Part shown: one piece after another, positions 1 to 64,000 of the stretch
Layout of the letters: every line of letters starts with the position of its first letter
Position numbering within the stretch: the stretch's first letter is position 1
Source of the DNA: Paenibacillus sp. cl123
GTDB taxonomy: Bacteria; Bacillota; Bacilli; Paenibacillales; NBRC-103111
Reading direction: 5' to 3'
DNA: 64,000 nt
NCBI RefSeq assembly: GCF_900101595.1
Contig: NZ_FMYY01000001.1
Coordinates: forward strand, 120,735-184,734
Made by a program: the position numbers and the translations under genes
Notes under the pieces: model-generated
The model's database searches: none
What the model was told of the DNA's origin: nothing
What the model saw: only the letters and a program-made list of their open reading frames with translations

Positions 1-691
1 AGCTCGCCAATATGGCAAAGTAGCTACCTTCATGCCTAAACCGCTTTTCGGCGATAACGGCAGCGGGATGCACGTTCACCAATCGATCTTCAATGGCGAC
101 GAGCCTTTGTTCTACGACAAAAATGGCTATGCCAACCTGAGCGAAATGGCTCTGAACTATATCGGCGGTATTCTGTACCATGCACCTGCGCTGATCGCCT
201 TGACGAACCCGAGCACGAACTCGTTCAAGCGTTTGGTTCCTGGCTACGAAGCACCGGTTAACCTCGTATTCTCCAAAGGCAACCGTTCCGCAGCCGTCCG
301 TATTCCGATCGCTGCCGTTACGCCTAAAGGCTGTAGAATCGAGTTCCGTACGCCGGACAGCACGGCCAACCCTTACCTGGCATTTGCAGCTATGCTGCTC
401 GCAGGTCTGGATGGCATCAAGAAAAAGATCGATCCGCGCGAGCTGGGCTACGGTCCTTTCGACAAAAACATCTACGAGCTGTCCGATGCCGAGAAGAAAG
501 AAATCCGCAGCGTTCCAGGTACGCTCGACGAAGCGCTTAACGCTCTGGAAGCCGACTATGAGTTCCTGACAGAAGGCGGCGTCTTCTCCAAAGACTTCAT
601 CGACAACTACGTGGCTCTGAAGCGTGACGAAGCTAAAGCGGTAGCGATTCGCATCCATCCGCACGAGTATTCCTTGTACTTCGATCTGTAA
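1..691 (+). CDS. glnA: Glutamine synthetase, C-terminal part (5' end outside window)
   Basis: Makes glutamine from glutamate, ammonia and ATP in the cytoplasm. The reading frame is open from base 2 and runs to a TAA at 689-691, so the gene begins upstream of the window. Visible GS-I motifs are the [12 protein letters not shown]/glutamate-binding stretch, the NRSAAVRIP arginine loop and [15 protein letters not shown], with a typical C-terminus ending YFDL. The ATG at 32 is internal. A strong terminator follows directly. In Firmicutes this enzyme is usually co-transcribed with the repressor GlnR, which would lie upstream and is not visible here. Confidence 0.97.
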
Positions 692-700
692 GAAATATAA

Positions 701-744
701 AAGCTGCCTGAGGTCTTCGCAGACCTTGAGGCAGCTTTTTTTTA
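701..744 (+). terminator. Rho-independent terminator of glnA
   Basis: A hairpin with arms AAGCTGCCT(G)AGGTCT and its complement closes over a TTCGC-type loop and is followed by eight T residues. It sits nine bases after the glnA stop codon. Confidence 0.93.
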
Positions 745-813
745 GCTGCGGAACTATAAATTCATAGAGCCGGGAGTCGTTTATACAGCATGGACCCGAA
801 TGCGGAGACTATC

Positions 814-845
814 AGGACCTGGCCGGGCGGTCAGGTCCTTTCTAA
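814..845 (+). terminator. Weak hairpin in the glnA-acyltransferase gap
   Basis: The arms AGGACCTG and CAGGTCCT flank a ten-base GC-rich loop and are followed by a short T-rich stretch on the plus strand. It could be a remnant terminator. On the minus strand, where the acyltransferase ends, no T run follows. I see no other gene between 745 and 981. Confidence 0.3.
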
Positions 846-981
846 TACAACTATTGATGCCGGATCCAGAAGGTTCTCAAATCTGATGTTGACGGTATAT
901 CATAGCGTGACCGCGACCTCCCCTCTCCCGGGAAGGGATTCCATGGTGGATGGACAGGTTCGCTTCCGCAACTGCCGGTGT

Positions 982-2100
982 TTAGCTGCGTGTATCCGGC
1001 CAAGAGGCTCTTGGAGACGACATTTCCGGTCTTACAGGCTTGGCTGAGCTGGGCCCCGTTCGGCCGATCAGATAGATGCCTGCCCCGCTCATATTGAGCA
1101 GCCAGGCGATGCCGAGCGAGCCGAATAACCCAAGCGCAAATGCGACCGGGATAAACAGAAATACCGAAGCGGGAGATGAGACCGGGATGAGATACGGCAT
1201 GATATACACCTGAAGTCCCAGATGAATCCAATAAATCGCAAAGGAATAGTTGCTGACAACCAGAAGCGGCGTAGGGATTCGCTTTAGCCGGGATGCCAGA
1301 TAAAACAGCAGAATGATCACGCCGAAGGTATAGAACAGCACGTCAATCCGCTTGGAATGAACCGCTTCGATCACCCCGCTGCCGTTGAGGTAAAGCATGA
1401 TGCCGGCGAAGCCGATGACGACCGCCGCCGCCGCATATTTGTAAGACGCGCAGAAGGCTTTGAAGGCCGCATAGTTTCTGCCGCAGTAGTAGGCTGCCGT
1501 GAAGTAAGCCAGCCAGGCCGGGAAAGCAATCGGAACCAGTCTCTTCCAATAATATTCGTTAAACAACGGAGGGGAGAAATTGAACAGTCCGAGATAAGCA
1601 AGCGTGATGCCTAGAGAGACGGTCATGACCAGGGCGGGGGAGAAACGTTCCATCCGCAGTTTTTGAAACAGAGCATGCATCACGTAAAATTGAAAAATAA
1701 TAAGAATAAAATAACCGTGAAAATCGGCGAAGAACAGATTGCGGATGCTTTGAATCAGGAAGGCCCGGAGCACGTCTCCCGGATAGTGGCTAATAGCGAA
1801 GAGCAGCGCATAAATCAGAGCCATCGTGAGAAAAGGGAGGGCGATAAACTTCAGTCTTTTCGTAAAAAAGCCGGAAGGCAGACGATTCGGATACGAGTAA
1901 GAGAGCAGGAATTCGGAGATAAAAATAAACATCGGCGTGCCGAACATAAGCAGCATCTGACCGGATTCGAGAAGCTGAGCCATGGCGGCCGGAAGCTCAA
2001 GGGAATCGTACTTGCTGAATGTGATGGCATGGAGAAAGACAATAGCCAGACATGCGAGGCTTCGTAATAAAAAAATTTCATTTACTTGTTGTTTCGACAT
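982..2100 (-). CDS. Membrane acyltransferase (acyltransferase family 3)
   Basis: A 372-residue polytopic membrane protein of the acyltransferase-3 type that acylates sugars or polysaccharides at the membrane. The N-terminus shows the family signature RSLACLAIVFLHA, with the conserved Arg and His, followed by about ten hydrophobic segments; no SGNH esterase domain is fused. The start at 2100 (MSKQQ) is chosen over an upstream in-frame ATG at 2124 because AAGGGTG precedes it at good distance and the upstream ATG lies inside an operator. It is divergent from the PilZ-like gene and shares operator sites with it and with the EPS operon, so it probably decorates the EPS made by the main cluster. 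The substrate is not evident from sequence. Confidence 0.85.
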   Translation of the reverse strand: MSKQQVNEIFLLRSLACLAIVFLHAITFSKYDSLELPAAMAQLLESGQMLLMFGTPMFIFISEFLLSYSYPNRLPSGFFTKRLKFIALPFLTMALIYALLFAISHYPGDVLRAFLIQSIRNLFFADFHGYFILIIFQFYVMHALFQKLRMERFSPALVMTVSLGITLAYLGLFNFSPPLFNEYYWKRLVPIAFPAWLAYFTAAYYCGRNYAAFKAFCASYKYAAAAVVIGFAGIMLYLNGSGVIEAVHSKRIDVLFYTFGVIILLFYLASRLKRIPTPLLVVSNYSFAIYWIHLGLQVYIMPYLIPVSSPASVFLFIPVAFALGLFGSLGIAWLLNMSGAGIYLIGRTGPSSAKPVRPEMSSPRASWPDTRS

Positions 2101-2117
2101 GTTCTCACCCTTCGTAT

Positions 2118-2163
2118 GATACATTTTGTATCTATTATATCACTTTTGTAATAAGCGATGTAA
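2118..2163 (-). promoter_or_regulatory. Acyltransferase promoter with GATACA operator A
   Basis: On the minus strand a TATAAT (2134-2139) lies 18 bases from a weak TTACAT -35. A perfect operator, GATACATTTTGTATC (2118-2132), lies just after the -10, where a bound protein would block initiation. Confidence 0.7.
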
Positions 2164-2180
2164 TGGTTCTCCAGTACCCA

Positions 2181-2230
2181 TTGACTTGATACATTTTGTA
2201 TCTTATATTGTTTATGATACAAAATGTGTC
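2181..2230 (+). promoter_or_regulatory. PilZ-like gene promoter with operators B and C
   Basis: TTGACT (2181-2186) and TATATT (2204-2209) are 17 bases apart. The perfect operator GATACATTTTGTATC (2188-2202) fills the spacer exactly. A second site, GATACAAAATGTGTC (2216-2230, one mismatch), follows the -10. The geometry is that of direct repression. Confidence 0.75.
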
Positions 2231-2282
2231 GTTTGGGGCGGATAACCCTACATAACGGCTCACAAAGGAAGGGGAAGAGAAC

Positions 2283-2702
2283 ATGCAGGGGATTCCGGAT
2301 CTTCTAAAGATGGATTGCAGACTTTCCGTATCGCGTATCGATAACCGTCATGTGCAAACGAAGCAGGCGAAGGTTGAGCTCACCTATATGGACGGGAAAA
2401 CGGTCCGCTTTGTCAGCCAGCTGGCGCTTCCCGTGCACCGGCACATCATCGTATCGTTTACGCTTGCGCTTCCGGGGCGCACGGTCGTTTTCACAGGCAG
2501 GCTGGCGGGAAGCGTGAGCGCAAACGGCGTTCACCGCTACACGGCTATCCATACGCTGGATGAGGCAAGCCGGAAGGAACTGCTGAAGCTCATCGGTCAG
2601 CGCCAAGGCTACAAGGAGCTGCAGCGGGATAAAGCGGCGGACTGTTACCTGTTTTTTCACTCCGCGCCGGAGCCTGTCTCATCGATCGACAGGCTCGCCT
2701 AA
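2283..2702 (+). CDS. Small PilZ-like protein (putative)
   Basis: A 139-residue soluble protein with a good ribosome site (AAGGAAGGGG). The pattern of alternating hydrophobic strands, a GRLAGSV-type turn around residue 78 and a C-terminal helix ending KLIGQRQ resembles PilZ domains. The RxxxR and D/NxSxxG c-di-GMP-binding motifs are not clear, so c-di-GMP binding cannot be claimed. Its promoter carries two operators shared with the EPS operon, which suggests a role linked to EPS or surface behaviour. It ends 12 bases from the convergent phosphoesterase gene with no obvious terminator between them. The family assignment is by overall pattern only and is uncertain. Confidence 0.5.
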   Translation: MQGIPDLLKMDCRLSVSRIDNRHVQTKQAKVELTYMDGKTVRFVSQLALPVHRHIIVSFTLALPGRTVVFTGRLAGSVSANGVHRYTAIHTLDEASRKELLKLIGQRQGYKELQRDKAADCYLFFHSAPEPVSSIDRLA

Positions 2703-2714
2703 GCAGGGGCATGC

Positions 2715-3497
2715 TCATAGCTCATGAATCGTAACTTCGCTCCGCACCAGAAATCTGGCATTAAAAGCTGTTTGCCCCAGTCCCTTCGAAATGTAATAAG
2801 CCCCGTTATTCGTCGTGTGCAGCCCCTTGTATATCCCCCTGGCCGGCAGCGGTCCCATCGGTCTGAAGCGGAAAAACAGCGGCACGTTAAGCTGCCTGCC
2901 GTGCAGATGGCCTGCCATCAAATATCCGAACGGACGGTTCAGCTTCAGTACAATATTCGGATCATGGGTGATGACGACCGTGGGTTTATTCGGGGTAGTC
3001 CCGGAGAAAGCCAGGGCGGGATTGCTCTTGCCGCTGCTCAGATCATCGATGCCGACGAGCTGGAAGCGGGGGAAATCGACCGATTCATTGCGAAGCACTC
3101 TAATTCCGTAAAGCTCGATAAAACGAATCAGCCTCCGCACCTTGGGCTGCTGATAATCATGATTGCCCAGTACGGCATAAGCCGGAATAGCGCTGTCCCG
3201 GATAACGGCCAAGTACCGCCCCAGCCGGGGAAGCTGCGCGGGAAGCTTGGTGAAGTCTCCGGTTACAAACAGGTAGTCCGGTTTCTCTTCCGTCAAGACG
3301 CGTCTGATCCTTGCAGGGGGAATCCGCATTCTCTCCACATGCAGATCGCTAAGCTGCAGCGCCTTGATGCCAATTCCGGCGTGGAAGCGGATGCGCTCCA
3401 CCTTCAGCCACTGGGTGGGCAGGATCAGCAAGGCGTATACAAGCAGCGCAGCGGTAAGCAGAGCAGCCGTCACGGCTATAATCGTGAATATATTCAT
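2715..3497 (-). CDS. Membrane-anchored metallophosphoesterase
   Basis: A calcineurin-like phosphoesterase of 260 residues with one N-terminal membrane segment (about residues 2-24), so the catalytic domain probably faces outward. The metal-binding motifs are all present in order: SDLH, TGD, GNHD, THD and GHLHGRQ. This matches the YkuE/YaeI group, which in Bacillus acts at the cell surface; the natural substrate is not known from sequence. An in-frame GTG three bases upstream is possible, but the ATG at 3497 is better placed after AAGGAAGG. Its 5' end faces the terminator of peptide gene 1. Confidence 0.88.
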   Translation of the reverse strand: MNIFTIIAVTAALLTAALLVYALLILPTQWLKVERIRFHAGIGIKALQLSDLHVERMRIPPARIRRVLTEEKPDYLFVTGDFTKLPAQLPRLGRYLAVIRDSAIPAYAVLGNHDYQQPKVRRLIRFIELYGIRVLRNESVDFPRFQLVGIDDLSSGKSNPALAFSGTTPNKPTVVITHDPNIVLKLNRPFGYLMAGHLHGRQLNVPLFFRFRPMGPLPARGIYKGLHTTNNGAYYISKGLGQTAFNARFLVRSEVTIHEL

Positions 3498-3574
3498 CAC
3501 CTTCCTTGCCCATGCGTTCGTGACTTAATTGTAGCATGCGGCAGGGGAGAAGAAAAACCTGCGCGCTGCAAAAA

Positions 3575-3616
3575 GACCTGTATGCTGCTCTCAAGCAAGA
3601 GCAGGATATCAGGTCT
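3575..3616 (-). terminator. Terminator of peptide gene 1
   Basis: Read on the minus strand, the arms AGACCTG(A)TA.C and their complement CAGGTCT enclose an inner GCTCTTGC...GAGAGC stem and are followed by TTTTT. It lies 24 bases after the peptide stop codon. Confidence 0.7.
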
Positions 3617-3639
3617 GATCGTCGACTTGGGATCAAGTC

Positions 3640-3804
3640 TTATTTGGGAAGAGGTCCCCAGGTGTGGTCCTGACGCAAGCATACTTTTTCCGGAGGATTT
3701 GTATGCTCAACCGTTGCGATTTTAATGCAGCTGGATAAGCCGGTTTCAAAAACGATGGATTCATGTTTCACGATTTCCGGCTTGCTGTACAACTTTTTGC
3801 TCAT
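3640..3804 (-). CDS. Putative RiPP precursor peptide 1 (54 aa)
   Basis: A short gene below the usual ORF size cut-off. The ATG at 3804 follows AGGGAGCTGACAAAT. The peptide begins MSKKLYSKPEIVKHESIVFE, continues TGLSSCIKIATVEHTNP and ends TWGPLPK. Tyr6-Ser-Lys-Pro9 fits the YxxP motif that lasso-type B1/PqqD-like proteins recognise in leaders. It is 34/52 identical to peptide 2 at 13097-13255; conserved features are FETGLSSCIK, Cys26, Cys42 and a late TW. It sits divergent to the module operon that encodes a PqqD-like protein, kinase, peptidase and exporter. Being the substrate of that module is inference. The C-terminus is Lys, not the Ser phosphorylated in known kinase-bearing lasso systems. 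Confidence 0.8.
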   Translation of the reverse strand: MSKKLYSKPEIVKHESIVFETGLSSCIKIATVEHTNPPEKVCLRQDHTWGPLPK

Positions 3805-3837
3805 ATTTGTCAGCTCCCTGTTCTTGATATGGTGATT

Positions 3838-3889
3838 GATACAATTTGTATCTAGGACTATTATACAATATCCTTTTCTTTTTTAGCAA
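3838..3889 (-). promoter_or_regulatory. Peptide 1 promoter with operator D
   Basis: On the minus strand, TTGCTA (3884-3889), an 18-base spacer and a perfect TATAAT (3860-3865) are followed seven bases later by the perfect operator GATACAATTTGTATC (3838-3852). Bases 3890-4008 up to the next operator show no gene. Confidence 0.8.
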
Positions 3890-4008
3890 GCCTATTGATT
3901 AAAATTTGATTTCTAGGAGTTTTGACGCATTTTGGCGAATATTTGGCGATTGAAAGCAAAGAAATCAGAGCCTAGCTTTGCGGGCGGAATACATCAAAAA
4001 AATATTAA

Positions 4009-4045
4009 GATACAAATTGTATCGAAAGGCGAAAGCGTGTATAAT
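4009..4045 (+). promoter_or_regulatory. xre promoter with operator E
   Basis: The perfect operator GATACAAATTGTATC (4009-4023) overlaps a TTGTAT -35 (4017-4022); a perfect TATAAT (4040-4045) lies 17 bases further. This is the expected arrangement for an autoregulated repressor gene. Confidence 0.75.
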
Positions 4046-4116
4046 GTAACATAAACCACAAAAAGTTTGGGGGACGGAATGTTGATCAGTACAAGAGAGA
4101 GGAAGGATAGGCAACC

Positions 4117-4323
4117 ATGAAGTTAGGAAAGAGAATTTCCCAGCTTAGGGAAACAAGACAGTTGACACAGGGCGAGCTGGCGCAAATACTCGGGGTAACC
4201 CGCGCAGCGCTTTCTCATTATGAGAATGACCGCAGGCAGCCGGCCTACGATACTTTGAAGAAGATCGCGCAATACTTTTCCGTAAGCGTAGAGTATGTAA
4301 TGGAAGAAGTGGAAAGCAAGTAA
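4117..4323 (+). CDS. Xre-family repressor, single-domain (68 aa)
   Basis: The protein is almost only a helix-turn-helix of the HTH_3/Cro-C1 type: residues 1-60 contain LTQGELAQILGVTRAALSHYENDR, the turn and recognition helix, then a short tail. The recognition helix (TRAALSHYEND) is very close to those of the two Xre proteins at 37302 and 38091 (SRASLSHYEKN and SRASLCHYEKS), which suggests a common operator. Its own promoter carries a perfect GATACA operator. It is the first gene ahead of the peptide-modification operon, which has its own operator-bearing promoter at 4391. A role as local autoregulated repressor of the module is inferred. Confidence 0.88.
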   Translation: MKLGKRISQLRETRQLTQGELAQILGVTRAALSHYENDRRQPAYDTLKKIAQYFSVSVEYVMEEVESK

Positions 4324-4390
4324 AAAGAATCCTATAACATGAGATGAATACGCTTTCTAACGAGCCGGGGAGAAAAACGTCGGGAATGGC

Positions 4391-4445
4391 TTGACATGAT
4401 ACAATTCGTGTACTAAAGTAGGGTTTGAGTGATACGAATTGTATC
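4391..4445 (+). promoter_or_regulatory. Module operon promoter with operators F and G
   Basis: TTGACA (4391-4396) and TAAAGT (4414-4419) are 17 bases apart with a degenerate operator GATACAATTCGTGTA (4398-4412) in the spacer. A better site, GATACGAATTGTATC (4431-4445, one mismatch), follows 33 bases downstream. The same two-site arrangement recurs at the EPS promoter. Confidence 0.75.
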
Positions 4446-4499
4446 CTTTTGTTTAATTCTAAGTAAATAGGGTAGCGAGAAAACGACTTGGAGGGTACC

Positions 4500-5462
4500 A
4501 TGCTGATCCCTTTTTTGCAAGCCTTATACCATGACCATCTGCCCTTCCCGCGAACGGAGGAAGAATACCGGCAATTGATGGAAGAGATCGAACTATTCGT
4601 GCTGGCTCCGCAAGTGCATCATCTGCTCCAAGCGGGCGGCCGGCATGAGGAAATTCCCGCCTGGTTTCGGGAGAAGCTGAAGGAAAGAACGGCGCAGGCC
4701 AGCTATCACAACATGTTTATGAAGCATAAAGAGGACGAGATTTTGCAGCTGTTCGAAAGACAAGGGCGCCGGGTTATTCCGTTGAAAGGCATTCAGTTCG
4801 CCAAGCGTTATTTTGGCCATTTTGCCGCAAGGGTGACAAGCGATATTGATCTGCTGATTCCTGCCGCCGAGCTTCAGCAGGCTATCGCTCTGGTCGAGAC
4901 GCTCGGCTACGAATTCGAGATTGTCAAAGATCACCATGCGAGGCTGCAGAAGAAAGACGGACTTATGGTCGAGCTTCATTGGACGCTTGACAAGCTGCAG
5001 TGGTCCGAGCTGCGCGCCGAGCCTTTCTGGAACAGCGCCGAGCCGCTTGGGGAGTTTCAGCATGTCAAGCAGCTCTCCGCTTTGCATACATTTTATTTTA
5101 TATGTCTGCACGGAGCCAGGCATCAGATGGATTCCGTCCGTTATGTGCTGGATGTTGCCCAAATGCTGCATTCCGCCCAGGACGAAATCCCGCTGCGCGC
5201 GCTGATGGAGCTGGCCCGCCAGGATAAGACCTCGAGAAGAATACAGGCCGTATTGTCGATTGTGTACTCCCAATTTCCGCTTCTCCAATCCAGCCATCCT
5301 CTTCCCTTCGATATTCTGGATACGCATTGGGACTATCCGACGATCAGGAATGCGAGACTCGGGATCAGGTCCAACAAATATTACAGGTATAAACTGTTTT
5401 TCCGGCATTTTATATTCGATACGCTTAAGCATCAGATGAAGTCGGTTCGCAAGGCTTATTAA
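4500..5462 (+). CDS. Nucleotidyltransferase-fold protein (NTP_transf_5 type)
   Basis: A 320-residue protein with the signature of the nucleotidyltransferase family often found in lasso-peptide and PqqD-containing clusters: LKGIQFAKRYF, then TSDIDLLIP with the metal-binding pair Asp115 and Asp117. Known family members are presumed to transfer a nucleotide to a small molecule, peptide or protein. The start is the ATG at 4500 after GGAGGG; an in-frame TTG at 4488 overlaps that ribosome site and is rejected. It is the first gene of the module operon under promoter 4391. A peptide-modifying role follows from its neighbours and is not shown by the sequence itself. Confidence 0.8.
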   Translation: MLIPFLQALYHDHLPFPRTEEEYRQLMEEIELFVLAPQVHHLLQAGGRHEEIPAWFREKLKERTAQASYHNMFMKHKEDEILQLFERQGRRVIPLKGIQFAKRYFGHFAARVTSDIDLLIPAAELQQAIALVETLGYEFEIVKDHHARLQKKDGLMVELHWTLDKLQWSELRAEPFWNSAEPLGEFQHVKQLSALHTFYFICLHGARHQMDSVRYVLDVAQMLHSAQDEIPLRALMELARQDKTSRRIQAVLSIVYSQFPLLQSSHPLPFDILDTHWDYPTIRNARLGIRSNKYYRYKLFFRHFIFDTLKHQMKSVRKAY

Positions 5463-5489
5463 GATGCGGCGCAAGGAGCTGATAACGAC

Positions 5490-6290
5490 ATGACAAGGAT
5501 CAAGGCCAAGATTGAAGTCGATATCGCGGACCATCACGTAGTCTTCGAGACGCAATCGGAGTGGATAGCGGCGTATATCCGGGATAAATTCGCCGAGCTG
5601 GCTGTCGAAGCCTCAGGCGCGGAGGCCGATCTGTATATTGCCGTAGAGGATGGGTACGGCGAAGCCTTCGTGGATTACGATGTGGCCGCCGAACGGGACG
5701 GCGAGCGTGTGATCTATACGCGCACGGATTACAGAATTGAGCTGGACAGCTCGTACCGGACGGCGCAGGTGGGGGTTTATGATGATTTTGCTTTAAAGCA
5801 TGCGCTTGTCAATGTATTCAGCGCCTTTCTCACTCACCGGGAATGGGGACTGCTAGTTCATTCCTCCTGCATGCTGCAAAGCGGGCGCTCTTACTTGTTC
5901 GCCGGCCATTCCGGGGCGGGAAAGTCAACGGTTGCCCAGCTCTCCTACCCAAGACCTATTTTGTCGGATGAAGCGACACTGCTTCGGATAACGGAAGAAG
6001 GGGTTCAGGTGTATACGTCCCCGTTTCGCAGCGATACCCGGATGCCGGAGCTGAAGGGACCGTACCCCCTGGCGGCGGTTCAGTTTCTGCGCCAGTCTCC
6101 GGAAAACAGGCGGGTGCCCGTCTCCAAGGTCGAGGGGGTCGTAGGACTGATGAACCGCGTCTTTTATTGGGCGCATGATCCGGAGGAGACGAGAAAGGTG
6201 CTGCGCTTATGCCGGAAACTTATCGAGCATGTGCCTGCCTATGACCTGCATTTTCAGAAAAACGATACCTTCTGGGAGGAAATATCATGA
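5490..6290 (+). CDS. HPr-kinase-like kinase of peptide-modification type
   Basis: A 266-residue protein resembling HPrK/lasso-peptide kinases. The P-loop is GHSGAGKST at residues 139-147, preceded by VHSS (His124) and followed by LSDEA (Asp160, Glu161), the HPrK-type catalytic pattern. In paeninodin-type clusters such kinases phosphorylate the C-terminal Ser of the precursor. Neither peptide here ends in Ser, so if it is a kinase of these peptides it must use another residue; the conserved Ser/Thr around residues 21-36 are candidates. It starts after AAGGAGCTG and overlaps the next gene by ATGA, consistent with tight translational coupling. Confidence 0.82.
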   Translation: MTRIKAKIEVDIADHHVVFETQSEWIAAYIRDKFAELAVEASGAEADLYIAVEDGYGEAFVDYDVAAERDGERVIYTRTDYRIELDSSYRTAQVGVYDDFALKHALVNVFSAFLTHREWGLLVHSSCMLQSGRSYLFAGHSGAGKSTVAQLSYPRPILSDEATLLRITEEGVQVYTSPFRSDTRMPELKGPYPLAAVQFLRQSPENRRVPVSKVEGVVGLMNRVFYWAHDPEETRKVLRLCRKLIEHVPAYDLHFQKNDTFWEEIS

Positions 6291-6571
6291 CCAATCCGAT
6301 TGTTTCAACTGCGTACCGCCGGGCGGCGAATGCCGAAGCCTTTGAAGTCGAAGGGCAGTGGGTGATCATGCATGCGGATCAATATACGATAACGAAGCTC
6401 AATGAAGTGGGCGGCCTGATCTGGTCGAAGCTGGGCGAGGAGCAGACCTCGGAAGCGCTGGTCGGCGCGATCCTGGATCAATACGAGATAACGGAGCCGG
6501 AGGCGGAGCGGGACGTGGACGCATTCCTGACGCAGCTGCTTCAGCTCGGTCTGATCGAGTATGCGGGCTAG
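6287..6571 (+). CDS. PqqD-like RiPP recognition protein (B1 type)
   Basis: At 94 residues this has the PqqD pattern: a small N-terminal beta region, then ITKLNEVGGLIWSKLGEEQT and a helical part ending DAFLTQLLQLGLIEY. PqqD and lasso B1 proteins bind the leader peptide and present it to modifying enzymes. Its start overlaps the kinase stop (ATGA), and the peptidase start lies inside its end, so the three genes are translationally coupled. This is the strongest argument that the operon processes a ribosomal peptide. PqqD homologues also occur in EPS clusters without a known peptide, so the link remains an inference. Confidence 0.85.
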   Translation: MTNPIVSTAYRRAANAEAFEVEGQWVIMHADQYTITKLNEVGGLIWSKLGEEQTSEALVGAILDQYEITEPEAERDVDAFLTQLLQLGLIEYAG

Positions 6572-7031
6572 CGGACAGACGGCGCAGGCGATCCGCCGAA
6601 TGCTGGCCTCCAAAGGATACGTCGACATTCCGTCGCATGGGGTAAGCATGTTTCCTCTGATCCGCACCGGCAATATTTGCAGGTTCGAGCCTTTCTCGGC
6701 CGAGCGCCTGCAGGCGGGCGATATTTTGCTTTATTTGTCGGATAAAGGCGTATTGGTCGGCCACCGCTATTGCCGGCAGACGAGGGAGAACGGGCGGACG
6801 CTGTTTATTTGCAAGGGAGATTCTCAGGATTACGACGATCCTCCGCTGACAAGCGAGCAGCTGCTCGGCAGACTGGTCTCGATCCGCAAGGGGCGCGTCG
6901 AGCTTCGGGCGGACGGCCTGCTGCTGGCGGGCTGGGGCAAGATCATCATCCGGCTGCCGCTCCTATCCACCGGTATCCACTGGTATCTGAGAGCGGCAAG
7001 AAAACTACGGGGAATGAAGGCTGTTACATGA
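6561..7031 (+). CDS. S24/S26-type peptidase, SipW/Sec11-like Ser-His variant, no membrane anchor
   Basis: A 156-residue protein with the signal-peptidase fold: SHGVSMFPLIRTGN holds the nucleophile Ser29, GDILLY follows, then VGHRYC places a His (His68) where bacterial type I peptidases have Lys, then FICKGDSQDYDDPP and the closing LLGRLV. This order is that of the SipW/archaeal-eukaryotic Sec11 group. Unlike those, it lacks an N-terminal membrane helix. It occupies the place where lasso clusters carry the transglutaminase-like B2 protease, so it may remove the leader of the short peptides. Bounds overlap both neighbours (11 nt with the PqqD gene, ATGA with the exporter). Confidence 0.8.
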   Translation: MRASGQTAQAIRRMLASKGYVDIPSHGVSMFPLIRTGNICRFEPFSAERLQAGDILLYLSDKGVLVGHRYCRQTRENGRTLFICKGDSQDYDDPPLTSEQLLGRLVSIRKGRVELRADGLLLAGWGKIIIRLPLLSTGIHWYLRAARKLRGMKAVT

Positions 7032-8839
7032 AGAGTGCGGGCAAGCTGCAACGCAAAGTGAAAAAGCTGCTGGAAATCGGGGAATTCCGCAAGCCGATGG
7101 CCTTTCTGCTGCGGTACGTATTTCGATATTGGGAGACATACTTCTGGCTGTTCGTTTTCATGTTCACGAATATTGGAGTCACGCTGTTCTTCACATGGTT
7201 CATGCAGAATGTCACGGACGCGGCCATCGCCAAAAACGCGGAGCAGGTGACCCGGCTGCTGCTGTATGGCGTCGGTTTTATCGCGGTCACCAGCCTGATG
7301 TATTTCTTCGGCACGTATCTGGAAACGTCGGCGGTTCAAAAAATCCGCCGCGATGTGAAAAACGATTTATTCGCGCATATGCTCCGGCTGCCGAGCCGTT
7401 ATTACGGAGAAAAGCATTCGGGCGAGCTGGTGTCGCATCTGACCAATGACGCCGGCAGCATCGACGGGGCGATCGGCGGCAATCTGATCGGCATGATCCG
7501 GCTCCCGTTAATGGGCATCGCCGCTTTTATTTATCTGGCGAACATCAACTGGCAGCTGACGATGATATGCGTGCTGCTGGGGCCGATCGCCGCTGTGTCG
7601 GGGCTTGTGTTCGGGAAGCTGCTTCGCTCGAACAGCAAGCTGCTGCATGAGAAGCTGGCCGGGCTGCACAGCTTCCTGAACGACAGCTTTGCCGGACAGA
7701 CTGTCATCCGTTCCTTTACGCTGGAGAAGCTGGTTCACGATAAGTACAAGGGGCAGAACGAGGGCCTGCTGGGGCTGGAGCTGAAGCTGGCCAAGCTGCG
7801 CGGATTTTTCCAGGTGGGGGCGAGCGCAGCGGGCACGATAGCATTTATCGTAACGCTGGGGATCGGAGCGTACTTCATCATGCAGGACACGATGACGGTC
7901 GGAGCCCTGCTCGCCTTCATCAATCTGATGAACCATCTGGTCGCTCCGCTAACCGGGCTTGCGGCCATCTGGGGCTCCTTCCAGCGTTCCATCGCAGCGG
8001 TAGAGCGCATTCAGCGGGTGCTGGACATACCGGCCGAAAGTCCCGAGCTGCTGTCCCAGACGCCAGCGCCCAAGCTGGAGCATGGCATTGAGCTGCAGAA
8101 CGTATCGTTCAGCTATGACGGGAGCAAGCCTGCCGTCGCCGGCTTCGGTCTGACGGTTCCGGCCGGGAAAGCGGTCGCGCTGGTTGGCCCGAGCGGGGCG
8201 GGCAAGAGCACGATCTTCAATCTCATGATGGGCTTCTATACGCCGGATGCCGGGCAAATTCTGATCGACCGCAAGCCGCTTCGTTCGTTTTCCTTCGCCG
8301 AATTGCGCAGCTGCACGGCTTATGTGCCGCAGGACACCTACTTATTCGCAGGGACGATCCGTGAGAATATCGCCTTCGGCAAAGCGGATGCAAGCGAGCT
8401 GGAAATCGTGAAGGCGGCGAAGGAGGCCAACGCGCATTCGTTTATCACCGAGCTGCCCGGCGGCTATGACACGGAGATCGGCGAGCGCGGCGCCAAGCTG
8501 TCCGGGGGCCAGAGACAGCGTCTGGCCATAGCCCGCGCGCTGCTCAAGAACGCCCCGATCCTGCTGCTGGACGAGGCGACCTCGGCGCTGGACAGTGAGA
8601 CCGAGCACCAGGTGCAGGAAGCGCTGGAGCGCCTGATGCGCAATCGGACGACGATCGTCATCGCTCACCGGCTGTCCACAATCATGAATGCCGATCTGAT
8701 CGTCGTAGTCGATGAAGGCAGGATCGTCGAACAGGGCACTCACCACGAGCTGCTGGCGAAGAAGGGAATGTATGCCCGTCTGTACCAGCTGCAGCTCGGC
8801 GATCAGGGAGGGCTTAGAACGGCCGGAGGGCTGATGTAA
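7028..8839 (+). CDS. ABC exporter, fused membrane and ATPase domains
   Basis: A 603-residue type IV ABC half-transporter. The start ATG (7028) overlaps the peptidase stop. Residues about 35-330 contain six membrane segments; the ATPase domain follows with Walker A GPSGAGKST (about residue 388), LSGGQ (about residue 490), LLLDEATSALD and the switch His in VIAHRLSTI. There is no N-terminal C39 peptidase domain, so leader removal must be by another protein, most simply the adjoining S26-like peptidase. As the only exporter in the operon it is the likely route for the mature peptide; a lipid-linked substrate cannot be excluded. Confidence 0.92.
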   Translation: MKSAGKLQRKVKKLLEIGEFRKPMAFLLRYVFRYWETYFWLFVFMFTNIGVTLFFTWFMQNVTDAAIAKNAEQVTRLLLYGVGFIAVTSLMYFFGTYLETSAVQKIRRDVKNDLFAHMLRLPSRYYGEKHSGELVSHLTNDAGSIDGAIGGNLIGMIRLPLMGIAAFIYLANINWQLTMICVLLGPIAAVSGLVFGKLLRSNSKLLHEKLAGLHSFLNDSFAGQTVIRSFTLEKLVHDKYKGQNEGLLGLELKLAKLRGFFQVGASAAGTIAFIVTLGIGAYFIMQDTMTVGALLAFINLMNHLVAPLTGLAAIWGSFQRSIAAVERIQRVLDIPAESPELLSQTPAPKLEHGIELQNVSFSYDGSKPAVAGFGLTVPAGKAVALVGPSGAGKSTIFNLMMGFYTPDAGQILIDRKPLRSFSFAELRSCTAYVPQDTYLFAGTIRENIAFGKADASELEIVKAAKEANAHSFITELPGGYDTEIGERGAKLSGGQRQRLAIARALLKNAPILLLDEATSALDSETEHQVQEALERLMRNRTTIVIAHRLSTIMNADLIVVVDEGRIVEQGTHHELLAKKGMYARLYQLQLGDQGGLRTAGGLM

Positions 8840-8870
8840 GCGTATGTGAAATCCGGGAGGACAATGAGTT

Positions 8871-9995
8871 ATGAAAAAAATGAGGCTGCTTATCCTGAGT
8901 CCGGTTGCCGAGCGCGGCGGCGCCGAGCGCGTCATGGTCGATATTCTCAAGCATCTGAATGCCGACCGGTTCGAGGCGGAGGTTGTATTTTTCCAGCAGG
9001 GGAGACTGGTGCAGGAGGTGGAGCAATTAGGCTGCAGGACCCATGTGCTGGCAGCGGCCCGATTGCGCAATGTGACCTCCTACGTGCGGGTCATCAACCA
9101 GCTGCGCGGCCTGATTCGAAGCCGGGGCATCGACCTGGTGGTCAATTGGATGCCCAAGGCTCACTTATACGGCGGAGTGGCGGCGCGTCTCGAACGCAAG
9201 CCGGCGGTGTGGTGGCAGCATGGGGTCCCTGACAAGCATTGGCTGGACCGGCTTGTATCGCGAATCCCTGCGACCGGGGTGCTGTGTCCTTCCTTGATAT
9301 CCAAGCATTATCAGGAGAAGCTGAAGCCCAGAGCGCCGGTGCTGCTCAATAATCTGGGCGTAGATCTGGAGGAGTTCCCTGTCGCGCCTCCTGAAGGAAG
9401 CGACTTCCGGGCCCGTCACGGCATACCGCAGGAAGCCATCGTATTTGCCTTCCTGGGCAGGCTGCAGCGCTGGAAAAGACCGGATGTTGTCATTCGCGCA
9501 TTCAATCGGGTAAGCCGGATGCATCCCGTCTATATGCTGGTGATCGGCGGAGCGCTGTTCGGTCTGGAGACGGAATACGAGGATGAGCTTCGGGCGATCG
9601 CCCGGGAGGCCGGGCATCCGGAGCGCATTCTATTCCTAGGTCATCAGCAGCAGGTCGCTCCGATCCTGGCCGCTACCGATGTCGTCGTGCATGCGTCGCT
9701 GCTGGAGCCCTTCGGCATGGTCATTACCGAGTCGATGGCGCTGGGCAAAACGGTGCTTGCCGTAGGACGGGGAGGCCCCAAGGAAATTATTAACAGCGGA
9801 TTCGACGGGCTGCTGTACGATGGAACGGAGGATCAGCTTGTCGAGCTAATGACGAGTATTATAGAAGGAAAGGTTTCCGTCCAGACGCTCGGCAAAAATG
9901 CCCGCTCCACGATAGAATCCCGCTTTACGGCTCATAAGATGGCCGAGCGGTTCGAAAACAACCTGAACCAGCTGCTGGTGCAGGCCAAGGCCTGA
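8871..9995 (+). CDS. Glycosyltransferase family 4
   Basis: A 374-residue GT-B enzyme. The N-terminal domain begins with the glycine-rich AERGGAERV loop, and the C-terminal donor-binding domain shows FLGRLQRWKRPD and the E-x7-E motif EPFGMVITE followed by GGPKEII. It begins 31 bases after the exporter, so it belongs to the module operon. It may glycosylate the peptide product, or be an EPS-type transferase that moved into this operon; the sequence does not decide. A strong bidirectional terminator follows. Confidence 0.88.
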   Translation: MKKMRLLILSPVAERGGAERVMVDILKHLNADRFEAEVVFFQQGRLVQEVEQLGCRTHVLAAARLRNVTSYVRVINQLRGLIRSRGIDLVVNWMPKAHLYGGVAARLERKPAVWWQHGVPDKHWLDRLVSRIPATGVLCPSLISKHYQEKLKPRAPVLLNNLGVDLEEFPVAPPEGSDFRARHGIPQEAIVFAFLGRLQRWKRPDVVIRAFNRVSRMHPVYMLVIGGALFGLETEYEDELRAIAREAGHPERILFLGHQQQVAPILAATDVVVHASLLEPFGMVITESMALGKTVLAVGRGGPKEIINSGFDGLLYDGTEDQLVELMTSIIEGKVSVQTLGKNARSTIESRFTAHKMAERFENNLNQLLVQAKA

Positions 9996-10019
9996 TAGCG
10001 CATCCGGCGGCAACGCCAA

Positions 10020-10065
10020 AGAAGGCTGCTTCTTAAGCTCTTGCGAGCTGGAGAAGCAGCCTTCT
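10020..10065. terminator. Bidirectional terminator between module operon and glycoside hydrolase
   Basis: The 14-base arms AGAAGGCTGCTTCT and AGAAGCAGCCTTCT, with an inner AGCTC/GAGCT stem, separate two convergent genes. Short T-rich ends occur on both sides. Confidence 0.8.
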
Positions 10066-10082
10066 TGCTGTCTGTCCGGCGG

Positions 10083-12893
10083 TTACTGACGGTTTTTCCA
10101 GAGCACGCCGCGCACATCGTAGTTCCATTGCGGGAAGGTCGCGGTAATGCCGTTCACCGTCGTCATCTGGATGCGAACCCCATCTCCATCCTTCACCTGC
10201 GGCAGGTCAATGGATTTGCGGACATTTTGCGTCACATTGACGATCGCCGCCTGATTGCTTTTTCCTGCCGTTACCAGCTCGCGGTGCTGGTTGGCGCTGG
10301 CCCAGAGCAATCTGACCGTTTGAGCGGTCGAATAAGGGGAGGAATAGGCCAGGGTTAACGTGTACGGCTGACCGGCTTTCAATTCGATGGAGCCGTTGCG
10401 CTTCGTTTCGCACCAGTTCACCAGCTTCTGATCCCCTACCCACAGCTCGACCCGGCAGTTAGGCGACTCGATGATGAAGGTATAGGTCTCCGAATATTTT
10501 GGGACGATAGTCCCGACCCATTTCCAGGAGCCTTTTCGGGCCGGAAGCATCTCCTCGGTCGTATCGAAATTAATGAGCTTGACGTCGCGGGCCGATTCTT
10601 CCTTCTTGAATTGCTCATCTACATACGTGATTTCCTTGAAGGTCGAGGAGGATCTGGCCGGATAAGGTCCCCAGGATATGGAGGCCAGCCCCGTGCTGTT
10701 GGGCACGAAGGACAGGACGGCTCCTCCGGCAGGCTTCCTCTCCAGCTTGACATCCCGAATCACCGGTCCCTGAAGCAGCTCTTCAATAACAAGGAATCTC
10801 GGGTAGTCTACCGTTTCCAGCTGAACCGTGATTGTCTGAAGGGTGGCCTTCTTTATTGTAACCGGCATATAGCGGTTGTCGATCGGGTCGTAAGCACTTA
10901 CCTTGGCACCGAGCCCTTGAACATTGGATAAGGTGACCTCGATAGTTCTCGGAGCCATATCGTAACGGGCCGGATCAAGCGGATCCTTGCTCGCATCACG
11001 CGTTTGCGCCAGGTTGCGGGTTACGGCATAGTAGCCGACAGCGAACTTGTTTGCCTTCAGTTGGGTAGGCAGAATGGCAATGTCCTCATAACGGTCCGGA
11101 TTCATGGCGCTGCTGTCTCCCTTGAAATCAAGCCGGGGGGCGGAATCCTTCAGCTCGGAAACCTGCAGCTCCCGCGGATTGTCGAGGGTATCACCCGTTT
11201 TCATCAGGCTGACTACTCCCGCCAGCGCTTTCAGCTGGGGACCGGATTTTTCCCGGACGGCCGGAGTCAGCACATATTTGTTTTTGCGCAGCTCGTCGAA
11301 GAAGGCCATCGGAATAACGCCGTTCGATAAGTCGTTATCCTTCGCCGCGAAGAGGGTAACGGCCTTGACCCCCTTATGGCTGAAAAAGGTATAGTGACGC
11401 AGGGTGGACTTGCTCCCGATCCGGTGCATCACGTTCAGCAGCGCAGGGTCCTGATTCGTGGCCCCGGTTTGCTTCATGAGCTCGCGGGCAAAGTTCAGGC
11501 GGGCCATGTTCACCTCGGACATCCAGACCTCGGTGGGAATTCCGTTTCCAGGGTTAGCATAGCGGCCATGCAGGCTCCATGGACCGGGGAAGGGCTGCAG
11601 ATCCCGGACGGTAAACTCGGTTTGCACGGCGTAGAACCATTTTTCCGGAAAAAACGAGATGTAATCCGGGACAAAGGTGCTGGGTGTCCGTGTGTCGTCC
11701 AAAATTTTATCCTGCTGTACATTGAAACCGGCCGGATTGATGTAATCGTAGCCGGTATAAGGATGCCGGCTGAAGCCGTCCATTCCGTACCAGTTCTCGG
11801 TGCCGTTTTCCCAAGGGCGCTGATTGGAGAAGCCGCTGATGACTTTGACGCCGGGCAGCTGGTTGGACGCGTTTTTGACATAGTTGATCGTCAGCGGAAG
11901 AATGATTTCGGGGCCGGTCATCGTATTTCCCCCTGCGGAATAGCTGATGGGGGAGCTGAATTTGAAGCCGGGTTTGTAATAATTGTTAATATCCAGGAAC
12001 TGGCTGCCGAACGTATACTCGTTCCATACTTCCAGATCGAACCCAGCATCGGCTGAACCGGCTGTACCCAGCGTATTTTTTACATACTTCGTGACGGTTG
12101 CCACGTATTTGACCCAGCCGTCCAGCGTTTCCTGAGCCGCCGGATTCGGAGCGCCGCCCTCGAATACGGCTCCGGAGAACGGCTGATACTTGAATTTGCG
12201 GAGCGTAAGCTCGCCCTTCGCGATTGCGCGAGGCAGCGGAGCGGACAGCTCGCATCTGCCGGTGACGGGATCAATGCTCGTGATGACCGGATACATGGAC
12301 TGATAAGCCATATTCACCAGCCCCGTGTAGCGCGGAACGATGCCGGCCGTCGAGGTCAGATAAATTTCTTTGGCGCCTGCCGCTGCATTTTCCTTTAATG
12401 TAAATTTTAGGTCTTCAGCTGGCACCGGCAGACCGGCATTGGCATTTAATAGCACGAGAGGACGAATCTTGTGCTTCTTCAAGGCTTGCAGGATCTGGGT
12501 GAACTGAGTTTCCGAATAAGGCTTCAGCTTGGTATCGTCCTCATAAGAAAGGCTCCCCCAGCCAATCTCGATCCGCGCCCTGCGTATGCCCGACTCCGCC
12601 AGAACCTGTGCCGTGGCATCGGCTTCCTGCGCATTGACATTGAACACAATAGCCGGTGTTTCCAGGAAGCGATTCGCATCCCAGGTGTCCATATACGATT
12701 TCCAAGGCGCGTGATAGAAGGAACGATAGCCGAAAGGAACTTCCTGCTGCCGCCAATCCTCATACGATTGTCCCTCAGCCGCGGCACTGAAGCCGGGGGT
12801 GTTTGAATCACCGAATGGCACTGCCCCGGTCAAGCTCATGGCGGCGACAATCCATGCAAGTAATGACAATCGCTTCCATCCTGGTTTTTTCAT
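10083..12893 (-). CDS. Secreted clan GH-A glycoside hydrolase with PA14 domain
   Basis: A 936-residue secreted enzyme starting after AAGGAGGGG. A signal peptide covers about residues 1-40. The catalytic part looks like a TIM barrel of clan GH-A: EVWNEYTFG near residue 290 holds the putative acid/base Glu, and EVWMSEVN near residue 460 the putative nucleophile Glu. A beta-rich region follows, and residues about 764-887 form a PA14 domain (TYTFIIESPNCRVELWVGDQ), usually carbohydrate-binding. I cannot place it in a numbered GH family. Its location between the module and the EPS operon suggests trimming or degradation of the EPS. It has its own minus-strand transcription; no GATACA site was found upstream. 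Confidence 0.85.
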   Translation of the reverse strand: MKKPGWKRLSLLAWIVAAMSLTGAVPFGDSNTPGFSAAAEGQSYEDWRQQEVPFGYRSFYHAPWKSYMDTWDANRFLETPAIVFNVNAQEADATAQVLAESGIRRARIEIGWGSLSYEDDTKLKPYSETQFTQILQALKKHKIRPLVLLNANAGLPVPAEDLKFTLKENAAAGAKEIYLTSTAGIVPRYTGLVNMAYQSMYPVITSIDPVTGRCELSAPLPRAIAKGELTLRKFKYQPFSGAVFEGGAPNPAAQETLDGWVKYVATVTKYVKNTLGTAGSADAGFDLEVWNEYTFGSQFLDINNYYKPGFKFSSPISYSAGGNTMTGPEIILPLTINYVKNASNQLPGVKVISGFSNQRPWENGTENWYGMDGFSRHPYTGYDYINPAGFNVQQDKILDDTRTPSTFVPDYISFFPEKWFYAVQTEFTVRDLQPFPGPWSLHGRYANPGNGIPTEVWMSEVNMARLNFARELMKQTGATNQDPALLNVMHRIGSKSTLRHYTFFSHKGVKAVTLFAAKDNDLSNGVIPMAFFDELRKNKYVLTPAVREKSGPQLKALAGVVSLMKTGDTLDNPRELQVSELKDSAPRLDFKGDSSAMNPDRYEDIAILPTQLKANKFAVGYYAVTRNLAQTRDASKDPLDPARYDMAPRTIEVTLSNVQGLGAKVSAYDPIDNRYMPVTIKKATLQTITVQLETVDYPRFLVIEELLQGPVIRDVKLERKPAGGAVLSFVPNSTGLASISWGPYPARSSSTFKEITYVDEQFKKEESARDVKLINFDTTEEMLPARKGSWKWVGTIVPKYSETYTFIIESPNCRVELWVGDQKLVNWCETKRNGSIELKAGQPYTLTLAYSSPYSTAQTVRLLWASANQHRELVTAGKSNQAAIVNVTQNVRKSIDLPQVKDGDGVRIQMTTVNGITATFPQWNYDVRGVLWKNRQ

Positions 12894-13041
12894 CCTTGCC
12901 CCTCCTTCATAAATTGTTGTTGCCTCTGGCTACTTTACCATCTAGGGTATGAAAAAAATATCGGACTTGTTCCTCAAATCCCGAGGCAGCACTCTTTTCT
13001 CCATTAACCGCCTATAGGGATTAAGACACCCGTCCGACATT

Positions 13042-13084
13042 AAAAAAAAGAAAACACCAGAGACGATTGATCGCCTCTGGTGTT
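13042..13084 (-). terminator. Terminator of peptide gene 2
   Basis: Read on the minus strand, AACACCAGAG(G)CGATC and its complement form a long hairpin followed by TTTTCTTTTTTTT. It ends 13 bases after the peptide stop. It separates the peptide from the hydrolase gene downstream. Confidence 0.9.
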
Positions 13085-13096
13085 CGTTTTTGTTTT

Positions 13097-13255
13097 TTAA
13101 AGATTATGCCAAGTATTGTCTGACTTCAGGCATACGCGCTGAACCGGATCGGTACCGTCAACGGTCGCGACTTTGATGCAGCTGGACAAACCCGTTTCGA
13201 AACTGATCATTTCATGGTTCACAATCTCAGGTTTAGCATAATATTTCTTCTCCAA
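13097..13255 (-). CDS. Putative RiPP precursor peptide 2 (52 aa, TTG start)
   Basis: A paralogue of peptide 1. The TTG at 13255 is chosen because AGGAGG lies eight bases before it and because the protein then aligns with peptide 1 from the first residue without gaps; a GTG at 13264 overlaps the ribosome site. The peptide begins MEKKYYAKPEIVNHEMISFE, continues TGLSSCIKVATVDGTDP and ends TWHNL. Conserved with peptide 1 are YxKPEIVxHE, FETGLSSCIK, TVxxTxP, VCL and D-x-TW (34 of 52 positions). Cys26 and Cys42 keep their 16-residue spacing. It lies divergent to the EPS operon, about 3 kb past the end of the module operon, and has its own promoter with two operators and its own terminator. Confidence 0.8.
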   Translation of the reverse strand: MEKKYYAKPEIVNHEMISFETGLSSCIKVATVDGTDPVQRVCLKSDNTWHNL

Positions 13256-13297
13256 CTCACTCACCTCCTACCCTATATCTCTATTTCTCGGAAATAA

Positions 13298-13348
13298 GAT
13301 ACGTTATGTATCTAGGTGGATTATATACGTTGTGTATCAAGATGTCTA
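13298..13348 (-). promoter_or_regulatory. Peptide 2 promoter with operators H and I
   Basis: On the minus strand TAGACA (13343-13348) and a perfect TATAAT (13320-13325) are 17 bases apart, with a degenerate operator (13324-13338) in the spacer. A second site, GATACGTTATGTATC (13298-13312, one mismatch), lies after the -10. Bases 13349-13462 contain no convincing gene. Confidence 0.75.
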
Positions 13349-13462
13349 GTCCCCAGATTTCGCTTATTTTAAATGATCGTAAAAAAGCAATCAAAAAAGT
13401 TAAATTTAGAGGAAATTACAAAGAAATGCGTAATTTCGTGACAAGGTTAACAAAAAAAGTGG

Positions 13463-13521
13463 TTGACAAGATACATATTGTATCATAGAGTAAGGGTATG
13501 ATCTTTGATACATTGTGTATC
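13463..13521 (+). promoter_or_regulatory. EPS operon promoter with operators J and K
   Basis: TTGACA (13463-13468) and TAGAGT (13486-13491) are 17 bases apart. The perfect operator GATACATATTGTATC (13470-13484) fills the spacer, and a second perfect site, GATACATTGTGTATC (13507-13521), follows 37 bases on. The EPS start codon is 52 bases further. Confidence 0.8.
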
Positions 13522-13573
13522 CTTTTGATTCCTTTATCACGAACAATGCCATTATCCCATTACGGAGGTTAGT

Positions 13574-14329
13574 ATGGAGCCCAAAGAACTGATGCGTGTG
13601 CTTAAGAAACGTTTATGGATTGTCCTGCTCGTGGTTGCTATAGCTACGATTACGACAGCGATGTACAACAAGTCCAATTATCAGCCTATTTATCAAGCTT
13701 CGACAAAAGTCATCGTCAATAAAACAGTCGAATTGGAGCAGCTTGGCAATGAACAAATGGACTTGGGCTCAATGGCCTACAGCATCCGTTTGATAGACAC
13801 CTACAAGGAAATAATCCGGACGCCGGCGATTATGGAGAAGGTCGTCCAGCGTTATCCGGACCTCAAGCTGACGGCGGGCGAGCTGAGCCAGATCATCAAC
13901 GTCCAGTCCATTAACAACACTCAGGTGATGACCATCATGGTCAGAGATTTTTCTTACGAACGGGCGATGCAAATCGTAAATGCGGTGACCGCTGTCTTCC
14001 AGAGCGAAATCCCGAAAATTATGAAAGTGAACAATATAGAAATTTTGCACAACGCGGAAATGAAAGAAAGGCCGGTTCCGGTTAATCAGCAATCGAACAT
14101 GTATGTGTTCATCAGCGCTTTCGTCGCTCTCGTCTTTGCGCTTGGCGCCGTGCTGCTGCTGGAGTTCCTGGATGACACCTTGAAATCGGAGCAAGACGTA
14201 GAACGGGTCATGGGGCTGGAGCTGCTCGCGGCCGTCCCTGTCATGAAAAAAAATCGGGCGAAATTCGTGAAGCAGGCGCGGCCTCGGAATCAGGGAGGGG
14301 AGATCAGCTATGCGACAGTCGAAAACTAA
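13574..14329 (+). CDS. Wzz/CapA-type polysaccharide co-polymerase and kinase activator
   Basis: A 251-residue membrane protein that sets EPS chain length and activates the partner BY-kinase. Two membrane segments are visible, at residues about 16-32 and about 177-198, bracketing an extracellular helical region; a short cytoplasmic tail with a basic stretch follows. This is the split Gram-positive layout (transmembrane modulator plus separate kinase), as in YwqC/YwqD or EpsA/EpsB of Bacillus. First gene of the EPS operon, starting after GGAGG; it overlaps the kinase gene by 20 bases. Confidence 0.9.
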   Translation: MEPKELMRVLKKRLWIVLLVVAIATITTAMYNKSNYQPIYQASTKVIVNKTVELEQLGNEQMDLGSMAYSIRLIDTYKEIIRTPAIMEKVVQRYPDLKLTAGELSQIINVQSINNTQVMTIMVRDFSYERAMQIVNAVTAVFQSEIPKIMKVNNIEILHNAEMKERPVPVNQQSNMYVFISAFVALVFALGAVLLLEFLDDTLKSEQDVERVMGLELLAAVPVMKKNRAKFVKQARPRNQGGEISYATVEN

Positions 14330-14948
14330 CGAAGCATCTCAGCCGGAGCTTCCGGACGCTTACGTGGAACTGCGGGTGAACATCGACTTCAAGTCTTCTT
14401 CGGAGAAAGGGATCGGGACAGTTGCCGTAACATCGGCCGGGCGCGGCGAAGGGCGGACGACGACCGCTGTCAATCTGGCCAGCGCCTACGCCCAATCGGG
14501 GAAAAGAACAGTTCTTGTCGATGCGGACATCCGCAATCCCGGCATCCATGCCGTGTATGGCGACTCCAATACGCGAGGCTTGACGAATGTTCTGAACGGG
14601 ACGAGCGAATTATCCGAGGCGCTGGCAGTTTCCGACATGAGGAACTTGTCGCTGCTCTATGCCGGCCCGGGAACGGCACAGGCTTCGGATCTGCTCTCTT
14701 CCAAAGAGATGGATGATCTGCTGCTGAGGCTGAAGCGGGAATTCGACATCGTTGTTGTCGATGCGCCTCCGGTGATCGGTCATATCGATTCGAAAATTGT
14801 CAGCGCGAAATGTGACGGCGTTGTGTTTGTCGTGCAGCAGGGCAAGGTGAAGCGTTCTTTGGCCAAACGGTCGAAGGAAGAGCTGGAGCGCGTCAAAGCG
14901 AACATTTTGGGTGTCCTCATGAATAAGGACAAGACGGTCAAAGTTTAG
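14310..14948 (+). CDS. CpsD/CapB-type BY-kinase, atypical
   Basis: A 212-residue cytoplasmic P-loop protein of the bacterial tyrosine kinase family, partner of the upstream modulator. Walker A' (VLVDADIRNPG, Asp71/Asp73) and Walker B (DIVVVDAPPV, Asp151) are normal. Two features are unusual: the Walker A reads AGRGEGRTTT, with Arg49 where the family has the invariant P-loop Lys, and the C-terminal tail lacks the usual tyrosine cluster (no Tyr after residue 117). The protein may therefore be a weak or non-autophosphorylating kinase or a regulatory ATPase. It starts after GGGAGGGGAG within the end of the previous gene. The matching phosphatase is far away, at 61469. Confidence 0.85.
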   Translation: MRQSKTNEASQPELPDAYVELRVNIDFKSSSEKGIGTVAVTSAGRGEGRTTTAVNLASAYAQSGKRTVLVDADIRNPGIHAVYGDSNTRGLTNVLNGTSELSEALAVSDMRNLSLLYAGPGTAQASDLLSSKEMDDLLLRLKREFDIVVVDAPPVIGHIDSKIVSAKCDGVVFVVQQGKVKRSLAKRSKEELERVKANILGVLMNKDKTVKV

Positions 14949-14989
14949 CGGACCGGTTCGTAAGCATGCATGTTGTGAAGGTTGAAGAG

Positions 14990-15250
14990 AATTGACGAAA
15001 TAGCGGGAAATCCTGCCGGACAGGAACAGGTAATGCCTACTGTACCTTTATCATTGTAGGCACTCGGCCATGCTGTGGGTGATTTCACCTTAGACATCTA
15101 TTGTCAAGGGTGTGGCGTGAGGGGGGGTTCGATGCCCCGATTTTTCTAAAAAATCTATAAAAATGCTACTTATGCCGTTTTGCTGCAGCCGGTTTACCGG
15201 ATGCGTGGAGGCGGGCGGCGAATCAAAAAAACGGCATAGTTAGTCTTTTT
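14990..15250 (+). ncRNA. Structured leader RNA between kinase and galU (EAR-like antitermination element, candidate)
   Basis: The 417-base gap after the second EPS gene has no ORF but many stems: TGCCTAC/GTAGGCA (about 15036-15062), GGTGA/TCACC, GGGG...CCCC (about 15124-15138), GATTTTT/AAAAATC (about 15139-15155), and a ten-base ATGCCGTTTT/AAAACGGCAT helix (15172-15181 with 15228-15237) enclosing CCGG/CCGG, then a short T run (15246-15250). In B. subtilis the EAR element sits at exactly this place, between the second and third eps genes, and promotes read-through of the long operon. The position and structure fit; I cannot match the EAR consensus from memory, so the class is a hypothesis. Confidence 0.5.
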
Positions 15251-15365
15251 ATCCATGATGGTGTACCGCGAAAACCTGGCTGCACGCACCTGAATTTCTT
15301 CATCTTGAATGGTTTTCGTCTTTTTATATATCATACTTATCCTATAAGACATGGAGGAATTAGTG

Positions 15366-16259
15366 ATGAAGAAAGTAAGAAAAGCAATCATCCCGGCAGC
15401 GGGTCTCGGAACCAGATTCCTTCCTGCCACGAAGGCTATGCCCAAGGAAATGCTTCCTATCATCGACAAGCCTACCATCCAATATATCGTCGAAGAGGCG
15501 GTAGCGTCCGGCATCGAAGATATTATCATCGTGACCGGCAAAGGAAAGCGGGCGATCGAAGATCACTTCGATCATGCCTTCGAGCTTGAAAGCAATCTGG
15601 CTGAGAAAGGAAAGCTGAAGCTGCTGGAGGAAGTGCAGCGCTCGGCCAAGGTCGATATTCACTATATCCGCCAGAAGGAACCGAAAGGTCTCGGACATGC
15701 CGTATGGTGCGCGAGACGGTTTATAGGCGACGAGCCGTTCGCCGTGCTGCTCGGCGACGATATTGTAATGAGCGACAAGCAGCCCTGCCTGAAGCAGCTG
15801 ATCGACCAATACGATCAGACAGGTTCCTCCGTCATCGGCGTTCAGCCGGTATCCGATCAGGAAACGCAGCGCTACGGGATCATCGATCCGGTCAGTAAGG
15901 CCGGCGATCTGTATGAAGTCCGGTCGTTCGTGGAGAAGCCGGCGCTGGGGACCGCGCCGTCCAATCTGGCGATTATGGGACGTTATGTGCTGACCGCGGA
16001 TATTTTCCCGTTCCTCGATCTGCAGCTTGAAGGCGCCGGAGGCGAGATTCAGCTGACCGATGCGATTCAGAAGCTCAACGAGGCGCATCGCGTGTTCGCT
16101 TACCACTTTGCCGGCAAGCGGTACGATGTCGGCGAGAAGCTCGGCTTCATCCTGACGACGCTGGAGTTTGCGATGCGCAGCTCGGAGCTGCGCGCCCCGC
16201 TGCTGCGCGCGATGGAGCAAATGATTGAAGACAGCGCCCTGCCGCAGGCGATCGGCTAA
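15366..16259 (+). CDS. galU: UTP-glucose-1-phosphate uridylyltransferase
   Basis: Makes UDP-glucose from UTP and glucose-1-phosphate for the EPS and for the dehydrogenase at 17011. The 297-residue protein starts [20 protein letters not shown] with the nucleotide-binding GLGTRFLP at 13-20 and has the family motifs [23 protein letters not shown] and VEKP. The ATG at 15366 follows GGAGGAATTAGTG; the upstream in-frame ATG at 15351 is too early relative to that site. It is the first gene after the structured leader RNA. Confidence 0.95.
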
Positions 16260-16284
16260 TCGGCTAGAGGAGGCACAATATACG

Positions 16285-16974
16285 ATGTCGGATACGAACA
16301 ATGCGGAGGCTTTGGGCTCGCGGCCTAATTATAAGGAAAGCAGTATCGGTGTGGAAGCCGGTTCCCGCAAAGCTTACTTGTGGGCCAAACGGGCCATGGA
16401 CATTATCGGAGCATTCGCCGGTCTGCTGCTGCTGCTGCCGGTGTTTGCGGTCATTTCGGTGATGATCAAGCTGGAAGACCCTAAGGGAACCGTGTTTTTC
16501 CGCCAGATGCGGGTTGGAAAAAACGGCAAGCCGTTCGCCATGTATAAGTTCAGATCGATGGTATGGAATGCCGAAGCGCTGCTCCAGGAGCTGCTCGACA
16601 AAAACGAGATCCAGGGCGCGATGTTCAAAATGAAAGATGATCCGCGCATTACGAAGGTCGGCAAGCTATTGCGGGTGACCAGTCTCGATGAGCTGCCGCA
16701 GCTCTGGAATGTGCTGAAGGGCGAGATGAGCCTGGTCGGGCCGCGTCCTCCGCTGCAGCGGGAGGTCGATCAGTATACCCGCTACGACAAGCAGCGTCTG
16801 CTGGTTGTGCCCGGCTGCACGGGACTGTGGCAGGTAAGCGGCCGCAACGGACTGTCGTTCGAGCAGATGGTGGAGCTGGATTTGTATTATATTCGTCATC
16901 AAAGCCTGTGGATGGACATCAAGCTGATTGTCCGAACCGTATGGATCATGTTTTTTCCGAAAAATGCGTATTGA
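16285..16974 (+). CDS. Undecaprenyl-phosphate sugar-1-phosphate transferase (initiating enzyme)
   Basis: Transfers the first sugar phosphate to undecaprenyl phosphate at the membrane and so starts each repeat unit. It has 229 residues with a single hydrophobic segment (about residues 38-62) followed by the catalytic core: FRQMRVGKNGKPFAMYKFRSM, DELPQLWNVLKGEMSLVGPRPP and PGCTGLWQVSGR. This is the short monotopic form, without the N-terminal multi-span domain of WbaP. The start at 16285 follows AGGAGG; an earlier in-frame ATG at 16225 lies within galU. Confidence 0.93.
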   Translation: MSDTNNAEALGSRPNYKESSIGVEAGSRKAYLWAKRAMDIIGAFAGLLLLLPVFAVISVMIKLEDPKGTVFFRQMRVGKNGKPFAMYKFRSMVWNAEALLQELLDKNEIQGAMFKMKDDPRITKVGKLLRVTSLDELPQLWNVLKGEMSLVGPRPPLQREVDQYTRYDKQRLLVVPGCTGLWQVSGRNGLSFEQMVELDLYYIRHQSLWMDIKLIVRTVWIMFFPKNAY

Positions 16975-17010
16975 CCGTACAATCTCAAGCTGGGTAAGGG
17001 GAAAAGGATA

Positions 17011-18387
17011 ATGAACGTTAGCGTCATTGGAACGGGCTATGTGGGATTGACGACAGGCATTTCGCTTGCCTATCTCGGCCACCAAGTCACCTGCGTGGAT
17101 ATTGACGAACGAAAGATTGAAGGCTTGAAGGCAGGGGTTCTGCCCATCTATGAGCCCGGTCTGGATGAACTGCTGAAGGAGTCGGAGGAGCGCATCCGCT
17201 TCACGACTTCTTACGAAACGGCGGTATCCGAAGCCGAAGTCCTTATATTTGCCGTCGGCACGCCGGCTAATGATGACGGTTCGCCGAACCTCACTTATTT
17301 GTTCGGGGCGGCCGACGAAGTGATGACCCATCTGGTCGACAAGGATACGCCGACCGTACTTGTCAATAAAAGCACTGTACCGGTCGGGACCGCCGACTAT
17401 ATCGCCGAGAAGATCAAAGCCTTCGGCCTTCGGGACAAGGCCGTCATCGCTTCGAATCCCGAGTTTTTGCGCCAGAGCCGCGCCGTGTCGGATACGCTCT
17501 ATCCGGAGCGTATTGTCGTGGGCGGAGACGAGGAGGCCGTGCGAACGCTGCGGGAGATGTATGAAGGTCTGGTGAGCCAGACCTTCCGCGCTCCGGCGTT
17601 TGCGCCAAGGCCGGAAGGTCTGACGGCCGTGCCGTTTCTGGCTATCGATCTGCGCAGCGCGGAGCTGGCCAAATATGCGGCCAATGCGTTCCTCGCGATG
17701 AAGATCAGCTTCATCAACGAAATCGCCAATGTGTGCGATGCGGTCGGAGCCGATGTCAGACGGGTTGCGGATGTGATCGGAGGCGATGCGCGGATCGGCA
17801 AAGCTTTCCTGCATGCCGGCATCGGGTACGGAGGCAGCTGCTTCCCGAAGGATACGCGGGCGCTGCATCATATCGCGGATACGAACGGCTACGACTTCAA
17901 GCTGCTGGCGGCCGTTATTGAAGTGAACGGAGCACAGAAGTTCAAGCTGATCGAGAAGGCCAGGGAAAGCCTCGGCACGCTCTACGGCAAGAAGATCGCG
18001 GTGCTGGGCTTGACCTTCAAGCCCGGAACCGACGATATCCGCGAAGCCCCGAGCCTGCCGATCATCCAGGCGCTGATCGCGGAAGGAGCCGAGGTGCGGG
18101 TTCACGACCCGATTGCGCTGGGCAAGTCCCGGCACTATTTGCCGGCCGAGGCTCGCGCTTGCGAGAGCGTGCGGGAGGCTCTGCTGGACGCTGAGGCTGC
18201 GCTGCTGGTGACGGAGTGGCCGGAGTATGCCGAGATCGGCCCGGACAACCTGAAGGCCTGGATGGCCCGGCCGCTCTGGATCGACGGGCGCAATGCCTTT
18301 GCCGACCGCTACTCGGAAGAGATGGAATATAGGGGCGTGGGGATTCGGGGCGGCGCCAGCCGCGAGCCGGTTCACGTTCATCTGTAA
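17011..18387 (+). CDS. ugd: UDP-glucose 6-dehydrogenase
   Basis: Oxidises UDP-glucose to UDP-glucuronic acid with NAD. The N-terminal Rossmann motif GTGYVG is at residues 7-12; the catalytic Cys sits in GGSCFPKD near residue 277; the C-terminal domain has GLTFKPGTDDIREAPS. At 458 residues it is of usual length. Its presence predicts a glucuronic-acid-containing, acidic EPS. Confidence 0.95.
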   Translation: MNVSVIGTGYVGLTTGISLAYLGHQVTCVDIDERKIEGLKAGVLPIYEPGLDELLKESEERIRFTTSYETAVSEAEVLIFAVGTPANDDGSPNLTYLFGAADEVMTHLVDKDTPTVLVNKSTVPVGTADYIAEKIKAFGLRDKAVIASNPEFLRQSRAVSDTLYPERIVVGGDEEAVRTLREMYEGLVSQTFRAPAFAPRPEGLTAVPFLAIDLRSAELAKYAANAFLAMKISFINEIANVCDAVGADVRRVADVIGGDARIGKAFLHAGIGYGGSCFPKDTRALHHIADTNGYDFKLLAAVIEVNGAQKFKLIEKARESLGTLYGKKIAVLGLTFKPGTDDIREAPSLPIIQALIAEGAEVRVHDPIALGKSRHYLPAEARACESVREALLDAEAALLVTEWPEYAEIGPDNLKAWMARPLWIDGRNAFADRYSEEMEYRGVGIRGGASREPVHVHL

Positions 18388-18402
18388 GGTGGAGAGATAA
18401 CG

Positions 18403-19560
18403 ATGAGAATCATGGCGATCAGTCATCCCTGCGTAACCGATGTGAATCAGCAATTTTATGCCGAGCTGGAGGCGCTCGGGCATACCGTCCAATTGATCGT
18501 GCCTTCCAACTTCCGCACGACCTACTCGGCCGATACGGTCGAAGTATCCAGATGGCCCGACTTTGCCGGCATGATTGAGCAGCGCAAGGTCGGCCTCTCC
18601 GGCAGCATTCCGCTCCATTACTACCAGTCCAACCTCCGTCCCTCCATCAAGGCGTTCCGTCCCGATGTGCTGTTCGTGGAAGAGGAGCCGTACTCCGCCA
18701 GCGCCTGGCAGGCTTTCTACGCTTCGCGGGACCTCCCGATGAAGCGGGTCGTCTACTCGGCGCAGAACATCCTCAAGCAATATCCGCTGCCCTTCCGCTG
18801 GATGGAGCGGTACGTGCTGGACCGGACCGACCTTGCGGCTGTCGTCAGCAGCGAGGTAGGAGAGGTGCTGCGCAAGAAGAACTTTCAAGGCGGGCTGCTT
18901 TCGTTTCCGCTCGGAGTCGATACGGGGCAATTTCGGCCGATGCTTGAGGAGCGGCGGAAGCTGAGGCGGGAGCTGGAAGCGGACGAGAAATTTATCGTCG
19001 GTTATGTGGGGCGATTCGTCGAAGAGAAGGGAATCCGCTTCCTGCTGGAAGCGGCCGAGAAGCTGGCCGGGCATCCGGTCAGCTTTGTCTTCGTCGGCAA
19101 GGGAGAGCTGCTGGAGGACATCCGCCGCGTCCAGGCCCGGCATCCCGGGTTGATCCGGATTCTCGATTCGGTTAAGCACAACGATGTTCACCGGTGGATG
19201 AATGCGATGGATGCGCTGGCGCTGCCGTCTCTGACCATGCCGAACTGGAAAGAGCAATTTGGCCGCGTCATCGTGGAGGCCATGGCCTGCGGAGTCCCTG
19301 TCATCGGCAGCGACAGCGGCCAGATTCCGGTGCTGCTGCGGGAAACCGGCGGCGGCTGGATCGTGCCCGAGCGGGACGCCGAGGCGTTGGCAGCCGTCAT
19401 CCGCTCCTTGATGGAGCAGCCCGGAGAACGCGACCGCTGTGCGGAGGCCGGCCTTGCGGCCGTCAGCCGCACCTACAGCAAAAAGGGGCTGGCGAAGGCA
19501 TTCGAGCAGGCTTTGATGAAAGGACAGCCCGAGGAGCAGTCCGGGAGGGCGGCGTTATGA
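18403..19560 (+). CDS. Glycosyltransferase family 4
   Basis: A 385-residue GT-B enzyme with a two-domain layout. The donor domain shows VGYVGRFVEEKGIRFLLEA and the motif EQFGRVIVEAMACGVPVIGSD. It follows ugd by 15 bases and ends in a 4-base overlap (ATGA) with the next glycosyltransferase. It probably adds one sugar to the lipid-linked repeat unit on the cytoplasmic side. Donor and acceptor cannot be read from the sequence. Confidence 0.88.
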   Translation: MRIMAISHPCVTDVNQQFYAELEALGHTVQLIVPSNFRTTYSADTVEVSRWPDFAGMIEQRKVGLSGSIPLHYYQSNLRPSIKAFRPDVLFVEEEPYSASAWQAFYASRDLPMKRVVYSAQNILKQYPLPFRWMERYVLDRTDLAAVVSSEVGEVLRKKNFQGGLLSFPLGVDTGQFRPMLEERRKLRRELEADEKFIVGYVGRFVEEKGIRFLLEAAEKLAGHPVSFVFVGKGELLEDIRRVQARHPGLIRILDSVKHNDVHRWMNAMDALALPSLTMPNWKEQFGRVIVEAMACGVPVIGSDSGQIPVLLRETGGGWIVPERDAEALAAVIRSLMEQPGERDRCAEAGLAAVSRTYSKKGLAKAFEQALMKGQPEEQSGRAAL

Positions 19561-20750
19561 CGAGCAGGAAGAAAATTGTAATTGTCGCCCACGATGTCGG
19601 CGGCGGCGGGGGGATGGAGCGGCATCTGGAGGAAGTCATCATGCGTCTGAAGCAGGACGCCGATGTGACGGTGGTGGCCGCCTCCATGAAGCTGGCCGAT
19701 CCGTCCGGCGTCCGCTTTATCCGTATTCCGGTGATGGCGAAGCCTGTGCCGCTTAAGATGATGGTGTTCGCTATAATGGCTACCTTGCGCTTGCTGTTCA
19801 TCAAGCGCGATTTGCTGCATACGACCGGCGCGATTGTCGCGAACCGCGCGGATGTATCGACCGTACACTTCTGCCATGCCGGCTACGTCGAGGCGACCGG
19901 CAACACCCGCTCCAAGCTGAACCGGTCCTTGCTCCGCCGCTGGAACAGCGCGCTTGCTTCCTCTATAGCGCTCGGGATGGAGAGGCTGATCTACAGGCCC
20001 GGCCGCACCCGCAAGCTGATCGCCGTATCGGGACGCGTGCGTCAGGAACTGCTCGCTTCGTTTCCTTATGAGCCCCATGAGGTCGAGGTCGTGCCGAACG
20101 GGGTGGATATGAGCTGCTTCAGGCCGATGACGGACGATGAAAAACGGACGCTCCGGCTGAAGCACGGCTTGCCCGAGCACGGGAGGTTTGTGCTGTTCAT
20201 GGGCGGCGATTGGCCGCTGAAGGGACTGGATTACGTCATCGATGCGTTCAACCAAACCGCTCCCGCGTATCCTGACCTGCATCTGCTCGTCGTCGGCAAG
20301 GGAGACAAGGAGGCGTACGCGCCGAAGATCGCGGAGGCGGTCCGCTCCCGCGTCATCTTCGCCGGCAAGCGTCCGAACCCGGAGGAATGGTTCGGACTGA
20401 GCGATTTGTTCATCTTTCCTTCCAGCTACGAGACCTTCTCGCTGGTCGTCCATGAGGCGGCGGCGGCCGGGCTCGTCGTGCTGTCGACACGCGTCGGCGG
20501 CGTCGAGGATTTGATCGAGGACGGGGTCAACGGCTATTGGATCGAGCGGGACGGCGAGCAGATCGCCCGGCGGCTGCGCAGCGTGCTGGATGCTCCCGAA
20601 GAGCATGCGGCCATGCGGGAGCGAAGCCGGAGCCGGGTATCCGCTCTGACCTGGGACCACACGTACGGCCTGATGAAGGACATCTACCGCAGCATGCATG
20701 AACCACAATACGGAAGTAGGGGCTTCGACATTGAGCGTACTCATCCATAG
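19557..20750 (+). CDS. Glycosyltransferase family 4
   Basis: A 397-residue GT-B enzyme beginning MTSRKKIVIVAHDVGGGGGM with a glycine-rich loop. The donor domain contains VLFMGGDWPLKGLDYV and ETFSLVVHEAAAAGLVVLSTRVGG. The ATG at 19557 overlaps the previous stop; the long in-frame extension upstream to 19194 is out-of-frame reading through the previous gene and is not used. EPS repeat-unit assembly is the likely role. Confidence 0.88.
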   Translation: MTSRKKIVIVAHDVGGGGGMERHLEEVIMRLKQDADVTVVAASMKLADPSGVRFIRIPVMAKPVPLKMMVFAIMATLRLLFIKRDLLHTTGAIVANRADVSTVHFCHAGYVEATGNTRSKLNRSLLRRWNSALASSIALGMERLIYRPGRTRKLIAVSGRVRQELLASFPYEPHEVEVVPNGVDMSCFRPMTDDEKRTLRLKHGLPEHGRFVLFMGGDWPLKGLDYVIDAFNQTAPAYPDLHLLVVGKGDKEAYAPKIAEAVRSRVIFAGKRPNPEEWFGLSDLFIFPSSYETFSLVVHEAAAAGLVVLSTRVGGVEDLIEDGVNGYWIERDGEQIARRLRSVLDAPEEHAAMRERSRSRVSALTWDHTYGLMKDIYRSMHEPQYGSRGFDIERTHP

Positions 20751-22167
20751 AATGCAGGATCACCGCGTGCTGAAATGGGCGCTGGTGCTGTTGTTTGTCG
20801 TCTGCGGCGGATATTTGCTCGGCAAGTGGTCGCTCGAGCCGGGTAAAATCCGTCTGCTGATTTTTCTGGGGCTGATGCTGCTGGCGCTTCCGCTGACCGT
20901 CAAGCATCCCCGCGTGCTGATGTTCGGCATGCTCATCTATTTGCCGTTTCTGGGCTTTTTCCGCCGGATGCTGATCCCGGTGTCCGGATGGAGCTCTTAT
21001 GATCCGCTGGTCATATTCGTGCCGGTTGTCGTTCTGATGATGGGTTTTTTCTGGATGTACCGGACTTATATCGGACGGCAAGGCATTCAGAAGGAAGACG
21101 ATACTTACTTGTTCAAGCTCGTGCGCTGGATGATCATCATCGATCTGATCCAGGTTGTGAACCCGCTGCAGGGCAGCATTCTGACCGGCTTCGGCGGCAT
21201 TATGTTCTACGTCGTGCCGCTGTTCTGGATGGTGCTCAGCCGGCTGTACATGACGGAGGCGTGGCTGAAGCGCATCTATGGGGCCATTTGCGGCATTGCG
21301 GTGATCAGCAGCTTGTATGGCTTGAAGCAGATCACTTACGGCTTTGCCGAGTTTGAACGGATATGGATTCAAATTGCCGGCTATGCGGCGCTTATTGTCG
21401 GCGATGGCTCGCGGGCATTCTCGTTTTTTACCAATGCCGCGGAATATACGACCTTTCTGGTCGTTTCCGTAGTCATCCTGTGGGTCTATCTGCTGCGCGG
21501 CAATGCGGTCCAGCGGCTGTGCGCCGTGCTGATCATCCCGCTGCTCCTGTACTGCATCTTTATGCAGTCCAGCCGCACGCCGGTCATTTTGACGAGTTTG
21601 TCGCTCGCGGTTATGACCGTCGTGCATGCCAAAACGACGGCAGGCCGTGTCCTGTCGCTGCTCATCATGGCCGGCATGCTGGCGGGCGCCTTTGTCGGCA
21701 TCAGCCGCATCGAGAGCAGCAATGAACTGATCGCGCACCAGGTGAACGGGCTTACGAATCCGATGGACGAGGAGCATTCGACTGCCGGCATTCATGTGGC
21801 GATGTTCGTAAACGGCATGCTTAAGGGCATTGTGAATCCGCTCGGCTACGGACTCGGGTCTACGACGCTGGCCGGGGCCAAGCTGTCCGACACCGGAGAC
21901 AGCTCCGAGGTGGATTTAAGCAATATGATGATATCGACGGGAATTGCGGGCGGGCTCGTATACGGGCTGATCCTGCTGGAGACGCTGCGCCGAGCATTCC
22001 GGATGGCTCAGAAGCATACGACGGCCCTGATCATATTGGGCATGCTGATAGCTACGCTTGGAGCGTGGTCGAACGGGGGCAACTACTCCGTATGCGCCCT
22101 CATCTGGCTCAGCATCGGATTTTTGGATAAATTGACGCTTACGCAGGGAGGAATTAGGCAGACATGA
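20698..22167 (+). CDS. O-antigen-ligase/Wzy-like polymerase
   Basis: A polytopic membrane protein of up to 489 residues with about eleven hydrophobic segments and a large loop after residue 340 (about 340-400), the layout of Wzy polymerases and O-antigen ligases. It would polymerise repeat units outside the membrane. The start is uncertain: 20698 overlaps the previous gene by 53 bases and lacks a clear ribosome site, and an internal ATG at 20752 would remove the first 18 residues. It overlaps the next gene by ATGA. With the Wzz-like and Wzx-like genes it completes a Wzx/Wzy-dependent pathway. Confidence 0.82.
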   Translation: MNHNTEVGASTLSVLIHRMQDHRVLKWALVLLFVVCGGYLLGKWSLEPGKIRLLIFLGLMLLALPLTVKHPRVLMFGMLIYLPFLGFFRRMLIPVSGWSSYDPLVIFVPVVVLMMGFFWMYRTYIGRQGIQKEDDTYLFKLVRWMIIIDLIQVVNPLQGSILTGFGGIMFYVVPLFWMVLSRLYMTEAWLKRIYGAICGIAVISSLYGLKQITYGFAEFERIWIQIAGYAALIVGDGSRAFSFFTNAAEYTTFLVVSVVILWVYLLRGNAVQRLCAVLIIPLLLYCIFMQSSRTPVILTSLSLAVMTVVHAKTTAGRVLSLLIMAGMLAGAFVGISRIESSNELIAHQVNGLTNPMDEEHSTAGIHVAMFVNGMLKGIVNPLGYGLGSTTLAGAKLSDTGDSSEVDLSNMMISTGIAGGLVYGLILLETLRRAFRMAQKHTTALIILGMLIATLGAWSNGGNYSVCALIWLSIGFLDKLTLTQGGIRQT

Positions 22168-23435
22168 GGAAAAAACGGCGGAAAAACATGCACCTTACCC
22201 GTCAAGGCATCACAGCGGTGGTAGCGCTGGGAGTCAGCTTCAGCATCATTACCGGATGTGCGAACGTGTTAGGCTCGAATGCAGCCCCGGCAGTCAACGA
22301 GCAGCAGCAGTCCAAGGCCGTCAAGGTGGCCAAGCTGGAGAAGATCAAGCTGGGAGAACCGCCCGAGCTGACCGCGGAAATCGTTTCGTCCGTCCAGTTC
22401 GAGCTGTTCGCCAAAGCTTCCGGCGAAGTGACGGAGGTGCTCAAGCGGCGCGGCGATACGGTAAACGAAGGGGATGTCATCGCGAGAATATATTCCAAGG
22501 ACGCGGACTATGAGCGCAGCAAGGCGGCGATGGCGGTCCAGAATGCGTCCGAAGCGATCAACACGGCGAAGAAGGAGCGGGAGATTACGAAAGCCGGCCT
22601 GCAGAATTCCATCTTGAAGGCGGAGCAGGCCCTGCACGATCTGACGCGCAACACGAACAAGCTCAAGAACGATTACGATGCCGGGCGCATCAATAAAACC
22701 CCGGTGCAGGAAGCGGAAGTAAAGCTGAAAAACGCTCAGCTGGACCTGGAGCTGTTGAAGCAGCAATTAAAAACCTTGAACGGCCAAGACAACTTGTCGG
22801 CGCTCAATCTGCAGCTGAAGGATGCCCAGATGAACGTCGAGAAATGGAATGCGGCTCTTGCCGACCTGGAGATTCGGGCGTCCACCTCGGGCATTTTGAC
22901 CGAACAAACGCTGGAGAAGGGCGCGCTGACAGACGGAAGCAAGCGGATCGGCGTCATTCAGAAGATGGACCCGGTCAAAATCAAGGCATTCATCCCCGAA
23001 GCTTACGTGAAGGCGGTCAGGGAGAAAACGGAATTGACCTTTAACGTTCCCGGCACTACGGAGAAAGTGAAGGGCAAGGTGACTTATATGTCGCCTGTGA
23101 TCGACACTCAAGCGAAGGGGTACGAGCTGAATCTGGAGGCGTCTAACGCGGATCTGAAGCTGATGCCGGGCACGAAGACACGGGTGCAGCTGCTGGACGA
23201 GCAGCAGCAGATCGCGCTGGCCGTTCCAGTATCGAGCATCGTCAGAAAAGGCGAGGATACGTTTGTGTTCGTCCTGAACGGCGATACGGCGGAGCGGCGC
23301 AGAGTCGAGCTGGGCCGCATGAGCCAGGATGAGCTGAACCAGGAGGTGCTCGTCGGCGTGAAGGAAGGCGAACAGCTCATCGTCTCCGGTCAAAATCATC
23401 TGAACGATAAAGATAAGGTACAACTGACCCCCTAA
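22164..23435 (+). CDS. HlyD-family membrane-fusion-like lipoprotein
   Basis: A 423-residue exported protein. A signal peptide ends in a lipobox (SIITGCAN), so it is likely lipid-anchored outside the membrane. The body follows the HlyD/RND-adaptor order: biotinyl-lipoyl-like half (FAKASGEVTEVLKRRGDTVNEGDVIARI), a long coiled coil (about residues 115-220), then barrel segments. Such adaptors usually work with an ABC or RND pump, but no pump gene is next to it. Within the EPS operon it may connect polymerase or export proteins with the cell wall. Starts after GGGAGGA. Confidence 0.82.
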   Translation: MRKKRRKNMHLTRQGITAVVALGVSFSIITGCANVLGSNAAPAVNEQQQSKAVKVAKLEKIKLGEPPELTAEIVSSVQFELFAKASGEVTEVLKRRGDTVNEGDVIARIYSKDADYERSKAAMAVQNASEAINTAKKEREITKAGLQNSILKAEQALHDLTRNTNKLKNDYDAGRINKTPVQEAEVKLKNAQLDLELLKQQLKTLNGQDNLSALNLQLKDAQMNVEKWNAALADLEIRASTSGILTEQTLEKGALTDGSKRIGVIQKMDPVKIKAFIPEAYVKAVREKTELTFNVPGTTEKVKGKVTYMSPVIDTQAKGYELNLEASNADLKLMPGTKTRVQLLDEQQQIALAVPVSSIVRKGEDTFVFVLNGDTAERRRVELGRMSQDELNQEVLVGVKEGEQLIVSGQNHLNDKDKVQLTP

Positions 23436-23468
23436 GCCCAGACAAACTACAAAGCGAGGTATCTATCT

Positions 23469-25190
23469 GTGAATAAGACGTGGAAGAGAAATATGACTGT
23501 ATGGATGCTGTCTGCCGCCCTGTGTGTACCGGCGTCGTCGTTCGTGTCGGCCGCCGAGCCGGCCCCGACTGCCGCCGCTCCTGTTGCCGCCGCTTATACT
23601 TTGACCGATGCGATCAAGGCGGAGATCAAGAGTGTGCTCAATGAGAATGCCGGCAGTGAGACGCGGATCGGCGTCGTGGTGCGCTTACATAATACATCGG
23701 ACCGGATGCGGCGCGTTCCCGACTACGAGCTGCGCATGAAAACCGCAGACGGCACCTCGTACACGCTTCGGCCGAGTGCGGCCAATACGACATCCATTCA
23801 GTCGCAGGAGAAGGTGGAGCTCAGCTACCTGATTACTGTGGAGCGCACCGACAATGTGGCGCTGGCCTCCCTGGACTGGATTGAAATCGACGAGTTCGAG
23901 TACCCGCAGAAAGAAAAAACAGTGCTGAGCATCCCGGTTGCCGGCTTGCAGTGGACGGGAGAAGGGGCTATCCCCGAAACCGCGTTAGTCAAGCCTTGGA
24001 CTGAGGCCTTCACCCTGCCTGTATTCTCTTCTTCGATCGAATATACGCCGGTAAGCCTGTTTTACCAGAATCAGCCGGAGGGCCGGGTCGCGTTTATCAC
24101 GCTGCTTGCTGAGAATAAAGGCAAGAAAAAAGAAGCCATCCCACAGCTGCAAATCGACGGACAAGCGGACAGCGGATGGTTCAAAGGCCAGAAGCCGATC
24201 GTCCCGTCAGACACGCTGGAGCCCGGAGCGAAGCAATACGTGTACTTCGCCATCTCGGTCGACAACGAAGCCGAGCTGAAGCGGCTTGTGGTGCTGTCTC
24301 CGGAAACTTTCGTCCATGCGGATAAAACGACTCTGGATTATACGATCGGAAGAACGGTCATCGACCTACAGGATGTGGACGGCAAGAAGCATGAGGTTCA
24401 AAAGCTGCAGGCGTATCAGCCGGGCTCTGCCATTGAGTTCGATCCGCTGAGCAAGCTGATCCGCCAGGGGGTTGAGATTTCGCTGGTCGAGCTGCATATG
24501 CATGGCGCGGAAGGCGACGGCTATCAGACGGTGGTCGCCAAGTTCAAGCTGCGCAACAAGCTGGAGAGCCCCATCGCGCTCCCGGACTTTCAGGCGGAGC
24601 TGCGCACGGCGGACGGCTTCAGCTACCTGGGGACGCGTCAGAGCACGGTGGACCAGAACCTGATCTCCAACCTGGGGTATGTGATCAGCTATTCCTTCAA
24701 CGTGCCAAGCTCGGAGAAGGGCGAGAATCTGGTGATGAACCTGCTGGACGCGAAGACGGCGGCGCCTTATTATGTGCCGATCGCTTCCTTCCAAACGAAA
24801 ACTCAGGAGCAGACCAATGATGATGTGATGCGCTTCTATCCGTTCAACGTGAAGCTGGCGGACTGGACGATCGCTCCTTTATACAATGCCGGCACTTACA
24901 ATTACAAGATGAATATGACGCTGGATATCAGCCGGGAGGACAATATTGTCGTCAATCAAAACTTCTCCAAGATGAAGGTGGAGCTGGAGGATCAGCTTGG
25001 ACGCACCCTCGGGTCGGAGACGTTGTCCTTCACGGGAACGAAACGGCTCGTCAGCGCCAAGCAAAGCTTCACATTCAGCGAACTGTATACCGATCAGATC
25101 GAAAGCGGTCTGGTCATCAAAATCTACGAGTCGATCGACACGCCGCTTGGCGAAGCCAAACGTCTCGTAAAAACCTTACAGCAAAGGTAG
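23469..25190 (+). CDS. Secreted protein of unknown function in EPS operon (573 aa, GTG start)
   Basis: A signal peptide of about 29 residues (ending VSAAEP) precedes an alanine/proline stretch and several similar beta-rich segments. Repeated elements such as VRLHNTSDRMRRVPDYELRMKT and KLRNKLESPIALPDFQAELRT, each with a TADG(T/F)SY-like turn, indicate at least two internal repeats of an immunoglobulin-like or DUF-type fold near residues 60-140 and 340-430. I do not recognise the family. It lies directly after the HlyD-like gene and before the flippase, so it may be an extracellular EPS assembly or attachment factor. Confidence 0.75.
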   Translation: MNKTWKRNMTVWMLSAALCVPASSFVSAAEPAPTAAAPVAAAYTLTDAIKAEIKSVLNENAGSETRIGVVVRLHNTSDRMRRVPDYELRMKTADGTSYTLRPSAANTTSIQSQEKVELSYLITVERTDNVALASLDWIEIDEFEYPQKEKTVLSIPVAGLQWTGEGAIPETALVKPWTEAFTLPVFSSSIEYTPVSLFYQNQPEGRVAFITLLAENKGKKKEAIPQLQIDGQADSGWFKGQKPIVPSDTLEPGAKQYVYFAISVDNEAELKRLVVLSPETFVHADKTTLDYTIGRTVIDLQDVDGKKHEVQKLQAYQPGSAIEFDPLSKLIRQGVEISLVELHMHGAEGDGYQTVVAKFKLRNKLESPIALPDFQAELRTADGFSYLGTRQSTVDQNLISNLGYVISYSFNVPSSEKGENLVMNLLDAKTAAPYYVPIASFQTKTQEQTNDDVMRFYPFNVKLADWTIAPLYNAGTYNYKMNMTLDISREDNIVVNQNFSKMKVELEDQLGRTLGSETLSFTGTKRLVSAKQSFTFSELYTDQIESGLVIKIYESIDTPLGEAKRLVKTLQQR

Positions 25191-25196
25191 GCAAGC

Positions 25197-26546
25197 ATGA
25201 AGCGTCTATTTCTCTCAAGTCTTTCCATTAATGTGCTGGTCATCCTGATCAATCTGATAACGGGGATCATCAGCGCCCGCTATCTCGGTCCGGAAGGACG
25301 CGGAGAACTCGCTACCGCCACCCGCTGGAGCATGCTGCTGACGATGCTCTTCACGCTAGGGCTGCCCGGAGCCGTTATCTTTCTGGGCAAAAAAAATCCC
25401 GACCGCCAGCGCGAATTTTTCGGCGTATACCTGGTGCTGGGCGTCAGCATGGGCCTGATCGCCTTGGTGGTCGGAGAAACGCTGATGCCTGTGCTGCTGC
25501 AGGGCCATGCCGAGCATGTTGTCCTGTTTGCCCAAATTTCGATGCTGGCCGTCCCGTTCGGGCTGCTGGCCGACGGGCTTATCGGGACGCTGCAGACGCT
25601 GAACATGTTCCGGCGGGTGCTGCTGCTGCGAATCTTAAACCCCGTCGGCGTGCTGCTCGTCATTACCGGATTGCTGCTTATGGATATGTATACAGTAAAA
25701 AACTTCATCATCGGCAGTCTGGTCTGGTCATTCCTGCTCTTTCTGATGACCTTTACCTGGGTATACACGAGCGTTCGCCCCAAGGTGACCCGGGTGTTAC
25801 AGACGGGGCGCGAGCTGTTTAACAAGGGCGTTCAGATTTACTCGGTCGGTCTCGTCTCCGCCTTCGGCGGCAACCTGGACCAGCTGATCATCTCCCTGTT
25901 TCTGACGACTTATATGCTCGGGTTATACACGGTTTCGTCGAGCATAGCCTCGATGCTGCCCTCGATCATCACAGGCGCGCTGGGCACCTTCTTATTCCCC
26001 AAGCTGATGGACCTCGCGCTGGACCGGCGCCAGAAGCAGGTAGAGCGGATGCACGGCACCTTGTTTTACGGCACGCTGCTGCTGGCTGCGGCCGCCGCCT
26101 GCGTCATTCCCTTCGCCATCCCGTTCGTCTATGGCGCGGATTTCAAGGAATCGGTGCTGATGGGGCAGGTGCTGCTGATCTGCACGCCGATTAACATCGC
26201 TTATGCGGTACTGACCAACTATGTGTCCACAGAAGGCAAATTTCATTATGTGTCATTGTCGGAGGTGCTGGGGCTGGCTTCCGGAGTAGGGATGACGCTG
26301 CTGCTGGTGCAGCCTCTGCAAGGAGTGGGAGCAGCGCTTGGGGTAGTGACCATGGCTCTTGTGAAATGGAGCTTTATCGTCTACCGGTGCACGAAGATGG
26401 GGCTGTCGCTGCGGAGTCTCCTGTACGTATACCCCGAATCATTCCGGGCGATGTTCCGAACGCTGCTTGAAGGGAGCCGGCGCATCGGCCGAAAATCCGC
26501 TTCCCGTCAGATGCATGTAGCCGGCGAAACGGAGGGAAAGGTGTAG
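25197..26546 (+). CDS. Wzx-type polysaccharide flippase
   Basis: A 449-residue membrane protein of the MATE/MOP superfamily with about twelve segments and the family beginning NVLVILINLITGIISARYLGPEGRGELA. It would flip the undecaprenyl-linked repeat unit across the membrane. A basic C-terminal tail of about 35 residues follows. It is spaced 6 bases from the secreted protein gene and 3 bases from the next glycosyltransferase. Confidence 0.9.
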   Translation: MKRLFLSSLSINVLVILINLITGIISARYLGPEGRGELATATRWSMLLTMLFTLGLPGAVIFLGKKNPDRQREFFGVYLVLGVSMGLIALVVGETLMPVLLQGHAEHVVLFAQISMLAVPFGLLADGLIGTLQTLNMFRRVLLLRILNPVGVLLVITGLLLMDMYTVKNFIIGSLVWSFLLFLMTFTWVYTSVRPKVTRVLQTGRELFNKGVQIYSVGLVSAFGGNLDQLIISLFLTTYMLGLYTVSSSIASMLPSIITGALGTFLFPKLMDLALDRRQKQVERMHGTLFYGTLLLAAAAACVIPFAIPFVYGADFKESVLMGQVLLICTPINIAYAVLTNYVSTEGKFHYVSLSEVLGLASGVGMTLLLVQPLQGVGAALGVVTMALVKWSFIVYRCTKMGLSLRSLLYVYPESFRAMFRTLLEGSRRIGRKSASRQMHVAGETEGKV

Positions 26547-26549
26547 AGT

Positions 26550-27698
26550 ATGAAAAAAGTGCTTGTGCTGACGAAATATTATCATCCCATACGCAACGGG
26601 CTGTCGGATCATACCGTGTACATGGCCAACCTGCTCAGGGAGGGAAGCTACACGGTGTCCGTTATATGCGAGGAAGCGGATAGCCGCCGTCAGCCGGAGC
26701 AAGCGGCGGAGGCGGACCGCGTTTCGGTTCATCCGTACCGCGGATACCGGGAGCTGTTCCGGGTGTTCAGCCGGGTATGCCGGACCGAGCGGCCGGATGT
26801 CGTCCTGTTCCAATACGTTCCCCATATGTGGGGACAGGGGGGCGTGGCTCCCATCGCTTCTCTGCTGCCGTTATGGATCGGGCTGCGCTTCCGCGTGCCC
26901 GTGATCGCTTATTTGCACGAGCTGTTCATGGATTGGAGCGCCAAGCCCAAAGGATTTCTGCTCGCTTTATGCCATCGTTTGCAGCTAGCCATGATTGGCC
27001 TCAGCAGCCGTTCCCTCATCATTACGAACAACAAGCGGGAACGGCTGTTGAAGCGGGGTCCATGGAGCCGCAAAGTACACCGGATTCCGGGGGGCAACGT
27101 GAGCGGCCGGAAGGAAGACCACCTGCGCAAGCCTTATTATTCCTACCCGTACCTGACCTGGTTCGGCACGATATCGGCTCTGCAGCGGCTGGACCAGCTC
27201 GCGCATGCTTTCGCGGGACTCGCGGCGCAGCGGCCGGATGTCCGGCTCGTGCTGATCGGGGGCTTTGACCCGTCGTCCCCGCGCATGGTGGCTCTGCGCA
27301 AGCTGGCGGCCGACCATGGGGTGGAAGACCGGCTGGTCATCCGGGGCTTTGTCGAGGATGACGAATTAAGCGATACGCTGTACGGCAGCTTGGCCAATGT
27401 GTATGTAGAGGCGAGCGGCCCGTCCGGCAGGCGGGGCGTCATAGCGGCCTATTTGCGCAGCGGCCGGCCGATTATCGCAATTGACGGATCGGAGACGGAC
27501 GCCGATTTCCGCCATGGGGACAATGTTTATCTGGTCAACGACGGAGATGCAGCCGCTTTGTCCGAGGCGATGCTGCGCGTATGCACGGACGACGGGCTGC
27601 GCCGTCAGCTGGAGCGCGGGGCCAGGAAGCTGTACAAGGAAACGTATTCGGACGGAGCCATCTTACATAAGCTTAAGCAAGTATTGGAAAGCGTCTAA
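26550..27698 (+). CDS. Glycosyltransferase family 4, atypical donor motif
   Basis: A 382-residue GT-B protein. The N-terminal part (VLVLTKYYHPIRNGLSDHTVY) and the donor domain (TWFGTISALQRLDQL, GSLANVYVEASGPSGRRGVIAAYLRSGRPIIA) are typical in fold. The usual E-x7-E stretch with an aromatic GFG core is replaced by EASGPSGRRGVIA, so the donor site is unusual. Its role in repeat-unit assembly is inferred from its place in the operon. Confidence 0.82.
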   Translation: MKKVLVLTKYYHPIRNGLSDHTVYMANLLREGSYTVSVICEEADSRRQPEQAAEADRVSVHPYRGYRELFRVFSRVCRTERPDVVLFQYVPHMWGQGGVAPIASLLPLWIGLRFRVPVIAYLHELFMDWSAKPKGFLLALCHRLQLAMIGLSSRSLIITNNKRERLLKRGPWSRKVHRIPGGNVSGRKEDHLRKPYYSYPYLTWFGTISALQRLDQLAHAFAGLAAQRPDVRLVLIGGFDPSSPRMVALRKLAADHGVEDRLVIRGFVEDDELSDTLYGSLANVYVEASGPSGRRGVIAAYLRSGRPIIAIDGSETDADFRHGDNVYLVNDGDAAALSEAMLRVCTDDGLRRQLERGARKLYKETYSDGAILHKLKQVLESV

Positions 27699-27728
27699 AT
27701 CAGGCAAAGGGAAGGGGCAGGGTGAAAC

Positions 27729-28904
27729 GTGAGCAACGTGTGGCTGGGCTGCAGCGCGGGACTTGGCAGCGGCGGATTGGGAGGGCATCTCGATTTCGTC
27801 TACAAGGCCGCGCTGGAAGGAGGGGTAAGCCCTCATGTATATTGCCGCGAGGCTCCGTCCGCAGACGGGTTTACCAGCATTCCGTCCCCCTCGTGGTACC
27901 GGTATATCAAATATACGCCGCTCAGATGGAAGCCGTCGGCCCATGTCTACATGGGCGCCGTGCAGTTCGATAAAGCGGTAGCCGCCGCGATGCCGGCTGC
28001 ACCGGCGGTTTATCATTCGTTCCCGGCGTTCGCCGAAGAAAGCTTCCTCCGCGTGCGGAAGAGCGGCGGCGTGAATGTGCTGGAGGCGGCGACCACGCAT
28101 GTCGACGAGCTGTATGCCTCGACGATGCAGGAGCACAGGCAATTCCGGATGAGCGGCGAGCCCTTCTCGATGCCCTGGGTAAGCCGTGTGCTGAGGGAGT
28201 ATGAGCTGGCCGACTATATCACGGTAGCTTCGCGGCTGCAATGGGAAACCTTCGCGGACCGGGGGATTCCGGAGAAGAAGCTGCTGTTCGCGCCGCTTGG
28301 CGTCGATACGAAGCGCTTCTCTCCGGAAGAGGGTCAGCCGAGCTTGAGGACGCGGGAGAAGGGAGAGCCGCTGCGGATCATCGCCGTCGGGCAGGTTTCG
28401 CTGCTCAAGGGCTTCCCCTACTTGCTCGAAGCGGCGGCGGCGCTGAATGATCCGGAGATCGAGATTACACTGTTCGGCGGCGTCGGCTGGAGAGGGATAC
28501 GCAAGCTTGTGGATGCCTACATCGGACGCGGCCTGACGATCAAGCTTGGCGTCGGCGACCCGCTGCCTGCGCTTCGCCGCTCTCATATTTGCGTGCATGC
28601 CTCGGTTTCGGACGGCTTCGGCCTTGCCCCGCTGGAGGCGATGGCGGCAGGGCTGCCGGTGATCGTGACGGAGGGCACGGGCATGAAGGACGCCGTCAGG
28701 GACGGAGAGAACGGCTTTGTCGTTCCGAAGAGAGACGCAGCGGCGCTGGCCGGCAGGCTGGCCGAGCTGAAGACGGATGACGCTCTGCGCATCCGGATGG
28801 GAGCCGAAGCCCGGAAGACGGCGCTTGGTTATGATGCGGCCCGCATGACCGCCGCTTATGCGGCTCTGCTGGCGCCCGTATGGAACTTGTCCAAATCCTC
28901 ATAG
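27729..28904 (+). CDS. Glycosyltransferase family 4 (GTG start)
   Basis: A 391-residue GT-B enzyme starting at GTG 27729, about 14 bases after GGAAGGGGCAGGG. It has a glycine-rich N-terminal loop (GLGSGGLGGHLDFV), ITVASRLQWETF, and the donor motif DGFGLAPLEAMAAGLPVIVTEG, where Asp replaces the first Glu of E-x7-E. It lies within the EPS operon. Confidence 0.87.
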   Translation: MSNVWLGCSAGLGSGGLGGHLDFVYKAALEGGVSPHVYCREAPSADGFTSIPSPSWYRYIKYTPLRWKPSAHVYMGAVQFDKAVAAAMPAAPAVYHSFPAFAEESFLRVRKSGGVNVLEAATTHVDELYASTMQEHRQFRMSGEPFSMPWVSRVLREYELADYITVASRLQWETFADRGIPEKKLLFAPLGVDTKRFSPEEGQPSLRTREKGEPLRIIAVGQVSLLKGFPYLLEAAAALNDPEIEITLFGGVGWRGIRKLVDAYIGRGLTIKLGVGDPLPALRRSHICVHASVSDGFGLAPLEAMAAGLPVIVTEGTGMKDAVRDGENGFVVPKRDAAALAGRLAELKTDDALRIRMGAEARKTALGYDAARMTAAYAALLAPVWNLSKSS

Positions 28905-28917
28905 GAGGTAGACGTTT

Positions 28918-29880
28918 ATGACGGCTGTATCCGTCTTATTGCCGACTCGCAACCGCGCCGGTTACTTGCGGCTGGCTATTGGCAGTGTACTGGCCCAGAC
29001 GTTCGGCGACTTCGAGCTGCTGGTGCTGGATGACGGCAGCACAGATCATACGCAAAGGCTGGTTGAGAGCTTCGCCGATCCCCGTATCCGCTATTACCGC
29101 CACCCGACTCGGCTGGGCATGGCGTCCAACTGGAACTTCGGGGTCGAGCATAGCCGGGGACGGTATGTGGCATTTCTTCATGACGACGATGAGTGGGAGC
29201 CGGAGTTTCTGAAGACGGCGGCCGAAGCTCTCGACCGCGAGCCGGAGGCGGCTCTCGTTTTTACCGATCATTGGCTGATGAATGGCGAGGGCGAGCTGCT
29301 GGTGGAAGAAACCCGGGTCAACAGCCGGCTGTGGGGCCGGGAAAGACTCGGCGCCGGATTGCATCAGCCGTTTGGCGATTTGGCTGTTGTGGTCAGGCCG
29401 ATACATATTGTATCAATGATGTTCCGCCGAAACTTGCTGCCCTCGCTGAGGGAAGGCTTGGAAAGCGGGAGTGTGATCGATTACTGGATGGTGGTGCAGC
29501 TCGCGCTGAAGGGCCGCGGCGCTTATTACATCCCTGAGCGGTTAAGCCGTTACCGGGTTCATGCGGGCTCGGAGACGGCGACGGGCAGACTGCGCACCTG
29601 CCCGGGGTATATCTGGATGTTCCGCTATCTGCTCCAGGAGCCGGCATGCGCCGTCTATGAGCCGTATCTGCGCAAGAAGCTGATCGGCAGCTACGTCGGC
29701 TACGGCTCGGCTCTGCTGCAGGCCAAGCGTTACAAGGAGTCCAGACGGGCATTCGCCAGTGCCTGGCTGCTGGAGCGGACCAATAAAGCTGCGATCGGCG
29801 GCTGGCTGCTGAGCTATTTGCCGGATTCCCTATTTCATAGGGCACGGCGCTTTAAGCACAACCGGATGGAGGTTTCCTGA
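28918..29880 (+). CDS. Glycosyltransferase family 2
   Basis: A 320-residue GT-A enzyme, the only family 2 member seen in the EPS operon. It starts after AGGAGGT. Motifs are SVLLPTRNRAGYL, LDDGSTD, the DxD-like HDDDEWEPEFL and a later region with DYWMVVQLALKGRG. A perfect GATACA operator sequence lies inside it at 29400-29414, encoding part of RPIHIVSMM. Its stop overlaps the next start (TGATG). Confidence 0.88.
   Translation: MTAVSVLLPTRNRAGYLRLAIGSVLAQTFGDFELLVLDDGSTDHTQRLVESFADPRIRYYRHPTRLGMASNWNFGVEHSRGRYVAFLHDDDEWEPEFLKTAAEALDREPEAALVFTDHWLMNGEGELLVEETRVNSRLWGRERLGAGLHQPFGDLAVVVRPIHIVSMMFRRNLLPSLREGLESGSVIDYWMVVQLALKGRGAYYIPERLSRYRVHAGSETATGRLRTCPGYIWMFRYLLQEPACAVYEPYLRKKLIGSYVGYGSALLQAKRYKESRRAFASAWLLERTNKAAIGGWLLSYLPDSLFHRARRFKHNRMEVS
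29400..29414. promoter_or_regulatory. Intragenic operator L
   Basis: GATACATATTGTATC, identical in all 15 bases to operator J at the EPS promoter, lies about 480 bases into the family 2 glycosyltransferase gene and about 16 kb into the operon. No convincing -35/-10 pair accompanies it. Confidence 0.55.
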
Positions 29881-31082
29881 TGCGTATTGCTCATTATTGC
29901 TACGGCTATTTCCGGGAGGGCGGGATACAGACCTATGTCCGTACGATCTCCCGGGCGCAAGCCGAGCAGGGCCATGAGATGTATTTATTCGACTACTTGA
30001 CGCCGGAGATGCCGCGCAAGCCTTACGAGGAGCCTTATGGCACCTATCACGGCTTCACATCTCCCCGCGAGCTGGCAGACTTATGCGAGCGCCTCTCCAT
30101 CGACGTGCTTCATCTGCATGATTACTGCCCCGTTTCGCTGCGGGACGTGCAGGCAGAGGGCACGCGCGTGATCCGGACGATCCATAATCACGGCCTGCAT
30201 TGCCCCAGCGGCAGCAAGTTTTTCAAGAACGGCGAAAAGGTGTGCGAGCGCGGTTTCAGCTATATGGGCTGCCTGTGGGGCCATATGGTCAATCATTGCG
30301 GCAGCCGGCGTCCGAACAAAATACTGGAGAACTTTCAGAGCCTGTTCACCGAGAAAAGGGTGATGGCGGATATCCCGATCATCGCGGTCAGCGATTATTT
30401 GCGGAATCAGGTCATCGAGGCCGGGTTCGCTCCGGAGGACGTGAAGACGCTCCATCTGCCCATGCAGTCCAGGAACGCCGCTGCGCCGCAGCCTTTGCCG
30501 GACGGCCCTCCGCGGTTCGTATTTCTGGGGAGAATTACGCCGCTGAAGGGCCTGGAATGGCTGATCCGCGCTATAGCGCTTACGGATGAGCCTGTCTGCC
30601 TCGATGTGGCGGGCGAAGGCTATGAGGTTCCCCGTCTCAAGGCGCTGAGCGAAAGCCTCGGCTTGGCGGATCGGGTCGTTTTCCACGGCTGGCTGAAGAG
30701 CGAGGATTCCATGCGCCTGATCCAGGGCAGCCGGGCCGTGATCGCCCCGTCGCTATGGCCGGAGCCGGCCGGCTTTACGCCGTTCGAGGCGATGGCGCAG
30801 AACCGGGCCGTGATCGCCAGCCGGATCGGCGGCCTGCAGGAATCCGTGCGGCATGGCGTCAACGGCCTGCTGGTCGATGTAGGCGATGTGAAGGCGATGG
30901 CCGACGCCATCCGGACGCTGGCGGAGGACACGGCGCTGGCGGAGGCGATGGGCGAAGCGGGCTACCGGCTGGTAAAAACCAGGCATGACCTGGGGCAGCA
31001 CGTGGCCCGGCTGACGGAGCTTTATCAAGAACATGCGGCCCGCAAGGCGGGCAGGAGAGTGAGTCATGGTCAAGGCGCTTAA
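29880..31082 (+). CDS. Glycosyltransferase family 4
   Basis: A 400-residue GT-B enzyme: N-terminal CYGYFREGGIQTYVRTISRAQ, HNHGLHCPSG in the acceptor domain with several Cys residues (residues about 105-145), and donor motif EPAGFTPFEAMAQNRAVIASRIGG. It is coupled to the preceding gene through TGATG and overlaps the following acyltransferase by 17 bases. Confidence 0.88.
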   Translation: MRIAHYCYGYFREGGIQTYVRTISRAQAEQGHEMYLFDYLTPEMPRKPYEEPYGTYHGFTSPRELADLCERLSIDVLHLHDYCPVSLRDVQAEGTRVIRTIHNHGLHCPSGSKFFKNGEKVCERGFSYMGCLWGHMVNHCGSRRPNKILENFQSLFTEKRVMADIPIIAVSDYLRNQVIEAGFAPEDVKTLHLPMQSRNAAAPQPLPDGPPRFVFLGRITPLKGLEWLIRAIALTDEPVCLDVAGEGYEVPRLKALSESLGLADRVVFHGWLKSEDSMRLIQGSRAVIAPSLWPEPAGFTPFEAMAQNRAVIASRIGGLQESVRHGVNGLLVDVGDVKAMADAIRTLAEDTALAEAMGEAGYRLVKTRHDLGQHVARLTELYQEHAARKAGRRVSHGQGA

Positions 31083-32283
31083 CGGACGGCTGCACGTGGT
31101 GGACCAGAGGTCCAAAGCCGCATATTATTTACACGCGCTGCGTTGGTTTTCGGCATTTTATGTGATGATTTATCATCTGCGTCCGGTGCTGTTCAAGGGC
31201 TACGAGCAGCTGGAGCAAAAAAGCCTGCTTGTGAAGGGGCTGTATGCGGCGACGAGCATCGGCAATGAATTCGTGATGCTGTTTTTCGTCCTGAGCGGCT
31301 ATCTGATCGCAGGCAGCGTGCTAAGGTCGGTGGCGGCCGGGACCTGGAGCTGGAAGACGTATTTGCTGAACCGCGTCACGCGGCTGTGGGTCGTTCTCTT
31401 CGCTTCGCTGCTGCTGACTTATGTCTGGGCACGGGCCCAGCTCTTTTTATTTCCCCAGTATGACCGGTTCTCGGATTCGCTGGGCTGGCTGGATTTTGTC
31501 GGAAACTTATTGTTCCTTCAGGGTCTGGTCGTTCCGAATTACGGCGAGAACATTCCGCTTTGGAGCTTGTGCTACGAGTTCTGGTACTACATGATCTTCC
31601 CGTGCCTGATTCTGGCTTTCGTCGCCAACCGGATATGGAAGAGAGTCGTATACGGCGCGGCCTTCCTCGTCATGGCCGTGCTGCTCGGCAAGGCGATCAT
31701 GCTGTACTTTCTCATCTGGCTGCTCGGCGCCGCGCTCGTGTTGGTGCCTGCTCCCCGGATCTCGGAGCGGCTGCTGACCCGGGTCGCCGTACCGGCTGCC
31801 GGCTGCGTGAGCGCCGTGCTGCTGGTTGCCGGCAAAGCCGTGGCGGGTGCGAACGAGCATGCGGCCGGGCTGGCCGGGTTTCTGGCCGTCTGGTTCATTT
31901 CGGTCGGCTTTGCCGCGCTCATCTACGCGATTCTTCACGGCTACAAGCGGCAGGCCAGCGTTCAGGAGGTCAAGCGGCTGCATGTGCATGTCGTGCTGGC
32001 CGGCTTCTCTTATACGCTGTATTTGACGCATTATCCGATCGTCAATTTTGTTCGCGTCTGGCTGGGCGACGGGAAATGGGGCAGCTGGAACCCGGATCTT
32101 CCCCATCTGCTGCTTGCCGTTGTCATAGCGATCGCGATCTGCGTCTATGCCTGGCTGCTGTCGCTGATCACGGAAGCCAAAACCGCGGAGTTCCGGAATT
32201 TCGCCAAAAAGCTGCTGGACGCTCCGTTCCGGGGAAAAAAATCTGCCTTTGATGCGAAAGGCCATCATATACAAGGAAGTTGA
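31066..32283 (+). CDS. Membrane acyltransferase (acyltransferase family 3)
   Basis: A 405-residue polytopic protein of the same broad family as the one at 982-2100. The signature is HALRWFSAFYVMIYHLRPVL, with the conserved Arg and His, then FFVLSGYLIAG and PLWSLCYEFWYYMIFP; about ten membrane segments follow. It probably adds acetyl, succinyl or similar groups to EPS sugars. It starts after AGGAGAG inside the end of the previous gene. Confidence 0.9.
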   Translation: MVKALNGRLHVVDQRSKAAYYLHALRWFSAFYVMIYHLRPVLFKGYEQLEQKSLLVKGLYAATSIGNEFVMLFFVLSGYLIAGSVLRSVAAGTWSWKTYLLNRVTRLWVVLFASLLLTYVWARAQLFLFPQYDRFSDSLGWLDFVGNLLFLQGLVVPNYGENIPLWSLCYEFWYYMIFPCLILAFVANRIWKRVVYGAAFLVMAVLLGKAIMLYFLIWLLGAALVLVPAPRISERLLTRVAVPAAGCVSAVLLVAGKAVAGANEHAAGLAGFLAVWFISVGFAALIYAILHGYKRQASVQEVKRLHVHVVLAGFSYTLYLTHYPIVNFVRVWLGDGKWGSWNPDLPHLLLAVVIAIAICVYAWLLSLITEAKTAEFRNFAKKLLDAPFRGKKSAFDAKGHHIQGS

Positions 32284-32289
32284 GGAGCC

Positions 32290-33468
32290 ATGAATATCTT
32301 AGCCACGGGAATGGGTTGGATCGAGCATACGCCGGGCGGGCTGAACCGCTATTTTGCCGATTACTTGAAAGCGATGAGCGATTACGGTCATGAGGTCAGG
32401 GGCCTGATGACCGCAAGCGGGGAGAGCACGACGGCTCCGGGATATATGGAGGATGTTATCCGCAAGCAGGAGCCGGCCGGTACGCTGACCAGGTCGCGCG
32501 CCTTCCGGCAGGCGTTCGCCGCGCAGGCGAAGCGGAAGCGCCCGGATATTTACAATCCGCACTTTGCGCTGTACGCCTCTCTGATTACCCGCAATCTGGT
32601 GCCGCAAGGGGTGCCGATCGTTACGCATTTTCATGGACCTTGGGCGCAGGAGGGGATGGTCGAGGACAAGGGCATCGGTCAGAAGCTCCGGTTCCAGCTG
32701 AAGAAGAACGTGGAGCTGCTATCCTACCGGCGCTCCGATCACTTCATCGTGCTGAGCCGCTATTTCCGCGATATTCTGGCCCGAGACTACGGCATGGACA
32801 GCGATCGCATCCATGTCATCCCCGGCGCGGTGGACACCCAGAGGTTCCGGCCTGCGCCGGACCGCCGGATGGTCCGCGAGCAGCTCGGTCTGCGGGAGGA
32901 TCAGCCGGTGCTGTTCTGCGCCCGACGGCTTGTCCCGAGGATGGGGATCGACCATTTGATCCGGGCGATGGTACGAGTGAAGCGGGAGAAGCCGGAGACG
33001 GTGCTCTATATCGCCGGCAGCGGCATCATGGGCAAGCAGCTTGAGCAGCTGGCCTCCGAGCTTCAACTGGGAGAGACGGTCCGCTTTCTCGGGCGCGTCT
33101 CCAATGAAGACCTCGTACGCTGGTATCAAGCGGCCGATCTCAGCATCGTGCCTACGCTGACGCTGGAGGGCTTCGGTCTTGTCACCGTTGAGGCGATGGC
33201 CTGCGGCACGCCCGTTATCGGCACGCCTTACGGCGGAACGAAGGAGATTTTGGACGGCCTGTCCGAAGAGCTGCTCTTCGCCGACAGCTCGCCCGAGGCG
33301 ATGGCCGAGAAGCTGTGCTCCGTTCTGCAAGGCCGCACGGCGATACCGAGCCGGCAGGAATGCCTGGACTACGTGCTGAGCCGTTATACGTGGGATAGGG
33401 TGGCCGGCGCGGTGACGCATGTATTTGAACAGGCAAGCGATAAAGGGAAGGGGCATGCAACCCGATGA
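32290..33468 (+). CDS. Glycosyltransferase family 4
   Basis: A 392-residue GT-B enzyme with MGWIEHTPGGLNRYFADYL at the N-terminus, the HFHGPWAQEG stretch, FCARRLVPRMGIDHLIRAM and the donor motif EGFGLVTVEAMACGTPVIGTPYGG. It overlaps the following gene by four bases (ATGA). Confidence 0.88.
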   Translation: MNILATGMGWIEHTPGGLNRYFADYLKAMSDYGHEVRGLMTASGESTTAPGYMEDVIRKQEPAGTLTRSRAFRQAFAAQAKRKRPDIYNPHFALYASLITRNLVPQGVPIVTHFHGPWAQEGMVEDKGIGQKLRFQLKKNVELLSYRRSDHFIVLSRYFRDILARDYGMDSDRIHVIPGAVDTQRFRPAPDRRMVREQLGLREDQPVLFCARRLVPRMGIDHLIRAMVRVKREKPETVLYIAGSGIMGKQLEQLASELQLGETVRFLGRVSNEDLVRWYQAADLSIVPTLTLEGFGLVTVEAMACGTPVIGTPYGGTKEILDGLSEELLFADSSPEAMAEKLCSVLQGRTAIPSRQECLDYVLSRYTWDRVAGAVTHVFEQASDKGKGHATR

Positions 33469-34706
33469 ATATAGCGTTCTATAACCATACGAGCGTGGTG
33501 AGCGGAGCCGAGATCAGTCTGTTGTTGACCGCTGCGAATCTGCCGCACTCCCGTGCGATTTTGTTTGCCCCGGAGGGCGAGCTGACGGACCGCGCCGAGG
33601 CGATGGGCATCAGGGTGGTCCGGATTCCCGGCTACCGGGCGCGCATGTCGAAGAACCCGCTGAGGCTCGCGAAGGATATGATCGGCATGCTGTGGGCCGG
33701 GCATGCCTTCGCCAGATCGATCAAGGCGCATGGGATCGATCTGATTCACGCCAACTCGCTGCGGGCGGGCATTATGGCTGCGCTGTTCATTTGGCTGCAC
33801 CGCAAACCGCTTGTTTGGCATGTTCGGGATAACCCGCCGCAAGGCATGTTCGGCCGGGCGATCGGATTCGTCGCCAGGCAGACGACGAGCGCCCTGATCT
33901 GCATCTCGCAGGCGGTGAAGGAAGGCTTCCAGGGACGCAGGCTGGATGATCGGCTGCATCTGATCCATAACGGCGTTTCGCTGAAGGAGTTCGACGAAGC
34001 CGCCAGGAAGGAGCACCGCCGCCGGCTCCGCGAGGAGCTGGATACGCCGCAGGATGCGGCCGTGCTGGCCATCATCGGACAGATCGCGCCCTGGAAGCGC
34101 CAGGAGGATGCGATTCATGCGCTGAAGCATCTGCGCAAGAGCGGGCATCAGGCCATTCTGTGGATTGTCGGAGAAGCGAAATTCCGTCAGGAGAATAAAG
34201 ATTATTGGGATTTTCTGCACAAGCTCGCGGAGGAGTTTGGGCTGCAAGACGCGATCCGGTTCACCGGCTTCCGCGAGGATGTGATGGAAATTTGCAGCGC
34301 GGCCGATCTGCTGCTGCTGTGCTCTGATCATGAGCCCTTCGGTCGGGTATTGATCGAGGCGATGTCCCAGTCGATCCCGGTGGTTGGTACGAATGCCGGG
34401 GGCGTGCCCGAGATCGTCGTGCATGACTCCTGCGGCCTGCTTTACCCGGTAGGCGATGTGAATGCCCTGACGCTCCATGCCAACAAGCTGCTGCAGTCGC
34501 CCGCCTTGCGCATCTCGATGGGACGCCGTGCTGCGGCTAGAGTGAGAGAAGCGTTCACAATTCAGGATACGGCCCGCAAGGTCGAGGCGCTGTACGAGAC
34601 GATCGTGCCGGGCCGCCGCGCCCGGAGCCAGAGCCAAGCCCCCGGAGCTGCGGACTCGTCCGGTTACGCGCTTGAGACCGGCGGCGGGAAGGAGTTTTCG
34701 CGGTGA
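33465..34706 (+). CDS. Glycosyltransferase family 4
   Basis: A 413-residue GT-B enzyme with YNHTSVVSGAEISLLLTA at the start, WHVRDNPPQGMFG, HNGVSLKEFDEA and the donor motif EPFGRVLIEAMSQSIPVVGTNAGG. The C-terminal 25 residues are low in complexity. It overlaps the next gene (GTGA). Confidence 0.88.
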   Translation: MNIAFYNHTSVVSGAEISLLLTAANLPHSRAILFAPEGELTDRAEAMGIRVVRIPGYRARMSKNPLRLAKDMIGMLWAGHAFARSIKAHGIDLIHANSLRAGIMAALFIWLHRKPLVWHVRDNPPQGMFGRAIGFVARQTTSALICISQAVKEGFQGRRLDDRLHLIHNGVSLKEFDEAARKEHRRRLREELDTPQDAAVLAIIGQIAPWKRQEDAIHALKHLRKSGHQAILWIVGEAKFRQENKDYWDFLHKLAEEFGLQDAIRFTGFREDVMEICSAADLLLLCSDHEPFGRVLIEAMSQSIPVVGTNAGGVPEIVVHDSCGLLYPVGDVNALTLHANKLLQSPALRISMGRRAAARVREAFTIQDTARKVEALYETIVPGRRARSQSQAPGAADSSGYALETGGGKEFSR

Positions 34707-35839
34707 AGCCATTGAAAGTAGCTATCGTTCACGATTATTTGAACCAGATGGGCGGAGCGGAGCGGGTTGTGGCCGTGTTCCACAAGATGTTCCCGGAGGC
34801 TCCGATCTATACGACCATCGTAGACCGCGAAGCGCTGCTGGATGAGCTGAAGGATGCCGACATCCGCACCACCTGGATGCAGCGCATCCCGGGCATTCTG
34901 CAGAGATTCAAGCAGTTTTTCTGGCTGTACCCGTTCGCCGTCCAATCGATGGATCTCAGGGAGTACGATCTTGTTCTCAGCTCCAGCAGCGCATATGCGA
35001 AAGGGGTGCCGATCGCCGAGAAAACGGTCCATATCTGCTATTGTCATACGCCGATGCGCTTTGCCTGGGACTTCGCCACTTATATGGAAGGGATGAAGGT
35101 GCCGGCTCCGCTCAAGTGGCTGGCGAGCAATACCGTGAAGCTGCTGAAGCAATGGGACATCCGCTCGACCCGGAGCGTGCATCATCTCATTGCCAACTCC
35201 TCGGTGGTGCAGCAGCGGATCGCCGCCTGCTATAACCGTCAGGCTGTGAAGATTTATCCTCCGGTCGATGTCGAGCGCTACGAGATGAATCCGGAGCCGC
35301 TGGGCGATTATTTCCTGGTCGTGTCACGGCTTGTTTCCTATAAAAAAATCGATCTGGCCGTTCAAGCCTGCAGCCGTCTCGGCCGGAGGCTTGTTGTAGT
35401 CGGAGGCGGTCCCGACCTGGAGCGTCTGCGGTCGATGGCCGGAGAAAGCGTCCAATTCACAGGACGTCTTTCCGACGAAGAGGTAGTCCGCTACATGCGG
35501 CATTGCCGGGCATTTCTGTTCCCCGGGTTGGAGGACTTCGGCATTACGCCGCTTGAGGCCAACGCCTGCGGCAGGCCGGTCGTCGCGTACCGCGGCGGCG
35601 GCGCGCTGGATACTGTCCTCCCCGGCGTCAATGGCTGCTACTTCGCGGAGCAGACGGTAGATTCGCTGGCGGCCGCTCTGGAAGATTTCGAGCGAATGAG
35701 CTGGAACCCGCAGCAGATTCGCCAGCATGCCGAGAAGTTCAGCGAGCAGCGCTTCCGGGAAGAGCTGATGGCCCTGGTTGAGCGGCATATGCAGGAAGAA
35801 AGCGGCGCCTACAGCTATGTGGCTGTTTCCAAATCTTAA
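34703..35839 (+). CDS. Glycosyltransferase family 4 (mannosyltransferase-like, GTG start)
   Basis: A 378-residue GT-B enzyme, starting at GTG after AAGGAG. IVHDYLNQMGGAERVV, YCHTPMRFAWDF and the donor motif EDFGITPLEANACGRPVVAYRGGGALDT resemble WbaZ/WbdC-like mannosyl- or rhamnosyltransferases, in keeping with the GDP-mannose gene that follows. The donor remains unproven. It is the last glycosyltransferase of the operon. Confidence 0.87.
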   Translation: MKPLKVAIVHDYLNQMGGAERVVAVFHKMFPEAPIYTTIVDREALLDELKDADIRTTWMQRIPGILQRFKQFFWLYPFAVQSMDLREYDLVLSSSSAYAKGVPIAEKTVHICYCHTPMRFAWDFATYMEGMKVPAPLKWLASNTVKLLKQWDIRSTRSVHHLIANSSVVQQRIAACYNRQAVKIYPPVDVERYEMNPEPLGDYFLVVSRLVSYKKIDLAVQACSRLGRRLVVVGGGPDLERLRSMAGESVQFTGRLSDEEVVRYMRHCRAFLFPGLEDFGITPLEANACGRPVVAYRGGGALDTVLPGVNGCYFAEQTVDSLAAALEDFERMSWNPQQIRQHAEKFSEQRFREELMALVERHMQEESGAYSYVAVSKS

Positions 35840-35861
35840 TCCATAGAAGAGCGGAGAGTGA

Positions 35862-37238
35862 ATGAAGATGAAATTGATTTTATTGTCCGGCGGTTCCGGT
35901 AAACGATTGTGGCCCTTGTCCAATGATTCCCGTTCGAAGCAATTTCTCAAGGTACTGAAAAACGACGAGCAGCAGCTCGAATCGATGGTGCAGCGGGTAT
36001 GGAGACAGCTGGGCCGCGAAGGATTGGCCCGGGACGCTTATATCGCCTCCGGCAAATCGCAGATCGAGATGATTCAAAGCCAGGTAGGCAGCGAAGCGCC
36101 TGTCATTATCGAGCCGGAGCGCCGGGATACTTTTCCCGCGATAGCACTCGCCGCCACTTATTTATATTCCATGGTCGGCGTGGGCTTGAACGAGGTGGTG
36201 GCGGTGCTGCCCGTCGATCCCTTCGTCGAGGACCGCTTTTTCACCAAAGTGAAGGAGCTGGAGCATGTTATTGCTGAGTCCGGCGCCGACCTGGCGCTGA
36301 TGGGCGTCAAGCCGACTTACCCGTCGGAGAAATACGGCTATATCGTACCAAGGGAGGGCGAGGAGGGCGCTTATGCGACCGTCAGCCACTTCATCGAGAA
36401 ACCCCGCGAGGATAAGGCGAAGGAGCTGATCGGTCAGCAAGCGCTTTGGAATTGCGGGGTTTTTGCGTTCAAGCTGAACTATATCATTCAGCTCCTTATT
36501 GCTCAGGGACTGCCTATTCAATATGAAGAGATGCTCAAGCAATACGGGAAGATGAAGAAGATCAGCTTCGACTACGAGGTGGTGGAGAAGGCGTCCCATA
36601 TCGCAGTCGTGCCCTATGACGGCTACTGGAAGGACCTGGGGACCTGGAACACGCTGACGGAAGAGATCGAGACAGGCATTATCGGACGCGGTACCATTTG
36701 CCCGGATTCCCGCAACACGCACCTGATCAATGAGCTGGATATCCCGGTGGCGGTGCTCGGTCTGTCGAATGTCATCGTATCGACAAGCCCCGACGGCATT
36801 CTGGTGGCGGAGAAGGATGCCAGCCCGCGGGTGAAGGATCTGATCCAGGCGTTCGAGCAGCGTCCGATGTACGAGGAGCGTCGTTGGGGCTCCTACCGCG
36901 TGCTGGACTACAAGAAGCAGGCGGACGGCAGCGAAGTGCTGACCAAGCGTATTTTCGTGGCCGCCGGCAAAAATCTGAGTTATCAGATTCACCACAAGCG
37001 CAGCGAAGTATGGACGATTATTGCCGGTACCGGCGAAGTGGTCGTGAATGGTTCGTTCGCTCCTGTGCAGGCCGGTGATGTGCTGAAAATTCCGGCGGAA
37101 GCGAAGCACAGCATCCGGGCAACGACAGATCTGGAAATTATCGAAGTACAGCGGGGCAGCGAGCTGGTGGAGGAAGATATCATCAGACTTTGCATGTCCT
37201 GGGATGAAATATGCGGATACTGCGCCGTAGTAGGCTGA
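35862..37238 (+). CDS. manC: Mannose-1-phosphate guanylyltransferase with cupin domain
   Basis: A 458-residue two-domain enzyme of the ManC/AlgA type. The N-terminal pyrophosphorylase part has LSGGSGKRLWPLSNDSRSKQ and FIEKP; the C-terminal cupin (about residues 330-440; RRWGSYRVLDYK, YQIHHKRSE, GDVLKIPAEAKHS) corresponds to the mannose-6-phosphate isomerase part of bifunctional homologues. It would supply GDP-mannose. The second ATG (35868) has better spacing from GGAGAG than the first and may be the true start. It is the last gene of the EPS operon. Confidence 0.9.
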   Translation: MKMKLILLSGGSGKRLWPLSNDSRSKQFLKVLKNDEQQLESMVQRVWRQLGREGLARDAYIASGKSQIEMIQSQVGSEAPVIIEPERRDTFPAIALAATYLYSMVGVGLNEVVAVLPVDPFVEDRFFTKVKELEHVIAESGADLALMGVKPTYPSEKYGYIVPREGEEGAYATVSHFIEKPREDKAKELIGQQALWNCGVFAFKLNYIIQLLIAQGLPIQYEEMLKQYGKMKKISFDYEVVEKASHIAVVPYDGYWKDLGTWNTLTEEIETGIIGRGTICPDSRNTHLINELDIPVAVLGLSNVIVSTSPDGILVAEKDASPRVKDLIQAFEQRPMYEERRWGSYRVLDYKKQADGSEVLTKRIFVAAGKNLSYQIHHKRSEVWTIIAGTGEVVVNGSFAPVQAGDVLKIPAEAKHSIRATTDLEIIEVQRGSELVEEDIIRLCMSWDEICGYCAVVG

Positions 37239-37266
37239 TTTTACTCTCTTGCGCAGGCACAATAAA

Positions 37267-37291
37267 GCCCCCGGTTCTTAGGACCGGGGGC
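37267..37291. terminator. Terminator between the EPS operon and xre1
   Basis: GCCCCCGGT and ACCGGGGGC arms form a GC-rich hairpin between convergent units. The minus strand has TTTATT after it, the plus strand little T, so it is a better terminator for xre1. Confidence 0.7.
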
Positions 37292-37301
37292 ATGTTGCCG
37301 T

Positions 37302-37670
37302 TTAGAAGGAACGCTCGGCTCTGACAAAGGCGATAAACCGTTTCGCTTCCTCCGGCGTCAGTTCCTTGCCGTCGATCGTGAGCGCGAAGTTCTGCAGGAT
37401 ACGTTCGTCGGAAAGCTCGAGGCTGTCTACGAACAGCCGGACCTCCGTATCCAGCACCATCTCGGGATCTTCCGTGCGGCCCAGCAAATAATCGATGGAA
37501 ACTTTGAAAAAATTCGCAATGTTTACCAGCGTATCATAGTCTGGTTCTCTCCGATTCTTCTCGTAATGCGACAAAGAAGCTCTGGAAATATCCAGCTTTA
37601 ACGAAAGATCTTCTTGAGTCATGCCTTGTTTCTCGCGCAGCGCGGCGATTCTATTTCCTATTTGCCCCAA
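37302..37670 (-). CDS. Xre-family regulator 1 (TTG start)
   Basis: A 122-residue DNA-binding protein. N-terminal HTH: MTQEDLSLKLDISRASLSHYEKNRREPDYDTL (recognition helix SRASLSHYEKN), then FFKVSIDYLLGRTEDPE and a C-terminal helical part ending EEAKRFIAFVRAERSF. The start at 37670 (TTG) is preferred to an in-frame TTG at 37685 because the protein then lines up from residue 1 with its paralogue at 38091 and GGGGTGG precedes it. The two share most residues over their length. One promoter candidate (TTTAAC-N18-TATACT) lies just upstream, another with an operator at 37931. Probably binds the GATACA operators. Confidence 0.85.
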   Translation of the reverse strand: MGQIGNRIAALREKQGMTQEDLSLKLDISRASLSHYEKNRREPDYDTLVNIANFFKVSIDYLLGRTEDPEMVLDTEVRLFVDSLELSDERILQNFALTIDGKELTPEEAKRFIAFVRAERSF

Positions 37671-37930
37671 CAGTGACCACCCCAATCGGTTGTTAAAGTA
37701 TACCTGATCGTTAGATAGAGGTTAAAAGCTCTGCAGCACCTATTCTTTGAAATTTAGTTCAATCGTCATGTTTCAAAGGGAAGACTCCCGGGTAATTATA
37801 GAGCGGAGAACAACCCCCGGGCGCCGGCGCTTCTCTCCGGCGTGCATAATTTTCTGAAATAATGACGACGAACGTTAGCCATTAAGAACAGGGGGGGATC
37901 TACAGATCATTTTGGCTTGCGGATAAGTAA

Positions 37931-37959
37931 ATTATACATTACGTATCGTCGTTTGTGAA
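37931..37959 (-). promoter_or_regulatory. Minus-strand promoter with operator M upstream of xre1
   Basis: TTCACA (37954-37959) and TATAAT (37931-37936) are 17 bases apart and an operator-like TATACATTACGTATC (37933-37947, two mismatches) covers the spacer. The same arrangement and flanks recur at xre2 (38539-38567), so the region was duplicated with the gene. The roughly 260 bases from here to xre1 hold GC-rich inverted repeats but no convincing ORF. Confidence 0.65.
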
Positions 37960-38015
37960 GAATAGATCAGCATTCCTGCAAAGGAAATTTTAGAGTATAA
38001 AATTTACATAAAGAT

Positions 38016-38056
38016 GATACAATATGTATCTGGAATATGTTACAATAAGTATTGTA
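38016..38056. promoter_or_regulatory. Operator N and an adjacent palindrome between the xre genes
   Basis: A perfect operator GATACAATATGTATC (38016-38030) is followed by a second inverted repeat, TACAATAAGTATTGTA (38041-38056). They lie between the end of xre2 and the xre1 promoter and may be an upstream control site for xre1. Confidence 0.65.
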
Positions 38057-38090
38057 TTCGCAATGGCGATGTCCTAGACATGGGAGGCGG

Positions 38091-38462
38091 TTATTTAAAA
38101 GCGCGTTCCGCTCTCACGAAGGCGATAAAGCGTTTGGCTTCCTCAAAGGACAGCTTCGTTCCATCGATCGTCAATGCAAATTTCTCCATCAGCAGGTCAT
38201 CCGACAATTCGAGTTGATCGACAAATGATCGGATATTTGGGTCTAAAGTTTGGTGAGGGTCGTTCGTCCTGCCCATTAGATAATCCAATGAAACTTTGAA
38301 GAGATCCGCGACCTTCACGAGGGTCTCATAATCTGGTTCTCTGCGGCTTTTCTCGTAGTGGCACAGCGAAGCGCGGGAAATATCGATCTTCTTGGAAAGT
38401 TCCTCTTGCGTCATGCCGAATTTCTCCCGAAGAAGAGCGATCCTGTCCCCGATCATATTCAT
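38091..38462 (-). CDS. Xre-family regulator 2
   Basis: A 123-residue paralogue of regulator 1, with HTH MTQEELSKKIDISRASLCHYEKSRREPDYETL and the C-terminal end FEEAKRFIAFVRAERAFK. It starts ATG after GGAGGG. The two genes stand in tandem with duplicated promoters. Both C-terminal halves keep a helical SDxxLxxNFALTIDGxxL-like region that may mediate dimerisation or sensing. As with regulator 1, the recognition helix matches that of the 68-residue Xre at 4117. Confidence 0.87.
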   Translation of the reverse strand: MNMIGDRIALLREKFGMTQEELSKKIDISRASLCHYEKSRREPDYETLVKVADLFKVSLDYLMGRTNDPHQTLDPNIRSFVDQLELSDDLLMEKFALTIDGTKLSFEEAKRFIAFVRAERAFK

Positions 38463-38538
38463 TTTGCGGTTCCCTCCAAACTGCTATTGTACCTAAATAT
38501 TGAAATTGTCGAATTGTGTTGGTGTCGCTCACGTTTAG

Positions 38539-38567
38539 ATTATACATTACGTAGCAAGGTTTGTGAA
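38539..38567 (-). promoter_or_regulatory. xre2 promoter with degenerate operator O
   Basis: TTCACA (38562-38567), a 17-base spacer and TATAAT (38539-38544). The spacer sequence TATACATTACGTAGC (38541-38555) is a weakened operator with three mismatches. Flanks match the promoter at 37931. Confidence 0.65.
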
Positions 38568-38629
38568 GAACTAGAAATGGAAATCACTAGGGACTTTAGT
38601 ATCGTTTTTGTTAAAGGTTGGATGAAAAT

Positions 38630-38667
38630 GATACAAATAGTATCTTTTTTGTGATACAATGAGTATA
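38630..38667. promoter_or_regulatory. Operators P and Q upstream of the sinR-like gene
   Basis: GATACAAATAGTATC (38630-38644, one mismatch) and GATACAATGAGTATA (38653-38667, two mismatches) lie 23 bases apart, 56-93 bases before the start codon. The promoter elements are not clear here. Confidence 0.65.
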
Positions 38668-38722
38668 TAGTTACAAGGTAGACGTCTTGCCATTCCACAC
38701 AACCTTTAGGAGGAATACCCGA

Positions 38723-39067
38723 ATGATAGGTACACGTATTCAAAATTTGCGGCATCAGAAGCGTATGTCCATAACAGAGCTTGCTGCACGGGCAGGCGTC
38801 GCCAAGTCGTATCTGAGTTCTATCGAACGGGATTTGCAGTCCAACCCGTCGATTCAGTTTCTGCGGAAGCTTGCTCCGGTTCTTGGGGTTAATGTGCAAA
38901 CGCTGATTCTTCATGACGCATCCGAGCATAAGCCGGAGCCTCTGGATCAGGAATGGGTTCAGATCATTCAGGAGCTGAATGAGCTTGGGATGAGCAAGGA
39001 TTCGCTGAGGCGCATTGTCAGACAGCTCAAATCGCGTGAAAACCTCACTTATGAGCAGGCGCAATAA
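38723..39067 (+). CDS. sinR: SinR-like transcriptional regulator
   Basis: A 114-residue protein with a HTH very close to B. subtilis SinR: MSITELAARAGVAKSYLSSIERDLQSNPSIQFLRKLAPVL, then PLDQEWVQIIQELNELGMSKDSLRRIV, the Sin multimerisation helix-turn-helix that SinI mimics. SinR represses eps and matrix genes in Bacillus. The start ATG 38723 follows AGGAGG; an in-frame TTG further up is rejected. Its recognition helix (AKSYLSSIERD) differs from those of the other Xre proteins, so it probably reads another site. No SinI-like gene was found in the window. Confidence 0.88.
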   Translation: MIGTRIQNLRHQKRMSITELAARAGVAKSYLSSIERDLQSNPSIQFLRKLAPVLGVNVQTLILHDASEHKPEPLDQEWVQIIQELNELGMSKDSLRRIVRQLKSRENLTYEQAQ

Positions 39068-39288
39068 GCAGATTTCTATGCTTGTGTGACAATACTTGAC
39101 AAATGCCGGGAGGAATTCCGTTCATTTTCAAATCTAAAAAAATCTTTAGGTTTGCAAAAATAGCTATTTCAGACTATCAAAAAATAACGGATTTGCCGAT
39201 AAAATACTCTACGTGGATAAGGAGTAATATTCATTTTTGAATATGACCAGAGAGCAGACTTGAATTAACAACAGAGAGAGAGGTTTTT

Positions 39289-39474
39289 ATGGAAACAGCC
39301 ATATCTTTGGACATTAAGCATGCGTTGAGGCAAATGGGCATAAATCCTATCAAAGCCATGGATATATTAGCCTTTGAAACAGCGGGCCATGTAATTGCCG
39401 GAATGGAGCAACCCTCTAACACCGCTCTCCCTGAAAGTAACCATGCGTATCATACCCGCGAGCTGGAGCGCTAA
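39289..39474 (+). CDS. Small protein, 61 aa, unknown
   Basis: Begins with ATG after a strong GAGAGAGAGG site. The sequence starts METAISLDIKHALRQMGINP and ends HAYHTRELER. No family is recognised, and it does not resemble SinI. It lies between the sinR-like gene and serC. A plausible small gene on ribosome-site grounds alone. Confidence 0.45.
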   Translation: METAISLDIKHALRQMGINPIKAMDILAFETAGHVIAGMEQPSNTALPESNHAYHTRELER

Positions 39475-39635
39475 GCCGCCTTGCCCCTCCGTTCTCTTAC
39501 ACTTTTCACTTGGCAATCGGTTTCTGCTTGGATTGTTAGCCCGGGGTCGGGCTGCCGGAGAAACTAATACTTGAATCGGCGGCGCATCCTTTGCTATCAT
39601 AGCGATATCCTATGAAAAGCAAAGGTGTGAAGCCA

Positions 39636-40724
39636 GTGACTAAGCGCGCATACAATTTCAACGCAGGCCCGGCAGCCCTGCCTCTGGAAGTTCTCCAGAA
39701 GGCGCAGGAGCAATTTGTTGAATATCAGGGCATCGGGATGTCCATCATGGAGATTTCGCATCGAAGCTCCCAATATGAGCAATTGAATGAAGAAACGCAG
39801 AGCCTCTTGAAGGAACTGTACGCCATCCCGGACGGCTACAAAATCATGTTCCTTCAAGGCGGGGCCAGCACCCAGTTTGCCATGATCCCGATGAACCTGC
39901 TGAAGGCCGGTCAGACAGCTTATTATGTACAGACGGGCGCCTGGGCTACGAAAGCGATCAAAGAGGCCAAGCTGTTCGGCGAGACGGCGATCGCAGCCAG
40001 CTCCGAGAGCGACAGATATACGAGAATTCCGGATCTAAGCCAGCTGAAGCTCGGCGATGATGCGGCGTATTTGCATATCACGTCCAACGAAACCATTGAA
40101 GGCACTCAATATGCGGAATACCCGGATACAGGCAGCGTGCCGCTGATCGGCGACATGTCCAGCGACATCTTGTGCCGTCCGGTGGACGTCTCGAAGTTCG
40201 CCATGATCTATGCGGGCGCGCAGAAAAACCTGGGGCCTTCGGGCGTCACTGTGGTCATCGCGCGAGACGAGCTGGTCCGGGAATCGCCAAAGCATCTGGC
40301 GACGATGCTGCGCTACGACACGCACGCCAAGGCGAATTCCCTGTACAATACACCTCCGGTATACTCCGTCTACATGATGAATCTGGTGCTGAAGTGGGTC
40401 CGCGACAACGGCGGAGCAGCAGCCATGGAGAAACGCAATAAGGAGAAGACCGGCTTGATCTACGAGGCGATCGACCGCAGCGAAGGCTTCTACCGCGGTG
40501 TAGTTCAGCCTGCTTATCGCTCGATCATGAACATCACGTTCCGGATGGAGAACGAGGAGCTGGAGAAGAAATTTGTCAAAGAATCGGAGCAGAACGGATT
40601 CGTCGGGCTGAAGGGCCACCGCGATGTCGGAGGCTTGCGCGCATCGACCTACAATGCCGTTCCTTTCGAAGCTTGTCAAGCGCTCGCTGCTTTTATGAGC
40701 GATTTCCAGCAGCGTAACGGTTAA
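39636..40724 (+). CDS. serC: Phosphoserine aminotransferase
   Basis: PLP-dependent enzyme of serine synthesis: 3-phosphohydroxypyruvate plus glutamate gives phosphoserine; it also works in pyridoxine biosynthesis in some bacteria. The start is GTG 39636 (TKRAYNFNAGPAALPLEVL), which has AAAGGTGTG in front and matches the usual family N-terminus; the in-frame ATG at 39612 has no ribosome site. 362 residues, with GGASTQFAMIPMNLL and the PLP-binding Lys in AGAQKNLGPSG near residue 197. A TTGAAT/TATCAT promoter lies within 39570-39600. Confidence 0.95.
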   Translation: MTKRAYNFNAGPAALPLEVLQKAQEQFVEYQGIGMSIMEISHRSSQYEQLNEETQSLLKELYAIPDGYKIMFLQGGASTQFAMIPMNLLKAGQTAYYVQTGAWATKAIKEAKLFGETAIAASSESDRYTRIPDLSQLKLGDDAAYLHITSNETIEGTQYAEYPDTGSVPLIGDMSSDILCRPVDVSKFAMIYAGAQKNLGPSGVTVVIARDELVRESPKHLATMLRYDTHAKANSLYNTPPVYSVYMMNLVLKWVRDNGGAAAMEKRNKEKTGLIYEAIDRSEGFYRGVVQPAYRSIMNITFRMENEELEKKFVKESEQNGFVGLKGHRDVGGLRASTYNAVPFEACQALAAFMSDFQQRNG

Positions 40725-40746
40725 TATCCGGCTTTAAGCCGCCAAC

Positions 40747-40790
40747 AACAACTCCGCCCGGGATGCTTACGCATCCCGGGCGGAGTTGTT
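40747..40790. terminator. Bidirectional terminator between serC and the response regulator
   Basis: A perfect 20-base-pair stem (AACAACTCCGCCCGGGATGC with its complement) around a TTAC loop. T-rich bases follow on both strands. Confidence 0.92.
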
Positions 40791-40792
40791 TG

Positions 40793-41509
40793 TCAAGCCG
40801 GCGATTCCTTCATCGTAGGCTCGGCGAGCTTATAGCCGACATTGCGAATCGTAACAATAAACTCGGGCGTGCGCGCATTCGTCTCGATTTTTTCGCGCAG
40901 ATGGCTGATGTGCACGTCTACGATACGCGTGTCGCCCAGAAAATGATAATCCCATACGCCATGCAGCAGCTGCTGGCGGCTGAGCACTTTGCCGCGATGC
41001 TTGCAGAGGAAGAGCAGCAGATCGAATTCCTTGGGCGTCAGCTCGATGGATTCGCCCTTTACTTTCACCTCGCGCTGATCGGGCTGGATGACGATGGGCC
41101 CGATCTCGACCGGCGGGTTTCCGGGGGAGGAAGGGAGAATTTGGATACGCCGCAAAATCGCCTGAATCCGGGAGATCAGCTCCTGGGGGCTGAACGGTTT
41201 GGTCATATAGTCGTCCGCGCCGTTGTCGAGGCCGGCGATTTTGTCGGACAAATCCTGCATGGCGGTCAGCATGACGATGGGGACCATATTGTTTTGGCTG
41301 CGCAGCTTGCGGCATACCTGGATGCCGTCCATTTTGGGCAGCATGAGATCGAGCACGATGACGTCGGGCCTGAATTGCCGGATGGCGTTAAATACTTCTT
41401 CCCCGTCATAAACGCAGTAAACCTCGAAGCCAACCAGCTTCAAGTTGAATTCTATCAGCATCGAAATCGAAGGCTCGTCGTCGACAACAAGAATTTTCTT
41501 TTTCATCAT
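40793..41509 (-). CDS. OmpR/PhoP-type response regulator, orphan
   Basis: A 238-residue two-domain regulator. The receiver has Asp10/Asp11, phospho-acceptor Asp54 (VIVLDLMLPKMDG) and TKPF Lys near residue 103. The C-terminal winged helix begins ELTPKEFDLLLFL and ends TIRNVGYKL. It resembles PhoP of Bacillus along its whole length. No histidine kinase gene is adjacent on either side, so its sensor is elsewhere. ATG 41509 is preferred to a TTG two codons earlier; AAAGGAG lies at about ten bases. Confidence 0.9.
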   Translation of the reverse strand: MMKKKILVVDDEPSISMLIEFNLKLVGFEVYCVYDGEEVFNAIRQFRPDVIVLDLMLPKMDGIQVCRKLRSQNNMVPIVMLTAMQDLSDKIAGLDNGADDYMTKPFSPQELISRIQAILRRIQILPSSPGNPPVEIGPIVIQPDQREVKVKGESIELTPKEFDLLLFLCKHRGKVLSRQQLLHGVWDYHFLGDTRIVDVHISHLREKIETNARTPEFIVTIRNVGYKLAEPTMKESPA

Positions 41510-41707
41510 TTCCAAAGTTCTCCTTTACGGGTTTATTTCACAGAGGTCCCTGCCGGCTAAGGCTGATGAAAGGTTGATAATCCTCCGTATTGCGATTATG
41601 ATCGTAATAGATTGCGGCAGCTTCCTTGCTATTATCTCAAGGGACCGTCAACCTTATATTAAGATGGCGTAAAACGAGTGTAAAATGTGAAAGGAATGTT
41701 ACTGGTT

Positions 41708-42172
41708 ATGGCGTTTCATATCGTATTGGTCGAGCCGGAAATTCCGGCCAATACCGGCAACATCTCCCGTACTTGCGCAGCGACCGGCACCTGGCTCCAT
41801 CTGGTGCGTCCGCTGGGCTTCGATACGGATGACCGCACATTGAAGCGGGCGGGGCTGGATTACTGGCATTCGGTGAAGCTGGAGTATCATGATTCCTTCC
41901 AGGAAGTGAAGGATCTTTATCCGGATGGCCGGTTTTTCTTCGCTACGACGAAGGCGGACAAGCTGTACACCGAATGGGAGTTTCAGGACGGGGATTTCCT
42001 CGTATTCGGCAAGGAGACGAAAGGACTCGACCCGGGCCTATTGGCCGAGCATCCGGACTCGTGGATGAGACTTCCGATGACCGACGCGGTCCGCTCGCTG
42101 AACTTGTCCAATTCCGCTGCTATTATTCTTTATGAGGGCCTGAGGCAGACGGGATTTGCCGGGTTGAAGTAA
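41708..42172 (+). CDS. trmL: tRNA (cytidine/uridine-2'-O-)-methyltransferase
   Basis: A 154-residue SPOUT-class RNA methyltransferase that 2'-O-methylates the wobble base (position 34) of certain tRNAs. Sequence: FHIVLVEPEIPANTGNISRTCAATG at the start; the trefoil-knot SAM site is formed by VFGKETKGLDPGLL and RLPMTDAVRSLNLSNSAAIILYEGLRQ. Start chosen at 41708, where the usual family N-terminus begins; GTG 41687 and ATG 41696 are alternatives. Confidence 0.94.
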   Translation: MAFHIVLVEPEIPANTGNISRTCAATGTWLHLVRPLGFDTDDRTLKRAGLDYWHSVKLEYHDSFQEVKDLYPDGRFFFATTKADKLYTEWEFQDGDFLVFGKETKGLDPGLLAEHPDSWMRLPMTDAVRSLNLSNSAAIILYEGLRQTGFAGLK

Positions 42173-42352
42173 GAGAGGCCGGGACATGGCCCGCCGCTGT
42201 TTCAGATGCGCGCAAATCGGGTATGAAGGTTGGTAAGGCCGGCGTGGCGCTGCAAGAAAAAGGAACAAAAGGCGGCAGGAATTTTTACACGGGTGTCGAA
42301 TTGTTAGGGAAGTGAATTCAGTTTCACAGAGTGTATAAAGTGAGGTGAATTG

Positions 42353-42619
42353 ATGATGAAACCGGCAGGTGTCGTACGCAAGGTCGACCAGCTAGGGCGG
42401 ATCGTGCTTCCCAAGTCGTTGCGCAAACGATATCAGATGAATGAAGGAGATCCGGTAGAAATACTCGTGAGCGGCGATCATATTATTTTGGAACGCTTCC
42501 GTCCACGCTGCGTTTTCTGCGGCTCGATGGAGCAGGTGAGCGATTTCAAAGAAAGACATATTTGCTCCGAATGCTTGGGAGAGATGTATCATTTGAGACC
42601 AAGCAATTCGCAGGCTTAA
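42353..42619 (+). CDS. AbrB-like transition-state regulator with Cys4 tail
   Basis: An 88-residue DNA-binding protein. The N-terminal swapped-hairpin AbrB domain is MKPAGVVRKVDQLGRIVLPK through VSGDHIILERF. The C-terminal half carries four cysteines, CVFC at 53/56 and CSEC at 71/74, a pattern suited to a zinc ribbon or redox site, unlike B. subtilis AbrB. This Cys4 type is common in Paenibacillus relatives. AbrB-type proteins repress stationary-phase and matrix genes, so a link to the EPS regulon is possible. Confidence 0.9.
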   Translation: MMKPAGVVRKVDQLGRIVLPKSLRKRYQMNEGDPVEILVSGDHIILERFRPRCVFCGSMEQVSDFKERHICSECLGEMYHLRPSNSQA

Positions 42620-42636
42620 GATTTCCATAAGACCCG

Positions 42637-42673
42637 AACAGGCTTGCCGGAACCAGATCCGGCAAGCCTGTTT
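42637..42673. terminator. Bidirectional terminator between abrB-like and hydrolase-SARP genes
   Basis: AACAGGCTTGCCGGA and TCCGGCAAGCCTGTT arms with a short loop. TTTT follows on the plus strand. Confidence 0.9.
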
Positions 42674-42675
42674 TG

Positions 42676-44244
42676 CTATAACAGTTTTTCCATCAGGCGC
42701 TGCCACTTCCGCATTTCCTTCGCGTTGCCTGTTCGTCTGTAAATCCCGATCAGCCTTTCGTAGAACAGCAGCTCATCCCCCGTACCATACTGAAGCCCGC
42801 TGTGGAGGAATGCGACGGCTTCCATATATTGTCCTTGCGAACAGCCGTAGTCTGCGGCCCATAGAGACAAGCTTTCCCACAGCAGCTCCACCGTATCCTT
42901 CTGCTTCAAGGAGAAGGGATCGTAGCATCCGGGCAATATTTTACCCTGCAGCTTCTCCAGCAGAAGCCGGCACATCGAATACCTGTAAACGCTGTCTTCC
43001 GTATCCCGGGCGAGCTGGAGCTGCTTGAGCAAGCTGATCAAGTCGCAATCGACATCAAAGTTCAGCTTCACCGCATCCCGTCCTATGGTAAGGCAGGGGG
43101 TGTCGAATTCGGGGGATTCGAGCAGCTTGGCGAAATGGCTCAAATATACCCGCAAATTGTTCATAGCCTGTGAGAAGTCTTTCTCCGGGAACAGCGCATC
43201 GCATAGCTGCTCGCGAGTCGCGCTGCGGTGGAAGGCCAGGTAAACCAGCAGACTTTTGGCATGCCGCGTGTTCCAGCCATGCGGGCGGAACTCGCCGCCG
43301 ATGGCTACCTCGAATTGGCCGATGCAGCGAATCCGGATCTGAGGGCGTCCGGCTGCCGCAGGAGACAGGCCGTTCTCCCAATGTGAGCGCATCCATTTTC
43401 TCAGTTCAAGCTCGAGGGGATGCGGTTTCCAGCCCTCTACGCGCTTCAGCCGCCGGACGAATCGGTCGATGAAATCCGCCGTATAGGCCGGTTCATCCAC
43501 GAACACAAGGCTAGCGGCGTCCGGTATGATCAGAGTCGATGCGGTCTCGCTGAGCTGGGAGGTAAAATAAGCAAGCGATGGAGGGAATCCGGGGTCCTGC
43601 TCTCCGCCTATCAGCAGCAGGGGCTGATGAATGCCCGCCCGCATGGTCATATCGAATCCTGCAGCCGCTGCCGACTCCAGCAACTGCCGGTATAATCTCC
43701 GGGATACCCGGGCGAATGCATCCCGTATCCGTTCAGCCATGTGCGGAATCTCCGCAGCCCGGCTGCTCAGCGCAGGGAGCCGCAGATCGGCATAATGGCG
43801 CATAGAGTCGGCGCGCTCCAATTGACTGATTCGCGCTTCCAGCTGCAGGCGCATGGCTGCAAGCGGTGCAGGCCACAAGGGAGAGATCAGCACCGTGCAT
43901 GCGACTTGATCCGGATACAGCCAGGCGAAGCGTTCAGCTATGTAAGCCCCGGTATCATGAGCGATCAAAATGACACGCTCTTCCGTCAATGACCGCAAGA
44001 GAAGCAGCAAATCCTCCGCCATCGATTGGAAGGAAAGCGGATGCAAATCGTCCTCGCTTTGTCCGTGCCCGGCTATATCATAAGCCAAGACCGCATAGGA
44101 TTCCGTCAGAAGCGACAAAATCGGCTCCCAGATGGCGGAGGACAAGCCAGCCCCATGAAGCAGCACGATCGTGCCGAGAATCTGCTTCTTTGGATGAGGA
44201 AACCAGTCGTAGTAGGTGCGAAAGCCGCGTAATGACAAAAACAT
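42676..44244 (-). CDS. Alpha/beta-hydrolase fused to a SARP-type (winged helix plus BTAD) regulator
   Basis: A 522-residue fusion. Residues 1-275 are an alpha/beta hydrolase: VLLHGAGLSSAIWEP oxyanion region, AYDIAGHGQSEDD, then LIAHDTGAYIAERFAW. The elbow reads H-D-T-G, so the nucleophile position appears to be Asp, as in haloalkane dehalogenases and epoxide hydrolases, not Ser. Residues about 300-400 form a winged helix (IRIRCIGQFEVAIGGEF, HAKSLLVYLAF, RVYLSHFAKLL) and 400-522 a BTAD helical domain. Such fusions probably sense a ligand with the hydrolase domain and act on transcription. The start ATG (44244) has AGGAGAGGA. Confidence 0.82.
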   Translation of the reverse strand: MFLSLRGFRTYYDWFPHPKKQILGTIVLLHGAGLSSAIWEPILSLLTESYAVLAYDIAGHGQSEDDLHPLSFQSMAEDLLLLLRSLTEERVILIAHDTGAYIAERFAWLYPDQVACTVLISPLWPAPLAAMRLQLEARISQLERADSMRHYADLRLPALSSRAAEIPHMAERIRDAFARVSRRLYRQLLESAAAAGFDMTMRAGIHQPLLLIGGEQDPGFPPSLAYFTSQLSETASTLIIPDAASLVFVDEPAYTADFIDRFVRRLKRVEGWKPHPLELELRKWMRSHWENGLSPAAAGRPQIRIRCIGQFEVAIGGEFRPHGWNTRHAKSLLVYLAFHRSATREQLCDALFPEKDFSQAMNNLRVYLSHFAKLLESPEFDTPCLTIGRDAVKLNFDVDCDLISLLKQLQLARDTEDSVYRYSMCRLLLEKLQGKILPGCYDPFSLKQKDTVELLWESLSLWAADYGCSQGQYMEAVAFLHSGLQYGTGDELLFYERLIGIYRRTGNAKEMRKWQRLMEKLL

Positions 44245-44472
44245 AAGTCAAAAGTCCTCTCCTGGCCATAATAATGTGAGAATATATAGGAAAATGGGCC
44301 TAGGCACTAAGACAGTATAGCAGAAATTTGATCAAAATATAATTGAGATTGGTTGAATTATTGTAAATTATGATAAATTTGTAACCTTTCTGTAACGGTC
44401 GATATGGTAAAATTCACATTAAAGGGAAATGAAGTAAAATTCGCAGCTTAAAAAGGATGGGACTATACGGCA

Positions 44473-44634
44473 ATGAATACGGCAAAGGGGAACCCTGTGG
44501 AGCTGGATATTTATGAGCTGATCAAGCAATTGGGCTTGGACGCCGAACGCTGGAGAAAGGCGAGTTTGAGTGAAATTATCGCAGACAAGCCTGCAGTCGA
44601 TAGCGAGTTCGATGAGGACGGAGATGCTGAATAG
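44473..44634 (+). CDS. Small acidic protein, 53 aa, unknown
   Basis: The ATG at 44473 is preceded by AAAAAGGATGGG at a longish 12 bases. The protein starts MNTAKGNPVELDIYELIKQL and ends DSEFDEDGDAE, acidic at the C-terminus. It contains a predicted amphipathic helix (residues 11-25) but no recognised motif. AT-rich upstream bases 44280-44470 could hold its promoter. Moderate support. Confidence 0.45.
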   Translation: MNTAKGNPVELDIYELIKQLGLDAERWRKASLSEIIADKPAVDSEFDEDGDAE

Positions 44635-44665
44635 CAGGACCTTTGGAATGGCGGGAATGATGGTT

Positions 44666-44680
44666 GATACAGTTCGTATC
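44666..44680. promoter_or_regulatory. Operator R
   Basis: GATACAGTTCGTATC (one mismatch). On the minus strand it overlaps the -10 of a possible promoter, TTGTCT-N17-TAGATA, pointing antisense into the small ORF at 44473. Its target is not evident. Confidence 0.45.
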
Positions 44681-44715
44681 TAGCAGGGGGCGAAGACGCA
44701 GACAACAAACCTGGG

Positions 44716-44769
44716 CGGGGTGAACGAAGCGATCGGTATGCGCTAAGGCCGATCGTTTCGTTCACCCCG
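44716..44769 (+). other. Long inverted repeat, 21-bp stem
   Basis: CGGGGTGAACGAAGCGATCGG and its complement (one G-T wobble) surround a 12-base loop. The following bases (GTCGTTTTGC) have only a short T run. It could be a terminator for the small ORF at 44473 or the structural core of a small RNA. Confidence 0.65.
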
Positions 44770-44786
44770 TCGTTTTGCTGCAGGGC

Positions 44787-44885
44787 TTACAACCCTTTAG
44801 TTTTGTCTTCATTGTAGGAAGCTGTAAGCATTGCTGTAATAAAAAGTAGAAACACGGTAATGACTAACCAAAATGTAGCGGACAT
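44787..44885 (-). CDS. Small membrane protein, 32 aa
   Basis: ATG at 44885 follows GGGAGGTGCTGAAC. The peptide MSATFWLVITVFLLFITAML is one transmembrane helix, followed by a short charged tail ending TKGL. The strong ribosome site and clear TM helix make it a likely real gene. No known family is recognised. Confidence 0.6.
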   Translation of the reverse strand: MSATFWLVITVFLLFITAMLTASYNEDKTKGL

Positions 44886-44989
44886 GTTCAGCACCTCCCA
44901 ATCTGTATTATAACCAACAGCCGTTCAAAAGAAAACGTATAAATCCGAAGAAACCGTTATAAATATGTGAACGCAATTTAGAACGCGAC

Positions 44990-46072
44990 TTACTTGAAAA
45001 ATAAAAAATTGGTAGCAAGCGTACGCAGTCTGCCGTTGTCGGACGGGCGATTGATCACCTGTCCGTCGAAGATCAGGCTGGAGGAACCCCCGCCGTCCAG
45101 ATTGTAAGCATCCTTGATGCCGAGTGCCGCCAGCTTGTCCTGGAGCTCGCTCAGCGTTGCTCCCGACTTGCCGTTCTCGTCATATCCATCCGTTACGATA
45201 AAGAGCAGCTGATCGTTCTTGAAGCTGCCGACGACTGTCCGCGGCGCGCGCGCCGGCGAGGTAGCCCACTGGGCAGGAATCGGCTGCTTCTTGCCGCCTT
45301 GCAGCAGGATGGGGACGAAGGTGGCGCCGAACGCAGGCTTCAGCTTATCCAGATCCTCCTGCTTGTAGAACTTGCCTCCGATCAGCTTGCGATCTGTGCT
45401 GAGTCCGATAAATGTCAGATCCTCGAACGATGGCTCGAAGCCGTATACATATTTCCCCCCGACAACCGTCGTACTGAGCGGGTAGCGCTTGCCCGAGCGA
45501 GGGTCGTCGGCAAAGCCCCCGGCATTAACTCCGGCGATGGCGCCGTAGCGGCGAACCGCCTGCATCGTCGTTTCGCTTCCGCCGACCTTGTCTTCCCCGA
45601 GCACCATCTTCATGCCCTTATCCGATTTCAAATCCACCTTAAGCGCATAGCCTTTGTATCGCTCTTCGGTGAAGGTATACAGCTTCAGGTCGATATTGCC
45701 GGAGCTGGCCGTTCGCGTCATCTTGCCGCCCAGCTTGGCAGCAACCCGGGAGTCGAACACCGCCGCGGGGCGGGCAGCGGCTGCATCGGCCAATTGCGAC
45801 ATTCGGCCGGCTTCGGCCGAACTTTTGGCGTACAGCTCATAATACTTCTCAATCGTGGAGCGCGTTAGCGCCGCATCGCCGCCGGCACGATCCAGCCGGG
45901 AGAGCGCGGACTGCACGGATTCCTGCTGCTGCAGGCTGACGGCCGGCAGCTTCGCAGGCGAGTCCAGGCTGACGGTTGGCTGGCTCCATACCAGAAGCCC
46001 TATCACGCCGAGGAACGGAGCCAGCGCCAGCAGCATCATGCGGTTGATACGCTGAATGGGATTCAGAGTCAT
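44990..46072 (-). CDS. Phosphodiester glycosidase (NAGPA-domain) exported protein
   Basis: A 360-residue protein with one N-terminal membrane segment (about residues 13-30) and a NAGPA/phosphodiester glycosidase domain from about residue 125: GVNAGGFADDP, PRTVVGSFKNDQLLFIVTDGYDENGKSGATL and AYNLDGGGSSSLIFDG. The family uncaps GlcNAc-phosphodiester sugars in lysosomes and acts on cell wall or EPS sugars in bacteria. Start ATG 46072 has AAAGGAGG; the earlier in-frame ATG lies upstream of that site. It is the last gene of a minus-strand group with the coiled-coil protein, AraC-type regulator and sensor kinase. Confidence 0.87.
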   Translation of the reverse strand: MTLNPIQRINRMMLLALAPFLGVIGLLVWSQPTVSLDSPAKLPAVSLQQQESVQSALSRLDRAGGDAALTRSTIEKYYELYAKSSAEAGRMSQLADAAAARPAAVFDSRVAAKLGGKMTRTASSGNIDLKLYTFTEERYKGYALKVDLKSDKGMKMVLGEDKVGGSETTMQAVRRYGAIAGVNAGGFADDPRSGKRYPLSTTVVGGKYVYGFEPSFEDLTFIGLSTDRKLIGGKFYKQEDLDKLKPAFGATFVPILLQGGKKQPIPAQWATSPARAPRTVVGSFKNDQLLFIVTDGYDENGKSGATLSELQDKLAALGIKDAYNLDGGGSSSLIFDGQVINRPSDNGRLRTLATNFLFFK

Positions 46073-46085
46073 GCGATAGCCTCCT

Positions 46086-46529
46086 TTACTGCAGCGCATC
46101 GAGCTGCTTCTTCAACTCGTCCAGCTTCTTGGTGACCTCGGACAGCTGCGTATACAGCTGGTTGCTGTTATCGGTTTTGCTGCTGGCGCTGTCCTTGGTG
46201 AAGGAGAGCAGCTCGTTCACCGCATCGATCTTCGTCTGGAGCTGCTTCATATCCGTGCCGACCTGTGCCTGCAGCTCGGCAATTTGCGCCTGATATTGCT
46301 GCTGAATCAGCGCCAGCTGGGCTTCGGTCTGAACGGAGATATCCGCCTTCAGCTGCTGCTGCAGGCGGTCGGTGTATGCTTTCGCGCCCCAGCCGCCTAA
46401 GCCTACAAGCAGAGCCCAGACTGCCAGCAGAAGCACATAGGTTCTCGCGCGCTTGGTCCGGGGCTTGCCGCTTCGGACGGGCATCTCATGGGCTGGCGTA
46501 CCGGAAGGAGGCTGTATTGGAGTATTCAA
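46086..46529 (-). CDS. Small membrane-anchored coiled-coil protein
   Basis: A 147-residue protein: a short basic cytoplasmic N-terminus with a RKTKRAR-like stretch, one membrane segment (about residues 30-52), then a long heptad-like coiled coil (about residues 55-145, rich in Gln, Leu and Lys). It overlaps the preceding response-regulator gene by ATGA and lies 13 bases before the glycosidase gene. It may assemble with the glycosidase at the membrane. No family recognised. Confidence 0.8.
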   Translation of the reverse strand: MNTPIQPPSGTPAHEMPVRSGKPRTKRARTYVLLLAVWALLVGLGGWGAKAYTDRLQQQLKADISVQTEAQLALIQQQYQAQIAELQAQVGTDMKQLQTKIDAVNELLSFTKDSASSKTDNSNQLYTQLSEVTKKLDELKKQLDALQ

Positions 46530-48151
46530 GATTCTCTCCCCTTTCTGTACTCGTTCGGAGAGACGCCCTCCATCTTCTTGAACACCTTGCTGAAATATTT
46601 CTCATCGTCATATCCCACCATAGCAGCGACCTGGGCGATGCGCAGATGGGGATTAAGCAACAGCAGTTTCGCCTTCTCCAGGCGAATGCCGCTTAAATAA
46701 TCGGATAAGTTTTCACCGAATTCCTGTTTGAATTTGCGGGAAATATATTCGCGGCTCAAGTAAAAATGGTTGGCTATCTCCTGCAAAGTAATGTCCTGAT
46801 GATAATGATTGCGAATATAGGCGGCGATGTCAAAAATAACGTTGCTCTCCTGCCGCTGCGATTGCAGCAGCTGCTTGGACAGCTCGGTCAGGCTCCGGAC
46901 AAGCTGCTGCTCCCACAGCTCAAGGGCCAGCCTTCCTTCTTCGTCCGTCGGAACCTGAAAGCGTGCTTCTTCCTGCTGCGGGCGGTCGGATGGCGGATGA
47001 TCGCCAAACCATTCGTTCAGCCAGCGGTTTTTGTAGCCGTTGTATTCATGCCACCATAACTCTAGCTGCTCGCTGTCGATGGTCTTGAGTTGCTTGACGG
47101 TCTGAATCCAGGCGCCGACCGATTTGCGGATCTGCTCTTCACTGCCGCTTCTGACCGCATGGCGTATGCTTTCGGCATGGTCATTCATCGAGAGCAGGGT
47201 AGGGGCATGGGCGATGCTGTCCTTGAATTCATGGATGCGCTTGTCCCGGGCGAGCAGATTGCGGCGTCTTAGCGCCAGCTTGGCTTCCGAGTATGCCTCG
47301 CGGAGTGCCTCGGGGAAAGCCATGATGCCGCTGACGCCCATGTCGAGCGAGCTTTGGAACGTATCGGTGATGCACGTCTGAACAAGCTGCAGCAGAACAT
47401 TCGACTGCTCCAGTTCATTCCACAGGAGCAAGACGATCTCTTGATCATTGTTCCAGTAGCGGAAGGCAACGCCGGCGCGCTCGGAACGGTTATCTGTGAG
47501 CACTTCGTTGCACACATTGATCAGAGAGAAGTAGACAAGGTCCCACTCTGACCAGAAGCTGTCCTTCAGCTTGCCGCTGATCGTATCCAGGCTCAGGACG
47601 GCTAGCCGGCATTGTTTGACGTGGGACCCCAGCTCGTACGTCTCGGCAATCTCCTTGGCATACTTATCGAACGTTTTGGGCTCCGAGACAAGATTCGACC
47701 ATATCGTATCCCAGTAGACGGGCTTGATCTGATTCATCTCTATATTTTGCTCATGCTGCTGCTGACGCTGGGCCTGTTCCTTGAGCAGCAGCTCTACGGC
47801 GCGGGATACCGTCTCTACCAGCTGATCGGCGTCGATCGGCTTCAAGATATAATCGACGCCGCCGTATTTGACCGCATGACGGACCAGATCGAACTCGTCA
47901 TGCCCGCTGATGACGATCGTCTTGGCCTCAGGCATATGCTCATGGAGCCAGACCATCAGCTCCTTGCCGTTCATTAGCGGCATCATCATGTCGGTAAACA
48001 CCAGATGCGGACGATGCTCCTGCATGAAGGCGACGGCTTCTTCGCCGTCCTGGGCTTCGAGCAGGGTGTCGATTCCGAATTCGGACCAAGGCACGAGCAG
48101 CTTGATGGCATCCCGGACATGCTTCTCATCATCAACGATCAATGCGATCAT
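46526..48151 (-). CDS. Response regulator with AraC-type DNA-binding domain
   Basis: A 541-residue regulator typical of Paenibacillus carbohydrate-uptake loci. The receiver domain has Asp54 (LVFTDMMMPLMNGKEL), a middle region of unknown fold covers about residues 130-430, and the C-terminus is an AraC pair of HTHs (ITLQEIANHFYLSREYISRKFKQEFGENL and LRIAQVAAMVGYDDEKYFSKVFKK). Its start overlaps the end of the sensor kinase gene by 20 bases. It likely activates the ABC importer genes at 50192-53348. Confidence 0.92.
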   Translation of the reverse strand: MIALIVDDEKHVRDAIKLLVPWSEFGIDTLLEAQDGEEAVAFMQEHRPHLVFTDMMMPLMNGKELMVWLHEHMPEAKTIVISGHDEFDLVRHAVKYGGVDYILKPIDADQLVETVSRAVELLLKEQAQRQQQHEQNIEMNQIKPVYWDTIWSNLVSEPKTFDKYAKEIAETYELGSHVKQCRLAVLSLDTISGKLKDSFWSEWDLVYFSLINVCNEVLTDNRSERAGVAFRYWNNDQEIVLLLWNELEQSNVLLQLVQTCITDTFQSSLDMGVSGIMAFPEALREAYSEAKLALRRRNLLARDKRIHEFKDSIAHAPTLLSMNDHAESIRHAVRSGSEEQIRKSVGAWIQTVKQLKTIDSEQLELWWHEYNGYKNRWLNEWFGDHPPSDRPQQEEARFQVPTDEEGRLALELWEQQLVRSLTELSKQLLQSQRQESNVIFDIAAYIRNHYHQDITLQEIANHFYLSREYISRKFKQEFGENLSDYLSGIRLEKAKLLLLNPHLRIAQVAAMVGYDDEKYFSKVFKKMEGVSPNEYRKGRES

Positions 48152-49949
48152 TATCTTCCTCTTCCTTTCGCTTGCCTGGGATAAGAAGCCTCACCTGAAA
48201 TCCGCCGAGAGGCCCCCTCCGTTCCAAGTGCATATGAACCTCTTCTTCATAATACAGCCGAAGCCTTGCTATAACGTTCTGTAACCCGATGCTCTCCGTC
48301 TCCCCCAGGTTGTCCGTCTTCTGTCTCAGCTTAAACCGCAGTTCGGCCAGCCGCTCCTCGCTGATGCTTCGTCCGTTATCGGACACATCCAGCACAAGCT
48401 GTCCCGTCTCATCGCAGCCGGCCGTGATCGCGATGCGTCCGGTCTGGGTCCGGGGATCGAAGCCGTGCTTGAAGTAATTTTCCACGAGCGGCTGCAGGAT
48501 CATTTTGGGGACCAGGCGGGCGGCCGCCTCCTCCTGCACCTTATATTCCACATCCAGTTCGCTGGCGAACCGCTGCTGCTGCAGCTGGAGATACGAGCGG
48601 ACATGGTCCAGCTCCTTTTTCAGCGGCACGAAGGTTTCGTTCGTGTTCATGCCGTAGCGCATCATTTTGGCGAGCGAAGAAAGCAGCGAATAAACCTTGG
48701 GCGCTTCGTGCTGCAGGGCGAGCGTACCTATCGATTGCAGAGCATTATATAGGAAGTGCGGGTTAATCTGAGCCTGCAAGGCTTTTAACTGATTTGTCTT
48801 ATTGGCAATCTCCAGCTTGTATTCTTTGGTGATCAGCTGGTTGATCGTCTGCATCATTAGCCGGAACCGGTGGGCGAGAATAGCGAACTCGTCATTGCCT
48901 TTGACGTGAATATCGACCTCCATGTTGCCGGTCTGAATCTTGCCGATATAGCCGAGCAGCTTCTTGATCGGTGCGGTGAACCGGAACGAGATGAACACGG
49001 TGCCGGCTATAACGACGACCATGAAGGCCAGCAGGATCATAGCATTGGCAAAGGTGAGCTGTCTGGCATGCTGATAAAGCAGCTCATTCGGAATTCGCTT
49101 GACGACCGTCCAGTTGACATAGGGTTCGTTGATCCGTTCGTAAATATGAATGCCCTTGAAGGCGGAGTCGCTCCAGTTATAGCTGCCTCTGTCGTTCTCC
49201 CGGGCGAGCAGCTCGGTCACCCAAGGCTCGCCGAGCTGCTTGCCGCGGAAGGCCGGTTTGGAGCCGTATACGACGGTGCCTTCGCTATCTACGATGTAAA
49301 GCTCTTCGCCTTGCGAGTAGAGCTGATCGGCAATGGCATTAATAAAACCGATATTGACGTCAACCGAGATCGAACCTAGATCCTCCATCGTCAGAGAGTT
49401 TAGGATAGATCGGTGCAGAGTAAAGACGATTGAAGCAGGCAGCGGATTGACAGGCTGTATGCCGTACGTATGGCTTGGATGCGTAGCCTCGATACGAAGG
49501 TCGCCCTTGCTGATATCCGGGAGATAGGCGCTTTCCCCTTCACCGCGCGGGTTGAGATTTCCTTTCGTATATAAATAGGCCTTGTCGGTCACCTTGATGT
49601 ACAGGTAAGCCTGGTGAATTTCCTTGATCGTATTGGTAATGCTCTGCAGCCCGCGCACGATCTCGCCCCGGCTGCTGTAGGACGTCGCTCCATCCTCGAT
49701 GACCGCGTACAGAGAGGTGTCATTATAGACGAGGAGCGAGGCCTGCTTGATGCCCTCCAAATAATTAACCAGGTTTCTGGTGCCTTGGTAGATCAGATTC
49801 GAGTTGGTCTGGATCGTGTCCCTGATCACCTGCCGCTCCGTTACCAGATAGGTGACAACGATCGAGGTGGACAGCGGCAGCAGCGTGGCGACCAGCAGAA
49901 ATAAAATCAGCTTGTTGCGTATGCTGTTGCGTATGCTGTTGCGGATCAT
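48132..49949 (-). CDS. Membrane sensor histidine kinase (LytS/YesM type)
   Basis: A 605-residue kinase: membrane segment at about residues 13-33, an extracellular sensing region (about 40-285, Cache-like), a second membrane segment, HAMP linker, then the LQAQINPHFLYNALQSIG box with phospho-His near residue 397, the PKMILQPLVENYFKHG N-box and DNGRSISEERL. The N-terminus carries a 12-base codon repeat, giving IRNSIRNSIRN. Partner of the AraC-type regulator. It probably senses a sugar, maybe together with the binding protein of the divergent ABC importer. Confidence 0.93.
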   Translation of the reverse strand: MIRNSIRNSIRNKLILFLLVATLLPLSTSIVVTYLVTERQVIRDTIQTNSNLIYQGTRNLVNYLEGIKQASLLVYNDTSLYAVIEDGATSYSSRGEIVRGLQSITNTIKEIHQAYLYIKVTDKAYLYTKGNLNPRGEGESAYLPDISKGDLRIEATHPSHTYGIQPVNPLPASIVFTLHRSILNSLTMEDLGSISVDVNIGFINAIADQLYSQGEELYIVDSEGTVVYGSKPAFRGKQLGEPWVTELLARENDRGSYNWSDSAFKGIHIYERINEPYVNWTVVKRIPNELLYQHARQLTFANAMILLAFMVVVIAGTVFISFRFTAPIKKLLGYIGKIQTGNMEVDIHVKGNDEFAILAHRFRLMMQTINQLITKEYKLEIANKTNQLKALQAQINPHFLYNALQSIGTLALQHEAPKVYSLLSSLAKMMRYGMNTNETFVPLKKELDHVRSYLQLQQQRFASELDVEYKVQEEAAARLVPKMILQPLVENYFKHGFDPRTQTGRIAITAGCDETGQLVLDVSDNGRSISEERLAELRFKLRQKTDNLGETESIGLQNVIARLRLYYEEEVHMHLERRGPLGGFQVRLLIPGKRKEEEDNDRIDR

Positions 49950-49964
49950 GGTTGTCCCTCCTCA

Positions 49965-50045
49965 GGGCTTTCCGAAGGAAAGCCGGCGTCGAAAGCATGA
50001 ACTTTGGGCTTTCTGAAAGAAAGCCGGCGTCGAAAGCGTAAACTT
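49965..50045. repeat. Tandem direct repeat, two copies of about 41 bp
   Basis: Units 49965-50005 and 50006-50045 differ at only a few bases. Each contains the small inverted repeat GGCTTTC-N-GAA-GAAAGCC and the sequence CCGGCGTCGAAAGC. They lie in the intergenic region between the divergent sensor kinase and ABC importer. Confidence 0.8.
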
Positions 50046-50191
50046 CAAGCATCAATTGTATCAACAATAATCAATAAATTCCACCTGTTACGTCACGAGA
50101 TTGCGTGTTCACAGGTCTGGCGTTTTTTTATACTTAAAGTATATTTTAACGATGAGTTGCAGATTGTAATACAGAAAAGGAGGAGGTTCCC

Positions 50192-51076
50192 ATGAAGGAA
50201 AACCAGCGGTTCTCGACAACGCTGCAGCAGCTCGTGTTCGTCGGGCCGGCTTTCGTTTTTTTTACTATCATTGTGTTAATCCCCTTCCTCATGAGCATGT
50301 ACTACTCGTTCACCGAGTGGAATGGGGTAACCTCTCATGTGAAATGGGTCGGCTTCGACAACTTTAAGCAGATTTTGGTCAACGATAAAGACTTTCATAA
50401 GTCGTTTTGGTTTACGACCCGGTTTACGGTGACCGAGGTGATTCTCTCCAACATAGTCGGCTTTGTCCTGGCCCTGCTGCTGACGCAGGCGCTCAAGACG
50501 AGAAATGCGCTGCGTACCGTATTTTTTATGCCGAACGTCATCGGCGGCCTGCTGCTCGGCTTTATCTGGCAGTTTATTTTCGTCAAAGGCTTCGCCAATA
50601 TCGGAGAGCTGACCGGACTTGGTTTCTTCCAGCTTCCATGGCTCGGCGATGCGCCGACCGCTTTCTGGGCGCTTATTATCGTCAGCGTTTGGCAGCATGC
50701 CGGCTATCTGATGGTCATCTATATCGCAGGGCTGGCCAACGTGCCGAAGGAGCTGCAGGAAGCGGCTTACATCGACGGCGCCACCCGCTGGCAGTCGCTG
50801 CGCAGCATTACGCTGCCTCTGATCATGCCGTCCGTCACCGTCTGCCTGTTCCTGACGATCTCATGGGCCTTCAAGATGTATGACCTGAACGTCTCGCTGA
50901 CCCAGGGCGGACCGTTCAACTCGACGCAATCCGTTGCGCTCAACATCTATGAAGAGGCGTTCCGCAACAACCGCTACGGGCTCGGCACGGCCAAGGCATT
51001 TCTGTTCTTCGTCATCGTAGCGATTATTACAATGATTCAAGTCCGGGTAACGAAGAGCAGGGAGGTGGAGGCCTAA
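50192..51076 (+). CDS. ABC sugar importer, permease 1 (UgpA/LacF type)
   Basis: A 294-residue membrane protein with six segments and the EAA loop EAAYIDGATRWQSLRSITLPLIMP, which contacts the ATPase. It starts after AAAGGAGGAGG. It forms the translocation pore with the next gene. No ATPase gene is present, as is usual for such Firmicute loci that share MsmX-like ATPase. Confidence 0.93.
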   Translation: MKENQRFSTTLQQLVFVGPAFVFFTIIVLIPFLMSMYYSFTEWNGVTSHVKWVGFDNFKQILVNDKDFHKSFWFTTRFTVTEVILSNIVGFVLALLLTQALKTRNALRTVFFMPNVIGGLLLGFIWQFIFVKGFANIGELTGLGFFQLPWLGDAPTAFWALIIVSVWQHAGYLMVIYIAGLANVPKELQEAAYIDGATRWQSLRSITLPLIMPSVTVCLFLTISWAFKMYDLNVSLTQGGPFNSTQSVALNIYEEAFRNNRYGLGTAKAFLFFVIVAIITMIQVRVTKSREVEA

Positions 51077-51912
51077 TGGAAACGACGAAAAATTACAGCT
51101 TCCGCCTGTTCTCGCTCGAAGTGCTCGCCATCATCCTGGGCCTGCTGTTCCTGGTGCCGTTCTACTTCGTTATCGTGAACTCCATGAAGACGTTCGGGGA
51201 GCTGCTCGTCAACTCCTCGAACCTGCCGCAGTCCTTCAATCTGGCAAACTATGCCAAGGTATGGACGATCATGAAGTTTCCGCGGGTATTCAGCAACTCG
51301 CTGCTGATCACCGTGATCAGCAATCTCGGTCTTGTTGTCATCAGCTCGATGGCCGCTTATCGTTTGGTCCGGTATCCTTCACGGTTCAACAACCTGCTGT
51401 TCCTGGCCTTCGTTGCCGCGATGGTTATCCCGTTCCAGTCGATCATGATCCCGCTCGTGAAGGTCGCGAGCCAAGTGGGTCTGATGGACAGCCGTCTGGG
51501 CCTGATCATCTGCTACTTCGGCTTCGGCGTATCGCTCAACGTGTTCCTTTACCACGGGTTCATCAAGTCCATCCCCCGGGAGATCGAAGAATCGGCGCGG
51601 GTGGACGGCTGCTCTCCGTACGGCGTGTTCTGGCGCATCGTGTTTCCTCTGCTGAAGCCGATGTCCGTGACGATTGTTTTGCTCAACAGCTTGTGGATCT
51701 GGAACGACTTCCTGCTGCCGCTGCTCGTGCTGAACAGCCCGGATCTGAGAACGATCCCGCTGGCGACCTATTCGTTTTTCGGCCAGTACACGAAGCAGTG
51801 GGATCTGGCGCTCGCCGCGCTGGTGCTTGGGGTCATCCCGATCATTATTTTCTTCCTGTCGATGCAGAAGTATATTATTGAAGGGATTACCGCAGGTTCT
51901 GTCAAAGGCTGA
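51076..51912 (+). CDS. ABC sugar importer, permease 2 (UgpE/LacG type)
   Basis: A 278-residue partner permease with six membrane segments and the EAA-like loop EESARVDGCSPYGVFWRIVFPLLKP. Its ATG overlaps the end of permease 1 (the last base of the TAA stop is the first A of ATG). The protein ends in KYIIEGITAGSVKG, the common C-terminus of this family. Confidence 0.93.
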   Translation: METTKNYSFRLFSLEVLAIILGLLFLVPFYFVIVNSMKTFGELLVNSSNLPQSFNLANYAKVWTIMKFPRVFSNSLLITVISNLGLVVISSMAAYRLVRYPSRFNNLLFLAFVAAMVIPFQSIMIPLVKVASQVGLMDSRLGLIICYFGFGVSLNVFLYHGFIKSIPREIEESARVDGCSPYGVFWRIVFPLLKPMSVTIVLLNSLWIWNDFLLPLLVLNSPDLRTIPLATYSFFGQYTKQWDLALAALVLGVIPIIIFFLSMQKYIIEGITAGSVKG

Positions 51913-52034
51913 TCATGGTGTCAACAAATTCCACTATTTCGATCAATTTAATCGGTGTATTTGATAGCGGAACTTTGATTACAATAAAAGTGTAGAAAGT
52001 AAAACGTTTTCATAGAACAAGGGAGGTTTTATAC

Positions 52035-53348
52035 ATGAAAGCAAAAAAAATCGTTAGCTTGAGCTTGGCCGCGGTACTGGCGATGACAGCCGCCGCAGGC
52101 TGCGCGAAAAAAGAAGAAACACCGGCTCCGGGCGGAGGCACAACAGGCGGCACAACGGGCGGAGCCAAAAACGTCACCTTGAAAATGTTCCAGTTCAAAG
52201 TCGAAATCGCCGAGCCGCTTGCAAAGCTGGCTGCGGAATACGAGAAGTCGAATCCGGGCGTGAAGATTCAGATCGACACGGTCGGGGGCGGTGCCGACTA
52301 CGGCGCTGCGCTGATGGCCAAGTTTAACTCGGGCGACAAGCCGGACATTTTCAACAACGGCGGTTTCTCCGACCTCGATAAGTGGATCGAGCATCTGGAA
52401 GACTTGTCCGCAGAGCCATGGGTGAAGGATCTGGTTGAAGTAGCGAAGGAGCCTATGACCAAGGACGGCAAGCTGTACGGCCAGCCGCTTAACCTGGAAG
52501 GCTACGGCTTCCTGTATAATAAGGATCTGTTCGCGAAAGCCGGCATCACCGAGCTGCCGAAGACGCTCACGCAGCTTGAGGCTGCGGCGAAAAAGCTTCA
52601 AGGCGCTGGCATTACGCCATTCGTCAACGGTTACGGAGAATGGTGGGTGCTGGGCAATCACTTCGTAAACCTGCCGTTCGCTTATCAGCCGGACCCTAAT
52701 AAATTTATTGCCGGGCTGAATGACGGCTCCGCTAAAATTGCCGGCAACGCCGGATTCGAGAATTGGGTGAAGCTGTTCGACCTGCAGCTGCAATATGGCA
52801 ACAAAAATCCGCTGCAAACGGACTACAAAACCCAAGTAACCGACTTCGCAACAGGCAAAGCGGCTATGACGCAGCAAGGCAACTGGACGCAATTGCAGCT
52901 GACGCAAACCAACCCTGATCTCAAGGTAGGCTTCCTGCCGATGCCGATCAGCGATGACGCTGCCGCAAGCGACAAGCTGCCTGTCGGCGTGCCGAACAAC
53001 TGGGTAATCAACAAAAACTCGGCCAACAAGGAAGAGGCCAAGAAGTTCCTTAACTGGCTCGTGACCTCGGACATGGGCAAGAAATACATGGTGGAAGAGT
53101 TCAAGTTCATCCCGGCCTTCACGACCATCTCGGCTGACGAGAAAATTCTCGGACCGCTTGCCGCCGATCTGATGAAGTACAGCAAGGAAAACAAAACGCT
53201 TAGCTGGAACTGGTTCAAATTCCCTGGCGGCGAAGCGTCGAGTAAGAAGTTTGCCGCTACTATGCAGGCCTATGCCGCGAAGCAAAAAACGAAGGATCAA
53301 ATGTTCGCCGAGTTCCAGGAAACATGGGACAGCCTGAAGAAAAAATAA
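52035..53348 (+). CDS. Extracellular sugar-binding lipoprotein of the ABC importer
   Basis: A 437-residue family 1 solute-binding protein. Lipoprotein signal with lipobox TAAAGC, glycine/threonine-rich linker, then a two-lobe fold beginning LKMFQFKVEIAEPLAKLAAEYEKSNP. Ligand class is not readable. It starts after GGGAGG, in a 122-base gap with a palindrome-like AAAACGTTTT at 52001-52010 that only partly fits a catabolite-response site. Confidence 0.93.
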   Translation: MKAKKIVSLSLAAVLAMTAAAGCAKKEETPAPGGGTTGGTTGGAKNVTLKMFQFKVEIAEPLAKLAAEYEKSNPGVKIQIDTVGGGADYGAALMAKFNSGDKPDIFNNGGFSDLDKWIEHLEDLSAEPWVKDLVEVAKEPMTKDGKLYGQPLNLEGYGFLYNKDLFAKAGITELPKTLTQLEAAAKKLQGAGITPFVNGYGEWWVLGNHFVNLPFAYQPDPNKFIAGLNDGSAKIAGNAGFENWVKLFDLQLQYGNKNPLQTDYKTQVTDFATGKAAMTQQGNWTQLQLTQTNPDLKVGFLPMPISDDAAASDKLPVGVPNNWVINKNSANKEEAKKFLNWLVTSDMGKKYMVEEFKFIPAFTTISADEKILGPLAADLMKYSKENKTLSWNWFKFPGGEASSKKFAATMQAYAAKQKTKDQMFAEFQETWDSLKKK

Positions 53349-53363
53349 AGCAAGCCGCATGTG

Positions 53364-53393
53364 ACGCCGTCCGGACAGCCGGGCGGCGTTTTT
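53364..53393 (+). terminator. Terminator of the sugar importer operon
   Basis: ACGCCG-T-CCGG and CCGG-G-CGGCGT arms with an ACAG loop, then TTTTT. Bases 53394-53609 show no gene. Confidence 0.9.
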
Positions 53394-53609
53394 GGCGACT
53401 AGGTGACCGGGGGAACACTGGCTTGGGCGAGAAAATGTAGAAGATACTCCTATTCTCCTGCGGAGATCGCGCTCCAGGCCCGATTATGGTCTCAAACGCG
53501 CCAAAAGCGGTTTTTTACGGGTTTTCAAGCTGAGGGGGCGTTGATACAATGAACCTGATCGGTACATATTTAAGCAGCGTGAGAGACTAGAGAGGCGGCA
53601 TGGTGGCGG

Positions 53610-54905
53610 ATGGGCTCAAAGTACGGAGCGGCGTTCACGGAATGGCTGGAAGCGAGAAGGCCGGCGATTCCGCCGGACAAACAGTTATCCAAGGAAGCAG
53701 GCGTGTCGCTTTTTATCCATTTTTGTTTTCAATTCGGGGCGTCGATGTCCGGCGTGTTCCTGACTCTGTATTTGTGGCGACTGACGCAGAGCATGATCAT
53801 TAACGGCATTTATTTTGCGGTGAACTACGTGGTGGTGGCGATAGCGTTCGTGCTGGGAGGCTGGCTTATCAAGCGCAAGGACCGGATGGTCGTATACCGG
53901 ATCGGGATCGCCATGAATGCTATCTTCTATTTGGCTGTTGTATTCGCTGGAGAACGAGTCGTTACATTCTATCTGCTGTTTGCCATCTGCAACGGAATTG
54001 CGAGCGCCTTCTATTGGGTCGGCTATCTGACATTGATGTACGACGTTTCGACCGACCGCAACCGAATACGATATCTGGCGGTGAATACGATCACCTTTAC
54101 GCTCGGAGGGCTGATCGGGCCCGCGCTTGCCGGCTTTCTGATCCGCTCGGCCGATGGGCTGCAGGGCTATACGATGGTGTTCGGTACAGCCTGCGCCATG
54201 TTTCTTATAGCGAGTATCGGCAGCTTGCGTATCCGGACGAAGCCCTCTCATCATAAAGCGTACTATTTGAAATATACGAGTCTGCTGCTGCGCAAACATC
54301 CGCGATGGACCAAGTCGCTGCTCTCGTTCTTTACGCTGGGTCTTCAGCAGGGGATTATGCTGTTTCTTCCCAATATCCTGCTGTACCGGATCGTGGGGCG
54401 CGAGGATGTCGTCGGCTATTTGGGCGTGTTGTTTGCAGGACTCAGCATCGGGGCAGGCTTCTTCATTTCCCGCTTCGGCACGGAGGAGCGCTCCAGAAGC
54501 TTCATTTTATATACCTCGGTTGGCTTTGTCATCGGGGGACTGAGTCTGCAAGCCGGCATAACGCTGCCGACCGTGCTCATTTTCATGATCATCTATTCAC
54601 TTTGTTCGCCTGTGCAAGGCAATACGGTCAGCTCGTATTTCTACCGGCTGATCGGGGATTTGCCGCTGCGCGGCGAGCTGCGGGTGGAATCGGTCGTGCT
54701 TCGGGAAATCTTCATGAATGCCGGACGGGTAGTGTCGATCGTATCGTTTGTGCTGATCTCCGCTCGCTTCGGGTTCGAGCTGCTGCCATGGATCGTACTC
54801 GCCGGGGCGCTGCTGCAGTTTTTGATGGTTCGTCTGATCGAACGGGATAAGGCAGCGGGAGCGGGAGAGAGCAAGAACAGGAGCAAGAGCGAGGTGGCCG
54901 GCTGA
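53610..54905 (+). CDS. Major facilitator superfamily transporter
   Basis: A 431-residue membrane protein with about twelve hydrophobic segments after a 35-residue cytoplasmic N-terminus. The loop between segments 2 and 3 (GGWLIKRKDRMVVYRIG) fits the MFS signature. Substrate unknown. The start is supported by GAGAGGCGG upstream, though weakly. Confidence 0.82.
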   Translation: MGSKYGAAFTEWLEARRPAIPPDKQLSKEAGVSLFIHFCFQFGASMSGVFLTLYLWRLTQSMIINGIYFAVNYVVVAIAFVLGGWLIKRKDRMVVYRIGIAMNAIFYLAVVFAGERVVTFYLLFAICNGIASAFYWVGYLTLMYDVSTDRNRIRYLAVNTITFTLGGLIGPALAGFLIRSADGLQGYTMVFGTACAMFLIASIGSLRIRTKPSHHKAYYLKYTSLLLRKHPRWTKSLLSFFTLGLQQGIMLFLPNILLYRIVGREDVVGYLGVLFAGLSIGAGFFISRFGTEERSRSFILYTSVGFVIGGLSLQAGITLPTVLIFMIIYSLCSPVQGNTVSSYFYRLIGDLPLRGELRVESVVLREIFMNAGRVVSIVSFVLISARFGFELLPWIVLAGALLQFLMVRLIERDKAAGAGESKNRSKSEVAG

Positions 54906-54948
54906 CCTAGATAGGAACGTGCTGGAGGCAGGCAGGTTAAAAATGCGG

Positions 54949-54982
54949 GAGAAGGTGAAAGCAGTTCACCTTCTCTTTTTTT
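54949..54982 (+). terminator. Terminator of the MFS transporter gene
   Basis: GAGAAGGTGAA and TTCACCTTCTC arms with an AGCA loop, followed by seven T residues. Confidence 0.92.
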
Positions 54983-55100
54983 CTCTATAATAACGTTCCT
55001 TGCGGTGATGCCGCACATAGCTGTGATTTTGCCAGGAGCCTTCTTTCTTATATAACGTCTTCATGAAGCGGTGATACAGAATCAGAATATGTCGCAGCAC
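54966..55100 (-). CDS. Possible small basic protein, 44 aa
   Basis: GTG 55100 with GGTGAGG eight bases before it opens a frame rich in Lys, Arg, His and Tyr, ending REKKRR. Its end overlaps the MFS terminator hairpin, which weakens the case. The rest of 54906-55418 shows no other convincing gene; a plus-strand ORF at 55161-55349 lacks a ribosome site. Confidence 0.3.
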   Translation of the reverse strand: MLRHILILYHRFMKTLYKKEGSWQNHSYVRHHRKERYYREKKRR

Positions 55101-55418
55101 ATCCAACACCTCACCTTATTGTAAGCGGTTAATTCTTGTCATTCTATTGTAACTGAATGTTTGATATGGGTCAATTTTCCTATAGATTTCTTAATATTTA
55201 GGTCTTGGGGTACAAATTTCACAATGCATGATTTGGTCTGGAAAAGGGGGACACTGGTAATAGGAAAGCGATCCGCTCAGGCTGCCGAAAATGATAGGAT
55301 CGCTGCAGCAAAGCAAATACAGCAGGCGCTTACGCGGCTCCGAGGGTAAAGTTCGTGTGAAGAAGGGGCAGCGTAGGCCGTGCGGGGCCTTGCAAGCTAG
55401 AGCAGAGGAGGAAGCAGG

Positions 55419-56426
55419 ATGTACGATTGCTTGATTGTCGGGGGCGGCTTTGCCGGTCTGCAAGCTGCTATCCAGCTGGGCCGTTACCGGTATTCGGTGC
55501 TTGTCGTGGATAAAGGGAGAGGGCGCTCTACGCTCTGCGGCAATTACCGCAATATTATCGGCTGGCCGGACGGAGTGTCAGGAGACAGGCTGAGAAGTTT
55601 GGGACGGGCGCAGGCGGAAAGCTACGGGGTGCATTTTATTCAGGATGAAGTCATTGGGGCCGCCCGTCACGGGGAAGGCTTTGAGCTCGCGCTCGGATCG
55701 AGCGGGGGGAGCTGCAGAGGGAGAACGCTGCTGATCGCGACAGGCATTTCGGACCGTTATCCGGCAATTCCCCGTCTGGAAGAGAAGCTGGGCCACAGCG
55801 TGTTCGTCTGCCCGGATTGCGATGGCTATGAGACGGCCGGCAAGCGGACATTGGTGCTTGGCTCAGGCACTGCAGGCGCAGGCATGGCCTTGACGCTGCG
55901 GCATTGGTGCGAGGATCTCGTCTACGTCAATCATGAACGTCAGGCTATCGGCAGTGCACAGCTGGACGAGCTTCAAGCTCAGGGGATCGCGTATATCGAA
56001 ATGGAGATTGCCGAAGTGCTCGACGGCTCCGAAGAGCGGCTGGCGGCGGCGGAAGCCCATGGGGGCGCCGGGGAGCAGGGGGAGAGCAGCGAAAGGGATG
56101 GCAAAGTACTGCCTGTCGCCTCCTCGTTTGGCGGCGTGCTGCTGAAGGACGGCACCGTCCTTCGCGGCAGCAGAGGATTTATCGCGTTCGGGGGCAATCA
56201 GGTTCACTCCGACTGGGCGGTTCATCTGGGCGTCGAGCGGATGGAGAATCGTCATATCGTGACGGACCCGCGGACGAAGAGGACTCATGTACCCGGCGTC
56301 TGGGCGGCTGGGGACATCGGAGTACATGCGGAGCAGTCCGTCATCGCCATGGGAGAGGGGGCCCAGGCCGCGATCTGGATGCATAAGGAGCTGTCCAGGC
56401 GGCGCAAGCAGTCTTCGGATTATTAA
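55419..56426 (+). CDS. FAD/NAD(P) disulfide oxidoreductase, thioredoxin-reductase-like
   Basis: A 335-residue flavoprotein: FAD site VGGGFAGLQAAIQLGRY at the N-terminus, redox CxxC in VCPDCDGYET near residue 132, NAD(P) site VLGSGTAGAGMALTL, and VPGVWAAGDIG at the C-terminus. It differs from bona fide TrxB by an acidic, low-complexity insertion (about residues 205-235). The electron acceptor is unknown. Starts after GAGGAGGAAG. Confidence 0.88.
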   Translation: MYDCLIVGGGFAGLQAAIQLGRYRYSVLVVDKGRGRSTLCGNYRNIIGWPDGVSGDRLRSLGRAQAESYGVHFIQDEVIGAARHGEGFELALGSSGGSCRGRTLLIATGISDRYPAIPRLEEKLGHSVFVCPDCDGYETAGKRTLVLGSGTAGAGMALTLRHWCEDLVYVNHERQAIGSAQLDELQAQGIAYIEMEIAEVLDGSEERLAAAEAHGGAGEQGESSERDGKVLPVASSFGGVLLKDGTVLRGSRGFIAFGGNQVHSDWAVHLGVERMENRHIVTDPRTKRTHVPGVWAAGDIGVHAEQSVIAMGEGAQAAIWMHKELSRRRKQSSDY

Positions 56427-56475
56427 CCCGGACCACGGACTGAAGCGCGGACCGGCAAAACCTCGTCCTCGAACC

Positions 56476-57384
56476 TCAGGTCGAGCGGCCCGAGCCTGCT
56501 TTCCGGCGTGCAGGCCGCCGGGTGCCGCTCGCGGTTGCAGATAGCTCCGCGGCGATGTCTGACAAGGCCGCCGCGGCTTCAGATTTCAGGGTCTCACTCA
56601 CTGCAGATTTCAAGGGTTCGCGTGCTTCAGAGGGAGGACCCTCCGCTGTTCGATACGCCTCCACCACATGCGCGAACGTAAGCAGCGCTTCCTCGCCCTG
56701 CGGCGACAGGCGGTATATTCCCCGCTCCACCCGTTGAAACCACAGGTATACATTCTTTTGAAGCATGTCCGCAGCCCGGCTGTTCCCGCACAGCTCCCGC
56801 AGCTTGCGGGGCGGCAGCGGCCCGTGAGTCGCAAGCATGGCGGCCAGGCGCAGCGATTTCTCCCGGTAGGCGGTTACAAGCTTCTGCTTGGAGCTGCCCC
56901 CTACATTGTAATCGCCATGGCGCTCGCGGAATTCCTGCTCGAGCTTGTCGGCGGCGTACTTGCTGCGCCTTGGCTTGCGCGCAGACGAAACACCCGCCGC
57001 GAGCGTCAGCTCGGGCGGATGGCATTCGACCTCCACGCGGGGCTTGCGGGTGCGATAGAACTGCACGGTCATCATACCGATCCCAAGCATGCCGCACAGC
57101 CGCCTCAGCTCGGGCCAGCTCGCTCCGTGCGGCGCGCGTCCTTTGTTCGGCCGCTCGAACGCGACGTAAACCGTCCGCGACAGGCGAAGCCGGTCGATCC
57201 CCTGCAGCAGGAGGGGGACGGAGAAGCTCCGCTTCAGCTCTACGATAACCGGCGGCTCTTTTCCCCGGATAGCGACCAGATCGCAATGCCGCACCTCTCC
57301 GCGCACTTCATAGCCCTGCTGCTCCAGGTAGGTCTTGACCGGTGCGTACAGCTCCGTTTCGCTCTTGATCGGCACCTCGTTCAC
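56476..57384 (-). CDS. DUF2161-type protein with PD-(D/E)XK-like fold
   Basis: A 302-residue cytoplasmic protein. The N-terminal region has the nuclease-like pattern ELYAPVKTYLEQQGYEV, CDLVAIRG and VIVELKR (Asp then E-L-K), as in DUF2161 putative phosphodiesterases. A middle region and a winged-helix-like segment (LLTFAHVVEAY) follow, and the C-terminus is basic. The GTG start at 57384 has a close AAGGGAT; a GTG at 57375 is possible. Substrate unknown. Confidence 0.75.
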   Translation of the reverse strand: MNEVPIKSETELYAPVKTYLEQQGYEVRGEVRHCDLVAIRGKEPPVIVELKRSFSVPLLLQGIDRLRLSRTVYVAFERPNKGRAPHGASWPELRRLCGMLGIGMMTVQFYRTRKPRVEVECHPPELTLAAGVSSARKPRRSKYAADKLEQEFRERHGDYNVGGSSKQKLVTAYREKSLRLAAMLATHGPLPPRKLRELCGNSRAADMLQKNVYLWFQRVERGIYRLSPQGEEALLTFAHVVEAYRTAEGPPSEAREPLKSAVSETLKSEAAAALSDIAAELSATASGTRRPARRKAGSGRST

Positions 57385-57557
57385 ATCCCTTGCACGAACA
57401 TGTTAAGTACCCACATTATAGGCCAATTGAGCTGGTTTGTCTAAAGGCTGCCGGGTATTTCTCCGTTTTTCCAACTTCATTAAAATATCGGTCAAGTTCG
57501 TACGAGTTCATGCATAGGTATTTAATACACTTCGGATTTCTGACGAGCGCTCCCTCA

Positions 57558-57569
57558 TAACTTAAGTTA
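57558..57569. promoter_or_regulatory. Palindrome upstream of prkA
   Basis: TAACTTAAGTTA is a perfect 12-base palindrome about 84 bases before the start codon. It may be a regulator site; no protein can be named. Confidence 0.35.
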
Positions 57570-57652
57570 AGTCACTGACCGCCCCAAAAACTGTGCCGAC
57601 ATCTTGAAAGCTGGTTTTGCCTGCTGCGCAAAGCCCGGAGGAGGTAAGAAAC

Positions 57653-59548
57653 ATGAACATATTCAAGAAAATCGCCGATTATCGCACCGAGACGGAGAGG
57701 CTGGCCTGGACCGGCACCTTTGCCGAGTACATGGAAAAGCTTCGCGACAATCCTCGTCTTGCTATGACGGCGCATGCGCGCGTTTACGAAATGATCGCCT
57801 CTCACGGCATCATCGACGAGGGCGGGCATCGGAAGTATCAGTTTTTCGAGAAAGAGATTTTCGGTCTGAACTCCGCCGTAGAGAAGCTGGTAGAGGAATA
57901 CTTTCATTCGGCGGCAAGGCGTCTGGATGTGCGCAAGCGGATATTGCTGCTGATGGGGCCGGTAAGCGGGGGGAAATCGACGCTCGTGACCATGCTTAAG
58001 CGGGGGCTGGAGCAGTTCTCACGCACGGAGGACGGCGCGGTTTATGCGATCAAGGGCTGCCCGATGCATGAAGAGCCGTTGCATCTGATTCCGCATGAGC
58101 TGCGCCCCGAAGTGGAGCGCGAGTTCGATGTGAAGATCGAAGGCAATCTGTGCCCTTCCTGCCAGATCCGGCTTCGCGAGGAGTATGGCGGACGGATCGA
58201 GGATGTCATCGTGGAGCGCGTGTTCATCTCCGAGGACAGCCGGACGGGCATCGGAACGTTCAGTCCGTCCGATCCGAAGTCGCAGGATATCGCCGATCTG
58301 ACGGGAAGCATCGACTTTTCGACGATTACGGAATACGGCTCGGAATCCGATCCGCGCGCCTATCGCTTCGACGGCGAGCTGAACAAGGCCAATCGCGGAC
58401 TCATGGAATTCCAGGAGATGCTCAAGTGCGATGAGAAATTTCTCTGGAATTTGCTGTCGCTGACCCAGGAGGGCAACTTCAAGGCAGGACGGTTTGCGCT
58501 GATCAGTGCGGATGAGCTCATCATCGCTCATACGAATGAATCCGAGTACAAGTCGTTTATCGCCAACAAGAAAAATGAAGCGTTGCAGTCGCGCATGATC
58601 GTGATGCCGATTCCATATAACCTCAAGGTGTCGGAGGAAGAGAGAATTTATACGAAGCTTATCGGCCAAAGCGACATGAAGCATGTACATATCGCCCCGC
58701 ACTCGCTCCGCGCCGCAGCCATCTTCTCGATCCTTACCAGGCTGAAGGAGTCCAAGAAGCAGGGGATGGATCTGGTGAAGAAGATGCGCATGTATGACGG
58801 TCAGGAAGTGGAGGGATATAAGGAAGCGGATCTGAAGGAGATGCAAAGCGAATATCTGGAGGAAGGGATGACCGGCATCGATCCGCGTTATGTCATCAAC
58901 CGAATCTCCAGTGCGCTGATTCGCCACGATCTGGAGTTTATCAATGCGCTGGACGTGTTAAGGGCGCTCAAGGACGGTCTGGACCAGCATCCGTCGATCA
59001 CCAAGGAGGAGCGGGAGAGGTACCTGAACTTCATCTCGATCGCGCGGAAGGAATATGACGAGCTTGCCAAGAAAGAGGTGCAGAAGGCATTCGTATACTC
59101 CTTCGACGAATCGGCCAAGACGCTGTTCAACAACTATTTGGACAATATCGAGGCTTATTGCAACTGGTCGAAAATCAAGGACCCGCTGACGGGAGAGGAG
59201 ATGGACCCGGATGAGCGGCTGATGCGCTCGATCGAGGAGCAGATCGGCATTTCGGAGAATGCAAAGAAAGCATTCCGCGAAGAGATCCTGATTCGCATGT
59301 CGTCTTATTCCCGCAAGGGCCGCAGATTCGACTACAGCAGCCATGAACGGCTGCGGGAAGCGATCGAGAAGAAGCTGTTCACCGATCTGAAGGATATCGT
59401 CAAAATCACGACGTCCACCAAAACGCCGGACGAGAATCAGCTGAAGCGGATTAACGAAGTGATCAAGCGGCTGGTAGAGGAGCATGGCTATACGACGGCA
59501 TCGGCCAATGAGCTGCTCCGCTATGTAGGCAGCCTGCTGAACCGGTAG
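57653..59548 (+). CDS. prkA: PrkA serine protein kinase
   Basis: A 631-residue protein equal in length to B. subtilis PrkA. The N-terminal AAA-like part has the P-loop GPVSGGKST at about residues 102-110; a kinase-like C-terminal part follows. In Bacillus it is a sporulation-phase protein affecting sigma-K-dependent genes. ATG 57653 after GGAGG is used; an in-frame ATG at 57617 lies before that site. The usual neighbours (yhbH, spoVR) are not adjacent. Confidence 0.96.
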   Translation: MNIFKKIADYRTETERLAWTGTFAEYMEKLRDNPRLAMTAHARVYEMIASHGIIDEGGHRKYQFFEKEIFGLNSAVEKLVEEYFHSAARRLDVRKRILLLMGPVSGGKSTLVTMLKRGLEQFSRTEDGAVYAIKGCPMHEEPLHLIPHELRPEVEREFDVKIEGNLCPSCQIRLREEYGGRIEDVIVERVFISEDSRTGIGTFSPSDPKSQDIADLTGSIDFSTITEYGSESDPRAYRFDGELNKANRGLMEFQEMLKCDEKFLWNLLSLTQEGNFKAGRFALISADELIIAHTNESEYKSFIANKKNEALQSRMIVMPIPYNLKVSEEERIYTKLIGQSDMKHVHIAPHSLRAAAIFSILTRLKESKKQGMDLVKKMRMYDGQEVEGYKEADLKEMQSEYLEEGMTGIDPRYVINRISSALIRHDLEFINALDVLRALKDGLDQHPSITKEERERYLNFISIARKEYDELAKKEVQKAFVYSFDESAKTLFNNYLDNIEAYCNWSKIKDPLTGEEMDPDERLMRSIEEQIGISENAKKAFREEILIRMSSYSRKGRRFDYSSHERLREAIEKKLFTDLKDIVKITTSTKTPDENQLKRINEVIKRLVEEHGYTTASANELLRYVGSLLNR

Positions 59549-59584
59549 GACGGTTCCACGTACGATATCCCTTCAGGAAAAGGA

Positions 59585-59636
59585 GAAGCCTGCCGAACCA
59601 TCAAGCGGCTCAGCAGGCTTCATTTTCTTGTGCGCA
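59585..59636. terminator. Bidirectional terminator between prkA and the LytTR-PAS kinase
   Basis: GAAGCCTGC and GCAGGCTTC arms with an inner CGA/CGG region. T-rich ends on both strands serve the two convergent genes. Confidence 0.8.
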
Positions 59637-59644
59637 GTTATTAT

Positions 59645-61204
59645 TCATAAGTCAGGAAAGGGGGGCGCTTCCGGCGGTTTGACGGCCGGCATATAGATTT
59701 CAACGGTCGTGCCTTGGCCGAGCTTGCTGCGGATCTTCATCTCGCCGCCATGATTCTCGATGATCTTGAACGTAACCATCAGTCCGAGCCCGGTTCCCTT
59801 CTCCTTGGTCGTATAGAACGGCTCTCCGAGCCGTGAGATGCGGTCATCCGGAATACCGCAGCCCTGATCTGTAAAACGCATCAGCACCCGTCCGTCGGCA
59901 TTCAGCTTGAACTCGGCCTTGATCGTGCCTCCGTCCTTCATCGAGTCCACGGAGTTGTTCAAAATATTGATGAACACCTGCTTAATCTGATTCTCATCGC
60001 AATTGATCATAGGAAGATCGGGATCGGCCAGCGTGTCGATATGAACATTATGGATAATAGCCTGCGAGCCAGTCAGCAAAATCGTATTTTGCAGGATGGC
60101 CACAGGGTCCCTCGGCTGAAACAGCACCGCTTGCGGTTTCGCAATGACCAGAAACTCGCTGACGATGAAGTTGATGCGCTCCAGCTCTTCGAGCATAATG
60201 TTGAAATAGTGATCGAAGCCGTCCACCCGCGACTGCATCAGCTGAACAAAGCCTTTGAGCGAGGTCAGCGGATTGCGGATCTCGTGAGCGACGCCGGCGG
60301 CCATCTGCCCGACGACGGACAGCTTCTCGGAGCGCAGCAGCATCTCCTCGGCCCGCTTGCGCTCGCTGATGTCCTGCCCGATCATAAACACCCCGGCGAT
60401 CTGCTTGCCAACGAAGATCGGGAAGCTGTGCATGCTCAGCTCAATCCGGTGGCCGTCCTTGCGCCGGAAAGCGATCTCATAATGGGAAGGCGTACCGCCC
60501 AAGGTGAGCAGGAAGTTGGTTGACCACACGGTATAGTGCTCCGGAAAAAGCAGCGCATCGATCGTTTTATTCAGCAGCTCCTGCTCGGTGTATCCGGTAG
60601 CGGCGTACATGACCGGATTGATGCTCGTAATCTGCCCGTTCAGGTTGAACGAGCAGATCGGGTCCGGGTTATGCTCGAACAAGGACTTGTAGCGAAGCTC
60701 GCTTTCCTCCAGCAAAATCTCCGCCTTGCGCTTCTCATACAGCGCTTTGATCATGGCGTACGAGCGGGCGAACCGATGATCCTCCTCCTGAGCCAGGATC
60801 GTCTCGAAGATATCGTCCTCTTCCTCCGGAATACCGTGGTCCAGATCTTTCATTTTACGCAAAAGACTGATCACGTTCGTGATATGCTCGCTGTGAATCC
60901 ATGCCGCCGAAGCGGTTTTGTAGGGCGAGGCAGGCGTGGGCTGCAGCTTGACCGTGCCTTTGCGGGATTCGTATTCGGTCACATGGTTCATATTGACCAC
61001 ATTCATCTGATCAATGAGCCGGAAGCCCTCCTCGAACAGCCATTCCTCGAACGCCTCCAGCGAAGCCGCCCAGTAAAATTTATCGTTTACGGTATGAATG
61101 ATATATTCCTTATCGCGGATGCACTCGATCTTGACCACTTCATCCGAGGGAATGATAAAAATATCGGAACTCTTCTTATCGCGAGTCACTGGTATTTTTT
61201 GCAT
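59645..61204 (-). CDS. Soluble histidine kinase with LytTR-like N-terminus and PAS domain
   Basis: A 519-residue kinase without membrane segments. Residues 10-90 (DIFIIPSDEVVKIE to NHVTEYESRKGTVKL) read as a LytTR-type DNA-binding fold. A helical linker follows, then PAS (RYKSLFEHNPDPICSFNLNGQ, MIGQDISERK) at about 170-290, HisKA with GVAHEIRNPLTSLKGF (His near residue 307) and HATPase (GCGIP, GTGLGLMVTFKIIENHGG). Kinases of this late part resemble sporulation kinases (KinA-E). LytTR at the start of a histidine kinase is unusual and suggests DNA contact or a regulatory use of that fold. Confidence 0.88.
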   Translation of the reverse strand: MQKIPVTRDKKSSDIFIIPSDEVVKIECIRDKEYIIHTVNDKFYWAASLEAFEEWLFEEGFRLIDQMNVVNMNHVTEYESRKGTVKLQPTPASPYKTASAAWIHSEHITNVISLLRKMKDLDHGIPEEEDDIFETILAQEEDHRFARSYAMIKALYEKRKAEILLEESELRYKSLFEHNPDPICSFNLNGQITSINPVMYAATGYTEQELLNKTIDALLFPEHYTVWSTNFLLTLGGTPSHYEIAFRRKDGHRIELSMHSFPIFVGKQIAGVFMIGQDISERKRAEEMLLRSEKLSVVGQMAAGVAHEIRNPLTSLKGFVQLMQSRVDGFDHYFNIMLEELERINFIVSEFLVIAKPQAVLFQPRDPVAILQNTILLTGSQAIIHNVHIDTLADPDLPMINCDENQIKQVFINILNNSVDSMKDGGTIKAEFKLNADGRVLMRFTDQGCGIPDDRISRLGEPFYTTKEKGTGLGLMVTFKIIENHGGEMKIRSKLGQGTTVEIYMPAVKPPEAPPFPDL

Positions 61205-61391
61205 AAAATGAAATCACCTGCCTGTCACAATTCGATTCATTATATCATGGAAGCTTTCCGTATCCTAGCAAAAAAGCTGCGAGAATCTCGCCAGATTATC
61301 TCATTATAGCGCTTGTCAAAATATGAAGTAAATAATCATTGCAGAACGGGGAAAAACAATGCTTTAGTGGAAAAGTTCACATAATCTGGTC

Positions 61392-61420
61392 ATGACAAAT
61401 GGCGTTATTTTCATTATAAT
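61392..61420 (+). promoter_or_regulatory. Promoter of the cpsB-like phosphatase gene
   Basis: ATGACA (61392-61397), a 17-base spacer and perfect TATAAT (61415-61420), 48 bases before the TTG start. No GATACA operator is nearby. Confidence 0.7.
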
Positions 61421-61468
61421 TTAGTAAAGCAAGGATAATAGAGTTCAGGAAGATAAGGAGATTGCATC

Positions 61469-62233
61469 TTGATCGACATACATACCCATATCCTTCCGGG
61501 GATTGATGACGGTGCCGCGAGCGAAGAGCAGGCGGTTCGTATGGCCCAGGCCGCCGAGCAGGAAGGCATCCGGACGCTGATCGCCACTCCACACCACGCC
61601 AATGGCAAATATTCGAATCCGGGACTGCATATCCGGCAGGATGTGGAGACGCTGATCCGGCTGTTCTCCGCCCGCGGCGTGTCTGTAGACGTACTGCCCG
61701 GCCAGGAGATTCGCATTCACCGCGAGCTGCTGGAGGAGCTGCAGGAGGGAGTAGCGATCGGGCTTCATGACACGCCCTATTTGCTGCTGGAGCTGCCTTC
61801 CTCGGACGTGCCTGCTTATACGGAAGAGATGATCCATGAATTGCGCATTCTCGGTCACACGCCCATCATCGCACATCCGGAGCGCAATGCCGTACTGGCC
61901 GCCGATTCGGACAGACTGTCGCGGCTGATCGAAGCCGGGGCGCTGTCGCAGCTGACCTCGCACTCCGTCAACGGCGCCTATGGCCGCAAGCTGCAGAAGC
62001 TGTGCCTGGAGTGGTGCGGGCAAGGGTTGGCCCAGTTCATTTCCTCGGACGCGCATAATCTGGAGCACCGGGCATTCGGACTCAAGCAGGCCTACTCGCT
62101 GATCGCTCAAGAATGCGGAGGAACGCTGAGCGCTTATTTGAGCGATAATGCTCACAGGCTCCTGCAGCATGAGGAGATCAAGTTCCTGACGATGCCCCAG
62201 GCTGGCCGCAAGCGTTGGTGGAAGATTTGGTAG
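61469..62233 (+). CDS. CpsB/YwqE-type PHP protein tyrosine phosphatase (TTG start)
   Basis: A 254-residue PHP-fold metal phosphatase that dephosphorylates BY-kinases and their targets. Motifs: DIHTHILPGIDDGA (metal ligands), IATPHHANG, GQEIR, IAHPERN and ISSDAHN. It starts with TTG eight bases after AAGGAG. In most capsule/EPS loci it sits beside the kinase; here it is alone with its own promoter, 47 kb from the atypical kinase at 14310. Confidence 0.9.
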   Translation: MIDIHTHILPGIDDGAASEEQAVRMAQAAEQEGIRTLIATPHHANGKYSNPGLHIRQDVETLIRLFSARGVSVDVLPGQEIRIHRELLEELQEGVAIGLHDTPYLLLELPSSDVPAYTEEMIHELRILGHTPIIAHPERNAVLAADSDRLSRLIEAGALSQLTSHSVNGAYGRKLQKLCLEWCGQGLAQFISSDAHNLEHRAFGLKQAYSLIAQECGGTLSAYLSDNAHRLLQHEEIKFLTMPQAGRKRWWKIW

Positions 62234-62509
62234 TTCTCTTTTAAAGGTGAAATTATGGATATACCTGGAAAAATAAAAAAACCTTTATATTCTTTGAAAT
62301 CCAGTTTATTGAATTGACCATTTCTTGATAATCATGTAACATTTCACTTTGTACGCGATTGGCTTATATCAATCTTGTAATCTGCCGATAAAGATGTAGA
62401 AGAGACGCTTCTCCTGTTCGTTATATACTACAATCGCAGCGGGAGCCGGTGTCTTTTCTACTAAATTCTTTATACATAATATTGTTGGACGAGGAGAGGA
62501 ATGTAAATA

Positions 62510-64000
62510 GTGAAGAAAAAAATAATCGCAACTACTGTAGCCGCCAGCTTGACTGTCGCATCCTTCGCGGGCCTGCCGCTTAGCCAGAAGGGTTTGTTCG
62601 AGAAAATCGGGTTCAGCAGCACGGCGCATGCCGCTACGCTGGATGATGTAGCGGGCAAGATTCAGACGTTGAAGAGCTTTTTGTGGGAAGAGGGCGAGTT
62701 GGCTTCGATTGAGACAGCTAACACAGCGCTTAAGGGACTGACGGACACTTCGTTGATTCAGCCGCTGATTCAAGACATCGACACTACTACTTATCCGATT
62801 GACGCCGAAGGCGTATTGGATCTTTTTACTGAGCTTACCCCGTTCTTTGATACGAACAGCACTAATATGAAAGAGTACCTGAATAAACCGTTTGTCCGGG
62901 GCATTCTTCATCAGCTGGAGGCGGCCTCGGGCGTGGATCTCAAGGAAGGCGAAGTCACGACGGACGATGTGATCAACTATGCGTCGAAGTTCCAGTCCGA
63001 AGTATTCAAACAGCTCGAGAGCGCCGGTTTGGAAAGCTTGGGCAAGTTGGCTCTTAATGACAGGGACGAGCTAAAAAAACTTATCAAACAAGCTGCAGAC
63101 GTAGTGATGAGCGATACGACCAATTCCTTTAATCAAATCTTGCAAGGACTTAGCATCACCTCCACGGATATCGCTGAGACTAGCGTGAACTTCGTGACTG
63201 CCGCCGACCCTGATCATAAAGCTACTTATAACCTTGGCGTAGCGGCGCTTCGTTACAAAATCAACCAAACGTATAAGGTTATTGAGAACTCCAGCAGCAG
63301 CGGTACTTATAAAGCGCAATTCAACATTGCCGGCATTAAGTTCCCTGCAGCCTTGTTGAAAGTCAGCTTCGAGCCGGCTAACGGCAATGTCTCGATAAGC
63401 TATGACGGTGCCACGGGCACTATCTCGGCTAGCAGTTCTTCTGCGGGCAGCTCGATTGGCGGACAAGTGACAGGACGCATTAACCTGCCGGGTAATGCGC
63501 TCCACGACAAGCTGATTATTAAGCAATCCATTACCCTTTCCAAGGATGAAGATAAGCCTTCCAGTGGCGGAGGCGGCGGTGGTGGCGGCTTCTCCAGCAC
63601 TACTGATCCAGCTGTTGACGCTGTAAGCAAAGAGCTCGACAATGCGGCAGCCGAGATCGCCAAGCTCGAAGGCACTGCCAAGCAGGAGTATCTGGATAAG
63701 CTGGTCGAGAAAGCTTCCGAAGCGCTGGCCAAAGCAGCCACGCTCGACCTCGCTAATAAAATGACTGTCACGGACGGCAAGGCTGAGCTGAAGATTGACG
63801 CGGCTGATCTGGCCAAGCAAATCCAAAATGTCCTTGACCAAGCAAAGCTGCTCGGCGACAAGCTGGACAAGCTTGGCGTAAAGACAGACCTGGCAGCCAA
63901 GCTGGAGCTTAAGCTGAACCTGGGAACGGTCAATGCCGCTTCCATCGCCGTACCGCTGCCGAAGGCTGTTCTGTCCGCCGCACAAACCGGCAAAATCGAC
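62510..64000 (+). CDS. Secreted surface protein, partial (GTG start, 3' end outside window)
   Basis: The frame is open for 497 codons from GTG 62510 (ribosome site GAGGAGAGG) to the window end. A signal peptide covers about the first 25-40 residues (KKKIIATTVAASLTVASFAG; AHA near residue 43). The body starts with a helical region, followed by a beta region (about 240-330), a poly-Gly hinge (about residues 350-358) and an alanine/lysine-rich helical repeat-like part (DKLVEKASEALAKAATLDL and similar). This layout is common for S-layer or cell-surface proteins, but no SLH domain is visible yet. A TTGACC-N17-TAACAT promoter may lie near 62315. Confidence 0.75.
   Translation, partial: MKKKIIATTVAASLTVASFAGLPLSQKGLFEKIGFSSTAHAATLDDVAGKIQTLKSFLWEEGELASIETANTALKGLTDTSLIQPLIQDIDTTTYPIDAEGVLDLFTELTPFFDTNSTNMKEYLNKPFVRGILHQLEAASGVDLKEGEVTTDDVINYASKFQSEVFKQLESAGLESLGKLALNDRDELKKLIKQAADVVMSDTTNSFNQILQGLSITSTDIAETSVNFVTAADPDHKATYNLGVAALRYKINQTYKVIENSSSSGTYKAQFNIAGIKFPAALLKVSFEPANGNVSISYDGATGTISASSSSAGSSIGGQVTGRINLPGNALHDKLIIKQSITLSKDEDKPSSGGGGGGGGFSSTTDPAVDAVSKELDNAAAEIAKLEGTAKQEYLDKLVEKASEALAKAATLDLANKMTVTDGKAELKIDAADLAKQIQNVLDQAKLLGDKLDKLGVKTDLAAKLELKLNLGTVNAASIAVPLPKAVLSAAQTGKID

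What the first reader, a model, noticed from the sequence alone, without database searches (positions are those of the whole stretch)
14949..15365. Structured RNA at the EAR position of the EPS operon
A 417-base non-coding gap follows the second gene of a 23.7-kb operon and contains at least five stems, the largest a ten-base-pair helix closing at 15237 before a short T run. The B. subtilis eps operon has the EAR antitermination RNA at the same place, between second and third genes. A similar need for processive antitermination applies to this long operon.
Basis: partly seen in the sequence, partly recalled or inferred. Interest (0 to 1): 0.65.

Follow-up and report, generated by a model that had tools for sequence, protein, structure and literature searches.

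The report
EAR antitermination RNA with companion hairpin
The gap holds a bona fide EAR, a known RNA that lets RNA polymerase ignore stop signals in long sugar-polymer operons, and right behind it a second conserved RNA hairpin that the Rfam model of EAR does not cover and that has no settled function.

Summary
Window 15028-15138 (+) is a full-length match to Rfam RF01735 (epsC = EAR): 105.7 bits against a gathering score of 42, E = 2.7e-17. It is the only copy in the 7.27-Mb genome. It lies between gene 2 (BY-kinase) and gene 3 (galU) of a 23.7-kb exopolysaccharide operon, the place EAR has in B. subtilis. Its pseudoknot covaries across 112 non-redundant relatives. It belongs to a second element at 15157-15253. 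A model of that element, built without the window, finds one place in the whole genome, and all 14 places found in 25 genomes of the genus lie directly behind an EAR. Paired positions covary, and G-U pairs far outnumber A-C mismatches, so selection acts on RNA. Bacillus spizizenii and its relatives have such a hairpin before epsC. It is seldom a canonical terminator, and not in the window, so its role is open. EARs also occur in Paenibacillales prophages before the terminase genes, often followed by a strong terminator. EAR itself is known. I found no description of the companion hairpin or the phage EARs, but the original EAR paper could not be read.

The parts
13574..14329 (+). Gene 1, Wzz-type chain-length determinant (epsA-like)
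   Evidence: Pfam PF02706, E 1.4e-11
14310..14948 (+). Gene 2, CpsD/CapB-type tyrosine kinase (epsB-like)
   Evidence: Pfam PF13614, E 2.8e-14; tblastn matches at this position in related EAR loci
15028..15138 (+). EAR (Rfam epsC RNA, RF01735): P1, P2, P3, P4, P5 and pseudoknot 15028-15031/15044-15047
   Evidence: 105.7 bits, gathering 42, model positions 1-117 of 117; covariation in 112 relatives
15157..15253 (+). Companion hairpin: arms 15157-15181 and 15228-15253, 46-nt loop, followed by CTTTTTAT; not part of the Rfam model
   Evidence: Model R1 (window not in its seed): 52 bits, E 2e-7, only place in the genome; covariation
15269..15326 (+). Second small stem CGAAAACC/GGTTTTCG (15269-15276/15311-15318), 34-nt loop, then TCTTTTTA; terminator-like but weak
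   Evidence: Sequence; both arms identical in L016 while the loop diverged; fold z only -0.9
15305..15334 (+). Weak sigma-70-like promoter candidate before galU, probably not functional
   Evidence: 9 of 12 matches; -35 not conserved in L016
15366..16259 (+). Gene 3, galU (UTP-glucose-1-phosphate uridylyltransferase)
   Evidence: Pfam PF00483, E 1e-35; first gene after EAR in 76 of 160 EAR loci

Best explanation
The element at 15028-15138 is an EAR, a cis-acting processive antitermination RNA. Once transcribed behind wzz and the BY-kinase gene it folds into five helices and a pseudoknot, stays with the RNA polymerase that made it, and lets that polymerase pass terminators over the next 22 kb (galU to manC). 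Shown here: family membership, position, uniqueness in the genome, covarying structure. Inferred from B. subtilis: binding to polymerase and read-through. The conserved companion hairpin at 15157-15253 is a second RNA part of the same cassette. I think it most likely marks a checkpoint right behind the EAR: a pause, or in forms with a strong U-run a terminator, that gives EAR time to engage and stops polymerases that lack it. That last step is a hypothesis only (about 0.4); the confidence given below is for the EAR part.
For: Rfam match of 105.7 bits over the full model. Pseudoknot pair 15028/15047 found as A-U 67, C-G 26, G-C 5, U-A 5, 109 of 112 paired. EAR in 24 of 25 genomes of the genus and 192 of 298 of the order. 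wzz-kinase-EAR-galU-sugar transferase order conserved. B. subtilis EAR lies at the same place and antiterminates several intrinsic terminators (PMC7858274). No LoaP: one NusG gene in the genome. Companion hairpin. Related EAR loci carry terminator-like hairpins behind EAR more often than chance: d>0 in 17 of 112 against 1 of 112 shuffled, and in 6 of 9 phage EARs against 0 of 180 shuffles.
Against: No experiment in this organism. Inside the operon only one strong terminator-like site was found (19062-19083, d 15.5, within a coding gene), so the terminators that EAR must overcome are not obvious. The companion hairpin of the window scores poorly as a terminator (d -23.7, loop 46 nt), and many EARs lack the hairpin, for example L003-L008 and L083.
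Confidence: 0.9

Rival explanations
1. The companion hairpin is an RNA stability or processing element: a strong stem that protects the 3' end of the wzz-kinase-EAR RNA or is cut by RNase III, setting different levels for the first two genes and the rest.
For: Long stem with sequence-constrained A-U blocks (UAU/AUA, GUUUU/AAGAC) beyond what pairing needs. Present without any U-run in Bacillus spizizenii and relatives, which does not fit a terminator.
Against: Tight link to EAR and no other copy in the genome. A general stability stem would be expected elsewhere too. Many Paenibacillales forms keep a U-run.
Confidence: 0.3
2. The companion hairpin is an ordinary intrinsic terminator or attenuator that EAR suppresses.
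For: Hairpin plus U-run in many galU-type loci. d>0 in 17 of 112 loci against 1 shuffled and 2 upstream. Phage EARs are followed by canonical terminators in 6 of 9 contigs.
Against: Window d = -23.7. Median d of all groups is below zero. The Bacillus forms have no U-run. Terminators do not usually conserve stem sequence.
Confidence: 0.25
3. The companion repeat is a DNA operator (palindrome) for a regulator, not an RNA element.
For: Both strands match the model (window 52 and 37 bits).
Against: G-U cells 63 against A-C cells 12 in held-out hits; a DNA palindrome would give about equal numbers. Arm spacing varies from about 4 to well over 100 nt.
Confidence: 0.05
4. galU and later genes have their own promoter in the gap, and the RNA has no role in elongation.
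For: One promoter-like site at 15305-15334, 9 of 12 matches.
Against: A weak match; -35 hexamer not kept in the closest relative. EAR membership is clear.
Confidence: 0.05

Closest known systems
EAR / epsC RNA (Rfam RF01735) of the B. subtilis eps operon
   Same: Full-length model match, pseudoknot, position between genes 2 and 3 of an EPS operon, follows a Wzz/BY-kinase pair
   Different: The next gene is galU, not epsC. A companion hairpin with a 46-nt loop and short U-run follows. The Bacillus relatives also have a hairpin there, without U-run, and the Rfam model stops before it
put RNA of phage HK022
   Same: RNA-only processive antitermination, as for EAR (PMC11658703); phage EARs sit at the early/late boundary
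   Different: No sequence relation was tested
LoaP and other specialised NusG paralogues
   Same: Processive antitermination of long biosynthesis operons
   Different: No second NusG in this genome; the element here is an RNA
conAn of pLS20 conjugation operons
   Same: Antiterminator near the operon start; terminators stop polymerases that lack it (PMC8955417)
   Different: conAn is a protein plus an RNA
JUMPstart/ops with RfaH
   Same: Long polysaccharide operons
   Different: An exact ops-like string lies at 15497-15507 inside galU, but no RfaH-type paralogue exists in the genome

Membership tests
EAR (RF01735) | Covariance-model score above the curated gathering score over the whole model | tested here: met
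   105.7 bits against 42, positions 1-117 of 117
EAR (RF01735) | Pseudoknot between 5' RGGU and the P1 loop | tested here: met
   Covaries in 112 relatives
EAR (RF01735) | Location within an exopolysaccharide operon, between genes 2 and 3 | tested here: met
   ORFs and Pfam; B. subtilis position from PMC7858274
EAR (RF01735) | Promotes read-through of distal intrinsic terminators | not testable with these tools
   Needs a reporter or transcript mapping
Intrinsic terminator (companion hairpin) | Stable short-loop hairpin followed by a U-run, d score above 0 | tested here: not met
   Window d -23.7; met in 17 of 112 relatives
LoaP-dependent antitermination | Second NusG-family gene | tested here: not met
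   One PF02357 match in the genome
put RNA (HK022) | put sequence and structure | not tested
   Compared by function and position only

The most novel reading that the evidence does not exclude
EAR is one half of a two-part RNA cassette: the antiterminator plus a conserved hairpin directly behind it that acts as the checkpoint it works on. The same cassette logic has been taken up by temperate phages of Paenibacillales as an RNA-only switch for their late (packaging) operon, with a canonical terminator behind the EAR.
Probability: 0.4. Interest if true: 0.75.

Novelty: new member of a known kind. Interest (0 to 1): 0.5.

Why it matters
EAR is one of very few RNAs known to change polymerase processively, and how it works is not settled. 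A second conserved RNA element fixed directly behind it, present also beside epsC in B. subtilis relatives, offers a concrete experiment on mechanism in a tractable organism. If phage EARs drive late genes, they would be RNA-only processive antiterminators at the early/late boundary of Gram-positive phages, functionally parallel to HK022 put.

Tried and rejected
Folding the 417-nt gap as one RNA was uninformative (z -1.5). Other Rfam families gave only chance matches. LoaP was excluded by the single NusG. A promoter before galU is weak and not conserved. A DNA operator reading of the companion repeat was rejected on the G-U/A-C asymmetry. A general 'it is a terminator' reading was rejected for the window. 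BLAST of EARs against annotated phage records gave nothing. The original EAR paper (PMID 20374491) and the review PMC7323004 are not held.

Full report
Observation. The gap 14949-15365 is real: the BY-kinase gene ends at 14948, and galU starts at ATG 15366 behind a GGAGG ribosome site. Twenty + strand genes run from 13574 to 37238 (23.7 kb). Pfam identifies Wzz, the BY-kinase, GalU, a bacterial sugar transferase, UDP-glucose dehydrogenase, HlyD, a flippase, an acyltransferase and a mannose-1-phosphate guanylyltransferase.

Identity. A scan of the whole window with 4227 Rfam families gives one match over threshold: RF01735, epsC RNA, at 15028-15138 on the + strand, 105.7 bits against a gathering score of 42, model positions 1-117 of 117. 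This is EAR; Weinberg et al. 2010 (PMC2864571) state that epsC and EAR are the same RNA and that it antiterminates. It is the only copy in the 7.27-Mb genome. The same family is in 24 of 25 genomes of the genus, 192 of 298 of the order and 62 of 399 of the class. In the genus the order wzz, kinase, EAR, galU, sugar transferase is usual. On an alignment of 112 non-redundant EARs the pseudoknot between 15028-15031 and 15044-15047 covaries: the first pair is A-U 67, C-G 26, G-C 5, U-A 5, and 109 of 112 form a pair. My bracket for two positions of the outer P2 helix was misplaced in that script, so P2a counts there should be ignored.

The 10-bp helix closing at 15237 lies outside the EAR model. 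I read the sequence behind 133 EARs and saw a recurring hairpin with related arms. From 31 of these, picked by eye and without the window, I built an alignment with 19 of 23 pairs showing changes on both sides and a covariance model R1. R1 finds exactly one place in the whole own genome, window 15157-15253, 52 bits, E 2e-7. In 25 genomes of the genus all 14 places found lie directly 3' of an EAR (the first look scores 150 candidates per genome, so this is not exhaustive, and most of those places belong to seed loci). In 26 held-out non-redundant loci the hairpin starts 2-90 nt behind the EAR, mostly under 30. Those hits have 63 G-U cells against 12 A-C cells, as expected for selection on RNA and not on a DNA palindrome (the model was trained on this strand, which leans the count somewhat, but the seed, aligned by sequence alone, shows the same 75 to 12).

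A test without hand picking: for 112 non-redundant EAR loci, the best local hairpin in the 130 nt behind EAR has a median z of -3.6 against dinucleotide shuffles, and 61 loci are below -3. The 130 nt before EAR give 4 loci below -3, and a stretch 400 nt further down gives 1. The hairpin reaches beyond the order: Bacillus spizizenii, B. tequilensis, B. siamensis, B. nakamurai and B. inaquosorum have a stem of about 15 bp (TTATCGGTTTAGCTG/CAGCTAAACCGATAA in most, with a few changes in others) between EAR and the epsC ribosome site. It is optional: some lineages go from EAR to galU in 40-60 nt without it.

Is it a terminator? With the d'Aubenton Carafa score (formula from memory), 17 of 112 loci have a site above 0 within 160 nt behind EAR, against 1 shuffled and 2 upstream. 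The window's own hairpin scores -23.7 because of its 46-nt loop, and the Bacillus forms have no U-run. So the hairpin is conserved, but terminator strength is not. I favour a pause or checkpoint role, with RNA stability as a near rival. A second small stem at 15269-15318 with a U-run is kept in the closest relative L016 while its loop diverged, but it is not unusual by energy.

How it works. In B. subtilis EAR lies between the second and third eps genes and is needed for read-through of several distal intrinsic terminators (PMC7858274); protein helpers have not been excluded (PMC11658703). By membership and position the window EAR should do the same for the 22 kb from galU to manC. No LoaP is present. 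Read-through, binding to polymerase and the role of the companion hairpin are not shown here.

An unexpected lead. Several EARs in relatives are not in EPS operons. They follow a DnaB helicase and a small protein of phrog_21810 and precede an integrase-like protein. A pattern scan of IMG/VR found the EAR core in 10 viral contigs; nine of these are over the Rfam threshold at 81-107 bits, and the tenth match is cut by the end of the stored sequence. In L177 and L180 terminase genes follow, and in L180 also portal and protease. Six of nine have a canonical intrinsic terminator 77-204 nt behind the EAR, against 0 of 180 shuffles. This is the early/late boundary of the phage genome and fits an antitermination switch for late genes. 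None of these EARs was found in annotated phage records by BLAST, and a paper search for Paenibacillus phage antitermination found nothing.

Verdict. The finding is correct, and EAR is a known kind. What is new to me is the companion hairpin and the phage EARs; both need the 2010 EAR paper to be checked, which is not held.

Noticed in passing
L027, L028, L030, L055, L057-L060; viral contigs L174-L183: EARs in Paenibacillales prophages and IMG/VR contigs, about 90 nt behind a phrog_21810 gene and before integrase-like, terminase and portal genes, often followed by a canonical terminator.
   Followed up: partly
L002 (G003:C96:17952-18061 and 18468-18580); G351:C42:9106-9221 and 9758-9876: Two EARs in tandem about 500-650 nt apart on the same strand; G003 has a third 14 kb further on, and G002 and G008 have two about 12 kb apart.
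   Followed up: no
window 15497-15507: Exact copy of the enterobacterial ops sequence GGCGGTAGCGT inside galU; probably chance or codon use, as no RfaH-type protein is present.
   Followed up: no
window 19062-19083: The one strong terminator-like hairpin on the + strand inside an operon gene (d 15.5; none in 3 shuffled operons), a candidate target of EAR.
   Followed up: no
L013 and L015 (G008, G002): The companion hairpin has a loop of well over 100 nt with further structure inside, yet the arms are kept.
   Followed up: no
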